A stretch of 52,301 nucleotides of DNA, taken from assembly GCA_017995195.1 (NCBI GenBank), contig JAGOJI010000003.1:1-52301 (forward strand). Direction: 5' to 3'. The notes below the pieces were generated by a model. It did not search any database and was not told the DNA's origin. It worked only from the letters and a program-made list of their open reading frames with translations. Source of the stretch: Cloacibacterium sp. (lineage in GTDB: Bacteria; Bacteroidota; Bacteroidia; Flavobacteriales; Weeksellaceae). A program made the position numbers and the translations under genes. This document shows, piece by piece, positions 1 through 52,301 of the stretch (position 1 is the stretch's first letter; every line of letters begins with the position of its first letter).

Positions 1-2189
1 ATTCTTGCGGCGGTGTTCACGGTATCGCCCCAAATGTCGTAGGCAAATTTCTTCACGCCGACAATTCCCGCAATGACAGGTCCCGAATGTATCCCAATTC
101 TGATGTCTAAAGCATTGGTGTTCTCGGTTTTTCTTTTTTCTATAAATTCCAAAATTTCTAAACCTGCTTGTACCGCATTTTGGGCGTGTTGTTCGTTGGA
201 CGCAGGCAAACCGCTTACCGCTAAATACGCATCGCCAATGGTTTTTATTTTTTCCAGACCATTTCTCTCCATGATTCTATCAAACTCGGTAAAGCAGATA
301 TTCAGCTCGTTCAAAACTTCCTGAACGCCTAATTTTTCGGAGGTTGAAGTAAAGTTCACAAAATCGGTAAACAACACCGAAACCCCATCGTAATGTTTGG
401 CACTGGTTTTTCCTTTTTCTTTGAGTTCCTCTGCCACTTCGTAAGGGAGAATATTGAGCAATAAATCGTCTGATTTTTGTTTTTCTTCGGCAATTTTTCG
501 GTTGTCCTTCCGCTTTTGGTTGTAAGAAAACGCTGCGAAACCAAGCAACAACAAGGATAAACCTGCACCAATTGCCCACATATTTTTTTCGGATTTAGAA
601 CTTTCTAATTCTGCTTTGGCTACGGCATCTTTTTTCTCTTGGTTGATTTTGGCTAATTGTTTTTCTTGGATATATTTATCTTCAGCCGCTTTTTTCTGTT
701 GAGCATAAGTGAGTTCAATTTCCTTTCTCTTCATTTCTTCTTCCAGCATCAATCTTTTTCTTTCGGCTTCGGTTTTGGCGGCGGCTTGTTTTTTTTCGTA
801 CTCAAAACGCAGTGCTTTGAGTTCTATTTCTTTTTGGAGTTGAAGCCTTTTGGTTTGTTCCTGGAGTTCTATTTTGGCTTTTTGCTCGCGAAGTTCATAA
901 TCTGATTGGGTGTTGGAGAGTTCTTTCATTTTATCCAAACCATACGTTTCTTCATTTCTCTCTTTCAATTTTTTTAAATAATAGAAAGATTTTTCATAAT
1001 TACCCAACTTTTCATAGGCTTGTTGTAAAATGTCATAATTCTGAATAAACATTTCAGCAGGAACAAAAGTTTTTAGATTACTAAAATATTCTAAATTTTC
1101 TTTTTGTTGATTGGTAAGATTCTGAAGTTCAGACATTTTAGCTTTGTCTTTACTGAAATCAACATCTTCATTAATGATTTTTTTTAAATCAACCATTCCC
1201 TTTTGATTCACAAAATAATGATACATTGGATCCTTTTCATTCGTTAATCTCATGGTTTTATTGATGTACTCTTCGGCTAAATCATAATCTTTTTGCTTTG
1301 AATATATATCTGAAAAATAATAGTAGATTAATTTTAAATTATCCGTCAATTTATTTTCCTCAAAATAATTTTTTGCAGAGTTCAAATAAGGTTTTGCCTT
1401 TTCAAATTGGTTCATTTCTGAAAAACTGTTGCCAATAAGCATGTTACAGTTTGCAACTTGAAATTCATTTTTATTTTTCTTTGCAACCTCCAATCCTTTC
1501 TGGAAATAGTCTAATGCCTTTTTGAAATCTTTATTAGAAATGTAGAAAGTACCCGCAAAAAAATAGGCATCGTATAGATGTTCTGGGAAATTATTTTTAG
1601 TAAAATCAATGTAGGTATTTAAAGATTTATAACCTTCCACAACATTTTCTTGTATAAAATTATTTCTGAATAAACCTTGGTAGGCTGCCAAAACTACTTT
1701 TTTATCCTTTACCTTTCCTTGTTTGTACAATTCTAAAATTTGATTGTTGTAATCATTAGCAATACTACTTTTTTTGTTTACCGAGTTTACAGTAGCTAAA
1801 AGATAATAAAGCCAAGCTCTTTTATCATAGTTTTCAGTCTTGTTTAGATATTTTTCTGCAACAACAAGGTATTTTTCTCCATTCACAACATCATTGCTTT
1901 GCAAGGTCAATCCACCAATAAACAAATTTGATTTCCCTATATTTTCAACATCATTCAGCTTCTCATAAATCGGCAACGATCGTTTAGAGTAAGAAATCGC
2001 ACTGTCTAATTTTTTATTTTTAGCGTAATAATTACCTATATCATCTAATATTTTCGCCTTTTCTTTATCTGTTTTAGACCAAGTCAATTTTTCTTTCAAC
2101 TCCACAATCTCTTTGGATTCTTGTGCAGAAAAAAATGAAAAAAGCCCGAAAAAAATGAGCAGTAAATAGAATTTGGTAATGGTTTTCAA
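1..2189 (-). CDS. receptor-like class III adenylate cyclase with TPR region (3' end cut by window edge)
   Basis: About 729 codons are visible and the frame runs off the left edge. Reading leftward, residues 1-23 form a signal peptide ending near FSAQ. A long helical region with TPR-like repeats follows to about residue 440, then a Lys/Glu/Gln-rich coiled coil (about 450-530). One membrane segment (about 536-555, MWAIGAGLSLLLLGF) leads to a class III cyclase domain from about 600. The domain shows FTDFVNFT (metal Asp), EKIKTIGDAY with the Lys usual for ATP rather than GTP, and VNTAAR with the Asn/Arg pair of the transition state. I infer a periplasmic sensor that makes cAMP in the cytoplasm. 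The first codon is TTG at 2189: the frame is closed by TAA five codons upstream and no ATG precedes the signal peptide. A TAnnTTTG box lies at 2217-2210. The gene stands alone, so its signal is unknown. Confidence 0.85.
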   Translation of the reverse strand, partial: MKTITKFYLLLIFFGLFSFFSAQESKEIVELKEKLTWSKTDKEKAKILDDIGNYYAKNKKLDSAISYSKRSLPIYEKLNDVENIGKSNLFIGGLTLQSNDVVNGEKYLVVAEKYLNKTENYDKRAWLYYLLATVNSVNKKSSIANDYNNQILELYKQGKVKDKKVVLAAYQGLFRNNFIQENVVEGYKSLNTYIDFTKNNFPEHLYDAYFFAGTFYISNKDFKKALDYFQKGLEVAKKNKNEFQVANCNMLIGNSFSEMNQFEKAKPYLNSAKNYFEENKLTDNLKLIYYYFSDIYSKQKDYDLAEEYINKTMRLTNEKDPMYHYFVNQKGMVDLKKIINEDVDFSKDKAKMSELQNLTNQQKENLEYFSNLKTFVPAEMFIQNYDILQQAYEKLGNYEKSFYYLKKLKERNEETYGLDKMKELSNTQSDYELREQKAKIELQEQTKRLQLQKEIELKALRFEYEKKQAAAKTEAERKRLMLEEEMKRKEIELTYAQQKKAAEDKYIQEKQLAKINQEKKDAVAKAELESSKSEKNMWAIGAGLSLLLLGFAAFSYNQKRKDNRKIAEEKQKSDDLLLNILPYEVAEELKEKGKTSAKHYDGVSVLFTDFVNFTSTSEKLGVQEVLNELNICFTEFDRIMERNGLEKIKTIGDAYLAVSGLPASNEQHAQNAVQAGLEILEFIEKRKTENTNALDIRIGIHSGPVIAGIVGVKKFAYDIWGDTVNTAAR

Positions 2190-2277
2190 TTCAAATGATG
2201 TTTAGTTAACAAATATATTGAAATAATAGATTTTTAATTTATGTACATGACAAAAATTTGAAATCATTGAAATTTGA

Positions 2278-2315
2278 CACAAAGGTTGCTGGTGTTCTTT
2301 GCGGTTTTCTTTGTG
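2278..2315. repeat. inverted repeat CACAAAG/CTTTGTG
   Basis: Seven-base arms CACAAAG (2278-2284) and CTTTGTG (2309-2315) enclose a CTTTG-rich stretch in the gap between hutU and the cyclase gene. It resembles the CTTTGTG/CTTTGCG runs scattered in flavobacterial intergenic DNA. It lacks a clear T-run, so a terminator role is uncertain. Confidence 0.35.
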
Positions 2316-2369
2316 CCCCTTTAGTTTATCGTGTACTAAATTAATATAAAAAACGGTAGATTATTAGTC

Positions 2370-4475
2370 TTAAAACAAATCTTCATCTACCAAATTCGGC
2401 AATGTCACTTTCAAGTTCGGTTCAGCTTCCATCGCTCGTTTTATGGCGAAAATGGCTCCTTCGTTTCTTGCCCAACTTCTGCGGGAAATTCCATTGTTCA
2501 CGTCCCAAAAAAGCATAGATTTTAGCCTTCGGTCGGCATCTTCAGAACCGTCCAACAACATTCCGAAACCGCCGTTAATCACTTCTCCCCAACCAACGCC
2601 GCCTCCATTGTGAATACTCACCCAAGTCGCACCACGGAAACTGTCGCCAATTACATTGTGAATCGCCATATCTGCGGTAAAACGGCTTCCGTCATAGATA
2701 TTAGACGTTTCTCGGTACGGCGAATCTGTTCCCGAAACATCGTGATGGTCACGACCCAAAACCACCGCACCAATTGCTCCATTTTTGATGGCTTTGTTGA
2801 AGGCTTCTGCAATTTTCATTCGTCCTTCTGCATCGGCGTAGAGAATTCTCGCTTGCGAACCGACCACCAAATTATTTTGCTGTGCCCCTTTAATCCAAGT
2901 GATGTTATCCTGCATTTGTTGCTGAATTTCCTGCGGAGAATTTTTCATGATTTCCTCTAAAACTTCACACGCTATGTCATCAGTTTTTTGTAAATCTTCA
3001 GGTTTTCCGGAAGTACAAACCCAACGGAACGGTCCAAAACCATAATCAAAACACATCGGCCCCATAATATCCTGAACGTAACTTGGGTATCTAAACTCTC
3101 TTCCCAAAGTTGGATTTTCCGCCATTACATCGGCTCCTGCTCTACTGGCTTCCAACAAAAATGCGTTTCCGTAATCAAAGAAATAGGTTCCTTTTGCAGT
3201 ATGTTTGTTGATGGCAGAAGCGTGTCTTCTCAAACTTTCTTGAACTTTTTCTTTGAATAATTCAGGGTTTTCCGCCATCATTTTGTTAGACTCCTCAAAC
3301 GAAATTCCGACAGGATAATAACCTCCTGCCCAAGGATTGTGCAGCGATGTTTGGTCGGAACCAATATCAATTTTCAAATTTTCTTCATCAAATTTTTCCC
3401 AGACTTCCACCACATTTCCGAGGTATGCGAGAGAAACTGTTTCATTATTTTCTTGTGCTTTTCGCACTCTGGAAACCAATTCGTCTAAATTGTCGTGAAT
3501 TTCATCAATCCATTTTTGTTCGTGACGAATTTTGGTAATTTTCGGATTCACTTCGGCACAAACTGTGATGCAACCTGCAATATTCCCTGCCTTTGGTTGT
3601 GCTCCCGACATTCCTCCTAAACCTGAAGTGACAAACAAGCCTTTCCTCTCCCCAACCCTCTCCGAAGGAGAGGGAGTTGTGTGTGTTCCAATTTCTACGG
3701 AAATATTTTGCTGTTTTTCAGGAACGTATGAAGCCCTTTCTCCTTCGGAGAGAGGGTTTGGGAGAGAGGATTGTAGTTTTATTTTCCTAAAAGCATTCAG
3801 AACCGTAATCGTTGTTCCGTGTACAATTCCTTGCGGACCGATGTACATATAACTTCCCGCCGTCATTTGTCCATATTGTGAAACGCCCAAAGCATTGAAT
3901 TTTTCCCAATCATCGGGTTTTGAATAATTGGGAATGACCATTCCATTGGTTACGACCACTCTTGGTGCATCTTTATGACTCGGGAAAAGTCCCATTGGAT
4001 GACCGGAATACATTACCAAAGTTTGTTCGTCTGTCATTTCAGACAAATACTTCATCGTCAAAAGATATTGTGCCCAATTGCTGAAAACCGCACCATTTCC
4101 ACCGTAAGTAATGAGTTCGTGAGGGTGCTGTGCGACTGCATAATCCAAATTATTTTGAATCATCAACATAATCGCTTTTGCCTGCTCCGATTTTCCAGGA
4201 TATTCGGAAATCGGTCTGGCTTTCATCTCATAATCCGGACGAAAACGGTACATATAAATCCTGCCGTATTTTTCTAACTCTTCCCTAAATTCCGGCAAAA
4301 GTTCTGCGTGAAATTTTGGTTCAAAATAACGCAAAGCGTTTTTCAGAGCGAGTTTTTTTTCTTCTTCGTTTAAGATTTCTTTACGTTTCGGAGCATGATT
4401 GATTTGCGGCTCGTATGGTTTTGGTTGTGGAAGTTCCGTAGGAATTCCTTGCTGGATTTGTTGTTGGAAAGTCAT
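2370..4475 (-). CDS. hutU: urocanate hydratase with internal palindromic-element insertion
   Basis: Converts urocanate to imidazolonepropionate, the second step of histidine degradation, in the cytoplasm with tightly bound NAD. Clear family blocks are YGGNGAVFSNWAQY, MYSGHPMGLFPS, MTAGSYMYIGPQGIVHGTT, FVTSGLGGMSGAQPKA, DQTSLHNPWAGGYYP, GPFRWVCTSG (active-site Cys region) and the C-terminal IHNGGGVGWGEVINGG. The protein has 701 residues, longer than usual partly because about 42 residues (about 236-277) are translated from a palindromic repeat at 3645-3769. The insert falls in a loop between VLNA and LFVTSGLGG, keeps the frame and has no stop. It lies about 20 kb from hutI and hutG, and hutH is not in the window. 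Confidence 0.95.
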   Translation of the reverse strand: MTFQQQIQQGIPTELPQPKPYEPQINHAPKRKEILNEEEKKLALKNALRYFEPKFHAELLPEFREELEKYGRIYMYRFRPDYEMKARPISEYPGKSEQAKAIMLMIQNNLDYAVAQHPHELITYGGNGAVFSNWAQYLLTMKYLSEMTDEQTLVMYSGHPMGLFPSHKDAPRVVVTNGMVIPNYSKPDDWEKFNALGVSQYGQMTAGSYMYIGPQGIVHGTTITVLNAFRKIKLQSSLPNPLSEGERASYVPEKQQNISVEIGTHTTPSPSERVGERKGLFVTSGLGGMSGAQPKAGNIAGCITVCAEVNPKITKIRHEQKWIDEIHDNLDELVSRVRKAQENNETVSLAYLGNVVEVWEKFDEENLKIDIGSDQTSLHNPWAGGYYPVGISFEESNKMMAENPELFKEKVQESLRRHASAINKHTAKGTYFFDYGNAFLLEASRAGADVMAENPTLGREFRYPSYVQDIMGPMCFDYGFGPFRWVCTSGKPEDLQKTDDIACEVLEEIMKNSPQEIQQQMQDNITWIKGAQQNNLVVGSQARILYADAEGRMKIAEAFNKAIKNGAIGAVVLGRDHHDVSGTDSPYRETSNIYDGSRFTADMAIHNVIGDSFRGATWVSIHNGGGVGWGEVINGGFGMLLDGSEDADRRLKSMLFWDVNNGISRRSWARNEGAIFAIKRAMEAEPNLKVTLPNLVDEDLF
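3645..3769. repeat. in-frame palindromic repeat inside hutU
   Basis: The left arm (3645-3674) and right arm (3734-3769) are inverted copies of about 30-36 bases. Each holds a smaller palindrome of the type CTCTCCGAAGGAGAG, and they enclose about 59 bases. Translated with hutU it gives NPLSEGER on one side and PSPSERVGER on the other, a sequence unlike the rest of the enzyme. The size, nested palindromes and high GC relative to flanks mark a dispersed element. No convincing target duplication was seen. Confidence 0.85.
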
Positions 4476-4524
4476 TATTCTAAATTAATATTTTCAAAAA
4501 TAAACAATTTCCATTGATTAAAAA

Positions 4525-4555
4525 TTGAAAATAATCATGAAAAAAATTACTTTTG
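4525..4555 (+). promoter_or_regulatory. promoter of tRNA-Pro and the riboswitch leader
   Basis: TTG at 4525-4527, 20 bases, then TACTTTTG at 4548-4555, a full match to the Bacteroidetes TTG-N17-23-TAnnTTTG promoter. The tRNA starts 10 bases later. No second box is visible between the tRNA and the riboswitch, so both probably share this promoter. Confidence 0.7.
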
Positions 4556-4564
4556 CAAACCAAA

Positions 4565-4638
4565 CGAGATGTAGCGCAGCTTGGTAGCGTACTTGCATGG
4601 GGTGCAAGGGGTCGCTGGTTCGAATCCAGTCATCTCGA
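4565..4638 (+). tRNA. tRNA-Pro (anticodon GGG)
   Basis: The acceptor stem CGAGATG (4565-4571) pairs perfectly with CATCTCG (4631-4637), with discriminator A at 4638. The D-arm holds GCGC-AGCTTGGTA-GCG. The anticodon stem CTTGC/GCAAG closes the loop ATGGGGT, giving GGG, which reads proline CCC/CCU. The T-loop is TTCGAAT. CCA is not fully encoded. Confidence 0.95.
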
Positions 4639-4649
4639 CAAATAATACA

Positions 4650-4737
4650 TATCGGAAGATTTCTATTTCGGGTGAACCGTGTGCAATTCACGGACTGTCG
4701 CGCAACTGTGATCCGCCTCAGCGGAAAGTCAGATCCC
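4650..4737 (+). ncRNA. cobalamin riboswitch (aptamer)
   Basis: The core matches the B12-riboswitch pattern: GGTGAACCGTG, then GCAATTCACGG (closing a CCGTG/CACGG stem), then ACTGTCGCGCAACTGTGA, then the hairpin TCCGC-CTCA-GCGGA, then AGTCAGATCCCC, the usual 3' block. The outer boundaries are approximate because the P1 stem is not resolved by eye. The aptamer begins only about 12 bases after tRNA-Pro. A terminator follows at 4760-4790, before a thioesterase gene. A B12-controlled thioesterase would be unusual. Confidence 0.85.
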
Positions 4738-4759
4738 CAAAAAACTTTCGCGTAAGAAG

Positions 4760-4790
4760 TAGAAAACAGCGTGTTTTCTATTCATTTTTT
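4760..4790 (+). terminator. riboswitch expression-platform terminator
   Basis: TAGAAAAC (4760-4767), loop AGCGT, GTTTTCTA (4773-4780), followed by TTCATTTTTT. It ends 20 bases before the ATG at 4811. An alternative pairing ACTTTC/GAAGT just upstream (4744-4760) overlaps its left arm and could be the antiterminator. Confidence 0.6.
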
Positions 4791-4810
4791 AATCATCTTA
4801 ATCTCTAAAA

Positions 4811-5206
4811 ATGAATGTAGATCAAAAAATCCAACAATCCGAAACCCACGTTTTCAAGGTCGTATTTCCGAACATTACCAACCACCACAATACCATGTTT
4901 GGGGGAACTGTAATGGAAATGATGGACGAAGTCGCTTTTATGACCGCCACCCGATTTGCCAGAAAATCTTTTGTAACGGTAAGCAGTGACCGTATTGATT
5001 TCAGAAAACCAATTCCCGCAGGAACTTTGGTAGAGCTTATCGGGAGAATAAAATATGTTGGAAATACCAGCGTAAAAGTAAATGTAGAAATTTTCGTGGA
5101 ACAAATGTATGCTGATACACGAGAAAAAGCCGTTTCGGGAGATTTTACCCTTGTAGCTTTAGACGAAAACAAAAAACCAACTAAGATTATGGAGTACCAA
5201 CCTTAG
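4811..5206 (+). CDS. acyl-CoA thioesterase, hotdog fold (YciA/acyl-CoA hydrolase type)
   Basis: 131 residues, the usual single-hotdog length. The family signature N27-T-M-F-GG-T-V-M-E-M-M-D39-E is plain: the Asn and Asp are the usual catalytic positions, and VTVSSDRIDFRKPIPAGTLVEL is the second half of the fold. It would hydrolyse acyl-CoA to CoA and free acid in the cytoplasm; chain-length preference cannot be read from the sequence. The gene sits directly behind the cobalamin riboswitch and its terminator, with no other promoter evident. It is therefore the likely controlled gene unless the riboswitch is a relic of a lost B12 uptake gene. Confidence 0.85.
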   Translation: MNVDQKIQQSETHVFKVVFPNITNHHNTMFGGTVMEMMDEVAFMTATRFARKSFVTVSSDRIDFRKPIPAGTLVELIGRIKYVGNTSVKVNVEIFVEQMYADTREKAVSGDFTLVALDENKKPTKIMEYQP

Positions 5207-5232
5207 TTCGGAATAAAATATAATATTTCATA

Positions 5233-5336
5233 GGAGCGGAATGAAGTTATAAAGAGCAACAAAATTCCCCCTTACGAATCATTCCCGCAGATAGTACAAG
5301 GTTTCAGAGATAATTCTGCAAAACCTTGTACGCTCC
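5233..5336. repeat. compound palindromic repeat
   Basis: Three nested inverted repeats lie between convergent genes: outer GGAGCG (5233-5238)/CGCTCC (5331-5336); GGAATGA (about 5238-5244)/TCATTCC (about 5279-5285); and the 11-base perfect GTACAAGGTTT (5294-5304)/AAACCTTGTAC (5321-5331), with CAGA/TCTG inside. No T-run follows, so this looks like a REP-type element rather than a terminator. Confidence 0.6.
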
Positions 5337-5386
5337 GTGAGAAGTGAATTTTCTATAAAGAAAACAATTGTATTATTTCTTCGTTT

Positions 5387-6901
5387 TTAATGAAAAAAAT
5401 GACGCATTCCCGTCATCATCATCGGGATTTTATGTTCGTTTGCAGCAGCGATGGATTCTTCGTCTTTTACACTTCCTCCGGGTTGAATAATCGCCGTGAT
5501 GCCTTGCTCTGCACAGAAATCCACCACATCACGGAACGGAAAAAACGCATCGGAAGCTAAAACCAAATCGCCCGAGAATTTTTCTTTGGCTCGCTCTATC
5601 GCTTGTTTTGTTGCCCAAATTCTGTTCACTTGTCCGCCGCCAATTCCGAGTGCCTGAACTCCGTTCGTTACCACAATCGCATTGGATTTTACATATTTCA
5701 CCACACGTTGAGAGAATAAAAGGGCTTTCTTTTGTTCTTCGGTCGGCTGAATTTCGGTAACACAGTTGATGTTTTCAGAAAACTGATTATCCGTATTTTG
5801 AACCAACATTCCACCGTCAATTTTTACAAAAGTTTGGGTATCTGAAACCAGATTTTTGATTTTTATAATTCTCAGATTTTTCTTTTTTCTTAAAATTTCT
5901 AAAGCATTTTCATCAAAATCGGTTGCCATGACGATTTCGAGGAAAGTTTTGTTGAGTTCTTCGGCAGTTTCAGCATCAACTTTAAAATTCATACCGATAA
6001 TTCCACCGAAAATAGAAATCGGGTCACATTCAAAGGTTTTTTTGTAGGTTTCCAAAGCGGAAGTTCCAATCGCAACACCACAAGGTGTGGAATGTTTCAC
6101 CGCACAACACGCCATTTCGTTTTTGAACTCATCAACCACTTTCCAGCATAAATCCATATCTCGCAAATTATTGAAAGACAATTCTTTACCTCCCAGAATT
6201 TCAAAATCTTTCATCGCTCCGTTTTCTACGGTAGAAACGTAATACGCAGCGGATTGATGAGGATTTTCGCCATAACGTAAGTCGGAAACTTTTTTGTAGG
6301 AAGCATTCAAATACGTTGGATATTCTTCATTTAACAACATTTTTGAAATTGCAGCATCGTAAGCGGACGTTAAATTGAACACTTTTCCTGCTAATTTTTT
6401 TCGGGTTTCTAAAGTTGAATTTCCGGTTTCTGAAATTTCGTTTTGAATTTTAGAATAATCTTCCACATCGGTAATTACCGTTACCGAATTGAAATTTTTT
6501 GCCGCCGAACGCAACATGGAAGGTCCGCCAATATCGATGAATTCCACTTTTTCATCTAAAGAAATATTGGCATTGGCGTTTTCAAAAAACGGATAAAGAT
6601 TGACAATAACCATGTCTATCAACTCAATTCCGTGCTCCTGAACGGTTTTCATGTGTTCTTCGTTGGAACGAACCGCTAAAAGTCCGCCATGAACTTTTGG
6701 GTGCAAGGTTTTCACACGACCGTCCAACATTTCAGGGAAATTCGTTACCTCATCTATCTGAATCGGGCTTAATCCTGCATCTTTCAAATGTTTGAAGGTT
6801 CCACCCGTGGAAATGAGCTCGTAGTTTTTTGATTCTAAAAATTTTGCAAATTCTATTAATCCGGTTTTGTCGGAAACAGAGATTAATGCACGTTTTTTCA
6901 T
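5387..6901 (-). CDS. purH: bifunctional AICAR formyltransferase / IMP cyclohydrolase
   Basis: Catalyses the last two steps of de novo purine synthesis (AICAR to FAICAR to IMP). The N-terminal MGS-like cyclohydrolase domain (about 1-140) shows [32 protein letters not shown] and NLYPF. The AICAR transformylase domain follows, with [14 protein letters not shown], the catalytic [11 protein letters not shown] and the C-terminal [14 protein letters not shown] and [10 protein letters not shown]. Length 504 is typical. It is the last purine gene in the order purM, purN, DUF559 gene, purH, all on the minus strand. The 155 bases between the DUF559 stop and purH are partly repeat DNA, which may weaken co-transcription. 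Confidence 0.97.
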
Positions 6902-6970
6902 TTTTTTATTTATTAAATCGCCACTTCGTGGCTTGGTTATACTTTCTAAATTAAGGTTTATATTTTCCTA

Positions 6971-7048
6971 CCCCGTCCTGCGGACACCCCGGGGAATTTT
7001 GCGTTCGCATTCCCCTCTTTTTAAAGAGGGGTGCCGAAGGCGGGGTGT
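6971..7048 (-). repeat. left palindromic repeat of the DUF559 cassette
   Basis: Read on the minus strand it starts ACACCCCGCC-TTCGGC, then ACCCCTCTTT-AAAAAGAGGGG, and continues into a second GC-rich half (GGGGTGTCCGCAGGACGGGG). It is the inverted counterpart of the element at 7489-7570. Both lie directly next to the DUF559 gene, whose stop is 9 bases away. The CCCCTC/GAGGGG hairpin is perfect. Confidence 0.8.
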
Positions 7049-7056
7049 TAGACTCG

Positions 7057-7473
7057 TTATGAAAACTTTTCAACAATAAAACTTTCTAACTCCTGCATTA
7101 CGTTTGCTAAATCATTTTTAACCCTGTAATCTGAAATTCGGTAGACAATTAATCCTAAAGATTCTAAAGATTTTTGTCTTTTTTCGTCATATTTATCTTT
7201 CAGTTCATGACTTGTTCCATCAATTTCAATAACTACGCCGAGTGATTTTATATAAAAATCTACAATATAATTGCCGATAATTCTTTGGCGGTCAAAATCA
7301 ATTCCGTGAAATTCATCGTTGCGAACTTGTTTCCAAAAGATAACTTCAGATAAAATATAGCCTTTCCTCAAACTTCTTGCACGCAATAGCAAATCTTTGT
7401 TTTTGGGTAGCACTTCAATTTTCCTTTTGTAGATGATAATTCCATCTATTTGGGTAAGTTCTTTTCTTTCCAT
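7057..7473 (-). CDS. DUF559 family PD-(D/E)XK-like endonuclease
   Basis: 138 residues. The DUF559/Vsr-like fold is recognisable: SEVIFWKQVR (about 42-51), RQRIIGNYIVDF with Asp72, then the EXD-type catalytic pair E83-I-D85 in VVIEIDGTSH, and KYDEKRQKSLESLGL leading into the last strand and YRVKND. All presumed catalytic positions are present, so the enzyme is probably active. Its substrate is not known from sequence. The gene interrupts the purine run between purN and purH and is tightly bracketed by inverted GC-rich repeats (6971-7048 and 7489-7570), suggesting that gene and repeats moved in together. The Lys-rich N-terminus (about 1-30) has no assigned role. Confidence 0.85.
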   Translation of the reverse strand: MERKELTQIDGIIIYKRKIEVLPKNKDLLLRARSLRKGYILSEVIFWKQVRNDEFHGIDFDRQRIIGNYIVDFYIKSLGVVIEIDGTSHELKDKYDEKRQKSLESLGLIVYRISDYRVKNDLANVMQELESFIVEKFS

Positions 7474-7488
7474 TATTTTATATCATTG

Positions 7489-7570
7489 TACACACCCCGC
7501 CCTTCGGGCACCCCTCTTTTTAGAGGGGAAATACACACCCCGTCCTTCTGCAATTTTTTTTAGAGGGGAA
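7489..7570 (+). repeat. right palindromic repeat of the DUF559 cassette
   Basis: It starts ACACCCCGCCCTTCGGGC, then ACCCCTCTTTTTAGAGGGG, followed by a second, degenerate copy (ACACCCCGTCCTTCTGC, then TTTTTTTTAGAGGGG). The first unit matches the left repeat in inverted orientation. The second copy overlaps the end of purN and supplies its last codons and stop (7560-7562). Confidence 0.8.
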
Positions 7571-8129
7571 GCTGTAACACCTTTACAATGGCTTTCGGAA
7601 AAATCTCATATTCTACCTGATGAACTTTTTGTGCTAAAGTTTCCGGCGTATCGTTTTCATCAACATCAAATTTTCCTTGCAGAATGATTTCACCTTCATC
7701 AATTCCTGAGGTTACGAAATGTACCGTTGCTCCACTTTCCTTCTCTTTTGCTTCAATTACGGCTTCGTGAACGTGGTGTCCCCACATTCCTTTCCCTCCG
7801 AATTTCGGCAATAATGCCGGGTGTATATTGATGATTTTACTTTTGTATTTCTCACAAAAATCTTTATTTAAAATGGAAAGGAAACCTGCCAAAACAATTA
7901 AATCGGTATTCTCCGGCAATAATTTTTCTAAATTTTCAGAAAAGTCTTTTCCTCTTTTGATGAGTTGATTCGGGATTTGATGATTTTCGGCTCTTTGCAA
8001 AGCGTAGCAATCTCGGTCTGCAACGACAAGATTAATTTTTGCATTGGGGATTTCTCCGCTTTCAATACAATCGATGATGCGTTGCAAATTGCTACCGGAA
8101 CCTGAAACTAAAATGGCTATGTTTTTCAT
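7560..8129 (-). CDS. purN: phosphoribosylglycinamide formyltransferase (GAR transformylase)
   Basis: Transfers a formyl group from 10-formyl-THF to GAR in purine synthesis. 189 residues from ATG 8129, where MKNIAILVSGSGSNLQ is the normal N-terminus; the frame stays open upstream only through repeat DNA, so a longer start is unlikely. Motifs: SGSGSNLQRI phosphate loop, LAGFLSIL, catalytic INIHPALLPKFGG, and GATVHFVTSGIDEG with the catalytic Asp. The C-terminus QLPL-stop is read from the palindromic repeat at 7489-7570, so the repeat has replaced the native 3' end by a few codons. It follows purM, with an 80-base gap full of 7-base repeats. Confidence 0.95.
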   Translation of the reverse strand: MKNIAILVSGSGSNLQRIIDCIESGEIPNAKINLVVADRDCYALQRAENHQIPNQLIKRGKDFSENLEKLLPENTDLIVLAGFLSILNKDFCEKYKSKIINIHPALLPKFGGKGMWGHHVHEAVIEAKEKESGATVHFVTSGIDEGEIILQGKFDVDENDTPETLAQKVHQVEYEIFPKAIVKVLQLPL

Positions 8130-8132
8130 TTT

Positions 8133-8217
8133 GTACAATGTACAACGTACAAAGTACAATGTATTTTCTCCACCATACTTTGTACTTTGTACTTTTTACA
8201 TTTTACATTTTACAATA
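8133..8217. repeat. degenerate heptamer repeats forming a hairpin between purM and purN
   Basis: At 8133-8163 the unit GTACAAN repeats four times with exact 7-base spacing. At 8176-8217 TACTTTG, TACTTTG, TACTTTT, TACATTT, TACATTT, TACAATA follow, also at exact 7-base spacing. The two halves are largely complementary (GTACAAAGTACAATGTA against TACTTTGTACTTTGTAC, one mismatch) around a 12-base loop. The last copies run into the 3' end of purM. Confidence 0.85.
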
Positions 8218-9196
8218 AGATAATTTTCTCTTCGTTTTCTACGATTTCCCCTACTAAATACGCATCTTCAATTAACGAAAGTGCTTTATCTGCAAGGCTT
8301 TCATCTACTACTACAACCATTCCAACGCCCATATTGAATGTTCCGAACATTTCCATTCGGTCTATATTTCCACGTTTTTCGCATTCCAGCATTACGGTTG
8401 GAATTTTGATTTTGGAAGTATCAATTTTCGCACATAAGCCATTGGGAATAACTCTCGGCACATTTTCCACCAAACCACCTCCTGTAATATGGGCAATTCC
8501 ACTGATTTCCATAGCATTCATCAGTTTTTTAATATCCTGATAATACAATCTCGTGGGAACTAAAAGCGTTTCGTGAATGGGTTTTCCTTCAAACTCTTCG
8601 TTGAAATCAGGAAAAACTTTTCTCACCAAAGAAAATCCGTTGCTGTGAAATCCTGAACTCGGCAAAGCGATGATTTTATCTCCTTTTTTAATTTTAGAGC
8701 CATCAATAATTTGGTCTTTTTCTACAATTCCTACGCAGAAACCCGCCACATCGTAATCTCCGGGTTGATACATTCCGGGCATTTCTGCGGTTTCGCCGCC
8801 AATCAAGGCACATTCGTTGTCTTTGCAGGCTTTTACCATTCCGAGAACAATTTCTGCGGCAACATTGGCATCTAACTTTCCGCAAGCCAAATAATCAAGA
8901 AAAAATAATGGTTTTGCACCGTGACAAACAATATCGTTTGCACACATCGCAAAGCAATCTATCCCGATAGAATCGTATTTTTTGGTATCCAAGGCAACTT
9001 TTAGTTTGGTTCCCACACCATCGGTTCCGCTCACCAAAACCGGATTTTTGTAACCTCCTATTTCGTAAAAAGCCCCGAAACTTCCGAGATTGTTCAACAC
9101 GTTTTTATTGTGCGTTTCTGCAACGGCAGATTTTATTTTGTCAACGGTTTTGTAGCCCTCTTCTTTGTCTACTCCGGCGGATTTGTAGGTATTCAT
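8210..9196 (-). CDS. purM: phosphoribosylformylglycinamidine cyclo-ligase (AIR synthetase)
   Basis: Makes AIR from FGAM with ATP in purine synthesis. 328 residues. YKSAGVDKEEGYKTVDKI is the N-terminal signature, VSGTDGVGTKLKVAL the ATP-binding loop, GIDCFAMCANDIVCHGAKPLFFLDY the core, GGETAEMPGMY the Mg/ATP motif, and SSGFHSNGFSLVR and HITGGGLVENVPR the C-terminal domain. All key blocks are intact. First gene of purM-purN-(DUF559)-purH. Its 5' region holds AACCTT repeats and then a strong terminator with an upstream promoter and tiny ORF (9280-9448), so expression could depend on readthrough of that terminator. Confidence 0.97.
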   Translation of the reverse strand: MNTYKSAGVDKEEGYKTVDKIKSAVAETHNKNVLNNLGSFGAFYEIGGYKNPVLVSGTDGVGTKLKVALDTKKYDSIGIDCFAMCANDIVCHGAKPLFFLDYLACGKLDANVAAEIVLGMVKACKDNECALIGGETAEMPGMYQPGDYDVAGFCVGIVEKDQIIDGSKIKKGDKIIALPSSGFHSNGFSLVRKVFPDFNEEFEGKPIHETLLVPTRLYYQDIKKLMNAMEISGIAHITGGGLVENVPRVIPNGLCAKIDTSKIKIPTVMLECEKRGNIDRMEMFGTFNMGVGMVVVVDESLADKALSLIEDAYLVGEIVENEEKIILL

Positions 9197-9243
9197 TTGT
9201 TTTAAATTTCTGATTCCGAGTTTAAATTTTATTTTTCATATTA

Positions 9244-9277
9244 AAACCTTAAAGGTTCTTCGAAACCTTCAAGGTTC
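9244..9277. repeat. tandem palindromes AAACCTTnAAGGTT
   Basis: Two copies spaced 19 bases apart (AAACCTTAAAGGTT and AAACCTTCAAGGTT), each self-complementary, lie in the 5' leader of purM. A single copy occurs again at 17859-17873. A short dispersed palindrome is the simplest reading. Confidence 0.6.
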
Positions 9278-9279
9278 AT

Positions 9280-9318
9280 AAAAAAAGCCGACAATCTCTC
9301 TGACCGTCGGCTTTTTTC
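9280..9318 (-). terminator. strong intrinsic terminator upstream of purM
   Basis: A 12-bp perfect stem AAAAAAGCCGAC (9281-9292)/GTCGGCTTTTTT (9306-9317) with a 13-base loop. It works on paper in both directions. On the minus strand it directly follows the tandem stop codons of the tiny ORF at 9324-9395 and precedes purM. Confidence 0.9.
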
Positions 9319-9323
9319 GTTTA

Positions 9324-9395
9324 TTAAGGAGCACATTTAGGCTTTCCATGTACTTGGAAATTTTCTTTGCCGAAATAATGCTTCAATGATTTCAA
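9324..9395 (-). CDS. candidate 23-residue microprotein or leader peptide
   Basis: The ORF starts with TTG at 9395 and ends with tandem TAA TAA stops (9326-9321). The peptide begins (M)KSLKHYFGKENF and ends VHGKPKCAP; it is basic and has one Cys. A flavobacterial-type promoter (9448-9417) lies just upstream and a strong terminator starts only a few bases after the stops, so promoter, ORF and terminator make a complete unit. I do not recognise the peptide. It could be a small protein gene of its own, or a leader controlling the purine operon through the terminator. ORFs this short can also occur by chance. Confidence 0.4.
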   Translation of the reverse strand: MKSLKHYFGKENFQVHGKPKCAP

Positions 9396-9398
9396 AAG

Positions 9399-9436
9399 GA
9401 TTAAAATTTCTTTTTGCAAAAATAGAAATTTTAATC
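9399..9436. promoter_or_regulatory. 12-bp inverted repeat overlapping a -7 box
   Basis: GATTAAAATTTC (9399-9410) and GAAATTTTAATC (9425-9436) are perfect inverted arms. The 14-base loop contains the minus-strand box TATTTTTG (9424-9417). It may be an operator covering the promoter or the AT-rich terminator of the gene ending at 9465; the sequence does not decide. Confidence 0.45.
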
Positions 9437-9448
9437 TATTAAAACCAA
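9417..9448 (-). promoter_or_regulatory. promoter upstream of the tiny ORF and purM
   Basis: On the minus strand TTG (9448-9446), 21 bases, TATTTTTG (9424-9417), a match to TTG-N17-23-TAnnTTTG. Transcription would start near 9411, about 16 bases before the TTG start of the tiny ORF. Confidence 0.5.
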
Positions 9449-9464
9449 TGCTTTACTCTACTTT

Positions 9465-9830
9465 TTACTTCATACTCACAATTTTATCCACTACATACAC
9501 TGTATTCCCTCTCCAAGGCAGAGCTCCATGATATTCTTTATAATGCAAATCAAAATGTTTTCCGCTATTGCTCTCCAATTGTTTGAAAACTTCTTCGCTT
9601 TCTATGGAAAATTCGAATTCGTAACTGGTTAATGCTCCGGTTTTATTGTTCTTGCCAAAACCTTCTTGTACCAGTTTTCCTTCGTATGTTTTAAAAACAT
9701 TGCCCTTATGAACGGCATAATTCAGATAACCCGATTTTACCCCTTCTCCGAAAACATAAAAATATTTGAACCAAACAAATGCAGACAAACCCAATAACAG
9801 CGTAACTAAACCGATGATAAAGTATTTCAT
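9465..9830 (-). CDS. conserved-looking small membrane-anchored protein of unknown function
   Basis: 121 residues. One N-terminal hydrophobic helix (about 2-20, YFIIGLVTLLLGLSAFVWF) is followed by a soluble beta-rich part with GEGVKSGYLNY, FKTYEGKLVQEGFG, YEFEFSIESEEVFKQL and the ending WRGNTVYVVDKIVSMK. The body probably faces the periplasm. No catalytic motif or named domain is recognised. Length and topology suggest a conserved Bacteroidetes family rather than a random ORF. It sits upstream of the purM leader on the same strand, with a hairpin-type element between. Confidence 0.7.
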   Translation of the reverse strand: MKYFIIGLVTLLLGLSAFVWFKYFYVFGEGVKSGYLNYAVHKGNVFKTYEGKLVQEGFGKNNKTGALTSYEFEFSIESEEVFKQLESNSGKHFDLHYKEYHGALPWRGNTVYVVDKIVSMK

Positions 9831-9892
9831 TTTTTCTATTTTTTTGTTGGATTAATGACTCACTAAAGTCATCTATCCAAATTCATAACAAT

Positions 9893-11035
9893 CTATTTTT
9901 TCCCGATGGCTCTGGAAATTACAATTTTCTGAATTTCCGAAGTTCCTTCATAGATTTGAGTAATCTTAGCATCACGCATCAATCGCTCTACATGATATTC
10001 TTTTACATAGCCATATCCTCCGTGAATCTGAACAGCCTCTATAGTAGTATCCATCGCCACTTGCGAAGCATAGAGTTTTGCCATTGCACCACTTTCGGAA
10101 ATGTCTTTTCCTTCATCTTTTTCTACTGCGGCTTTGTAACAAAGCATTCTTGCCGCCATAACATTCACATGCATATCGGCTAATTTAAAGGCAATAGCTT
10201 GGTGGTTGATGATTTCGGTACCAAAGGCTTTTCTTTCTTTGGCATATTTCAAAGCTAATTCATAAGCACCGGACGCAATTCCCAATGCCTGAGATGCAAT
10301 CCCTATTCTTCCTCCGTTCAGAACCTGCATTGCAAAGCTAAACCCGAATCCATCTTCACCAATTCTATTTTCTTTAGGCACTTTAACATCAGTAAACATC
10401 AAAGAATGGGTATCGCTCCCACGGATTCCTAACTTATCTTCTTTTTTACCTACCGTAAAGCCTTCCCAGTCTTTTTCTACAATAAAAGCATTGATTCCCT
10501 TATGTCTTTTTTCAGGATAGGTTTGGGCAATCACGATATAATATTGTGCATTTCCTCCGTTGGTAATCCAGTTTTTGGTGCCATTGAGCAAATAATAATC
10601 ACCCATATCTATTGCTGTGGTTTTCTGTGAAGTTGCATCTGATCCTGCTTCGGGTTCAGAAAGGGCAAAAGCTCCTATTACTTCTCCTTTGGCTAAAGGC
10701 GTAAGGTATTTTATTTTTTGTTCTTCGCTGGCAAATTTTTCGAGTCCTGCACAAACCAAAGAGTTGTTTACAGACATTACCACCGCAGCAGAGGCATCTA
10801 TTTTTGCAATTTCTTCCATTGCCAGAACATAAGAAACGCTATCCATACCTGCACCGCCATATTTGGGATCCACCATCATTCCTAAAAAACCTAATTCTCC
10901 CATTTTTTTCACTTGCTCGTAAGGGAATTTTTGTTCCGCGTCCCGTTCTATAACGCCCGGCAGCAATTCTGTTTGTGCAAAGTCCCTCGCGGCTTGCTGA
11001 ATCATCAGTTGTTCTTCAGATAAATTAAAATCCAT
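9893..11035 (-). CDS. acyl-CoA dehydrogenase
   Basis: 380 residues, the normal length of short/medium-chain FAD-dependent acyl-CoA dehydrogenases. MDFNLSEEQLMIQQAARDFA is the N-terminal helix domain, GAFALSEPEAGSDA and NGTKNWITNG are the FAD/acyl-binding blocks, and the C-terminal helix domain ends in RDAKITQIYEGTSEIQ with the catalytic Glu near residue 363. It oxidises acyl-CoA to 2-enoyl-CoA, passing electrons to ETF. Chain length is not clear; the form resembles butyryl-CoA/short-chain enzymes. It is divergent from the acyl-CoA ligase at 11275, so the shared 239-base region may co-regulate fatty acid use. Confidence 0.93.
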   Translation of the reverse strand: MDFNLSEEQLMIQQAARDFAQTELLPGVIERDAEQKFPYEQVKKMGELGFLGMMVDPKYGGAGMDSVSYVLAMEEIAKIDASAAVVMSVNNSLVCAGLEKFASEEQKIKYLTPLAKGEVIGAFALSEPEAGSDATSQKTTAIDMGDYYLLNGTKNWITNGGNAQYYIVIAQTYPEKRHKGINAFIVEKDWEGFTVGKKEDKLGIRGSDTHSLMFTDVKVPKENRIGEDGFGFSFAMQVLNGGRIGIASQALGIASGAYELALKYAKERKAFGTEIINHQAIAFKLADMHVNVMAARMLCYKAAVEKDEGKDISESGAMAKLYASQVAMDTTIEAVQIHGGYGYVKEYHVERLMRDAKITQIYEGTSEIQKIVISRAIGKK

Positions 11036-11123
11036 AGTTTTATTTAAAATTTATTTGGGGGTAAATTTACACTTTTTGAAATATTTGTAGAAAAAATTTT
11101 ATTGTTCGTAACTATTGTAACTA

Positions 11124-11139
11124 TTTACTACATAGTAAA
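11124..11139. promoter_or_regulatory. palindromic operator candidate TTTACTA-CA-TAGTAAA
   Basis: A perfect 7-bp inverted repeat with a 2-base centre lies in the divergent region between the acyl-CoA dehydrogenase and the acyl-CoA ligase. Its form suits a dimeric regulator such as TetR or FadR types. It shares the core TAGTA with the element at 13797-13811, but the half-sites differ in order. Confidence 0.4.
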
Positions 11140-11210
11140 ATATTGCATTTTTCTCTTATCGATATTATTTATTTCAATAGTAAAAAATTTTTTATAATTT
11201 CTTTATGAAA

Positions 11211-11218
11211 TATCTTTG
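11211..11218 (+). promoter_or_regulatory. -7 box of the acyl-CoA ligase promoter
   Basis: TATCTTTG matches TAnnTTTG, 56 bases before the ATG at 11275. A clear -33 TTG at the right spacing is not seen, so the call rests on the single box. Confidence 0.45.
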
Positions 11219-11274
11219 AGAGAGCTTCATTTATTAAAAAAATGTTATTTTTACCCTAACAAAATTATAAAACT

Positions 11275-13044
11275 ATGTCTATTACAAGATTGTTCGACTT
11301 TGCACATGATTCTCTGAAAAGATTTCCAAAAGAAGATCTTTTGGCTACTAAATATAACGGTGAGTGGAGAAAAACCTCATCACAGCAATTCATTAATCAC
11401 GGAAATAGGATTTCAAGAGGTTTGTTGAAACTGGGGATTAATCCGGGAGACAAAATAGGGCTTATTTCTACTACCAACCGCACGGAATGGTGTGTAGCAG
11501 AACTTGGAATTTCTCAGATAGGAGCAGTTTCGGTTCCGGTATACCCTACCATAAGTGTAGAAGATTACACCTATATTTTCAATAATGCCGAAATTAAATA
11601 TTGTTTTGTATCGGATAAAGATTTATACGACAAATTAGTAAAGGTAAAAGATCATGTAGCCTCGCTGGTAGGAATTTTTACTTTCGATGAAGTAGAAGGT
11701 GCTCCCAACTGGCAAGAGGTTTTGGATTTGGGCGAAGACGAGAGCAGCCAACAAGAGGTAGAAGATTTGGCTAATCAGGTAAATGGAGATGATTTGGCAA
11801 CCATTATCTACACTTCCGGAACTACAGGACGCCCCAAAGGTGTTATGCTTACCCACAGAAATATTGTAGCCAATGTTTTAGCTTCTGACCACCGAATACC
11901 TCGAGAAAAAATCAATTATAAAGATTTAAAAGCCTTAAGTTTTCTCCCTATCTGCCACGTATTCGAACGCATGATTTATTATCTGTTTCTGTACAACGGA
12001 TTTTCTATTTATTTTGCCGAAAGCATCGAAAAAATAGGAGATAATGTAAAAGAGGTAAAACCACACTACATGACCGTAGTCCCGAGACTGGTAGAGAAAG
12101 TTTTTGATAAGATTTATGACAAAGGGGTAAACTCGGGAGGATTAAAAAAAATGATTTTCCTTTGGGCTCTCAACCTTATAGAAGACTACAAAATAGGACA
12201 GCCAAAATCTCTTAAACACAGAATTGCCGATAAATTAGTCTTCTCCAAATGGCGTGAAGGCTTGGGAGGCAACTTAATTACTTTGGTATCCGGTTCTGCT
12301 GCCCTTTCTTCAAGGCTAAACACGCTTTTCCACGGGGCAGGAATCCCTATTTTGGAAGGTTATGGTTTAACGGAAACTTCTCCCGTTATCTCAGTAAATA
12401 GTTTCGAAAGAGTGAAAATAGGCTCTGTGGGACACCCTTTGGATAATCTTGATGTAAAAATTGCCGAAGATGGTGAAATTACCGTAAAAGGACCCAACGT
12501 ATTTCAGGGATATTATAAAAACGAAGAACAAACCAAAGAGGCTTTTACAGAAGATGGCTATTTCAAAACAGGAGATATTGGACATATTGATAACGAAGGC
12601 TTCCTCATCATCACAGACCGTAAAAAAGAAATGTTCAAAACTTCGAGTGGTAAATATGTAGCTCCTCAGGTTATCGAAAATCAGGCGAAGGCTTCTAAAT
12701 TTATCGAACAAATCATGGTAGTAGGTGATGGCGAAAAAATGCCGTGTGCACTGGTACAGCCCGATTTTAATTTCGCAAAAGGATGGGCAGAAAGACATCG
12801 GGTAAAAGTCGGAAAAACTCCTGCTGAAATTGCGAAAAGCCCAGAACTTAAAGCTAGAATTGAGAAAGAAATTGCCAAACTAAACGAAACCCTTGGCAAT
12901 TGGGAAAAAATAAAAAGAATAGAGCTAACCCCCGAGGTTTGGACCATAGAAAGCGGAATGCTTACCCCAACCATGAAACTGAAAAGAAAAGTGGTAAAGG
13001 AAAAATTCCAAGATTTATATAATAAATTATACGAACGAGAATAA
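11275..13044 (+). CDS. long-chain fatty acid-CoA ligase (AMP-forming)
   Basis: 589 residues. Adenylate-forming enzyme: the P-loop-like YTSGTTGRPKGVMLTH lies near residues 179-194, GYGLTETSPV binds the adenylate, YFKTGDIGHIDNEGFLIITDRKKEMFKTSSGK is the hinge and acyl-activation region, and MKLKRKVV carries the C-terminal Lys region. It activates fatty acids to acyl-CoA at the inner face of the membrane, feeding beta-oxidation or lipid synthesis. It is divergent from an acyl-CoA dehydrogenase and convergent with a TetR gene. The stop at 13042-13044 is followed at once by a shared terminator. Confidence 0.94.
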   Translation: MSITRLFDFAHDSLKRFPKEDLLATKYNGEWRKTSSQQFINHGNRISRGLLKLGINPGDKIGLISTTNRTEWCVAELGISQIGAVSVPVYPTISVEDYTYIFNNAEIKYCFVSDKDLYDKLVKVKDHVASLVGIFTFDEVEGAPNWQEVLDLGEDESSQQEVEDLANQVNGDDLATIIYTSGTTGRPKGVMLTHRNIVANVLASDHRIPREKINYKDLKALSFLPICHVFERMIYYLFLYNGFSIYFAESIEKIGDNVKEVKPHYMTVVPRLVEKVFDKIYDKGVNSGGLKKMIFLWALNLIEDYKIGQPKSLKHRIADKLVFSKWREGLGGNLITLVSGSAALSSRLNTLFHGAGIPILEGYGLTETSPVISVNSFERVKIGSVGHPLDNLDVKIAEDGEITVKGPNVFQGYYKNEEQTKEAFTEDGYFKTGDIGHIDNEGFLIITDRKKEMFKTSSGKYVAPQVIENQAKASKFIEQIMVVGDGEKMPCALVQPDFNFAKGWAERHRVKVGKTPAEIAKSPELKARIEKEIAKLNETLGNWEKIKRIELTPEVWTIESGMLTPTMKLKRKVVKEKFQDLYNKLYERE

Positions 13045-13046
13045 AT

Positions 13047-13074
13047 AAAAAATGCGTCTTAAGACGCATTTTTT
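13047..13074. terminator. bidirectional terminator between acyl-CoA ligase and tetR
   Basis: A perfect palindrome AAAAAATGCGTCTT/AAGACGCATTTTTT. The tetR stop codon and its last codons lie inside the palindrome (TCT TAA at its centre), so the hairpin serves both convergent genes. Confidence 0.9.
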
Positions 13075-13748
13075 TTATCACCTAATACAGAAAACAATAA
13101 ATTCTCTAAATATTTATACGTAAAATTATCTGTTTTGTGATTTGCTGCATCCGTAAGGTTCGGAAGATAGTTGCTAAAATATTGTTGATGATGAGAGGCT
13201 TCTATTAAAGTAGTACTCAATGATCTTGGAAAGAGGTATTCAGAGTTATATTCCGAAATTACTTCTGCTATTCTGGCACTTAGATTTTTATAAGGTTTAA
13301 AAACTTCTTCTTTATTAATTTCTACAACCTCTTTTACCAAATACACCTTGCTGCTTTCGGCAATGATAATCCTGTTTAATTTAAACATATTATATTCAAA
13401 CTCACTTTGATTTTCTTCAAATTCATCAGTCAAAAGATGAAGAATGGTTTTGAGTTTTTCGCGATTATCAACAATATTCTCAAGTTTTATGTTGACTAAA
13501 AACTCCATGTAAGACCAATACCAATTCAATATATACAATAATATTCTATGTTTATTTTCAAAATATCTATAGATTGAAGCTTCTGTACTATTGATCTCGA
13601 CAGCCAATTTTTTAAATGTAAAATTTTCAAAACCTATGTCAGCAATTAGTTCAATTGCCTTCTTGATCATCATTTTGCCTAATTCACTATTTTCAGGATC
13701 TCTTAAATAGATTTTATCATTAATTAAGAATTTAACTTGATATTCCAT
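13059..13748 (-). CDS. TetR/AcrR family transcriptional regulator
   Basis: 229 residues from ATG 13748 (a TTG two codons upstream is possible). The HTH region is plain: MMIKKAIELIADIGFENFTFKKLAVEINSTEASIYRYF (about 27-64), the usual TetR first three helices. An all-helical C-terminal ligand domain follows with no recognised pocket. Its stop lies in the shared terminator. It is divergent from the carbonic anhydrase gene, and an inverted repeat AATAGT-ATT-ACTATT (13797-13811) sits 49 bases from its start. Autoregulation and control of the carbonic anhydrase, or of the fatty acid genes, are the natural guesses, but the ligand cannot be read from sequence. Confidence 0.88.
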   Translation of the reverse strand: MEYQVKFLINDKIYLRDPENSELGKMMIKKAIELIADIGFENFTFKKLAVEINSTEASIYRYFENKHRILLYILNWYWSYMEFLVNIKLENIVDNREKLKTILHLLTDEFEENQSEFEYNMFKLNRIIIAESSKVYLVKEVVEINKEEVFKPYKNLSARIAEVISEYNSEYLFPRSLSTTLIEASHHQQYFSNYLPNLTDAANHKTDNFTYKYLENLLFSVLGDKKNAS

Positions 13749-13796
13749 TGTCAATTTTTTGTGTTCGAAATATACAAAAATAAAAATATTTTTTTT

Positions 13797-13811
13797 AATA
13801 GTATTACTATT
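13797..13811. promoter_or_regulatory. inverted repeat, candidate TetR operator
   Basis: AATAGT-ATT-ACTATT lies in the divergent tetR/carbonic anhydrase region, 17 bases upstream of the plus-strand TATATTTG box. This is where a repressor would cover the -33 region. Confidence 0.5.
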
Positions 13812-13827
13812 ATTAAATATATTTTTA

Positions 13828-13835
13828 TATATTTG
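13828..13835 (+). promoter_or_regulatory. -7 box of the carbonic anhydrase promoter
   Basis: TATATTTG matches TAnnTTTG. The ATG is at 13914, giving a leader of about 70 bases. Confidence 0.5.
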
Positions 13836-13913
13836 CTAAAAGTAAAACAAAAACAAAACAAAACGGAAAAGCCGAACACCGTATTACAAAGTAGGCAAAA
13901 AAAATAACACATT

Positions 13914-14657
13914 ATGAATAGAATCAAATTAATTTTTAGCATTTTAGCATTAGGCTCATTAGCAGCTTGTAGCAATACAAATCAAAAGGCAATTGCAGGA
14001 AGTAAAAACAATACAGGGAAACCCAAAGCACTCGTACAAGATGTTTTAACTAAAGAACAAAGAGATGCACTTACCCCTGAGCAAATTATTCAATCCTTCA
14101 AAGATGGGAACGAACGATATATCAAAAAAGAACTTACCGCCAGAGACCATTCACAGCAAATAAGAAAAAGTGCAACAGGACAATATCCGAAAGCAGTTGT
14201 TCTATCTTGTTTGGACAGTCGTGTACCTGTAGAAGATGTTTTTGATAAGGGTATCGGCGATATTTTTGTAGGTAGAGTTGCGGGTAATTTTGTAAATGAA
14301 GACTTATTAGGCAGCATGGAGTTTGGCTGTAAGGTTGCCGGAGCAAAGGTGATTTTAGTTCTTGGTCATGAGCATTGTGGTGCCATAAAATCGGCTATTG
14401 ATGATGTGAAACTGGGAAATATTACAGCTATGCTAAGTAAAATTCGTCCGGCAGTTGAAAAAGCAGAATATAGCGGAGAGAGAAATTCTAAAAATGAAGA
14501 ATTTGTACATAAAGTATGTGAAAGTAATGTAAAGCACACTATTGAACAGATAAGAGCCAAAAGTGCTATTTTAAAAGAAATGGAAAATAAAGGAGAAATA
14601 AAAATTATAGGAGGAATATATGATTTGGATAGTGGCAAAGTGAGTTTTTTGGAATAA
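13914..14657 (+). CDS. beta-class carbonic anhydrase, lipoprotein
   Basis: 247 residues. A lipoprotein signal precedes the lipobox SLAAC with Cys19, followed by a polar linker to about residue 55. The catalytic domain shows VVLSCLDSRVPVEDVFDKGIGD (Zn Cys and the Asp-Arg dyad), GRVAGN, and LGHEHCGAIKSAI (Zn His and Cys), all three zinc ligands in place. It interconverts CO2 and bicarbonate. The lipobox residue after Cys is Ser, so the protein is probably anchored in an outer or periplasmic membrane leaflet, unlike the usual cytoplasmic beta-CA. The neighbouring divergent TetR regulator suggests controlled expression. It ends before a convergent terminator at 14788-14813. Confidence 0.93.
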   Translation: MNRIKLIFSILALGSLAACSNTNQKAIAGSKNNTGKPKALVQDVLTKEQRDALTPEQIIQSFKDGNERYIKKELTARDHSQQIRKSATGQYPKAVVLSCLDSRVPVEDVFDKGIGDIFVGRVAGNFVNEDLLGSMEFGCKVAGAKVILVLGHEHCGAIKSAIDDVKLGNITAMLSKIRPAVEKAEYSGERNSKNEEFVHKVCESNVKHTIEQIRAKSAILKEMENKGEIKIIGGIYDLDSGKVSFLE

Positions 14658-14787
14658 AAACTATCTACAACATTGCATAACTGAAAGTACGGGTTAGGTA
14701 AAACATATCAAAAAAAACACGTAAAAATCAGTTATTATAAATATTTAGTTATATTGTTTTTTCATAATCATTAGTTTTTTTTAGGAA

Positions 14788-14813
14788 AATGCCCCTTCAA
14801 AAAAAGGGGCATT
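14788..14813. terminator. bidirectional terminator
   Basis: AATGCCCCTT/AAGGGGCATT with a six-base loop lies between the convergent carbonic anhydrase and alcohol dehydrogenase genes. Confidence 0.85.
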
Positions 14814-14830
14814 ATTACTTCTAAAATTTT

Positions 14831-15994
14831 CTAAAAACTCATTTCTATAATTTTTCGGGCATCTTGGGGCGTTAATTTTTGATGCTCACCAAGCCCCAAC
14901 CATTTCCTTTCTACAAAAGCCTTTTCAACCTTTTCACCTGAATTTTGATAATCGGGAGTATATTCCGAAAGTTGAGTAAAAATTCCTAAAGAATGAAAAA
15001 ATTCTTCCATGTTTTCAATACCCTTTAGGGCTTTTTCTTCCGTGGTTCCTGTGGTAATTCCCCAGACTCTTTCTGCGTATTGAGCCAGTTTTTCCTTCTT
15101 ATTTTCGAAGTAGTATCGGTAATGGCTTGGTGCTACAATAGCTAAAGTTCTGGCGTGGTCTATCCCGAACTGTGCCGTCAATTCATGCCCCATGGCATGT
15201 ATTGCCCAATCGGTAGGCACACCTTTTTGAATCAAACCGTTGAGAGCCATGGTACAACACCACATAAAATTACTTGCAGCACCATAGTCAAATTCATCTT
15301 TCATGAGCTGTGGTGCTACTTCTTGCAAAGTCTGCATAATGCTTTCACAAAAACGATCCTGAAGAGTAGCAGCTGTAGGATAAGTCATATACTGCTCCAA
15401 AACATGGGTATAAGCATCGGTAATTCCGTTGGCTATTTGTTTTTTCGGTATCGAACGAATAACTTCGGGGTCTAAAACTGAAAATTGTGGGAACAAACCG
15501 GGTCCGCCCATGGCTAATTTTTCTCCGGTTTCTCTTCTGGAAATTACCGCTCCGGAATTCATTTCCGAGCCTGTTGCCGGAAGCGTGAGTACGGTACCGA
15601 AAGGCAAACCTTTTCCTTCCATCGTTCTATAAGCTGTTTTAAGAATTTCCCAAGGTTCTCCTTCATAATTAGCTGCTGCGGAGAGAAATTTCACTCCATC
15701 AATTACCGAGCCTCCACCAACTGCCAACAGGTAAGTAATTTGTTTTTCTTTGATGATTTTCAGGGCGTCCAACAAAATAGAATATTCCGGATTTGCGGGT
15801 ATTCCCCCAAATTCTTGCCACTCATAATCTTTTAGAGCTTCTTTTACTTGGTTGTATACACCATTGGTTTTGATACTACCACCTCCGTACAGCACCAAAA
15901 CCTTAGCATTTTGGGGGATTTCTTTGGATATTTTAGATATTTCACCTTTTCCAAAAATAATTTTAGTAGGATTTTTAAATTCAAAATTGAGCAT
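14831..15994 (-). CDS. iron-containing alcohol dehydrogenase (YqhD/butanol dehydrogenase type)
   Basis: 387 residues, the usual length. N-terminal MLNFEFKNPTKIIFGKGEI and VLYGGGSIKTNGVY lead to the nucleotide-binding VGGGSVIDGVKF. The metal ligands are in GITDAYTHVLEQY (Asp, His), WAIHAMGHELTAQF (His) and GIDHARTLAIVAPSHYRYY (His), matching the YqhD/BDH subgroup. It reduces aldehydes to alcohols (or the reverse) with NAD(P)H, probably for aldehyde detoxification. GGGS at the cofactor loop is as in NADPH-using YqhD, but cofactor choice is uncertain. Stands alone on the minus strand. Confidence 0.93.
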   Translation of the reverse strand: MLNFEFKNPTKIIFGKGEISKISKEIPQNAKVLVLYGGGSIKTNGVYNQVKEALKDYEWQEFGGIPANPEYSILLDALKIIKEKQITYLLAVGGGSVIDGVKFLSAAANYEGEPWEILKTAYRTMEGKGLPFGTVLTLPATGSEMNSGAVISRRETGEKLAMGGPGLFPQFSVLDPEVIRSIPKKQIANGITDAYTHVLEQYMTYPTAATLQDRFCESIMQTLQEVAPQLMKDEFDYGAASNFMWCCTMALNGLIQKGVPTDWAIHAMGHELTAQFGIDHARTLAIVAPSHYRYYFENKKEKLAQYAERVWGITTGTTEEKALKGIENMEEFFHSLGIFTQLSEYTPDYQNSGEKVEKAFVERKWLGLGEHQKLTPQDARKIIEMSF

Positions 15995-16151
15995 AATGAT
16001 AACTTTTGAAGTAAAGTTAAGTCTTTTGTTTGAAAAAAAAGAATTTCTTGAAATTATGCAACCTAAAATTATCCCATGAATACACGAATTATTGATGTAT
16101 TTATGCCCTTTTGTATCTTACGATTTCACACCCAACAGTATCTCTACAATA

Positions 16152-17837
16152 TTATTCTGCCGCAACACTATCATCTCCTCTGCTATCTGCTACAGCATTG
16201 ATGTTTCCATTCTCATCAATAACAATAATTTCCGTTCTGCCTATATTTCCTCTTTTTTTGATGGTGTAGTTCATTTTTTCTAAGGCTTCTTCTGTGTCTT
16301 TAGGAAAGTTTTTTTCGGTAAATACAACTTCAGGAAGCCACTGATGATGGAATTTAGGAGCATTGATTGCCATACTCGGCGTTAATTTAAAATCAACAAT
16401 CCCCACAATAGCCTGAAAGACCGAAGTAGGAATCGTAGTTCCTCCCGGAGTTCCTATAATAATATAAGGTTTGCCCTTTTCGGTAACAATGGTGGGAGTC
16501 ATAGAACTCAACATGCGTTTGTTGGGGCTTATGGCATTGGCTTCTCCTCCAACAGCACCGTACATATTGGGAACACCCGGTTTTATGGAGAAATCGTCCA
16601 TATCGTTGTTCAATAAAAAACCGGCACCCGCTACTACCGTTTTTGCTCCATAACTGTCATTTAGCGTAGTCGTTACAGATACTGCATTTCCAAATTTATC
16701 CCAAATACTGAGGTGTGTAGTTTGTTCGCTTTGCTTATTGGGTTGTATAATTTTTCCTACTTCTTTGCTCGGTGTGGCAAGGTAAGGCGAATAACTTTTC
16801 CAACGATTTCTAAGGTATTCATCGGAAATAAGCATAGAGGTTTTGTCTTTAATAAAGTCCGGATCACCCATATATTCTGCTCTGTCGGCATAAGCACGTC
16901 GCTCGGCTTCTATCATAATTTGCACGGCTTCTTTGCTGTTGTGCGTTTTGGTTCCCAAACCACCTAATTCGGACATTTTAAGCATTTGAGCCAAAAGAAT
17001 TCCTCCACTGGAAGGAAGAGACATGCTTACAATTTCACGTCCTTTATAATTAAAAACCAAAGGTTTACGATCTACCGATTTATAATTTCTAAGGTCTTCT
17101 AAAGAAATAATACCCTTGCCCCTTTCCATTTCGGCTACGATATATTCGGCAGTTTTTCCTTCATAAAATCCTTTTTCTCCATATTTTTGAATTCTTTTTA
17201 ATGTTTCTGCCAGTTCTTTTTGTATTAAAATATCGCCTTCTTTCCAAGGGGTATCTTTCTCAAAAGCAGTTCTGTGAGAGTTGTATTTTCTAAATTCGGC
17301 TTGGAGTTGGTTGAGATTATGAGCTTCTTGCTCGGTAATGGCAAAACCTTTCTCAGCCAATTCTATAGAAGGCTGAATGAGTTTTTCCATCGGCAATTTT
17401 GCATAGCGATGAGAGGAAAACAAACCTGCAACTGTCCCGGGAACTCCTGCTGCCAACCGACCTCGTTGGCTTAGTTCTGTTTGTGCATTGCCTTTTTTGT
17501 CGAGATACATATCTCGTGTTGCTTTACTGGGAGCTGTCTCACGATAATCAATACTTATCTTGTTACCATCAGAAGTTGTTGCCAACAAAAAACCGCCGCC
17601 ACCAATATTTCCTGCTTGTGGATAAACTACCGCCAAAGCATATTGAACGGCAATAGAGGCATCAAAGGCGTTTCCCCCTTCTTTTAAAATTTTAGCACCT
17701 ACCTCACTTGCTAAAGGATGGGCTGATACTACCACTCCTTTATTCTTGACCTTGATTTCCTTTACTATAGTATAATCGGTAAACTGGGCAAAAGACTGAA
17801 CAGAAACGATAAGGCTTAGAAATAATATTTTTTTCAT
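16152..17837 (-). CDS. ggt: gamma-glutamyltranspeptidase
   Basis: 561 residues with a signal peptide (about 1-18, LFLSLIVSVQSFAQ), so periplasmic. The proenzyme is cleaved before the nucleophile Thr near residue 373 in QTTHLSIWDKFGNAVSVTTT. The large subunit shows GGNAFDASIAVQYALAVVYPQAGNIGGGGFLL and YRETAPSKATRDMY, and the small subunit holds NNDMDDFS, RMLSSMTPTIV and IGTPGGTTIP. It releases glutamate from glutathione and other gamma-glutamyl compounds. Length and all motifs are normal. Next to an aldehyde dehydrogenase on the same strand, with 94 bases and one AACCTT palindrome between, so an operon is possible but not shown. Confidence 0.95.
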   Translation of the reverse strand: MKKILFLSLIVSVQSFAQFTDYTIVKEIKVKNKGVVVSAHPLASEVGAKILKEGGNAFDASIAVQYALAVVYPQAGNIGGGGFLLATTSDGNKISIDYRETAPSKATRDMYLDKKGNAQTELSQRGRLAAGVPGTVAGLFSSHRYAKLPMEKLIQPSIELAEKGFAITEQEAHNLNQLQAEFRKYNSHRTAFEKDTPWKEGDILIQKELAETLKRIQKYGEKGFYEGKTAEYIVAEMERGKGIISLEDLRNYKSVDRKPLVFNYKGREIVSMSLPSSGGILLAQMLKMSELGGLGTKTHNSKEAVQIMIEAERRAYADRAEYMGDPDFIKDKTSMLISDEYLRNRWKSYSPYLATPSKEVGKIIQPNKQSEQTTHLSIWDKFGNAVSVTTTLNDSYGAKTVVAGAGFLLNNDMDDFSIKPGVPNMYGAVGGEANAISPNKRMLSSMTPTIVTEKGKPYIIIGTPGGTTIPTSVFQAIVGIVDFKLTPSMAINAPKFHHQWLPEVVFTEKNFPKDTEEALEKMNYTIKKRGNIGRTEIIVIDENGNINAVADSRGDDSVAAE

Positions 17838-17858
17838 ATTGTTTGTTATTATGATTTT

Positions 17859-17873
17859 AAACCTTCAAGGTTT
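17859..17873. repeat. single palindrome AAACCTTCAAGGTTT
   Basis: Same palindrome as the tandem pair at 9244-9277, here between the ggt and aldehyde dehydrogenase genes. Confidence 0.5.
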
Positions 17874-17931
17874 TAGAAATCTGAAAGTTCTCGTTTTTCA
17901 ATTATTATCTTCTGTATCAAAACCAAACCTC

Positions 17932-19230
17932 TTAAATGTTTCCTATCCAAGTTTTGGTTATGGTAAATTCTTTAAGAGCTTGGAGAGAAAGTTCAACGCC
18001 ATAGCCTGAACTTTTGGTTCCACCAAAAGGCAATCGTGGGTCGGATTTGGTAAGTTGATTGATAGAAACAGTACCCGATTCTAAGTTTTCGGCAAAAAAT
18101 AGGGCTTTTTTCTTATCTTGAGTCCAAACAGAATTGGCTAAACCAAACCTTGTATTATTTGCTATTTGAAGAATTTCTTCGTCATTTTTTCCTTTCAAAA
18201 TCATTCCTAAAGGGCCAAATAATTCCTCGTCCAGTATAGGATTACCTTCATTCATTTTCAGCAATCCCGGCAAAAATGAGACTTCACTTAACCTTTCTAA
18301 AGGCAAAATAATTTCAGCTCCATGTTCTATTGCTTTATGGTATTGCTTCTCCAGTTCGTTTGCCAAATCTTCTCTTGCCATACTACCGAGTTGAGTAGTT
18401 TCATCAAAAGGATCTCCAATTTTGAATTTTTGGTATTCGCCAATAAACTCTGTTAAAAATTGGTCGTATATTTTTTCGTGTACTATAAATCTCTTGGCCG
18501 CTACACAAGTTTGTCCACAATTTTGTAGTCGGGACAAAGCTCCATCTTTTGCAGCTGCTATCCAATCAGCATCTTCTAAAACAATAAAAGCATCATTGCC
18601 TCCCAATTCCAAAATAGATTTTTTGATATTTTTTCCCGCAAGCGAGGCTACTTTCGAGCCCGCACCTTCGCTTCCCGTAAGGCTTACTCCTTTTATGGAA
18701 GGGTGTTTGATGAGCTCTTCAACCTCATCATGGGATATTTTAAGATGTTGAAATACTCCCTCGGGAAAACCTGCATCAAGAAACAGTTGTTCTACAGCAT
18801 CTCCACTTTCGTGGCAAATGGAGGCGTGTTTCAAAACCACTACATTTCCTGCCAAGATGGTGGGAACTGCAAACCGAAGTGTCTGCCAAAAAGGGAAATT
18901 CCACGGCATAACGCCTAAAATAATACCTAAGGGTTGATAATGAACTTCGCTGAGCGATAAACCCATCTCAATTTTTTGAGGAGCCAAAACATTTTCCGAA
19001 TAAGCATAAAACTCAGTCATCAAAGCACTTTTTTCTATTTCTGCCTTGGATTGAGTAATGGGTTTGTGCATTTCTTTGGTAATAATCTTACCAAATTTTT
19101 CCACATTCAGTTTTAAATGTTTCGCAAGCTCAAGCAGTAGCTTCTGACGCTCTACAAAACTATATTTTCGCCAATTTTTAAAAGCATTTTCTGAACGTTC
19201 TATGGTAGTGATGAGTGTATGTTTGTCCAT
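17932..19230 (-). CDS. aldehyde dehydrogenase, probably succinate-semialdehyde type
   Basis: 432 residues, shorter than the common 450-490 because the N-terminal strand region is missing, as in short GabD-like enzymes. NAD site: PLGIILGVMPWNFPFWQ and SLTGSEGAGSKVA. General base Glu in LELGGNDAFIVLEDAD; nucleophile Cys in NCGQTCVAAKRF; C-terminal LPFGGTKSSGYGVEL. It oxidises an aldehyde to the acid. Succinate semialdehyde as substrate is inferred from family resemblance, not from residues. A CAAATTTA minus-strand -7 box at 19248-19241 is only 11 bases from the ATG. Confidence 0.88.
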   Translation of the reverse strand: MDKHTLITTIERSENAFKNWRKYSFVERQKLLLELAKHLKLNVEKFGKIITKEMHKPITQSKAEIEKSALMTEFYAYSENVLAPQKIEMGLSLSEVHYQPLGIILGVMPWNFPFWQTLRFAVPTILAGNVVVLKHASICHESGDAVEQLFLDAGFPEGVFQHLKISHDEVEELIKHPSIKGVSLTGSEGAGSKVASLAGKNIKKSILELGGNDAFIVLEDADWIAAAKDGALSRLQNCGQTCVAAKRFIVHEKIYDQFLTEFIGEYQKFKIGDPFDETTQLGSMAREDLANELEKQYHKAIEHGAEIILPLERLSEVSFLPGLLKMNEGNPILDEELFGPLGMILKGKNDEEILQIANNTRFGLANSVWTQDKKKALFFAENLESGTVSINQLTKSDPRLPFGGTKSSGYGVELSLQALKEFTITKTWIGNI

Positions 19231-19366
19231 AATAATGATACAAATTTAGGGGTAAAATAAAGAAAATCCTATATTTTGAGAACGAAAAAAACGTCTAATA
19301 ATATAGAAGCCATAAATCTAACACTCAGAAAATTGATGAATCTTTCTACAAATCTTATAAAAGAAT

Positions 19367-20032
19367 TTAGTCTAATCGTGTATGACTTCCTACATAGTGC
19401 AAAAATTCTTTTCTTGTTGTAGGGTTTTTTCGAAAAATACCACTAAGCTCTGCGGTTATGGTACTGCTGGTAGTGTCTTTAATTCCTCTACAGTTTACAC
19501 AGAGGTGTTTTGCATCTATAATACAAGCTACATCTTCTGTGCCTAATGCTTCCTTCATCGCCTGAACAATTTGCATGGTAAGGCGTTCTTGTACTTGGGG
19601 TCTTTTGGCATAGTAATCTACAATCCTGTTGATTTTGGACAGACCTATTACTTCACCATTGGAAATATAGGCTACATGAGCCCTCCCGATGATAGGCAAA
19701 AAATGGTGCTCGCAAAAAGAATATACGGTAATATCTTTTTCCACCAACATTTGGCGGTATTTGTATTGATTTTTAAAGGTAGATATAGAAGGTTTGTTTT
19801 CGGGTAGCAGCCCGCCGAAGATTTCGTTTACATACATTTTTGCTACTCTTTTCGGCGAATCTTTCAGGCTATCATCGGTCATATCCAAACCGAGTGTCTG
19901 CATAATTTCACCAAATAGCCTTTCAATTTTTTCCTGCTTCTGGGCAGGACTGAGTTCGAAAGCATCTGCTCTTAAAGGTGTATGATCTTTGCCGGTAAAA
20001 AAATCGTCTTCTGTATCAGAAAAATCTGTCAT
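19367..20032 (-). CDS. folE: GTP cyclohydrolase I
   Basis: 221 residues. It makes dihydroneopterin triphosphate from GTP, the first step to folate. The catalytic core shows SFCEHHFLPIIGRAHVAYI (zinc Cys and His), GLSKINRIVDYYAKRPQVQERLT, and KHLCVNCRGIKDTTSSTITAELSG (second zinc Cys). NCRG replaces the more common SMRG but the family is clear. The first 30 residues are acidic and poorly conserved. It follows the penicillin-binding protein by 11 bases on the same strand and is probably co-transcribed. Confidence 0.95.
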   Translation of the reverse strand: MTDFSDTEDDFFTGKDHTPLRADAFELSPAQKQEKIERLFGEIMQTLGLDMTDDSLKDSPKRVAKMYVNEIFGGLLPENKPSISTFKNQYKYRQMLVEKDITVYSFCEHHFLPIIGRAHVAYISNGEVIGLSKINRIVDYYAKRPQVQERLTMQIVQAMKEALGTEDVACIIDAKHLCVNCRGIKDTTSSTITAELSGIFRKNPTTRKEFLHYVGSHTRLD

Positions 20033-20043
20033 GAGGGCTCTTT

Positions 20044-22392
20044 TTATTTATTAAAATCAATATCATCATCTTTATTGATATTGTCGTTGATATTGTCTTC
20101 TTTCTTCTGTGTTTTATTGGCTCCGTTGTTGGTATTTGTTTTAGGTTTCGGATTTTTAATTTGGTCTATAGTTTGTAATCCGCCCTCATCTCCATAGCCA
20201 CCAAGTCCTTGCAAATCGGAACAATTTCCTGTCCAATCCGATGGTTTCTCGAATTTATCCTCCGGTTTTATATTTAGGGTTTTATCTGCCCAAACCTTCT
20301 TCATAAAAATTCCCCAAATTGGCAATCCCATTTTTGCTCCTTGCCCTTCACCCGTACTCCAGAAGTGTGTTGCTCTATCTTCCCAACCTACCCAAACACC
20401 TGTGGCTAATTTTGGAGTAATTCCCATAAACCAACCGTCGGAGTTATTTTGTGTTGTTCCTGTTTTGGCTGCAATTTCGGAGTTGATGCCCATTCGTTTG
20501 AGTTCTCCGGAAGCTGTTCCGTAATCTGCTACACCTTTCATCATATCAATCATGGTATAGGCGTGCATTTGGTTCATTACTTCTTTTATAACGGGTTTTA
20601 CCTCTTTTATTACCCTTCCATTGGCATCTTCTATACGCCAAATCATCTCAGGTTTTATATAGTTCCCGAAGTTACCAAAAGCACTATACGCCCCAAGCAT
20701 TTCGTAAATGGTAATGTCCGAAGAACCTAAAGCAATAGCGTACTCGTTTGGCATGTCTTCGGTAACGCCCAGTTCTCTTGCTAACTGAATCACATTTTTG
20801 GGACCTGCTGCTTCTATCAATCGAACTGCAATTGGGTTTTTGGAGTGAGCCAAGCCGTCTTTTATAGCCAACATTCCTCCGGAACCTTCTACTTTCCAAG
20901 GTCCTTTTACATAAGTAGCATTAGAAACTGTTGAACAAGGTGTCATCCCTAAATTGATAATTGCCGTAGCATATACAAAAGGTTTGAAGGTAGAACCTAC
21001 CTGACGCTTTCCTTGTTTTACATGGTCGTACTGAAAGTGTTTCCAATCAATCCCTCCTACCCATGCTTTAATATCTCCTGTTGCCGGTTCCATAGACATG
21101 AGACCCGCTTGTGCAATCTGTTTATGATAACGAATGGAATCCCAAGGCGACATTTCTACTTGTTCTTCTCCTTTCCAAGTAAAAATTGAGGTTTGAATTG
21201 GTTTTTTGAACTCCATCATAATAGAATCTTCGGGTACTTCGGCTGCTTTGAGCTGTTTGTATCGCCCTGTTCTTTTCACCGCTGCCATCATGATGTCATC
21301 AATCTGTTTTTGTGTGATGTAGTAAAACGGACGTTTAGGATTTCTTCTTTGCTCGCCATCAAAACTTCTTTGAAGATTCGTCATATGCTCTTTAATAGCT
21401 TCTTCGGCATACTTCTGCATCTTGGAATCCAGAGTTACAAAAATTTTCAATCCGTCTTTGTATAGGTTGAGTTCTTTTCCTGTTTGTTTTTCGTGTTCTT
21501 TGAGATAGCCTTCAATCTCTTTTCTCAAATAATGTTTATAATATGCCGAATAATCTTCTTGAACGGTTTCTATTTCATGAAAATCAACTACGATAGGTTC
21601 TTTCAAAACCTTATCATAGGTAGGCTGATCCAAATACCCTGTTTCCAACATTTGTTTCAGCACGGTATTTCTTCTCTTCAATGCTGCTTCGGGTCTTCTG
21701 TAAGGGTTATTTTTTCGAGGATTTTCCAACATTGCTACAAAAGTAGCTGCTTCGGATAGTGTAAGATCTTTGGTAGATTTATTAAAATACACTCTCGATG
21801 CCATCTCGATACCTTTAGCATTAAAAAGAAAATCGAATTTATTGAAATAGAGGGTAATAATTTCTTCTTTGGTATATCTTCTCTCCAAACTTACTGCCAC
21901 TACCCATTCCTTGAGCTTTTGAAAAGCCCGTTGAAATTTGTTTTGAGAAGCGGTTCCTGTAAAGAGCAATTTTGCCAACTGCTGAGTAATGGTAGAACCT
22001 CCACCACGCTCCCCACGGAAATAAATTGCCCGTGCAACAGATTTTAAATCAATCCCTGAATGTTCTTTGAAACGTTCATCTTCCTTTGCTTGCAAAGCAT
22101 ACACCAAGTACGGAGGAAGCTCTTTGTAGGTTACGGGCTGGGTTTTTTCTTTTTCGAATTTCCCTAATACGACCCCATCGGAAGAAATAATTTCGGACGC
22201 TACATAAATATCCGGATTCTCCAGTTCTTTTACGTTGGGCATATCGCCAAGAAAGCCTTGTGATACTAAAAAAAACAAAAGTACCAATCCTACGACTGTA
22301 CCAATAAGTCCTAACCATATGAACTTGATCCATCGTTGTACGCGGGATTTATTGGGTTTAAGGTTATTATTTTGTTGTGTCTTCTGTTCCAT
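20044..22392 (-). CDS. class A penicillin-binding protein (1A type)
   Basis: 782 residues. The cytoplasmic tail is Gln/Asn-rich, with one membrane helix (about 24-43). Glycosyltransferase family 51 domain: AKEDERFKEHSGID with the catalytic Glu near 104 and GGGSTITQQLAKLLF. Transpeptidase domain: VGSTFKPF (Ser nucleophile near 465), SKN in AHSKNPIAV, and KTGTTQNNSDGWFMG. It polymerises and cross-links peptidoglycan. The C-terminal tail is Asn/Asp/Lys-rich and low in complexity (about 745-782). Operon with ricT and gldH upstream and folE downstream; only 4 bases separate it from gldH. Confidence 0.95.
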   Translation of the reverse strand: MEQKTQQNNNLKPNKSRVQRWIKFIWLGLIGTVVGLVLLFFLVSQGFLGDMPNVKELENPDIYVASEIISSDGVVLGKFEKEKTQPVTYKELPPYLVYALQAKEDERFKEHSGIDLKSVARAIYFRGERGGGSTITQQLAKLLFTGTASQNKFQRAFQKLKEWVVAVSLERRYTKEEIITLYFNKFDFLFNAKGIEMASRVYFNKSTKDLTLSEAATFVAMLENPRKNNPYRRPEAALKRRNTVLKQMLETGYLDQPTYDKVLKEPIVVDFHEIETVQEDYSAYYKHYLRKEIEGYLKEHEKQTGKELNLYKDGLKIFVTLDSKMQKYAEEAIKEHMTNLQRSFDGEQRRNPKRPFYYITQKQIDDIMMAAVKRTGRYKQLKAAEVPEDSIMMEFKKPIQTSIFTWKGEEQVEMSPWDSIRYHKQIAQAGLMSMEPATGDIKAWVGGIDWKHFQYDHVKQGKRQVGSTFKPFVYATAIINLGMTPCSTVSNATYVKGPWKVEGSGGMLAIKDGLAHSKNPIAVRLIEAAGPKNVIQLARELGVTEDMPNEYAIALGSSDITIYEMLGAYSAFGNFGNYIKPEMIWRIEDANGRVIKEVKPVIKEVMNQMHAYTMIDMMKGVADYGTASGELKRMGINSEIAAKTGTTQNNSDGWFMGITPKLATGVWVGWEDRATHFWSTGEGQGAKMGLPIWGIFMKKVWADKTLNIKPEDKFEKPSDWTGNCSDLQGLGGYGDEGGLQTIDQIKNPKPKTNTNNGANKTQKKEDNINDNINKDDDIDFNK

Positions 22393-22396
22393 AAAA

Positions 22397-22864
22397 CTAT
22401 GGTTGCTTTGTTGGTTCTAATTTTACTCCTAAATCTTCAATCCCCGGGAGCGTGTTCATACGCATTCCGTGTTTTACTTCTACCCGATATTTTCCGTTGG
22501 CAGGAAACCGATAGCCTACTTTGTACTGAAACAAAATTTCTTTGGTTGAGCCAAACCCACTACCTAACCACTCTCCATTGGATTTTGCTAAAGTATAGTC
22601 TATGGTATCTGTTTTCAATATTTGGTTTTGGTCTCCCTTTATGGTAGAAATCAAAAACAGATTGCTATACGGATAGTCGTTGTTGTTTCTCACAACAAAT
22701 ATAATATTTTTAGGAATCTGAGAATCTTTAACTTCAAATTCTATTTTTTTCGCTTCATTTTTTTTCCAAACACCATCTACAGATGCCATATAAACTTCCT
22801 CCGAACCACCGAAGCAACTCGTAAGAATCATAAAAACGAAAAACAATATCCATTTTTTATCCAT
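22397..22864 (-). CDS. gldH: gliding motility lipoprotein GldH
   Basis: 155 residues from ATG 22864. A short lipoprotein signal has the lipobox LTSC (Cys near 17), then YMASVDGVWKKNEAKKIEFEV, NNNDYPYSNLFLIS and the C-terminal YRVEVKHGMRMNTLPGIEDLGVKLE, which are the GldH blocks. GldH is a membrane lipoprotein required for gliding in Flavobacterium; in non-gliding relatives the gene is kept and may serve the type 9 secretion machine. The start overlaps the end of ricT by 8 bases, which favours this ATG over an upstream start in the longer frame. Same order ricT-gldH-pbp is known in flavobacteria. Confidence 0.88.
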   Translation of the reverse strand: MDKKWILFFVFMILTSCFGGSEEVYMASVDGVWKKNEAKKIEFEVKDSQIPKNIIFVVRNNNDYPYSNLFLISTIKGDQNQILKTDTIDYTLAKSNGEWLGSGFGSTKEILFQYKVGYRFPANGKYRVEVKHGMRMNTLPGIEDLGVKLEPTKQP

Positions 22865-24155
22865 TATTATCGCGTTTTGGCGGATATCTTTTTTTATTCT
22901 TTTTATTATTTGAACTTTTTTGTTGTTGCACAGGATGAGGAGCAGGTTTTTGTTGATTTTCAACATTATCTTTCGGCTTTAGAACTACCTTTTTGTCTCT
23001 TCTTTCTTTGTTTTCAGCAGGTTTTCTTTCTCCCGAAGACGAAGGACGATTTCTTTTGGTTGTTTTTTTCTTCTCGAACCTATCTACATTATTTTCCTGA
23101 ATCAGATCCACCTCTTTTACCTTAGGCATTTCGTGATTTTTATACTCTTCCAGCGGCAAACATTTTTCTCCTCTTTTGTTGGCAGCAATCATTGTTTTTA
23201 CATCTTCAATACCCAAATCGTGCCATGCCATAGAGTTATCAACATAAGCAAACCACATTCTTTTCTTGAAAACGTCTATTTTAATACAAAAAGCTCTTCC
23301 TTTCTCGGTATCTAACACCGTATTGGAGGAAGGGAAATGCCCCAATGCTTCTACATAGCTATCCAACTCAAAATTGAGACAACATTTCAGTTTACCGCAT
23401 TGCCCGGCAAGTTTCAAAGGATTAATGCTTAACTGCTGGTATCTTGCAGCGTTGGTATTCACAGACCTAAAGTCTGTAAGCCAAGTAGAACAGCACAATT
23501 CTCTACCACAAGATCCTATTCCTCCCACTTTGGCAGACTCTTGCCGATAACCGATTTGTTTCATATCGATTTTGGTTCGGAATGCCAATGCATATTCTTT
23601 AATCAGTTGGCGAAAATCTACTCGTCCTTCTGCTGTGTAATAGAAAGTTACCTTTGTACCATCTCCTTGATACTCAATATCGGTAATTTTCATTTCGAGG
23701 TTAAGTCTCGAAGCTATTTTTCGGGCTTCAATTTTAACGGCGTCTTCTTTTTTGCGTACTTCCTGCCAAGTTTCTATATCTTTTGGGGTTGCTATACGGT
23801 ATACTTTTAGTGGTTGCTCTTCATGATGATTTTTCTTTTTCATCTGAATTTTCACTAATTCTCCCGTAAGGCTTACTACGCCCGTATCGTGTCCCGGACT
23901 AGATTCTACCGTAACTATGCTGCCCACATGCAAAGGCAATTGATTGGTATTATGATAAAAGCCTTTTCTATCGTTCTTGAATCTCACTTCCACATACTCA
24001 CATTGCTGTTGAGCAGGAACTTTGATATTGGAGAGCCAATCGAAAACGCTTAATTTATAACTATTAACGCAAGTGTTTACATTTTCACAACCATTGTGGC
24101 TCTTGGTAGAGCAACTATGGGTAGAATCGTCGGATGTTTTGCATCCACAACTCAT
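22857..24155 (-). CDS. ricT: PSP1 domain regulator RicT (YaaT)
   Basis: 432 residues. PSP1 core: YHNTNQLPLHVGSIVTVES, VRFKNDRKGF, VTFYYTAEGRVDFRQLIKEYA, and the Cys-rich GGIGSCGRELCCSTWL and LAGQCGKLKCCLNFELDSY. The N-terminus is also Cys-rich (MSCGCKT...HSC...GCENVNTC). RicT of Bacillus forms an Fe-S complex with RicA/RicF that affects RNA turnover; whether that holds here is unknown. The C-terminal 80 residues are Lys/Asn/Gln-rich and disordered. First gene of the ricT-gldH-pbp-folE run. A minus-strand TAAATTTG box at 24182-24175 lies 20 bases upstream. Confidence 0.9.
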   Translation of the reverse strand: MSCGCKTSDDSTHSCSTKSHNGCENVNTCVNSYKLSVFDWLSNIKVPAQQQCEYVEVRFKNDRKGFYHNTNQLPLHVGSIVTVESSPGHDTGVVSLTGELVKIQMKKKNHHEEQPLKVYRIATPKDIETWQEVRKKEDAVKIEARKIASRLNLEMKITDIEYQGDGTKVTFYYTAEGRVDFRQLIKEYALAFRTKIDMKQIGYRQESAKVGGIGSCGRELCCSTWLTDFRSVNTNAARYQQLSINPLKLAGQCGKLKCCLNFELDSYVEALGHFPSSNTVLDTEKGRAFCIKIDVFKKRMWFAYVDNSMAWHDLGIEDVKTMIAANKRGEKCLPLEEYKNHEMPKVKEVDLIQENNVDRFEKKKTTKRNRPSSSGERKPAENKERRDKKVVLKPKDNVENQQKPAPHPVQQQKSSNNKKNKKRYPPKRDNNG

Positions 24156-24227
24156 ATTTATCTATTAATTCTTGCAAATTTAATATAAATTTTGGTTATT
24201 CCGTAGCTTTCAAAAAATCAATCTATT

Positions 24228-24258
24228 TTGCACAAAGATTTTAAAATAATTACTTTTG
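24228..24258 (+). promoter_or_regulatory. promoter of hutI-hutG
   Basis: TTG (24228-24230), 20 bases, TACTTTTG (24251-24258), the full flavobacterial promoter pattern. The spacing and -7 sequence are identical to those of the tRNA-Pro promoter. It is 26 bases from the TTG start of hutI. Confidence 0.7.
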
Positions 24259-24283
24259 GTATAAATTATTAAACTTCAGCAAA

Positions 24284-25510
24284 TTGAAACTTATAGGTCC
24301 ATTCAAGCAAATCCTTACATTAAATCATCTTCCGCTTCGTGGGAAAATTTCTGACAACCAATTGGAAATTATAGAAAACGGAGGAATTTTGGTAAAAGAC
24401 CATCTTATTGAAGACATTGGAAATTTTGAAAATCTCAAGATGGAAAATCCAAGTGTATCCATTGAAAACGTGAGCCAAGAATCTCAAATCGCACTTCCTG
24501 CATTTGTAGATTGCCACACCCATATTTGCTTTGGTGGTAATCGTGCCAACGATTTTGCCATGCGAAATGCCGGAAAAACCTACCTCGAAATTGCAGAAAG
24601 CGGCGGCGGAATTTGGAGTTCTGTACAGCATACCAGAAATGCTTCGGAACAGGAATTATTGGAAACGCTTTTGGAAAGAATCAATTCCTTATTAAAATTA
24701 GGAATTACAACAATTGAAATAAAATCCGGATATGGTTTGGATTTGGAAAACGAGCTGAAGATGCTTCGTGTCATAAAAAAAGCACAAGAAAAAACGATAG
24801 CAACTTTGGTTCCTACTTGTCTATCTGCCCATTTAAAACCAAAAGATTTTGAAGGAACTTCTCAGGAATATTTGCAATATATTGTAAACGAAATTTTACC
24901 CAAAGTAAAAGAAGAAAATTTGGCAAAAAGAGTAGATATTTTTATTGAAAAATCAGCATTTCAGTCTGAAGAAAGTAAAAAGTTTTTGATGAAAGCCAAA
25001 GAAATGGATTTTGAAATTACAGTTCATGCCGACCAGTTCACACCGGGAAGTTCGAGAATCGCAGTAGAAGTAGGTGCAAAATCTGCCGACCATTTGGAGG
25101 CGACAATAGAAGAAGATTTGGAATTTTTAGCCCAATCAGGAACTGTTGCCGTTGCTTTGCCCGGTGCAAGTTTAGGCTTGGGAGAACCTTTTACGCCGGC
25201 TCGGAAAATTTTGGACAAAAACGGAATCCTCGCCATTGCAAGCGATTGGAATCCCGGTTCTGCACCCATGGGAAATCTCATCACACAAGCAAGTATTTTG
25301 GCAACTTACGAAAAATTATCGACCGCCGAAGTATTAGCAGGAATCACTTTCCGTGCTGCAAAAGCCCTAAACTTGGAAGACAGAGGGATTTTGAAAAAAG
25401 GCATGAAAGCCGATTTTGTAACATTCAAAACCGATAATTTTCAGAATATTTTATACCAACAAGGGAGTTTGGTGGCAGAAAGTGTTTTTATAAATGGGAA
25501 TAAAATCTGA
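24284..25510 (+). CDS. hutI: imidazolonepropionase
   Basis: Hydrolyses imidazolonepropionate to formiminoglutamate, the third step of histidine breakdown. 408 residues, amidohydrolase fold. Metal ligands: DCHTHICFGG (HxH), EITVHADQFTPG (His), and SDWNPGSAPMG (Asp). GGGIWSSVQHTRNA is a family block. The start is TTG at 24284: no ATG is present upstream in frame and the promoter ends 26 bases before it. The neighbour hutG follows after 3 bases, so both are one operon. Confidence 0.95.
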   Translation: MKLIGPFKQILTLNHLPLRGKISDNQLEIIENGGILVKDHLIEDIGNFENLKMENPSVSIENVSQESQIALPAFVDCHTHICFGGNRANDFAMRNAGKTYLEIAESGGGIWSSVQHTRNASEQELLETLLERINSLLKLGITTIEIKSGYGLDLENELKMLRVIKKAQEKTIATLVPTCLSAHLKPKDFEGTSQEYLQYIVNEILPKVKEENLAKRVDIFIEKSAFQSEESKKFLMKAKEMDFEITVHADQFTPGSSRIAVEVGAKSADHLEATIEEDLEFLAQSGTVAVALPGASLGLGEPFTPARKILDKNGILAIASDWNPGSAPMGNLITQASILATYEKLSTAEVLAGITFRAAKALNLEDRGILKKGMKADFVTFKTDNFQNILYQQGSLVAESVFINGNKI

Positions 25511-25513
25511 TAA

Positions 25514-26452
25514 ATGATAGAATATATGTCTGAAATTTGGCATGGCAGATTCGATGGAGATTCTCCACTTCATCATCGTATTTTTCAGAGAGTGACTTTG
25601 GAAAACGACTACGAAAAAATACGGACTAAAGATTTTGCCTTACACGGATTTACCGTAGACGAAGGGGTTCGAAGAAACAAAGGCAGGATCGGTGCAAAAA
25701 ATGCTCCCGATGTTATCCGAAAAAATATGGCAAATTTTCCGGTGGTAAATTCCGAATTTTCTTTAAAAGATTTTGGAAATATCTCTTGTGACGATGGAAA
25801 TCTCGAAAATTCACAAAACCAACTCGCCGAAAAAGTTTCTAAAGTACTACAAAAAGAGGCAAAATCAATCGTTTTAGGAGGCGGACACGAGGTTACATTC
25901 GCTCATTATTACGGAATTAAAAAAGCATTTCCGAATAAAAAAATTGGAATCATCAATTTCGATGCCCATTTTGATAATCGAGAGCCTGAAATCGGCATTG
26001 GAGCAAGTTCGGGAACCGGTTTTTGGCAAATTGCACAAGAAGGTGAAATCCATTCTTTACACATCGGGATTCAGCGAAATTCAAATACATTGAAATTGTT
26101 CGATACAGCCCATCTATTCGGCATGAAATATATTCTTGCCGATGAGCTGTTTTTCGAAAATTTACAGAATATTTACCCCAAAATTGATGCATTTTTAAAC
26201 GAAATCGACCTTTTGTACGTCACGATTTGTATGGATGTTTTCAATGCAAGCATTGCACCGGGAGTTTCGGCGGTTGCCTACAACGGAATTTTTGCAAATG
26301 CTGCATTTATGCACCTCTATCGCCATATTTTGCATTCCAAAAAATTGGTTGCTTTAGACGTTGCAGAAGTAAACCCAACTTACGACATCGAAAACAGAAC
26401 CGCACGATTAGCAGGAAGTTTGGTAAATGAATGGTTGATGATAACGGTATAG
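25514..26452 (+). CDS. hutG: formimidoylglutamase
   Basis: 312 residues, ureohydrolase (arginase) fold. It splits formiminoglutamate into glutamate and formamide. Manganese ligands: [12 protein letters not shown] (His), [11 protein letters not shown] (Asp-His-Asp), and [15 protein letters not shown] (Asp). [25 protein letters not shown] is the N-terminal block. It releases formamide, so the pathway here yields formamide rather than formate or formyl-THF. The third motif has Asn where arginases have a second Asp, as in other HutG-like proteins of Bacteroidetes. Confidence 0.92.
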
Positions 26453-26525
26453 AATTAAGACAGCTGCATCTCCACAACTTACCCGAAAATATCCTGCAAA
26501 ATTTTACCGTTACCCTCTTTTTACC

Positions 26526-26533
26526 TAATTTTG
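26526..26533 (+). promoter_or_regulatory. -7 box before cysS
   Basis: TAATTTTG matches TAnnTTTG, 27 bases before the cysS ATG at 26560. No clear TTG at -33. Confidence 0.45.
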
Positions 26534-26559
26534 TATTTTGTACTAAAATAAAATCAATT

Positions 26560-28029
26560 ATGAATCATCAACTCAAAATATACAACTCCCTTACCGGCGA
26601 AAAACAACTATTTCAACCCATTCACCAAGATACTGTGGGAATGTATGTTTGCGGTCCTACGGTATACAGCAATGTTCACTTGGGGAATGTGAGAACTTTT
26701 ATGTCTTTTGATTTCATTTACCGTTCTCTCACGCATTTGGGGTACAAAGTTCGCTATGTGAGAAATATTACCGATGCCGGACATCTTACCGACGATGGCA
26801 ATGTAGATAACGACCGTTTCGTAAAACAATCTCGCCTTGAGAAGCTGGAACCCATGGAGGTTGTACAAAAATATACCGTAGATTTTCATAAGGTTTTGGA
26901 ATTATTTAATCTGCTTCCACCAACTATTGAACCCACTGCAACAGGGCACATTATTGAACAGATTGAACTTACACAAAAACTCATTGACAAAGGTTTAGCA
27001 TACGAAAGCAACGGCTCGGTATACTTCGATGTGCTGGCATATAACGAAAAAGGCTTGAACTACGGCGAACTTTCTAACAGAAACGTAGAAGAACTCTTCG
27101 CCAATACCCGAGATTTAGACGGACAAGGAGAAAAGAAAAACGCTCCCGATTTCGCCCTTTGGAAAAAAGCCTCTCCCGCCCACATCATGCGTTGGAACTC
27201 GCCTTGGGGCGAAGGGTTTCCGGGTTGGCATATAGAATGTACCGCCATGAGTACCAAATATTTAGGAGAGAAATTTGACATTCATGGAGGCGGAATGGAT
27301 TTGAAATTTCCACACCACGAGTGCGAAGTAGCCCAAGGGAAAGGTTGCAATGGTGTATCACCCGTTAATTATTGGATGCACGCCAATATGCTCACCATGA
27401 ATGGGCAACGCATGAGCAAATCTACAGGCAATTATATATTGCCCATGGAGCTGATTTCCGGAAAAAATGATTTTTTTGAAAAAGCATTTCACCCGAGTAT
27501 TGTTCGATTCAATTTTTTGCAGGCTCATTACCGAAGTGTATTAGATATTTCCAATGAGGCTATGGTAGCCAGTGAGAAAGGGTTTTTGCGACTGATGGAA
27601 GCCGTTAAAATTCTCAATAATATTGAAGCATCATCTTCCACATCATCATTTATACTCAATTCTTGGAAAGAAAAGTGCTATGCAGCACTAACAGATGATT
27701 TCAATAGTCCTATTTTAATCTCTCACCTTTTTGAAGCGGTTAAGTTTATTTTTGCCCTAAAAGAAGGAAAAGAAAGTATTTCACAGCAAGATTTGGAAGA
27801 ACTTAAAAATCTGATAAATGCCTTTGTATACGATGTATTGGGCTTACAGAATATCGAAGAAAATAACAACGCAAAGCTCGACCAAACCCTACAGGTTTTG
27901 ATAGAACTGAGAAATCAGGCACGAAAAGCCAAAAATTTTGAACTCTCTGATCAGATTAGAGATCAACTTCTTGAAAAAGGTATCGAGCTAAAAGACGGAC
28001 GAGAAGGAACCAGTTATATATTGGTATAA
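26560..28029 (+). CDS. cysS: cysteine-tRNA ligase
   Basis: 489 residues from ATG 26560; the longer frame overlapping hutG is not a credible N-terminus. Class I synthetase: [17 protein letters not shown] carries zinc Cys and the HIGH-type [18 protein letters not shown] and [14 protein letters not shown] supply the remaining zinc ligands, and RMSKSTGN is the KMSKS loop. The C-terminal helical domain recognises tRNA-Cys. Charges tRNA-Cys in the cytoplasm. It has its own candidate promoter, so it may be independent of the hut operon. Confidence 0.97.
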
Positions 28030-28056
28030 TTATTTACAAAATTAATTTTCATTATT

Positions 28057-28398
28057 ATGTTAGAAGTTGGAGAACGCCCTTGGGGAAAATATTACGTACT
28101 AAAAGATGAGGCTCACTATAAACTCAAAAGAATTGAAGTAAATCCCGGACAGAGATTGTCTTACCAGTATCACCACCACAGACAAGAGCATTGGATTATA
28201 GTGGAAGGTGAGTGCAACGTAGTTTTAGATGGTAACAATAATCCTCTAAAATATGGCGAAAGCATCTTTATCCCTCAAGGAGCTAAACACCGAATCGAAA
28301 ACACGGGAAAATCACTATTGGTATTCATCGAGGTACAAACCGGAAGTTATTTCGGTGAAGATGATATTATACGTTTAGATGACGATTTCGGAAGATAA
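28057..28398 (+). CDS. cupin domain protein, mannose-6-phosphate isomerase-like
   Basis: 113 residues, a single cupin barrel. GERPWGKYYVL and LKRIEVNPGQRLSYQYHHH match the C-terminal domain of type II phosphomannose isomerases; metal ligands are in QYHHHRQEHWIIVEG (HxH and Glu) and GAKHRIENTG (His). In two-domain enzymes this domain isomerises mannose-6-phosphate. A stand-alone copy may be an isomerase or a sugar-binding regulator. It follows cysS by 27 bases on the same strand, but no functional link is evident. Confidence 0.85.
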   Translation: MLEVGERPWGKYYVLKDEAHYKLKRIEVNPGQRLSYQYHHHRQEHWIIVEGECNVVLDGNNNPLKYGESIFIPQGAKHRIENTGKSLLVFIEVQTGSYFGEDDIIRLDDDFGR

Positions 28399-28425
28399 AC
28401 TCATGGAAAAAGTCGAAAAATATTT

Positions 28426-28878
28426 ATGAAAAAGATAATTGCTCTTTTTTTCGTTACTCTTCTTATATTTTCTTGCAGAAATGATGAAACATCGAATAAT
28501 AGCAACAATGAATCGTCTATAATTGGAAAGTGGTCTTTACAAAAAGTTGATGTTGTGATGTCTTCTAACAGCCAAACACAAACTACTGTAAATAGTGATT
28601 GCAACAAAAAAACCATTCATGAATTTTCAGAAACGCACATTATATCAACATTTTATGGTATTGTAAATAAGGTTTGTCAATTAACTGGTGAGGTCAATTC
28701 AATAAAATATACATTTGATAAACCAAATATGAAATTTTGGTATGAAAATGAACAAGATTACCCTTACTATATTATCAAATTAACTCAAAATGAATTAATT
28801 TTTGAAGATAGAACACAAGATAGAGACGGAGATAATAAACCTGATATTTTGAGAAGATATTTTACTAAAATTAATTAA
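28426..28878 (+). CDS. lipoprotein, lipocalin-like fold likely
   Basis: 150 residues. Signal MKKIIALFFVTLLIFSC gives lipobox IFSC with Cys17, then an Asn/Ser-rich linker. The region SSIIGKWSLQKVDV is the typical N-terminal strand of Bacteroidetes lipocalin-like proteins. The rest is short strands ending RDGDNKPDILRRYFTKIN. I infer an exported, membrane-anchored protein with a small beta-barrel; ligand unknown. Twenty-seven bases after the cupin gene, on the same strand; it may be a late addition since codon use looks AT-richer here. Confidence 0.7.
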   Translation: MKKIIALFFVTLLIFSCRNDETSNNSNNESSIIGKWSLQKVDVVMSSNSQTQTTVNSDCNKKTIHEFSETHIISTFYGIVNKVCQLTGEVNSIKYTFDKPNMKFWYENEQDYPYYIIKLTQNELIFEDRTQDRDGDNKPDILRRYFTKIN

Positions 28879-28922
28879 AGAATATTGATTATCCGTTTTT
28901 AGTAATCGCTACAAATAAAACA

Positions 28923-28945
28923 CACTTTGTTATTCCAACAAAGTG
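28923..28945. terminator. hairpin between convergent genes
   Basis: CACTTTGTT (28923-28931), five-base loop, AACAAAGTG (28937-28945), 45 bases after the lipoprotein stop. No T-run follows, so terminator activity is uncertain. Confidence 0.4.
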
Positions 28946-29069
28946 GCAAAGTCAATATTAACCAACTGCTTGTAAACTAATAATTTAGATTCCTACGCAA
29001 TGACAAAAATGTTGCTAAAACATTCTTACTAACTATTGCAGAGATACATGAAAGACAATGACAAAGCCA

Positions 29070-29939
29070 TTACATATCTTTCTCTTTGCTAAACTGTATA
29101 AAATAATTATAGGAAATGGTAAGTAACAATACAAATGCAGCTACCGAAACTCCTATAATAATATTAAAATACATCTCTGCAGACAATGCCAAACGGATAA
29201 AAATTGTTGCCACTACAAAAGCCGAGTAACGAAAGATTTTGTAATAACTCATGGTATACCTCAAAGCGATTAAAACAATTAAAATATCGCTAAAAATAAG
29301 CAAGGTATAAAACGTGTGAAAAGTGTGGAAAGAAGAGGAAAAATTGTGTTTTCTATACATTAAAATAAGGTCGGAAAAACCAACGATAAGCGAGAAAAAA
29401 ATCAGTAAAAGAGCAATGAGTTTTTTAGCCTGAATAAACCTATTGTTATCCTCCGCACTGGTACTCAAGGGATAATGTTTTCTAAATCGGGTCGCAAGAC
29501 CAAGCATAATGAAAATAAGCAATGCCCCTATGGTATAAAAAGACATATTGATAATTTGCTCCGACATGCCCTCCCAATCAAAGTCTTTGATATGGCTAAA
29601 TTCCTTAAAAGCTCCACGAATAAAAATTAAAGAAAGGAGCTCCAACTGCTTTCCTACCGATTTCGAGACCGAGTTAGGCAATACAAATATCAAACTAAGT
29701 AACTCAAAAACAAGCAATATGGTAAACGAAATTTCAATGGCATAAAAAGGGCTTTTAACCTCATCTTTTAGTGTGTCGAAAAAAGGCAACTCCCACTTCG
29801 CTAAAAAACTAACACCAGAAACCGACAAGAATACCATAACCAAAATAAAACTCAACAGCCGACTGGTTGTTGCACTTTCCCAAATATGGTGTATCCTGTC
29901 AAAAAAATTTTCTGCGTTTTGTAATATAGAAGTTCTCAT
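29070..29939 (-). CDS. multi-spanning membrane protein of unknown function
   Basis: 289 residues with about seven hydrophobic segments (around 27-48, 63-86, 130-150, 170-190, 205-225, 235-255 and 257-275). No transporter, kinase or enzyme motif is recognised. A charged loop lies between segments two and three (FSHIKDFDWEGMSEQ). The length and regular helices argue for a real gene. It is next to the UreH-type transporter, 54 bases away and on the same strand, so a link to nickel or urease is possible but unproven. Confidence 0.7.
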   Translation of the reverse strand: MRTSILQNAENFFDRIHHIWESATTSRLLSFILVMVFLSVSGVSFLAKWELPFFDTLKDEVKSPFYAIEISFTILLVFELLSLIFVLPNSVSKSVGKQLELLSLIFIRGAFKEFSHIKDFDWEGMSEQIINMSFYTIGALLIFIMLGLATRFRKHYPLSTSAEDNNRFIQAKKLIALLLIFFSLIVGFSDLILMYRKHNFSSSFHTFHTFYTLLIFSDILIVLIALRYTMSYYKIFRYSAFVVATIFIRLALSAEMYFNIIIGVSVAAFVLLLTISYNYFIQFSKEKDM

Positions 29940-29993
29940 TGTTTGATTTAAAACAAAGCCAATAATACGAAAAAAACTTCAAAAACCTACCGA

Positions 29994-30698
29994 CTAATTC
30001 GCAAAAAACCAATAAAGCCCTACGCCTATTGCCGCAATAGCACTTACAATTCTTAAAGTTCTGAATACGCCGGCATCAGTATCTGCCTTGGTGAGTACAG
30101 CAAATCTCCCCATCAAAAAGGCAAAAGAAGTCATCGCAAACAAAGTACCGATGGCAAAACCAAGAATATATTTTCCGGCATCTAAAGTAGAAGTAAAGCC
30201 TATTACCGGCAAAAACATAATAAAATGGGCAACACCTGCTAATCCGTGTACCATTCCTACAAAAAAAGTAGTAAGAAGCCCTTGCTTACCATTATCATGC
30301 AGATGAGCGTGAGCATGGTCGTGGTCATGATGGTGATGATCGTGTATCTTAGGCTGTTCCGTATTGGTGTGAATATGAGGATGTTCGTGTTTTTTTGAAG
30401 CTCTGAAAATTTTAAATAAAATCCATAAACCCAAGAGTATCAAAATAATTCCCACCGATTTCTCGCTATGCTCCGAAATGGCTTCGTAAGGAATCAAGTC
30501 TTTAAAAAGCATTACCAACACGCCTATAAGAAGCATTCCTGCCAAGTGTCCAACGCCCCACATTAAGCCTATTTTCCATGCTTTTCTTTTGTTTTCAATG
30601 GCAAACGGAGCTACAGCAACTAAGTGATCCGGACCTGAAACTACATGCAATACAGAGCCTACAATACCTGCTAATATCGGAAATTCTAATGGATTCAT
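29994..30698 (-). CDS. UreH/NicO-type nickel transporter
   Basis: 234 residues, about six membrane segments. Family motifs are HVVSGPDHLVAVAP (HX4DH-like, near residues 18-31) and GMVHGLAGVAHF in the second half. Between them lies a His-rich loop (about 100-135, HDHHHHDHDHAHAHLHD), a likely metal-binding segment. UreH-type permeases supply nickel for urease. Placed after ureD on the same strand but behind a terminator at 30784-30820, with a possible box CAAAATTA at 30750-30743, so it may have its own transcript. Nickel, rather than cobalt, is inferred from the urease neighbours. Confidence 0.85.
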   Translation of the reverse strand: MNPLEFPILAGIVGSVLHVVSGPDHLVAVAPFAIENKRKAWKIGLMWGVGHLAGMLLIGVLVMLFKDLIPYEAISEHSEKSVGIILILLGLWILFKIFRASKKHEHPHIHTNTEQPKIHDHHHHDHDHAHAHLHDNGKQGLLTTFFVGMVHGLAGVAHFIMFLPVIGFTSTLDAGKYILGFAIGTLFAMTSFAFLMGRFAVLTKADTDAGVFRTLRIVSAIAAIGVGLYWFFAN

Positions 30699-30783
30699 TC
30701 TTAAAGAGTTTTATGGTAATAATTTTAATAACTTCTACGCTCCAAAATTACAATTTTTAATAGATTTATCACACTTTATAAAT

Positions 30784-30820
30784 AAAAAAAAGAATTGGGT
30801 AATTTTCCAATTCTTTTTTT
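30784..30820. terminator. terminator after ureD
   Basis: AAGAATTGG (30790-30798)/CCAATTCTT (30807-30815), with seven A before and five or more T after; it can act for the minus-strand ureE-F-G-D transcript. Confidence 0.85.
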
Positions 30821-30829
30821 TATTATTTG

Positions 30830-31672
30830 TTATTTCTGCATTACCGGTGGAGCAGGTTCTATAATTTCATCTAAGATACTGTATTCAAATTTTTTAGCAA
30901 TTTTATAAAGTTGCTCTCCACTATTTCCTACAATTCTTATGATGACACCACCTCCTACAGTAGTAGACACTCCAAACTCTGTTTCCTCTTGGTCTACCAA
31001 TGCTTTTTCCAACAATTCTACCAAATGCTCTTCCTCCAGTTGTTGGTCGTAGATAAATATGGTTGCTTGGTGGGTATATTCTTCAAATTGTCCTATGGTT
31101 TTCAAATCCATTTCCTTAGGATCCAAGTACAATCTGTCTTTAAAAATCAGTTTTCCGTCAAGATAAATTCTAGTATAATTGGAAAGCCTGTTAAATTCAA
31201 AAACCTCTCCGTCTCCATAGAGTTTTCTACCACAAGTAATGATTTCACCCCAAATAACTCTGGAAGTTTTAGCAATTTTCACTGTATTTACCGAATCAAA
31301 AACCGAATCTTTGTGCGGTGAGGTTGGATGCGGAATGTATTGGAACATTGCATCTTCTTCTACCTCAATATTCAGTTCTTGTTTTGCACTTCCTCCTTCA
31401 TTCATAGAGTGAATACGGGTATAGGCTTGAGATTCCAAACCTAAGTTGGTACCTTTTGCTACTTTAAAATCGATATAATAGTGATCTCCATCTAGAATAC
31501 CGGGCGAAGAACACCTAATCATATATCTCAGCCACGGGTCATGGGCATTTCTTTTGTCGAATCTTAAAAGTCCGAAAGGTTTTGTGCAGTATTGCTCTGC
31601 TAAGTGATGGAATCCATCACGAATTTCTGTTCTTATTTTAAGTTCGCACCTTACTACCGTTCCTATATCCAT
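30830..31672 (-). CDS. ureD: urease accessory protein UreD (UreH)
   Basis: 280 residues. UreD binds the urease apoprotein with UreF and UreG and may form the channel for nickel. Recognisable segments are LRFDKRNAHDPWLRYMIRCSSPGILDGDHYYIDFKVAKG, a beta-rich body, SRVIWGEIITCGRKLYGDGEVFEFNRL and a C-terminal EEHLVELLEKALV. It lies last in the order ureE-ureF-ureG-ureD; 3 bases separate it from ureG. Confidence 0.9.
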   Translation of the reverse strand: MDIGTVVRCELKIRTEIRDGFHHLAEQYCTKPFGLLRFDKRNAHDPWLRYMIRCSSPGILDGDHYYIDFKVAKGTNLGLESQAYTRIHSMNEGGSAKQELNIEVEEDAMFQYIPHPTSPHKDSVFDSVNTVKIAKTSRVIWGEIITCGRKLYGDGEVFEFNRLSNYTRIYLDGKLIFKDRLYLDPKEMDLKTIGQFEEYTHQATIFIYDQQLEEEHLVELLEKALVDQEETEFGVSTTVGGGVIIRIVGNSGEQLYKIAKKFEYSILDEIIEPAPPVMQK

Positions 31673-31675
31673 AGC

Positions 31676-32314
31676 TTATTTTATTATTGCAGGTTCTTCT
31701 ATATTTTCTAATAGAGCATATTTTTTAATCCATCCTATTACAGCTTCTACTCCTTCTTCTGTTTTCAGGTTGGTGAATACAAAAGGACGCCCTTGTCTCA
31801 TTCTTTTCGCATCACTTTCCATAATTCCTAAATCTGCTCCTACCAATGGTGCCAAGTCAAATTTATTAATCATTAACAAATCTGATCTCGTAATACCGGG
31901 TCCTCCTTTTCTTGGGATTTTTTCTCCGGCAGCCACGTCGATTACGAAAATGGTAAGGTCTACCAACTCCGGACTAAATGTAGCAGAAAGGTTGTCTCCT
32001 CCACTCTCTACAAATAACAACTCCATATCCGGGTGTTTAGCAGCCATTTCGTCTACCGCTTCCAAGTTCATACTTGCATCTTCTCGGATAGCTGTATGCG
32101 GACAACCGCCTGTTTCTACTCCTGCAATTCTATCTTTTGGTAATTTACTATTTTTTTGAAGAAATTTTTCATCTTCGTTGGTGTATACATCGTTTGTGAT
32201 TACGCATACGTAATAGTCATCCATCATTCTTCTGGATAAAACCTCTATTAAAGCAGTTTTTCCTGCTCCTACAGGACCTGCTACCCCAATCTTAATGTAT
32301 TTTCTGTTTGCCAT
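31676..32314 (-). CDS. ureG: urease accessory GTPase UreG
   Basis: 212 residues. Walker [25 protein letters not shown], the metal-binding Cys-Pro-His motif in [28 protein letters not shown], and the guanine-specificity motif INKFDLAP. It hydrolyses GTP to drive nickel insertion into urease, and dimerises around Ni through the CPH motif. Complete and normal in length. Confidence 0.97.
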
Positions 32315-32333
32315 TGTATATATTTTTTTATTA

Positions 32334-33029
32334 TTAACTCATGTATAATCTTGAATAAAGTCTCTCGTGTTGCATAGATCTAAGGTCGAAACCTACATTG
32401 GAAAGTCCAATTTTGTTTTCATCTAATGCAATGGTTTTTTCTACCCATCCTTCGATATTTTTCTTTACTTCGAATAGTATTTTTTGTCCTTCAATCTGCC
32501 CAAGTGGAACCAATTTTACTGCATTGGTTACCATACCGGTAGCGGTGGAGAAATAAAATGCTGTTAAGGCTTCTTTCAATGGGATTTCCATTAAGTAACT
32601 CAATACACCGTATACAACAGGGTAATTGCCTACATTGGTGTTTTTGGTAACATATTCCCCGAATTTTTTTAGAAAATCGCTGTTATCCCCATCTTCTATA
32701 AAGATTTTCAGCAATCTGGTTCCCAGTTTATGACTGGCCTCTCTTATTTCTCGAGGGCTTTTCATAGCACTGCATTCTTCGTCCAAAGCAATGATTTTGT
32801 CGTAGTTTCCTTTTTCAGCCATTGCCTCGTAGGTTAGCCGAACATATGCCGCATCGTTATGCAAAATGCTAACGGACAGCATATTATTCAGAAACAAAGC
32901 TGCTGATTCTTGGTTGTTAACGATACCTTTCTGTACATAAGTTTCCAAACCATTGGAGTGAGAATATCCTCCGATAGGCAATGTAGGATCTGCTACGTGC
33001 AATAAACTTAATAGTGAATTTATCTTCAT
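32334..33029 (-). CDS. ureF: urease accessory protein UreF
   Basis: 231 residues, all helical. [29 protein letters not shown] is the UreF N-terminal signature, and [13 protein letters not shown] and [19 protein letters not shown] are inner helices. UreF is the checkpoint that activates UreG GTPase on the urease apoprotein. Followed by ureG after 19 bases. Confidence 0.95.
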
Positions 33030-33068
33030 TTTTTCTAGTTTTCTTATATGTTGATAATCTGTTTTATT

Positions 33069-33590
33069 TTAATTTAAATTTTTGTTGGGAAACACTTTTG
33101 AAAAAAGTTGATCGGTATTTATCTTGTGATCCTTGGCAGGAGCCTCATGTTCCGATGATGCTTTGAGCATATCTTCAAAAATTCTTTTTCCTTTGAAGGG
33201 TTGATAGCCCCCGTTTTTCAGCAAATTAAAAATAGGATCCTCGTAAGGGATAATGACTTCATCGTTCTCTATAAAGATAGGAATATGTTGGTTGCCAATT
33301 TCGAAACAAATAGTACCCATCTCACGCATTGTTTTGGGCTGTACCACTACGGCATCTGCCGGTAAAACGTTTATTAAAATCATTTTGTTTCCTTCTTCCC
33401 AAAGCACGTCGTGGTGTTTTAGCCTAAGATTTTCTTTAAGAATTCTCAGAGCTACTTCTTCACCTTTATGAGTATCTTTTCTTAGTATTTTTCTGGTTGA
33501 TTCGAACCATTCTATATCAAAAAAATCGACTTCTTTGGAGGACAAGTCTTCATTTTTTGCATTGCGGATTACCTCGGAAACAACTATCAT
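33069..33590 (-). CDS. ureE: urease nickel chaperone UreE
   Basis: 173 residues. N-terminal peptide-binding domain (about 1-80) with WFESTRKILRKDTHKGEEVALRI and a C-terminal metal domain beginning NKMILINVLPADAVVVQP. It delivers nickel to UreG. Only a few His occur near the C-terminus (SEHEAPAKDHK), with no His-rich tail as seen in Klebsiella UreE; the high-capacity His storage is instead in the UreH-type transporter. First gene of the ureE-F-G-D transcript. Confidence 0.9.
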   Translation of the reverse strand: MIVVSEVIRNAKNEDLSSKEVDFFDIEWFESTRKILRKDTHKGEEVALRILKENLRLKHHDVLWEEGNKMILINVLPADAVVVQPKTMREMGTICFEIGNQHIPIFIENDEVIIPYEDPIFNLLKNGGYQPFKGKRIFEDMLKASSEHEAPAKDHKINTDQLFSKVFPNKNLN

Positions 33591-33653
33591 AATTTATTTT
33601 TTTGAGTTGAAAATCGAATTAATATTTTATCTAAAAACAGTATAAAATATTAA

Positions 33654-33690
33654 GACTCGTTCAGTCACAATATATGTGCTTAAACGAGTC
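33654..33690 (-). promoter_or_regulatory. leader hairpin of the ureE-F-G-D transcript
   Basis: On the minus strand GACTCGTT (33690-33683) pairs with AACGAGTC (33661-33654), with a second stem CACA/TGTG inside. It begins right after the box TATTTTTG (33698-33691) and is followed by TTAATATTTTAT. It could stabilise the mRNA or attenuate it. Confidence 0.5.
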
Positions 33691-33840
33691 CAAAAATACA
33701 AATTATTACTCAAAGAATAAACAAATTGTTTATTGAAAATACATGATAATTAACAGGTATTTTGAATTTACATCAAAAATAAGTAATGATATTTAGTTTT
33801 TATATTTTTTCATGATAGACATCATGTGATTGACCAAATA

Positions 33841-33922
33841 TTAACCCGATAAGTTTAAGAAAACTAGAAATTAAATAAACCAACTCTGGATAACAGATTA
33901 AATATTTTTCTTATCGGGTTAA
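33841..33922. mobile_element. MITE-like element with 13-bp inverted ends
   Basis: TTAACCCGATAAG (33841-33853) and CTTATCGGGTTAA (33910-33922) are perfect inverted ends, immediately flanked on both sides by AAATA (33836-33840 and 33923-33927), a putative 5-bp target duplication. The 56-base centre has no ORF. The parent transposon is not in the window. The flanks are AT-rich, so the 5-bp match has some chance component. Confidence 0.6.
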
Positions 33923-33980
33923 AAATAAGGTTTCATGACTAAATAAATTAAACTAACATTTTTAATATTTCTTATGCTTC

Positions 33981-34053
33981 AAAAAAGGCTCAGCGACAGA
34001 TAAAAACTCCGAAAAAAGTTGGCTATCGTTGTTACTAAATATCATCTGAGCCC
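33981..34053 (-). ncRNA. structured RNA / terminator-like stem-loop
   Basis: On the minus strand GGCTCAG (34052-34046) pairs with CTGAGCC (33993-33987), inside which CGATAG pairs with CTGTCG, and AACT with AGTT; TTTTTT follows at 33986-33981. The helices stack and end in a T-run, as in an sRNA or riboswitch terminator. A box TATCTTTG at 34158-34151 could start the transcript, which would then also hold the hairpins TTAGTCG/CGACTAA and ATACCT/AGGTAT. Confidence 0.45.
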
Positions 34054-34117
34054 ATTGAAAAATACCTCAGAAAAGGTATACTAAATTATATTTCGTGTTA
34101 CTATCTATCTATTTTTT

Positions 34118-34142
34118 TAGTCGCATTATTCATACGACTAAT
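34118..34142. promoter_or_regulatory. inverted repeat TTAGTCG/CGACTAA
   Basis: Seven-base perfect arms with an 11-base centre, just downstream of the minus-strand -7 box 34158-34151. It is either an operator or the first hairpin of the leader RNA. Confidence 0.4.
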
Positions 34143-34150
34143 AACTAAGA

Positions 34151-34158
34151 CAAAGATA
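34151..34158 (-). promoter_or_regulatory. -7 box in the ureC-ureE gap
   Basis: TATCTTTG on the minus strand. The nearest TTG upstream is only 14 bases away, shorter than typical, so the promoter call is weak. Confidence 0.35.
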
Positions 34159-34230
34159 TAACTTTTTTTGATCAAAAAAAATATTTGTGCTATTTATTTT
34201 AAACAATTTCATATTTTTTTCAATCCCAAA

Positions 34231-34262
34231 ACAAAAAACAGCCATGCTTTCGCATGACTGTT
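34231..34262 (-). terminator. terminator of the ureA-B-C transcript
   Basis: Hairpin AACAG-C-CATGC / GCATG-A-CTGTT with loop TTTC and, on the minus strand, a following TTTTTTG. It ends about 30 bases after the ureC stop and argues that ureE-F-G-D needs its own promoter. Confidence 0.85.
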
Positions 34263-34290
34263 CTCTTTGGTATATAATTTATATCTATGT

Positions 34291-36009
34291 TTAGAACATG
34301 AAATATAATTGTCCCATTGCAACCACATCGATAGGGTCACAAGTACATTTCTTACCGTCAACTTTAACCTCGTGAGTTTGAGCGTTAACTTCGATTTTCG
34401 GCATTTCGTGGTTATGAACCATGTCTGCTTTACCGATATCTCTACAACCTTTAACCGGTAATAATTTTTTACCAAGTCCGTAACCTTGTACAATTCCTTT
34501 TTCCAAAGAAATTTGAGATACGAAGAATGCAGAAGTTTCAGTGTTCGCTTTACCGAAGTTACCGAACATTGGCTGCCATCTTACTGGCTGAGGAGTTGGG
34601 ATAGAAGCGTTAGCATCACCCATTTTAGACCAAGAAACGAAACCACCTTTGATGATCATTTCAGGCTTAGCACCAAACATATCTGGTCTCCACATTACCA
34701 AGTCAGCCATTTTACCAACTTCGATAGATCCGATATAGCTACCAATACCGTGAGCAATTGCAGGGTTGATACCAACTTTAGCAATATATCTCTTGATTCT
34801 GTAGTTATCGTTATCGTTTCCTTTATCTTCTGGTAACGGTCCGAATTGTTTTTTCATTTTGTCAGCAGTTTGGAAAGTTCTTGTTAAAACTTCCCCAATT
34901 CTACCCATTGCTTGAGAGTCAGAAGACATGATAGAGAATACACCCATATCGTGTAAGATATCTTCAGCTGCAATAGTTTCTCTACGGATACGAGAGTCAG
35001 CGAAAGAAACGTCTTCTTTTACGTTTTTATCTAAGTGGTGACATACCATCAACATATCTAAGTGCTCATCAGCAGTGTTTACTGTATAAGGCTTAGTTGG
35101 GTTAGTTGAACCTGGTAATACGTTTGGATATCCCGCAACAGTAATAATGTCTGGAGCGTGACCACCACCAGCACCTTCAGTGTGGAATGTGTGGATAGTT
35201 CTACCGTTGATAGCTCTCATAGTATCTTCTACGAAACCTGCTTCGTTCAAAGTATCTGTGTGGATAGTAGCTTGTACATCTAACTTGTCGCAAACTGTTA
35301 AACAAGTATCGATAGCAGAAGGAGTAGTACCCCAGTCTTCGTGTAATTTAAGACCTAAAGCACCTGCTTCAATTTGCTCGATAAGAGCGTTTTCAGAAGA
35401 AGAGTTACCTTTACCGAATAAACCGAAGTTTAGAGGCATACCATCTAAAGATTCGAACATTTTTTGTAGGTTGAAAGCACCCGGAGTAATTGTAGTAGCC
35501 AAAGTACCGTGGTTAGGACCTGTACCACCACCAATCATTGTAGTTGTACCACCAGCCAATGCAGTTTCGCACTGTTGTGGACAAATGAAGTGGATGTGCG
35601 TATCGATAGCTCCCGGAGTAAAGATAGAACCTTCACCACCTAAAGCCTCAGTAGAAGCACCAATTACCATTCCTGAAGTTACACCTTCCATTGTGTTAGG
35701 GTTACCTGCTTTACCAATACCACAGATTTTACCGTCTTTGATACCGATGTCTGCTTTTACGATTCCCCAGTAGTCAATGATAGTAGCGTTAGTAATAACC
35801 ATATCAAGAACTCCTTCTTCTCTTAGGTGAGTAGCAGACTGAGCCATACCGTCTCTTAAAGTCTTACCACCACCAAATTTATTTTCTTCTCCGTAAACAG
35901 TGAAGTCTCTTTCGATTTCAGCAAACAATTCACTGTCAGCTAATCTGATTTTGTCACCCACTGTTGGGCCATACATTGATGCGTATTTTTGTCTATCTAT
36001 TTTAGCCAT
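34291..36009 (-). CDS. ureC: urease subunit alpha (catalytic)
   Basis: 572 residues, standard length. Nickel ligands and catalytic residues are all present: [11 protein letters not shown] (HxH), GLKLHEDWG with the carbamylated Lys (near 220), [13 protein letters not shown] and [14 protein letters not shown] (His pairs), the flap MVCHHLD (Cys and His), and [12 protein letters not shown] (Asp). It hydrolyses urea to ammonia and carbamate. In an operon with ureA and ureB just upstream. Terminator follows. Confidence 0.99.
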
Positions 36010-36033
36010 GATTTTTTATTTAAATGTTAATAA

Positions 36034-36387
36034 TTATTTTTTAAGAGATTTTAAAGAATCTTCTCTAATAGTAAGATGTCTAAGACTAAATCCTCTGATT
36101 ACTCTACTACCAGCGTAAGGAACTAACTCAACATCAGCAGTTTCACCTGGTTCAAATCTTCGAGAAAGACCGGCAGGTACATTTAATCTATGAGTTTCAG
36201 CTGCTTTTCTATCAAACTCCAAAGCAGAGTTAGTTTCAGCGAAGTGGAAGTGAGATCCTACTTGGATAGGTCTGTCACCTTTATTAGTTACTTTTAATTT
36301 AAGAACTTTTCTTCCAGCATTGATTTCGATATCTCCTTTACCTAGGATATATTCACCTGGAACTACGTAATTTTTCTTTGCGCTCAT
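36034..36387 (-). CDS. ureB: urease subunit beta
   Basis: 117 residues. VPGEYILGKGDIEINAGRK, VTNKGDRPIQVGSHFHFAETNSALEFDR and GLSRRFEPGETADVELVPYAG are the family blocks. Non-catalytic, completes the (UreABC)3 trimer. Separate from ureA, as in most bacteria, not fused as in Helicobacter. Confidence 0.98.
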   Translation of the reverse strand: MSAKKNYVVPGEYILGKGDIEINAGRKVLKLKVTNKGDRPIQVGSHFHFAETNSALEFDRKAAETHRLNVPAGLSRRFEPGETADVELVPYAGSRVIRGFSLRHLTIREDSLKSLKK

Positions 36388-36399
36388 AATTTCAATTTT

Positions 36400-36702
36400 T
36401 TAGTGGATTGGGTTGTGTACAGTTACTAATTTTGTTCCATCAGGGAAAGTTGCTTCGATTTGTACATCGTGAATCATTTCAGCAACTCCGTCCATTACAT
36501 CTTTACGGGACAAGTAAGTTGTTCCTTCCTGCATCAAAGTAGATACAAGTTTTCCTTCTCTTGCTCCTTCGATTAGTTTGTGAGCAATGTAAGCCACAGT
36601 TTCAGGGTGATTCAATTTCAACCCTCTGTTTTTTCTGTCTTCAGCTACTTTACCAGCTAGATAAAGCATAAGCTTCTCAGTTTCTCTAGGTACTAAATGC
36701 AT
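36400..36702 (-). CDS. ureA: urease subunit gamma
   Basis: 100 residues. [61 protein letters not shown] and [17 protein letters not shown] are diagnostic. Follows the urea transporter gene by 74 bases on the same strand, without a terminator, so uptake and hydrolysis are probably co-transcribed. Confidence 0.98.
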
Positions 36703-36776
36703 AATAAAAAATTTAAAAATGTTAATATTAATTTATAAATAGTCAAAATCACAAGATTTTGTTTATTTTGAATTGA

Positions 36777-37691
36777 TTATGGGTTTAATGATTTTACTAA
36801 ATCCTCAGTATTTGGTTTTGCTTTTTCAACTGCAGATTTCACAGCCAACATAATCCAGCTTGCAACGATGAAACCAATAGTGTAAGTTGCGATGAACTGA
36901 CTGAATGCCCAGTGAATAAGTACTGCTAACAATACCCCTACAATAATGTATACAAAATCTGCTCTTTTTACAGTAGGTCCTGCAAATGTTACAAAAGCAC
37001 AAGCTACTAATATAGGAGAGAATGAGTAGATACCATTAGAAAGAACATTTACATCAATCCCTAAGATATGGTGTGCAAACAAAGCACCGATAGGAGCTGC
37101 TGCAGTTCCCCACATAGCAACAGATGGGTTACTAATTGCTAAAGCTAAGAAAATCAAGATACCCGTTACCCAGCTTGCACCAAAGTTTACTTCTGCCCAA
37201 CCATAGAATGGTGTTCTAATTGCTTCAAGTGTTGCGGTATAATCCGGTAGTGGTGGAGTAGTTTGAGCCAATCCTAAGATTCCGAATTTTGCAAATCCCC
37301 AGCAGAAAATCCAACAAGTTACTACAAATGGGAAAGTAAATGCCACTTTGCCATTGCTTACAAATAAGTGCATAATGATGGTAGAAACTACTGCTGCTAC
37401 TGCTCCAATTACCCAAATTAAAGGATTGGAAGCATCTACCAAACCAAATGTGAACATGGTACACATATAGGCCAAACTTGCGTTGAAGCCATAAAGACCA
37501 AACTCTACATCTTCTTTTTTGTATTTCAATACAGTTGCTGTGATGGTACCTATCAAAGCACCTAAAAAGCAAGTAACTCCAAGAGTCCAATGGCTAAAGA
37601 ACATACCAATGGTAATTAATAGCCCAGACCATCCATTGTCTTGTAGGAAAATTTGTCCTATCCCTACTAAAGTTGTCTTAATTAATTTCAT
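36777..37691 (-). CDS. urea transporter (UT family)
   Basis: 304 residues with about ten membrane segments in two repeats. The UT signature parts are seen in FGLYGFNASLAYMCTMFTFG (first half) and NGIYSFSPILVACAF (second half), and NGWSGLLITIGMFFSHW at the N-terminus. These channels pass urea down its gradient. Encoded between hypB and ureA. An H. pylori-type UreI is not present; this is the unrelated UT type. Confidence 0.88.
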   Translation of the reverse strand: MKLIKTTLVGIGQIFLQDNGWSGLLITIGMFFSHWTLGVTCFLGALIGTITATVLKYKKEDVEFGLYGFNASLAYMCTMFTFGLVDASNPLIWVIGAVAAVVSTIIMHLFVSNGKVAFTFPFVVTCWIFCWGFAKFGILGLAQTTPPLPDYTATLEAIRTPFYGWAEVNFGASWVTGILIFLALAISNPSVAMWGTAAAPIGALFAHHILGIDVNVLSNGIYSFSPILVACAFVTFAGPTVKRADFVYIIVGVLLAVLIHWAFSQFIATYTIGFIVASWIMLAVKSAVEKAKPNTEDLVKSLNP

Positions 37692-37734
37692 TTTGTTTAC
37701 AGTTTAATTTATTTAGATTCCAGTTAATTTAGCT

Positions 37735-38439
37735 TTATTTAGAAGCTTTCTTTTCTTTGATTTTATTTAAAATCCAGTTGATCCAGTTTTCCATTCCTTC
37801 TTCTTTCAGCGTAGAAATTTCCATTACTTCTATATCTGGATTTACGCTTCTTGCATCTTCTGTTACTGCATCTACAGAGAACGGTAAATAAGGCAACAAG
37901 TCTGTTTTGGAAACCAGCATCAACTCACTGGTTAAGAACATTTTTGGATATTTTCTTGGCTTGTCGTCTCCTTCGGTTACTGCAATGAGGGTTACTCGAT
38001 AATCTTCGCCCAAGTCGAATGATGAAGGACACATTAGATTTCCCACGTTTTCAATAAATAGAACATCTACCCCATTCAAATCAATATAGTCAATCGCTTG
38101 CAATACCATCTGTGCTTCAATATGGCACATACCTCCTGTTACAATTTGCAGAGCATCTATGCCTACATCTTTCATTCTTTGTGCGTCTCTATCTGTTTCA
38201 GGATCTCCCACAAGAACCGACATTTTAGCCTTTCCCTTTAGCAACTCTCCTGTCTTCTGCATCAAAGTAGTTTTACCACTCCCCGGAGAAGAACATACAT
38301 TAATTACCAATACATCTTTTAATTTTTCTCTGATACTGTTTGCTACAAAATCGTTAGCTTTAAGTAAGTTAAGAGAAACGTGTTCCGTATCAATACTCCC
38401 AGCTGTTAGCTTAGATGATTTAGGTTTAATCTCACTCAT
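37735..38439 (-). CDS. hypB: nickel-insertion GTPase HypB
   Basis: 234 residues. P-loop CSSPGSGKTTLMQ, LVGDPETDRDAQRM, TGGMCHIEAQMV (metal Cys-His), FIENVGNLMCPSSFDLGE and guanine motif VSKTDLLPYLPF. It delivers nickel with HypA, using GTP hydrolysis. The N-terminus has no His-rich stretch, as in H. pylori HypB. The start overlaps hypA by 8 bases. No hydrogenase gene is in the window; the neighbours point to urease as client. Confidence 0.95.
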   Translation of the reverse strand: MSEIKPKSSKLTAGSIDTEHVSLNLLKANDFVANSIREKLKDVLVINVCSSPGSGKTTLMQKTGELLKGKAKMSVLVGDPETDRDAQRMKDVGIDALQIVTGGMCHIEAQMVLQAIDYIDLNGVDVLFIENVGNLMCPSSFDLGEDYRVTLIAVTEGDDKPRKYPKMFLTSELMLVSKTDLLPYLPFSVDAVTEDARSVNPDIEVMEISTLKEEGMENWINWILNKIKEKKASK

Positions 38440-38788
38440 TATTTCTATTGTTAAAATTTATTTCGTTGATATACAACTCTTCTCCTTGCACTATATTTCT
38501 ACTTGGCTCATTACATTCGGCACAAACAAATTTATTTTGTTTTACTTCTGTTGTAGCTCCGCAGGCTTTACATTCTATTAAAATAGGGAGAACCTCTACG
38601 TTTAATTTTGTGTGATAAAACTGTGGACACTCCATTACATAAGCCTTATAAGCATTTTGAATCAAAATGGGCTGTACGTTACTCAGAAGGCCTACTTTCA
38701 GGTGAACACTGGAGACATCCTCGAATTTTTCGGGAAATTCCTCCTGTATCCTATCAAAAATGTTTTTAATGAGATATATTTCGTGCAT
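38432..38788 (-). CDS. hypA: nickel chaperone HypA
   Basis: 118 residues. N-terminal MHEI with the nickel-binding His2, then a zinc domain with two CxxC pairs (ECKACG and CAECN, about 76-98) and GEELYINEIN at the C-terminus. It passes nickel to HypB or, in Helicobacter, to the urease maturation machinery. Overlaps hypB and follows an unknown exported-protein gene by 69 bases. Confidence 0.92.
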   Translation of the reverse strand: MHEIYLIKNIFDRIQEEFPEKFEDVSSVHLKVGLLSNVQPILIQNAYKAYVMECPQFYHTKLNVEVLPILIECKACGATTEVKQNKFVCAECNEPSRNIVQGEELYINEINFNNRNNE

Positions 38789-38857
38789 TTTCGCAGAACT
38801 TTAAAATTATTCAATGACATTATAATCCGACAACTAATCTATATAAGAAAAGAGGGA

Positions 38858-39322
38858 TTAACATTCTAATTTTAAAGACGAATAAAGTATAAAAAGTTGG
38901 GTTTTGGAGGAGAGTAAAAAACCATGTGCACAAGGTAGGTTTTTCTCCTTTGTATAGAATAATTCTTTTTTGCTGATTGGTTTCCTTCTGAACTCATGAT
39001 CATCAAAAACCTTAATCTTACCTTTGGTTAAGGTAGAGTGGTCTAATTTGAAATCATTTACGGATTTATAGGCTTTCTTGTCATCTGCAACGACATCCAA
39101 AAACAAAAAACCTCCCGAAGAAAACGTCACACCGTAATAATTATGACTACAAGCATCTGTTTTATCAAGGAGGTTTTTACCAAACGAATTCTGATGATGT
39201 TCTACAGAAGAGTTTTCTTCTAAAGCTACCTCAACAGTTCCCGCAGAAAGAAGCATTGGCATTGAAAGCAACAACGCTAAAACCGCTTGAAAAAATTTGA
39301 TATGTAAACTTGTTTTAATCAT
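38858..39322 (-). CDS. exported protein of unknown function heading the nickel operon
   Basis: 154 residues from ATG 39322. The signal peptide (about 1-27, FFQAVLALLLSMPMLLSAG) begins right after MIKTSLHIK; a start 36 bases upstream is possible but leaves an unlikely N-terminus. The mature part has two Cys-His pairs (DACSHNYYG, LPCAHGFLL) and EHHQ, so metal binding is conceivable, though no family is recognised. It is first in a run with hypA, hypB, the urea transporter and ureA-B-C, with a full promoter (39403-39374) in front. Confidence 0.65.
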   Translation of the reverse strand: MIKTSLHIKFFQAVLALLLSMPMLLSAGTVEVALEENSSVEHHQNSFGKNLLDKTDACSHNYYGVTFSSGGFLFLDVVADDKKAYKSVNDFKLDHSTLTKGKIKVFDDHEFRRKPISKKELFYTKEKNLPCAHGFLLSSKTQLFILYSSLKLEC

Positions 39323-39373
39323 TACATATTGAATAAAAAAGATTGATATTCTCTTCATTCAATTTTACGATAA

Positions 39374-39403
39374 CAAATATAGGAATTATATATTATAATG
39401 CAA
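39374..39403 (-). promoter_or_regulatory. promoter of the exported protein-hypA-hypB-urea transporter-ureABC run
   Basis: On the minus strand TTG (39403-39401), 19 bases, TATATTTG (39381-39374), a match to the flavobacterial pattern. It lies 52 bases before the ATG at 39322. Confidence 0.65.
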
Positions 39404-39494
39404 GTATTTTTTAATAAAACTTAACATGATATTTGACATATAATTAATATTATTCAATGAAACGCCTATTTTCGTTCTTATATAGTATTTTTAT

Positions 39495-39523
39495 AAAAAA
39501 AAGTAACACAATTTGTGTTACTT
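39495..39523. terminator. terminator after guaB
   Basis: AAGTAACACA (39501-39510)/TGTGTTACTT (39514-39523) with A-run before; on the minus strand it is followed by TTTTTT. Confidence 0.85.
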
Positions 39524-39541
39524 TCTATTTTTGATGTTATT

Positions 39542-41002
39542 TTAGAGGGAATAATTAGGGGCTTCTTGGGTAATAATTACATCATGCGGGTGCGATTCTT
39601 TTAACCCGGAACCCGTGATCCGAACCATTTTGGAATCTTTTTGTAATATTTCGATGTTTTTTGCACCACAATATCCCATTCCGGCTCTTAAACCTCCCGT
39701 AAGCTGAAAAATCACATCTTCTAACTTGCCTTTGTGCGGTACACGCCCTTCAATACCTTCCGGAACGAACTTTTTAGCCTCAGATTGAAAATATCTTTCT
39801 TTTCCTCCTCTTTTCATAGCAGAAAGCGAACCCATTCCTTGATAAGATTTGAATTTTCTTCCTTGGAAGATAATTTCTTCTCCCGGTGCCTCATCTGTCC
39901 CTGCCAACAAAGAGCCTAACATTACAGCTCCTGCTCCACTGGCAATGGCTTTTACAATATCTCCCGATAGTTTAATCCCTCCATCGGCAATTACGGCAAC
40001 GTTATGCTTTTTTGCCAATTCGTATACATTATATATAGCCGATAGCTGAGGAACACCTACTCCTGCTACCACTCTGGTGGTACAAATAGAGCCCGGTCCT
40101 ACGCCAACTTTCAAAACGTTGGCTCCTGCTTCTATCAAATCTTTTGCTCCTTCACCCGTCACAATATTGCCTCCCACAATATCCAAATCCGGGAAATGAG
40201 TTCTTATTTCCTTTATCTTATCCAGTACTCCTTTAGAATGTCCATGGGCAGAATCTACCGCAATAATATCTACTCCCGCTTTTACCAAAGCCGAAACTCG
40301 CTCTATAGTATCTACCCCTACACCAACACCTGCTCCTACAATAAGCCTGCCTGCTTTGTCTTTGTTGGCATGAGGATATTCCAACTGATTGTCGATATCT
40401 TTTATGGTAATAAGCCCTACCAATTTATTTTCTTTATCTACAATAGGGAGTTTCTCTACCCTATTTTTCAATAAAATTTCTTTAGCTTTCTCGAGATTGG
40501 TTTCTTTATCGGAAGTAATGAGGTTATCCTTGGTCATAATATCTTCTACCTTTACCGAAAGGTTTTCCTGATATTTCACATCTCTGTTGGTAATAATCCC
40601 GATAAGTCTGTTCTCCTCATCTACCACAGGAAGTCCCGATATTTTGAATTTAGTCATCAAATCCTTAGCTTCTGCCAAGGTATGATCTTTGGAGAGTGTA
40701 ACCGGATCTGCAATCATACCGTTTTCCGAACGCTTTACCCGATTGACCTGAGCCGCCTGTTCTTCAATAGGCATATTTTTATGAATAAATCCCAAACCAC
40801 CTACTCGTGCCAAGGCAATAGCCATTTCGGCTTCGGTTACCGTATCCATAGCTGCCGAAACAATAGGTACATTGAGCGTAATTTTATCTGAAAGTCTTGA
40901 TTGGAGAGAAACCTGATTAGGCAGAACCTCCGAGTAAGAAGGAATTAAGAGGACATCATCGAAAGTGATGGCTGTTTCTACAATTTTGTCATGTATAGGC
41001 AT
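39542..41002 (-). CDS. guaB: inosine-5'-monophosphate dehydrogenase
   Basis: 486 residues. TIM barrel interrupted by two CBS domains (about 95-210). Catalytic loop [20 protein letters not shown] with Cys near 305, [21 protein letters not shown], and the flap [22 protein letters not shown]. Oxidises IMP to XMP, the committed step to GTP. A minus-strand -7 box TAATTTTG at 41023-41016 precedes the start. Confidence 0.98.
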
Positions 41003-41136
41003 AGCACTTTCTTTGCAAAATTAAGGATTTTCAAATTCTTATGAAAGTTTTATGGAAGTTTTTTCGTGGAGATGTAGGCATTGGGTGTGAAAGCGTAAGT
41101 TGTAAAGCGTGAAGCCGTAGCTATTACAAAATATAC

Positions 41137-41220
41137 TACTAAATACCAACTACCAATTACCAACTACCTAATACTAACTACCCAATACCTTTTAACACTC
41201 GGCACCTTTACAGTTTACAG
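41137..41220. repeat. degenerate heptamer repeats upstream of guaB
   Basis: Eight units at exact 7-base spacing (TACTAAA, TACCAAC, TACCAAT, TACCAAC, TACCTAA, TACTAAC, TACCCAA, TACCTTT) cover 41137-41192, and two exact TTTACAG units follow at 41207-41220. Same period as the tracts at 8133-8217 and 51846-51904, with different unit sequence. Confidence 0.85.
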
Positions 41221-41249
41221 CTTCCCTCCAAACGCTCAACGTATCACAC

Positions 41250-41735
41250 CTATTGATTAATCAAATTGGTAATATCCTGAACGGTAAAATTTCCTTTAAC
41301 GTCTAACAGCATGACTTCTCCATTTGTATTAATAGTAACAAACAGGTTTTTTATAAGATCTCCATTTTGGATTGCTCGGACACTTATCTGCTTATCCTTA
41401 CTTTTCACAATTACCCAATCGCTAAAGTTTTGGCGGGTAAGATAGTTGTTGAAATCCAACATGGCTTGGGTAGAATTTATTTTCCCTGTTCTCATTTTGA
41501 AGCCTTTGAGTTTTTTTATAACTGCCGATACCGCTGCCCCATCTTCTTCTTTTGCGAGCTGACTTCTCAGCATAGGCTTTATAAGGAATGTAGGAACTTT
41601 AACAACTTCTAAATCGGCTTGTTTTCTATATTCTTCACGTTCGAAAAACGCACCGTAATCTGTACTGGTACAAGACTGAAGCCACAACAAACCTATGCTT
41701 ACCAGAAGCATCTTGATGATTGATATAAAATTCAT
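41250..41735 (-). CDS. DUF4252 domain lipoprotein
   Basis: 161 residues. Lipoprotein signal with lipobox LQSC (Cys22), then the DUF4252 body: FLIKPMLRSQLAKEEDGAAVSAVIKKLKGFKMRTGKI and the C-terminal IRTINTNGEVMLLDVKGNFTVQDITNLIN-like ending. DUF4252 is common in Bacteroidetes next to ECF sigma factor genes; function unknown. Last gene of the sigma operon, 3 bases after the longer DUF4252/GIN gene. Confidence 0.82.
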   Translation of the reverse strand: MNFISIIKMLLVSIGLLWLQSCTSTDYGAFFEREEYRKQADLEVVKVPTFLIKPMLRSQLAKEEDGAAVSAVIKKLKGFKMRTGKINSTQAMLDFNNYLTRQNFSDWVIVKSKDKQISVRAIQNGDLIKNLFVTINTNGEVMLLDVKGNFTVQDITNLINQ

Positions 41736-41738
41736 GGC

Positions 41739-43049
41739 TTAGTCTATTTTTTTCAGTTGTGCTCCTGTAATCTTGCTCACATTACTTGTAATATTCTTAG
41801 GGTTGCCTCTGTACCTAACCGAAGCTGCCGAGGAAACACTTACATTGAGGTCATCTGTTGCCCAGACTTTCATAATGGCTCCGGAGGAGACTTTTGCTAC
41901 AACATTTTTCGCTTCAAAATCTGCGGCGTTGCAACTTGCTCCACTATCGATATTGAATTTTGCCGATTCCGCCTTACCCGAGATGGTAGCTGCCATTCCA
42001 CTATCACCGTTGAAGTTGAGATCTGTAGTATTGAGTTGAATTTTCAGGGCAGACCCTGAATCCATATTGATTTTTGTTTCGCCTGATATATCAAAATCGG
42101 CTTTGCACGCTGAACCCGAGTCCATATTAATCACAAGAGATTTTCCTTTGACCTGATTTGTTGTTTTGAAAGCCGAGCCCGATTCCATTTTCAAAGAAGT
42201 GAGTTGTGGAGAAACTACATATACTTGCATTTTACCAAACCTCATATTTCTCTGCCCCAAATTGTCTACATAGATTTTTAGAATACCATTCTCTACTTTG
42301 GTAATAATATATTGTTCCTTTCCCGGATCGGTTTCTACTCTTACCGACTGCTGATTTCCTTGTTCGTAGGTAACCGCTACTCCTGTAGAAGTTGCAATTC
42401 CTGTGAAATCCCCCACATTCCGTATTTGCTGTACACCGTCAGACGAATAGTTTTCGGTAGTGATTGTGGTTTTTGGCTTGTCTTTTACGGCATTTTGGGT
42501 CTCGTTGATAAGTTTGGAAACGTCTTCCATTGATATTTTCCCGTCTAATATCATCAAAATATTGCTTTCATCGGAATTAATACTCAGGAGTAAATTGTCT
42601 AAAATATCGGATTGAGTATTTTCTGCCAAGAACTGGATTTTGTTTTGTTTGTTGTTGATGGTCATCAATTCCTCAAAATTTAGGCTTTTTACGGCACCAA
42701 AAATTTCTTGTTGAATTTTACGATTATCTACCGATGATTTTGTTCCTTTATTGGACATTTCATTGTTATCGATAATCAAAATTTTCAAACCATTCATTTT
42801 ACTAATGATAGGCTGTATGGTTTGTAGATCTGCGTTATCAATCTTCATGCTGTTGAGCAATCGGAACATGGGTTTTGCAATTTTAATGGAGGTTACTCCT
42901 TCTGTTTCCTGATATTTTTCGAAGATTTTATCTAATTTTTCGGTTTGCCCGAAAACTCCTGTAGATAAAAATCCCAAAAGAAGCATGATGAATAATTTTC
43001 TGCTCAAGGCAAGGAAACTAAACGAATGGTATTGAGCTATATTTCTCAT
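41739..43049 (-). CDS. exported DUF4252 + GIN (DUF2807) protein
   Basis: 436 residues. Signal peptide, possibly with a long n-region (about 1-36), ending FLSTGVFGQ; a start at 42986 is also possible. Residues about 37-190 resemble DUF4252 (KLDKIFEKYQETEGVTSIKI, KMNGLKILIIDN, ILMILDGKISMEDVSKLI). Residues about 210-436 are a GIN-type right-handed beta-helix with a ladder of repeats: MESGSA, MDSGSA, MDSGSA, GDSGMA, IDSGAS, VSSGAI, VSSAAS, about 20 residues apart. Surface or periplasmic, function unknown. Fusion of both domains in one protein is notable. Confidence 0.8.
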   Translation of the reverse strand: MRNIAQYHSFSFLALSRKLFIMLLLGFLSTGVFGQTEKLDKIFEKYQETEGVTSIKIAKPMFRLLNSMKIDNADLQTIQPIISKMNGLKILIIDNNEMSNKGTKSSVDNRKIQQEIFGAVKSLNFEELMTINNKQNKIQFLAENTQSDILDNLLLSINSDESNILMILDGKISMEDVSKLINETQNAVKDKPKTTITTENYSSDGVQQIRNVGDFTGIATSTGVAVTYEQGNQQSVRVETDPGKEQYIITKVENGILKIYVDNLGQRNMRFGKMQVYVVSPQLTSLKMESGSAFKTTNQVKGKSLVINMDSGSACKADFDISGETKINMDSGSALKIQLNTTDLNFNGDSGMAATISGKAESAKFNIDSGASCNAADFEAKNVVAKVSSGAIMKVWATDDLNVSVSSAASVRYRGNPKNITSNVSKITGAQLKKID

Positions 43050-43068
43050 TGTATGATTTGATTATTTT

Positions 43069-43800
43069 TTAAAATTCCATATATAAGTTGTGAAGCACTT
43101 CTGCCTGATTGATACTGGACGAAACATTGCTTGCAAAAAGTTTGAAAGCATTTTCGGTAAGGCTGATAGCGGTTTCTTCGTTTTCAATTTTTTTCCCGTT
43201 GATGATTACGAAACTCGACTCGTATTCTTCTTCGGGCTCTATTGTCGGTCGGTCGGCAATATAAATTGGCTGTTCTTCTTGTTTTATTTTAGTGGTGGTT
43301 GCCTGTGGCAATACTCGCTCTTTTGTTTTTACGAATTGTTGGGTTTCTTTTACCAAATTTCCTTGAGAAGTCATTTTATCCTCCAATTGCGTTTCGGGCT
43401 TTGTAGGGTAATCTTCTGTTTTTATTTTTGTTTCTGTTTCTAACTCTGCTTCTGCTTTTGGGCTGTAAGCAATCTTGGGTTGCTCGGCCTCTGTAGTTAC
43501 CGGATTTTTCATCAAAAACACTCCGAAGCCTATCAAGAAAATCATGCTTGCCGCCATCCAAACCCAAGTGTTTCTTTTCTGGGAAGATAAAGGAAGTATT
43601 TGGGGTTGGTTTTCCGTTTTTTTCATGAAATCCTCAAAGCTCCAATTCATTTGGGCTTGTTTTTCTTCTTTTAAGGCTTCAAAAAACAACTTTTCATTTT
43701 CATTATTTTCTGAAGCACTTTTCAACACAACTTCTTCTTCCTTTGTGGTATTTCCTTCAAAGTATTTATCGAGAAGTGTTTTGTATTTGTCGTTGTTCAT
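43069..43800 (-). CDS. single-span membrane protein, probable anti-sigma factor
   Basis: 243 residues from ATG 43800. N-terminal cytoplasmic part (LDKYFEGNTTKEEEVVLK, MNWSFEDFMKKTE) as in Bacteroidetes anti-sigma partners, one membrane helix (about 82-99, WMAASMIFLIGFGVFL), then a Glu/Thr/Lys-rich periplasmic part with VIINGKKIENEETAISLTENAFKLFASNVS at the end. Its start overlaps the ECF sigma gene by 35 bases. The role is inferred from position and topology; a classical zinc anti-sigma motif is absent. Confidence 0.7.
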   Translation of the reverse strand: MNNDKYKTLLDKYFEGNTTKEEEVVLKSASENNENEKLFFEALKEEKQAQMNWSFEDFMKKTENQPQILPLSSQKRNTWVWMAASMIFLIGFGVFLMKNPVTTEAEQPKIAYSPKAEAELETETKIKTEDYPTKPETQLEDKMTSQGNLVKETQQFVKTKERVLPQATTTKIKQEEQPIYIADRPTIEPEEEYESSFVIINGKKIENEETAISLTENAFKLFASNVSSSINQAEVLHNLYMEF

Positions 43801-44284
43801 AATCAAATAATTGGGTTAGTTGTTCTTTCACTTTTTGCCGTGCTCTCATTAAGTTGACTCGTACGGCATTTTCTTCTATTTCCATAATTTCGGCAATTTC
43901 CGAAACATCGTATTCTTCTACATCTTTCAGGTGAATAACCATTTTTTGTTTGTCGGGCAGAAGGTTGATGAATTTAAGAATCTGCTCCTTCATATTGTTG
44001 GTATCCATTTGGTATAACTCCGAACGATGAAGTTGTAAACCGGCGAAGCCTTGTTTTACTTCGTAATGCTTGAGTCTATTCAGGCATTCGTTCTTTACAC
44101 ATTTCAAGGCAAAAGATTTAATGTTGGAGTATTGGGATAATTCTTCTTTCATCTGCCAAAATTTCATCATCAAATCCTGCACCACATCTTCTGCCTCGTC
44201 CATACTCGTTACAAACCTTTTGGCAAAACGATACATCTCGTCCCGAAGAACAAATACCGTATTCTTAAAAGTTTCTTGAGTCAT
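43766..44284 (-). CDS. ECF-type RNA polymerase sigma factor
   Basis: 172 residues from ATG 44284. Region 2: YRFAKRFVTSMDEAEDVVQDLMMKFWQMK (DxxQD core), region 4: LPDKQKMVIHLKDVEEYDVSEIAEIMEIEENAVRVNLMRARQKV, an HTH. Reads as a group IV sigma factor. Operon with the membrane partner and two DUF4252 proteins, so the regulon may concern the envelope. Upstream TTG in frame is a weaker start. Confidence 0.92.
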   Translation of the reverse strand: MTQETFKNTVFVLRDEMYRFAKRFVTSMDEAEDVVQDLMMKFWQMKEELSQYSNIKSFALKCVKNECLNRLKHYEVKQGFAGLQLHRSELYQMDTNNMKEQILKFINLLPDKQKMVIHLKDVEEYDVSEIAEIMEIEENAVRVNLMRARQKVKEQLTQLFDYEQRQIQNTSR

Positions 44285-44370
44285 GGAACCGCTTTGATAG
44301 TAAGACAACTAAGTTCGGTAAAATATTACATCTAAAAAATAAAAATAGAGGATAATTCTTATTTTTCAAT

Positions 44371-44396
44371 AAAAAAAGCTGTCTTACGACAGCTTT
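44371..44396 (-). terminator. terminator of the nuo operon
   Basis: AAAGCTGTC (44375-44383), loop TTAC, GACAGCTTT (44388-44396); on the minus strand it is followed by TTTTTT. It lies 24 bases after the nuoN stop. Confidence 0.88.
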
Positions 44397-44419
44397 GATA
44401 TGATTCTTCTTAAAAGAAA

Positions 44420-45799
44420 TTAATATCCAAATTGCATTGCAAACAAATCGGGGAATACACCCATAGCTACAAGAGCTACAATAATAAATACCGCAATCAC
44501 ATTGTAGGTAAGCGTTACTCTTTCGCTGGTATTGAAACTGCTTTCTTTATAAAAGAACATGGCAATTATGAGTTTCAAATAATAGGCAATACTCAGTGCA
44601 GAGCCTAATACTGCTACAATTACCAAGAATGCTCCTCCGTTGAGTGCTTGATTGAATAATCCAAATTTACCTATAAACCCAGCAGTAAAAGGGATTCCTG
44701 CCATAGACATAAGAGAAACAGCAGCCGCTACTGCCAACACCGGTTCTGTTTTTGCTAAACCATTAAAGGCTTCGAAGGAGGTTTCTCTCTTTAGCTTTTC
44801 TACCCAAATCAGGCACATAAAGGCTCCTATGGTAGAAAGTGAATAAGCAAATAGATAAAATGCCAATGTATAAGTAGAAAGATTGTTCAGACCAAAGAAA
44901 ATAAGGGCGATATATCCGGCGTGGGAAATACTGGAGTATGCCAACATTCTTTTGGCATTGCTCTGTGCCAATCCCATAGCTCCTGCCAGTAGTAGAGTAA
45001 TTATAATCATTACGCCCAATACATTGATCCATTCTTTTACGCTTCCCTGAAAACCGATGGTCATAAGTCTATAAAAGGCATAGAAACCTGCCACCTTTAC
45101 CACACTTGCCATAAATGCAGTAATTAAAGAAGGAGAGCCTTGATATACATCAGGCGACCACATATGGAACGGAGCCATTGCCACTTTGAAAGCCATGGCA
45201 ACCAGCATAAGGATAATTCCCATAACAAACATTACATTGCTCCCGTTTTTAAGGCTATAAGCATTGATGGTATATAGGTCTAAACTCCCTGAGCTTCCAT
45301 AAATTAAAGCTATACCGAAAAGCAAAAAACCTGTAGCAAAAGCTCCTAAAAGAAAGTATTTGATAGATGCTTCCGTAGAGCGGAGATTAGTTTTGTCGCT
45401 TCCTGCCATTACGTAGAGCGGAATAGAGAGTATTTCGATGCCTAAAAACAGAGTAACCAAATTCTGAAAAGAGAACAAAATAACACCTCCACAAAGCGAA
45501 AACAACATCAATGCGTACAACTCCGACTGATGGCTTCTGTGATTACTGAATGCAAAACCTCCCAAGAAAAAAATAAGCAAGGTAACTACAATAGCTATTT
45601 TAGTAAACAATACTGCATTCGCACCAAATTCAAACATAGATTTGTATTGGAACCAAAAGGAATGTTCCGGCAAAAAACTAACGTAAAATGCCACAATTAA
45701 ACCTGCAATACCTATGTACCTTGCGAACTTACCCTGATTGTAAACTCCTGAAAACAACGCTACAACAGCGGTTAAAAAAATAATTACTAAAACACTCAT
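44420..45799 (-). CDS. nuoN: NADH-quinone oxidoreductase subunit N
   Basis: 459 residues, about 14 membrane helices of the Mrp antiporter fold. Proton-channel residues are in LFLGIEILSIPLYVMAG (Glu), AFKVAMAPFHMWSPDVYQG (Lys), and AKRMLAYSSISHAGYI (Lys). Last gene of the run nuoG to nuoN; the preceding 127-base gap to nuoM is T-rich but has no clear hairpin. Confidence 0.95.
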   Translation of the reverse strand: MSVLVIIFLTAVVALFSGVYNQGKFARYIGIAGLIVAFYVSFLPEHSFWFQYKSMFEFGANAVLFTKIAIVVTLLIFFLGGFAFSNHRSHQSELYALMLFSLCGGVILFSFQNLVTLFLGIEILSIPLYVMAGSDKTNLRSTEASIKYFLLGAFATGFLLFGIALIYGSSGSLDLYTINAYSLKNGSNVMFVMGIILMLVAMAFKVAMAPFHMWSPDVYQGSPSLITAFMASVVKVAGFYAFYRLMTIGFQGSVKEWINVLGVMIIITLLLAGAMGLAQSNAKRMLAYSSISHAGYIALIFFGLNNLSTYTLAFYLFAYSLSTIGAFMCLIWVEKLKRETSFEAFNGLAKTEPVLAVAAAVSLMSMAGIPFTAGFIGKFGLFNQALNGGAFLVIVAVLGSALSIAYYLKLIIAMFFYKESSFNTSERVTLTYNVIAVFIIVALVAMGVFPDLFAMQFGY

Positions 45800-45926
45800 T
45801 TTTTATTTTATTTAAAGACCTTGGAGATGCAACAAAATATTTTTAAAAAATTAGATTTTTTGCTGCTTCTTTTTTTGATCTTTTAATTGTTGTACTATTT
45901 AATTTTTTTTAATCTTTAAAAACAGT

Positions 45927-47420
45927 TTATTTTACCAAAGAAGTAAAAATGAATTTCAAAGAACTGTTTGCCAGCTCCATAATAACATTGGGAAAAATAC
46001 CAAATAAAATAACGAATACCGCCAAACTTGCCAATACCGAAAACTCCACATCGGATAAGTCTTTTATATCTTTCAGCACCTCTTCTTTCCCCTTACCGAA
46101 CATAGATTTTGCGTACAGCCTCAGCATATATACCGCTCCGAAAACAACACTCAATCCTGCAATAACAGCAGTAGCAATATTAAAATCAAACAAAGATTTC
46201 AGCAAGATAAATTCTCCCACAAAACCGTTGGTTAAAGGTACCGCCATGGAACCTAACAAGATAATCATAAACAATACGGCAAACTTAGGTGCCACTTTTG
46301 CCATACCACCCATTTGGGTAATATCTTTGGTATGGAATCTTTTATATAAAATATCGGCACAGTAGAACAAACCTGTAGCATTAATCCCGTGCGACATCGT
46401 CTGAACCAAAGCTCCTTCTGCTCCTTCAAAAGTGAAAGTTCCTTTTAGTGTTAAAATAGCCGATGCGAAAATTCCCGCTGCCATCATCCCTAAGTGAGAG
46501 ATAGAAGAATAAGCAATAATCGTCTTTACATTGTTGGTTACTATAGCAATAAGTGCCCCGTAAACAACACCAATAACGGCGAATATGATAACCAATTGCC
46601 CCGAAAATCCTAAAATAGCATCGGGTGCAATAGGTAATAAATAACGGATAACTCCATAAACTGCCATTTTCAACATAATTCCCGAAAGCAACATAGACCC
46701 TTGAGTTGGTGCGTAAGTATGGGCATCGGGTAACCACGTATGAAACGGGAACAAAGGAAATTTAATAGCAAATGCCAAGAAAATAAACCAGAAAACTACG
46801 GTCTGCTGCATAGTGGTTAATTGGGCATTGTACAAGTCGGTTACATCAAAAGAAGCTGAGTAATGATAAGCATAAATTAAACCTACCAACATAAACAGAG
46901 ATCCAAAGAATGTATAGATAAAGAATTTAAGCGTTACCTTAATTCTCTTGTCTTCTTGCCCCCAAAGTCCTGAAATGAACCAAATCGGAATCAAAGTGAG
47001 CTCCCAAAATACATAGAACAAAAGCCCGTCTAATGCCGTAAAAACTCCTACCAAACCAAACTGCATCAACAAAATTAATGCGAAAAATGTATGGGGATAT
47101 GGTTTTTTCTCATTAAATGCCGATAGAATAATCAAAGGCGTTAACAGATTAATCAGCAACAACATCAACATACTCATTCCATCTACTCCAAAATGCAAAC
47201 TGCTTTTGATAAATTTGGACCAAGGGTAATTGATTTCATGTTGCAAAACACCATCTACCGTAGGAGCATAATCAAATGTTGCCAGCATATAGAAGGTAAG
47301 TACCATTTGTACAAAACCTATGGCTAAAGCCAATTGTTTGCTGGCAGGATTCTTCCACAAAAAAACCAATAATGAACCTATAAGCGGTAAAACTAACAGC
47401 GATACTAATAATCCTGACAT
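45927..47420 (-). CDS. nuoM: NADH-quinone oxidoreductase subunit M
   Basis: 497 residues. Antiporter-like: VFWELTLIPIWFISGLWG (Glu), FAIKFPLFPFHTWLPDAH (Lys), and VKTIIAYSSISHLGMM (Lys). Pumps protons in complex I. Directly after nuoL with a 2-base gap. Confidence 0.96.
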   Translation of the reverse strand: MSGLLVSLLVLPLIGSLLVFLWKNPASKQLALAIGFVQMVLTFYMLATFDYAPTVDGVLQHEINYPWSKFIKSSLHFGVDGMSMLMLLLINLLTPLIILSAFNEKKPYPHTFFALILLMQFGLVGVFTALDGLLFYVFWELTLIPIWFISGLWGQEDKRIKVTLKFFIYTFFGSLFMLVGLIYAYHYSASFDVTDLYNAQLTTMQQTVVFWFIFLAFAIKFPLFPFHTWLPDAHTYAPTQGSMLLSGIMLKMAVYGVIRYLLPIAPDAILGFSGQLVIIFAVIGVVYGALIAIVTNNVKTIIAYSSISHLGMMAAGIFASAILTLKGTFTFEGAEGALVQTMSHGINATGLFYCADILYKRFHTKDITQMGGMAKVAPKFAVLFMIILLGSMAVPLTNGFVGEFILLKSLFDFNIATAVIAGLSVVFGAVYMLRLYAKSMFGKGKEEVLKDIKDLSDVEFSVLASLAVFVILFGIFPNVIMELANSSLKFIFTSLVK

Positions 47421-47422
47421 TA

Positions 47423-49318
47423 CTATTGTAATAAAAAGTTAACAATTAAAATAATTCCCACAGCCAAAGACATAACCAAAACATAGGTTTCTACATTTCC
47501 GTTCTGCAATTTTTTGAACGAATGTCCGGAGCCTACCGCTCCTGTACCTATGAAGTTGACCAATCTGTCTAATATTTTTCTATCAAATCGAGAACTTCCA
47601 TCTCCCAAATCCTCTACCCTTTCTACAACTGCCTTATTATAAACCTCATCGATAAATAATTTTTTAGCAGATAATTTTTCCCAACCTTTGTATTGATTTT
47701 CCGGCAATGCCATTTTCTTTTTGTTCACGTATATATTTTTGACTACAAAAAACACCGTAGCCACCATGATAATAGTAAGTGCCAATAAAACCATCTCTAC
47801 AGCAAAAGGTATAGTAGCGTGTTCTACAGGTTTTACCAAAACAGGTTGCAGCCAATGAGCTAAATATTGATAATGACCATGACCTATAAAATGAGGCAAA
47901 TTCACGAAACCTCCCACTACCGAAAGAATGGCAAGGACAATTAATGGAATGGTCATAGTTGGAGGACTTTCGTGTAAATGATGTTCCTGCTCGTGTGTGC
48001 CTCTGAAAGTTCCAAAAAAAGTAAGGAACAATAATCGGAACATATAAATTGCTGTAAGAGCAGCACTAAACAACGCCATAGCCCAAATAATAGGATTTTT
48101 GGCATACAAAGTTACCAGAATTTCGTCTTTAGAAATCATTCCCGATAGCGGTGGGACACCACAGATAGCCAAAGTTCCTATTAAAAAAGTCCAATACGTA
48201 ATCGGGATTTTTTTTCGAAGTCCTCCCATAAAACGCATATCTTGCTCACCACCCATAGCATGGATTACCGACCCTGAGCCCAAGAACATTAGTGCCTTGA
48301 AGAAAGCGTGCGTCATTAAATGAAACATTGCCGTAGTGTACGCTCCTGCCCCTAACGCAATAAACATAAAGCCCAACTGCGATACCGTAGAATATGCTAA
48401 TACTTTTTTAATGTCGTTTTGTCTCAACCCGATAAATGCTGCCACCAAAGAGGTTGCTAGCCCGATTCCCAGGATAAAATCCATGGTAAAGGGTGCTAAA
48501 TCGTATAAAAAATTGGAACGAACAATTAAATAAATCCCCGCAGTTACCATAGTTGCTGCATGGATAAGTGCCGAAACAGGTGTAGGACCTGCCATTGCAT
48601 CGGGCAACCATGTGAACAAAGGAATCTGTGCCGATTTACCCATGGCTCCAATAAAGAAACTGATGGTAATAAAAATAATAATAGGACTTCCTATTTTGAA
48701 CATGCTTGCATTTTGCCTTACATCTAAATATTCTAAACTATTGAAATGATAAGCGATTGTAAAAATTCCAACCAATAAGCCCAAGTCCCCTATTCGATTC
48801 ATAATGAATGCTTTGCGGGCAGCTTTGCCGTATTCCACATTTTCGAACCAAAATCCTATGAGTAAGAAAGAACATAAACCTACGCCTTCCCAACCGATGA
48901 ACAAAATCAAATAATTGCTTCCCAAAACCAATAAAAGCATGGAAAATATGAATAAATTCAGGTAGGTAAAGAATTTGTAAAAACCTTTCTCATGAATCAT
49001 ATATCCTATAGAATACAAATGAATAAGGGTTCCTATTCCGGTAATAATCATTACCATCATAATGGATAACTGATCAACCTGAAAACTAAAGTCTACCGAA
49101 AAATTGTGAATTCTAAACCATTCGAAAGCCTTCACAATCTGTACGGGACCTTCGGAACTCATGCCCAAAAATATTTTGACCGCTATTAAAAATGCCGAAA
49201 AAACCACTACTGTTGCCAAACCACCCACCAAGGGTTTTGGCAAATTTTTACCCAATAGCCCATTGATAAGGAAACCACACAACGGAAGCAATATAATTGT
49301 ATAAATTAAAATATCCAT
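47423..49318 (-). CDS. nuoL: NADH-quinone oxidoreductase subunit L
   Basis: 631 residues, 14 antiporter-like helices plus the long lateral helix at the C-terminus. FIGWEGVGLCSFLLIGFW (Glu), KSAQIPLFTWLPDAMAGPTPVSALIHAATMVTAGIYL, and KKVLAYSTVSQLGFMF are typical. The C-terminal helix ends in VLVMSLAVGIILIVNF. His-rich loop (EHHLHESPP) between helices 12 and 13 is a small oddity. Confidence 0.97.
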   Translation of the reverse strand: MDILIYTIILLPLCGFLINGLLGKNLPKPLVGGLATVVVFSAFLIAVKIFLGMSSEGPVQIVKAFEWFRIHNFSVDFSFQVDQLSIMMVMIITGIGTLIHLYSIGYMIHEKGFYKFFTYLNLFIFSMLLLVLGSNYLILFIGWEGVGLCSFLLIGFWFENVEYGKAARKAFIMNRIGDLGLLVGIFTIAYHFNSLEYLDVRQNASMFKIGSPIIIFITISFFIGAMGKSAQIPLFTWLPDAMAGPTPVSALIHAATMVTAGIYLIVRSNFLYDLAPFTMDFILGIGLATSLVAAFIGLRQNDIKKVLAYSTVSQLGFMFIALGAGAYTTAMFHLMTHAFFKALMFLGSGSVIHAMGGEQDMRFMGGLRKKIPITYWTFLIGTLAICGVPPLSGMISKDEILVTLYAKNPIIWAMALFSAALTAIYMFRLLFLTFFGTFRGTHEQEHHLHESPPTMTIPLIVLAILSVVGGFVNLPHFIGHGHYQYLAHWLQPVLVKPVEHATIPFAVEMVLLALTIIMVATVFFVVKNIYVNKKKMALPENQYKGWEKLSAKKLFIDEVYNKAVVERVEDLGDGSSRFDRKILDRLVNFIGTGAVGSGHSFKKLQNGNVETYVLVMSLAVGIILIVNFLLQ

Positions 49319-49325
49319 ATGCTGT

Positions 49326-49652
49326 TTATCCTTTTAATTTGTTAAAAATACTTACATCTACCGAACGGGTGTTGCGATACATCATCATAATAATTGCTAA
49401 CCCTACGGCTACCTCAGCAGCGGCTACTACCATGATGAAGAACACCAAAATTTGCCCGTCTGCATTTCCTTTATAGGAAGAAAAAGCCGTGAGTAAAAGA
49501 TTTACAGCATTCAGCATCAGTTCTACACACCCCAAAATCACAATAGCATTTTTACGCACCAAAACGCCTAAAACGCCTAAACAAAACAGTATACTGCTGA
49601 GAATAACAAAATATTCTAACGGTACGCTTTGTATAAATGAATTTACTTCCAT
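49326..49652 (-). CDS. nuoK: NADH-quinone oxidoreductase subunit K
   Basis: 108 residues from ATG 49652 (the longer frame starts inside nuoJ). Three helices; VILGCVELMLNAVNLLLTAF and VAAAEVAVGLAIIMMMYR hold the two conserved Glu of the proton path. One base after the nuoJ stop. Confidence 0.95.
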   Translation of the reverse strand: MEVNSFIQSVPLEYFVILSSILFCLGVLGVLVRKNAIVILGCVELMLNAVNLLLTAFSSYKGNADGQILVFFIMVVAAAEVAVGLAIIMMMYRNTRSVDVSIFNKLKG

Positions 49653-49653
49653 A

Positions 49654-50148
49654 CTATAAATCTTTTTTACCAATTAATACAGCACTCACAATTCCTGCTA
49701 AAATAAGAATGGAGGCCAGCTCAAAAGGCAATACATATTCGTTAAACAATAATTTTCCTAAATTTTTGGTAAGACCTATGCTATTGTCTACATTACCTGC
49801 CAAAGTTTTTCCCGAAAATCCTCGGTAAGCTCCTAACATACCTATTAACAGAAGTCCTGCCGTAAATACACCTATAAATTTCATGATATTGTGTTTTCGG
49901 CTCTCATCTTTTGCATTGAGATTCAGCATCATGAGGATATAGAGGAACAATACCATAATCGCCCCTGCATACACAATAATCTGTACAATTCCCAAAAACT
50001 GAGCGTTGAGCAAAATATACAGTGCCGCAACGGAGAAAAAAGTAACAATTAAAGACAAAATACTATACAACGGGTTTTTTGCAAATACGAAGTATACTGC
50101 ACTGGTTACAGCCACAAAAGCCACAAAATAAAATAAGAACAACTCCAT
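49654..50148 (-). CDS. nuoJ: NADH-quinone oxidoreductase subunit J
   Basis: 164 residues, about five helices. FYFVAFVAVTSAVYFVFAKNPLYSILSLI and the helix 3 block VQIIVYAGAIMVLFLYILMMLNL are diagnostic. Its start overlaps the nuoI stop by one base. Confidence 0.95.
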   Translation of the reverse strand: MELFLFYFVAFVAVTSAVYFVFAKNPLYSILSLIVTFFSVAALYILLNAQFLGIVQIIVYAGAIMVLFLYILMMLNLNAKDESRKHNIMKFIGVFTAGLLLIGMLGAYRGFSGKTLAGNVDNSIGLTKNLGKLLFNEYVLPFELASILILAGIVSAVLIGKKDL

Positions 50149-50687
50149 TATTTTTCGTCTTTATAAGATTTTTTTTGTCTCTCGGAGATATCGTATCTCG
50201 CTTCTATTTTTTCCACTAATTTATCTTTACCATAGATAAATTCTTCACGAGTTCGCTCTGCATCTACAATTCTATCTGTAAGATAAATAGCAGATTTCGG
50301 ACAAGCCTCCTCACATAATCCGCAGAAAATACATCTCAACATATTGATTTCGTAAACCGAAGCGTATTTTTCTTCGCGGTAGAGATGTTTTTCGCTTGGT
50401 AGTCTTTCGGCAGCCGTCATGGTAATGGCTTCGGCAGGACAAGCTACTGCACACAAACCACACGCTGTACAACGCTCTCTTCCTTCCTCATCTCTTTTAA
50501 GGATATGTTGTCCTCGCCATACTTTTGCATACTCCCTTTTTTCTTCGGGATATTGTATAGTTTTATCTTTTTTGAAAGCATGTTTCAGCGTAATGCTCAT
50601 TCCTTTGGCTATTGCCGGAAGGTAGATTTTTTCCGCAAAAGACATCTTTTTATTGGATACAACTTTTGATCTGTTCGTTAGTTTCAT
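50148..50687 (-). CDS. nuoI: NADH-quinone oxidoreductase subunit I
   Basis: 179 residues. Two 4Fe-4S motifs: CTACGLCAVACP and CIFCGLCEEACP, carrying electrons towards quinone in the peripheral arm. N-terminus KIYLPAIAKGMSITLKHAF is amphipathic. Length is standard for Bacteroidetes. Confidence 0.97.
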   Translation of the reverse strand: MKLTNRSKVVSNKKMSFAEKIYLPAIAKGMSITLKHAFKKDKTIQYPEEKREYAKVWRGQHILKRDEEGRERCTACGLCAVACPAEAITMTAAERLPSEKHLYREEKYASVYEINMLRCIFCGLCEEACPKSAIYLTDRIVDAERTREEFIYGKDKLVEKIEARYDISERQKKSYKDEK

Positions 50688-50781
50688 TATTGTCTCTATT
50701 TTGGATTTCAGATGCTCTATTTTTTTTGAATAATATTATGTATTCTTTTTGAATCCACTTTGTGGTTTTCACATCTCCAAA

Positions 50782-51837
50782 TTAATTAAAAAATAAGATT
50801 ACTGCTCCTGTAATCAGCAAGTTCACCAATGCTAATGGGATTAAGGTTTTCCACCCCAAGTGCATCAACTGGTCGTATCTGAATCTTGGAAGCGTCCATC
50901 TTACCCACATAAATACAAAAATAAAGAAGAAGGTTTTGCTTAGAAATACTACAATACTTGCAGCTCCTTCAGCATTTTCTCCAAAATTTTGTCCAATCCA
51001 CTCCAATCCCGGGAAGTTGTAGCCTCCAAAGAACAAAACTACCATTAAGGCACAGGAAATAAACATATTCACATATTCCCCAAAAAGGAACAAACCAAGT
51101 TTCATGGAACCGTATTCTGTATGGAAGCCTCCTACTAATTCGGTCTCACATTCTGATAAATCAAACGGGTGCCTGTTACATTCTGCTAATGCTGCTGTGA
51201 AGAAAATAATAAAAGCCAATGGTTGGTAGAAAATATTCCAATTGAGTCCGCTTATAGGAATTATTCCGTACAGATTGCCTGCCTGAGACTCTGTAATTGC
51301 TTTTAAATCTAACGAACCTGCCATTAAAATAATAGAAAGAAGTGCTAATCCCATTGCGAGTTCATAGGAAATCATCTGAGATGAGGCTCTTATGGCTCCC
51401 ATCAACGAGTACTTATTGTTAGATGCCCAACCACCAATCATAATACCATAAACTCCTATAGAAACCATACCCATAAGATACAAAACGCCTACATCAATAC
51501 TTGCGACTTGCAAATCGAACGAAGTGCCTCCTATATTTAAGGTTTTTCCCCAAGGAATTACAGCTCCCGTAATGAGTGAAATAAACATCACCAATCCCGG
51601 TCCGAATATAAAGAGGAATTTTTCGGCATTTTGTGGGATAAAATCTTCTTTGAAGAAGAATTTTCCTCCATCTGCCAAAGGTTGTAGCAGGCCCAATGGT
51701 CCTGCTCTATTTGGTCCTACTCTATCCTGCATAATGGCTGCTACTTTTCGCTCTGCCCATGTAGAATAGGCTGCTACCGTGATGGATAGTACAAAAAGTG
51801 CGGTTACCAATATAATTTTGAATGTAATTAGCTCCAT
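50782..51837 (-). CDS. nuoH: NADH-quinone oxidoreductase subunit H
   Basis: 351 residues, about eight helices. AYSTWAERKVAAIMQDRVGPNRAGPLGLLQPLADGGKFFFKE and NRHPFDLSECETELVGGFHTEYGSM form the quinone-side loops. Followed by nuoI after 94 bases; a 7-base-period repeat lies upstream, before nuoG. Confidence 0.97.
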   Translation of the reverse strand: MELITFKIILVTALFVLSITVAAYSTWAERKVAAIMQDRVGPNRAGPLGLLQPLADGGKFFFKEDFIPQNAEKFLFIFGPGLVMFISLITGAVIPWGKTLNIGGTSFDLQVASIDVGVLYLMGMVSIGVYGIMIGGWASNNKYSLMGAIRASSQMISYELAMGLALLSIILMAGSLDLKAITESQAGNLYGIIPISGLNWNIFYQPLAFIIFFTAALAECNRHPFDLSECETELVGGFHTEYGSMKLGLFLFGEYVNMFISCALMVVLFFGGYNFPGLEWIGQNFGENAEGAASIVVFLSKTFFFIFVFMWVRWTLPRFRYDQLMHLGWKTLIPLALVNLLITGAVILFFN

Positions 51838-51845
51838 TACTAAAA

Positions 51846-51904
51846 TTTTAGATTTTAGATTTTAGATTTTAGATAGGATTCCCGTGATCTAAAATTTAAA
51901 ATTC
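51846..51904. repeat. heptamer repeats forming a hairpin between nuoG and nuoH
   Basis: TTTTAGA is repeated four times exactly (51846-51873). After 13 bases (TAGGATTCCCGTG) follows ATCTAAAATTTAAAATTC (51887-51904), complementary to the last units with one mismatch. Layout matches the tract between purM and purN: tandem 7-mers, a loop of about 12 bases, and complementary 7-mers. Confidence 0.85.
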
Positions 51905-51918
51905 ATCAGTGTATAATT

Positions 51919-52301
51919 CTAAATATTATCTTCTTTACTTATTTCTTTTGCTGAAGCACTCTCGATAGCTTTTTGCTTTTCTGCCTCAGGTTTTTGATAA
52001 TGATTGGCAGAAATTACCGAGTGTCTGCTGATATTTCTCGGACCTTCTATATTCCAATGCTTCAAATCTTTTCGCTCGAACCTGCACGTATTACAGATAA
52101 ATTCTTCTACTTCACCGTATTCGTCTTTTCGTGCAGTAACCCTCAATATTTCATCACCTTTCATCCAAAGAACTGCTTTTCCGTTGCATTTGTCGCATTT
52201 GCAAGTAGCATCTACAGGCTTGGTAAACCATACTCTACTGCTAAAGCGGAAAGTTCTGTCGGTTAATGCTCCTACAGGGCATACATCAACCATGTTTCCT
52301 G
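51919..52301 (-). CDS. nuoG: NADH-quinone oxidoreductase subunit G, partial (N-terminus beyond window)
   Basis: About 127 C-terminal residues are visible, starting GNMVDVCPVGALTDRTFRF. Four Cys (CKC, DKC and CNTC) bind an Fe-S cluster. The protein then ends after RNISRHSVISANHYQKPEAEKQ, so the large molybdopterin-like domain of E. coli NuoG is absent. This short form is known in Bacteroidetes. First visible gene of the nuo run; nuoE and nuoF would be upstream outside. Confidence 0.88.
   Translation of the reverse strand, partial: GNMVDVCPVGALTDRTFRFSSRVWFTKPVDATCKCDKCNGKAVLWMKGDEILRVTARKDEYGEVEEFICNTCRFERKDLKHWNIEGPRNISRHSVISANHYQKPEAEKQKAIESASAKEISKEDNI

Follow-up and report, generated by a model that had tools for sequence, protein, structure and literature searches.

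REPs are among the commonest repeats in bacterial genomes, and to our knowledge RAYTs are the sole enzyme class that has so far been tied to them. For one group, the CGTC-tagged REPs, no dedicated transposase was reported (Di Nocera et al. 2013; PMC3733652). Among proteins related to the one studied here, YcjD has been stated to have a Vsr-like relation (PMC1189080), and VsrA of Caulobacter, likewise a protein with a DUF559 domain, is required for the DNA damage response when a cytosine methyltransferase is absent (PMC12907096). No published description of a pairing between DUF559 and a palindrome, repeat or transposase was found among the open-access papers searched. The window analysed here, a stretch of 52,301 nucleotides from a draft Cloacibacterium sp. 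assembly (2.33 Mb, 182 contigs), contains a DUF559 gene between two facing palindromic units, with the following features at the locus:

5387–6901, minus strand: purH, the downstream host gene (PF01808, E=1e-112)
6970–6997, minus strand: degenerate outward partner unit ACCCCGTCCTGCGGACACCCCGGGGAAT, forming a REPIN-like doublet with 7009–7048, as judged from the fold
7009–7048, plus strand: 3'-side inward-facing palindromic unit ATTCCCCTCTTTTTAAAGAGGGGTGCCGAAGGCGGGGTGT, 40 bases, from sequence and fold
7057–7473, minus strand: predicted R-type DUF559 nuclease gene, intact, 138 aa (PF04480, E=9.5e-27)
7490–7532, minus strand: 5'-side inward-facing palindromic unit ACACACCCCGCCCTTCGGGCACCCCTCTTTTTAGAGGGGAAAT, from sequence, an exact core-pattern match and fold
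7533–7570, minus strand: second, degenerate tandem unit (direct repeats D3 and D5), at the end of the purN ORF
7560–8129, minus strand: purN, the host gene, with the insertion at its 3' end (PF00551, E=7e-44)

An earlier note on this DNA had described an intact PD-(D/E)XK-like gene within the purine operon, with related repeats in opposite orientation close by, one of which supplies the end of purN, and this description was borne out: the operon assignment is correct, the ORF is full-length, and the last PurN codons with the stop (..QLPL*) are provided by the third, degenerate unit at 7533–7570. The unit at 7009–7048 ends 8 bases from the DUF559 stop codon and that at 7490–7532 begins 16 bases from the start codon; the two are mutually inverted (inverted repeat I3), with CGGGGTGT ends towards the gene and TTCCCC ends outward. 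Within the 3'-side unit, an outer hairpin (CCTCTTT..AAAGAGG) and a short inner hairpin (GCCGAAGGC) are followed by CGGGGTGT towards the gene. Both units fold strongly compared with shuffled sequences, the 6966–7050 doublet at −26.7 kcal/mol (z=−5.5) and the 5'-side unit at z=−3.9. The core pattern CCCCTC..GAGGGG was matched six times in the window against 0.26 expected, a number reached in 0 of 100 shuffles, with five of the six matches representing the two units themselves (overlapping or on both strands). No Rfam family was found to cover the window repeats.

Other repeats were observed in the vicinity. A second inverted repeat (TGTACAATGTACAACGTACAAAGTACAATGTA ...) is located between purM and purN (8123–8223), and stretches like TACAATGTA occur upstream of purN in related genomes. 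The window hutU (2370–4475) is approximately 40 aa longer than that of relatives (701 vs 662 aa), its extra stretch at 3643–3770 containing a different palindrome (CCTCTCCCCAACCCTCTCCGAAGGAGAGGG ... CTCCTTCGGAGAGAGGGTTTGGGAGAGAGG) as a doublet read in frame. Furthermore, an unexpected Rfam match to 5_ureB_sRNA (RF02514, 90 bits), possibly a coding-sequence match, was obtained at 35562–35859 on the plus strand.

The window protein scored 93.5 bits against PF04480, for which the curated cut-off is 20.6, and the Pfam scan returned no match to the Y1 domain (PF01797, HuH/Y1 tyrosine transposase). It displays the active-site pattern E..D..ExD..H (E43, D72, E83, D85 and H89); in the R-family alignment, E43, R62, Q63, D72 and E83 are invariant, D85 and H89 nearly so, and W47 is conserved. 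The AlphaFold (AF2) model (pLDDT 90.7) best matched the DUF559 protein NGO0050 of Neisseria (3HRL, E=1e-6), followed by the homing endonuclease I-Bth0305I (1e-4), with Vsr ranking lower. According to this model, the protein is a predicted nuclease with a Vsr/EDxHD-like PD-(D/E)XK fold. The median dN/dS in the R family was 0.10, and the protein is therefore under purifying selection.

To determine how far the gene and the repeat belong together, 197 genomes of the window organism's family, containing 60 small R-type DUF559 loci, were surveyed. The R motif was present within 300 bases of 57 of the 60 genes; within 150 bases, the repeat occurred on both sides of 43 and on at least one side of 54, compared with 0 and (on one side) 6 of 537 control genes in the same stretches. 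Conversely, all eight close inward-facing pairs of R-repeats (<1.5 kb) found in 15 genomes, among the 149 copies listed, were shown to enclose a DUF559 gene, against 0.15 pairs expected by chance, and no other gene was found inside these eight pairs. The repeat was also present in the same orientation at all 11 loci retrieved in a GTDB scan, which encode proteins 51–77% identical to the window protein; the exception in spacing was Kaistella palustris, where the 5' unit lies approximately 200 bases away, beside purN. The pairing of gene and repeat is thus established, and the observation made in the window is confirmed and generalises far beyond it. Chance proximity in a repeat-rich genome was rejected, as R-repeats are few per genome (median copy number 5.5) and neighbouring genes are without them. 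The window genome itself carries only about four solo relatives of its repeat and a single stand-alone DUF559 gene (7057–7473), its one other DUF559 match being located within a 1257-aa open frame. Large DUF559 fusion proteins were considered as members of the same system and rejected, since they exhibited no genome-level association with the R-repeat in an early tally.

The repeat type was found to follow the nuclease clade. A second, more distant DUF559 clade, designated H-type, is flanked by another palindrome, CCCTTTAGGGNNGGGG: the H motif was present at 11 of 12 H loci and at none of the 60 R loci, and the R motif at none of the 12 H loci. The association that the earlier note had proposed to examine therefore extends to both clades, each with its own repeat. 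Across the 197 genomes, the R-repeat was present in 68 of 70 genomes with an R-gene versus 41 of 127 without (OR 71, p=4e-21), and the H-repeat in 15 of 16 genomes with an H-gene versus 30 of 181 without (OR 75, p=4e-10), the cross-pairs (R-gene with H-repeat, H-gene with R-repeat) being null. When stratified by genus (Mantel–Haenszel), both associations were retained (R pair, OR 38, p=1e-8; H pair, OR 24, p=1.5e-5), again with null cross terms. H-repeats are often arranged as REPIN-like doublets approximately 50 bases apart, and an array was observed beside one H-gene. The presence of R-repeats in 41 of 127 genomes without an R-gene indicates that repeats persist, or arise, in the absence of the gene.

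Read along one strand, the R-unit has the form ACCACCC-CGTC-(stem-loop)-CCA-CCCCTCC..GGAGGGG-AAT, of which the window units represent a compact variant whose inner hairpin is short. The CGTC tag was identified in 69 and the CCA tail in 55 of 77 parsed arms. The inner stems are variable, with a median longest perfect stem of 6 bp, and the 77 arms include 26 distinct stems of at least 6 bp. Wherever both arms of a locus carry a stem of 5 bp or longer (15 loci), the two stems differ. The inner hairpin is conserved as a structure and not as a sequence.

The locations of the R-type genes follow clades, so that transposition of the gene must be rare. Of the 60 genes (L054–L113), 37 are located beside hutU, either 5' in the same direction, 5' and divergent, or on the 3' side; the GTDB loci occupy the purN–purH gap in Kaistella and Chryseobacterium and a position beside an hsdS-like gene end in Polaribacter, and Ghiorsea, a member of another phylum, harbours a DUF559 gene of the same clade at yet another site. 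The purN–purH gap is empty in most relatives, including the closest ones by PurN (89–90% identity), which answers the earlier note's call for empty sites: the gene is not always there. Neither of the two outcomes that the note had named as refuting its proposal was thus obtained, as DUF559 genes elsewhere do have such repeats (57/60 R-type genes, and 11/12 H-type genes with their own repeat). Filled sites are scattered on the PurN tree, implying at least seven changes (weakly supported), and their DUF559 genes form one clade (support 96/95). Genomes G117 and G154, which sit among filled lineages in that tree (modest support), lack a DUF559 gene and have the outer ends of both units fused in the purN–purH gap; judging from the sequence, these fused ends are read as probable deletion footprints. 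A solo unit directly behind purN may be present or absent within one genus. In four genomes, the entire unit–DUF559–unit arrangement is read in frame inside a restriction gene, namely hsdR (L240 and L241, between the HSDR_N and SWI2/SNF2 ATPase domains), hsdS (L041) and a Type ISP gene (L042). No clear signal of a target-site duplication was obtained, the AATT ends being palindromic. The suggestion that the cassette "moves or is kept" therefore survives in its second half, as being kept fits better; frequent jumping does not agree with sites that follow clades.

Two local arrangements were also recorded. In Polaribacter (L049, ~2900–3550), the DUF559 gene lies between near-identical copies of the hsdS-like end plus unit doublet, and its first codons recur after the copied segment, representing a partial tandem duplication. 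In two other genomes (L234 and L236; G097 and G042), solo R-units, all oriented alike, are found within extended intergenic arrays made up of tandem copies of a different repeat (agccagctttgaaaacagaag...).

The clade-specific pairing is most economically explained by a RAYT/REP-like partnership in which the enzyme is an unrelated nuclease, and we consider it likely that the DUF559 nuclease and its own palindromic units form such a two-part system, the units being copied by repair or replication. It would comprise a single-copy gene, one inward-facing unit on each side and further units scattered in the genome. The nuclease would recognise its own unit in cruciform or hairpin form and cut or nick there, after which host repair or replication would copy the unit into another gap, in most cases directly after a gene; occasionally, the whole unit–gene–unit cassette would be copied likewise. 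The observations comprise the pairing, solo units dispersed in the genomes, sites with and without the gene, footprints, an intact and conserved active site and purifying selection; to these, this account adds that the nuclease may act on its own repeat and so drive dispersal through a copy-by-repair step.

RAYTs themselves might have mobilised the repeats, with DUF559 as a passenger, seeing that Y1_Tnp genes, present in 143 of the 197 genomes, tend weakly to be found together with the repeats (OR 6–11). Passive carriage of this kind was rejected, and we give it hardly any credence: none of 20 RAYT genes in the same genomes (L292–L311) has an R- or H-repeat within approximately 400 bases, most carrying inverted palindromes of their own (GGAACGGGCTTTAGCCCGTT, AGCTCCGTAGGAGCGA, AGTCGCGGAGCGAC), whose recovery also serves as a positive control; R-repeats, at up to 17 copies, are retained in all six genomes that have an R-gene but no Y1 gene; and DUF559 alone rides between the close inward pairs of the 15 genomes. 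That the RAYTs carry other repeats also supports the earlier note's comparison with RAYT/REP logic executed by a different enzyme. It is very improbable that the protein serves in defence or as an orphan restriction nuclease, the hairpins beside its gene being mere transcription terminators, an interpretation consistent with a weak PADLOC match to mREase_II (E=4e-4) and with the insertions in restriction-modification genes, since terminators would not be specific to a nuclease clade, of the same type on both sides and distributed genome-wide with the gene, and such pairs were absent from the 537 neighbouring ORFs.

A homing-type selfish gene, whose nuclease cuts empty targets (for example, the 3' end of purN) and is copied into them by repair, the palindromes serving as passive ends, terminators or recombination handles, would be in keeping with the second-best fold match (I-Bth0305I), with the in-frame invasion of restriction genes and with insertion at the same site in lineages whose PurN genes do not group, although PurN tree support is weak. 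We nevertheless regard it as unlikely, as many unrelated sites are used and the dispersed gene-free solo units specifically follow the gene clade, a behaviour not expected of passive ends. Alternatively, the nuclease might repair or resolve the hairpins of a repeat that is spread by other means, with gene and repeat being retained together. The Vsr-like relation of YcjD (PMC1189080), the DNA damage phenotype of Caulobacter VsrA in cells lacking the cytosine methyltransferase (PMC12907096) and a conserved, mostly vertically inherited single-copy gene are compatible with such a maintenance role, which we judge to be distinctly unlikely, because it leaves unexplained both the placement of the gene exactly between two inward-facing units and its occurrence at numerous locations and in a second phylum. 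The clade-specific pairing points to an enzyme, hitherto undescribed, by which short DNA palindromes are spread or maintained.

This nuclease–palindrome pairing was also sought outside the family. Across the Bacteroidota, 24 of 39 DUF559 loci exceeded the control 99th percentile for flanking inversion, the remaining 15 of 39 showing no excess, and a GC-rich hairpin was located near 37 of 40 loci versus 36 of 142 control genes. Eighteen DUF559 loci from other phyla were sampled through plasmid and chromid records (Pseudomonadota, Cyanobacteriota and Deinococcota); at most of these, one or both flanks contain a C-run/G-run hairpin accompanied by a second G-run. The repeat that lies behind ycjD in E. 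coli (L259) was found in 5353 of 5426 genomes, with a median of 18 places in each. Neisseria dRS3 gained no support as a DUF559 partner, as the flanking palindrome at the locus examined is a different one. DUF559/Vsr-like nucleases could, at chances falling somewhat short of even, constitute a second enzyme class, independent of RAYTs and found throughout bacteria, by which extragenic palindromic repeats are created, spread and maintained; these would include at least part of the orphan CGTC-tagged REPs, and each clade would be matched to its hairpin.

A candidate partner enzyme, of a fold unrelated to RAYTs, can now be named for the CGTC-tagged REPs. The specificity pattern is directly testable. 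The data also suggest a role for a domain whose function is still labelled unknown, and they may account for the in-frame entry of small palindromes into genes, several restriction genes in the present case. With ycjD beside its 18-copy repeat, E. coli offers a laboratory model.

Compared with known systems, the R-repeat appears to match the CGTC-tagged REPs in part. The tag before the stem (CGTC, or TGTC/CCTC) is shared, and the R inner hairpin reads CGTC-stem-loop-stem-CCA. Of the CCA tail and the AT-initial stem of 8–9 bp that mark the CGTC-tagged REPs, the tail was seen in 55 of the 77 R arms, and R stems are variable with a median longest perfect stem of 6 bp. The outer C-run/G-run hairpin is an addition of the R-unit. 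YcjD and NGO0050 belong to the same Pfam family as the window protein, and E. coli ycjD likewise abuts a dispersed repeat, but the repeat sequence differs, and a link to a repeat was not found in the open-access papers searched. Vsr and I-Bth0305I (EDxHD) have their fold and active-site layout in common with the window protein; unlike Vsr/EDxHD homing endonucleases, the DUF559 gene is located outside any intron or intein and is accompanied by a dispersed palindrome family. Rickettsial palindromic elements are similar in that palindromic units are read in frame inside proteins, but the inserts described here carry a nuclease domain between the units. The likeness to RAYT/TnpA_REP with REP/REPIN extends to mostly one vertically inherited gene per genome, the enzyme's own dispersed palindrome in inverted orientation on the two sides of the gene (R-type, 43/60 vs 0/537), repeats that are dispersed and richer in genomes with the gene, a specific repeat type for each enzyme clade (the R/H double dissociation) and, on the H-type side, doublets. 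The difference lies in the enzyme, which is here a PD-(D/E)XK (Vsr/EDxHD-like) protein of PF04480 and not a HuH/Y1 tyrosine transposase of PF01797.
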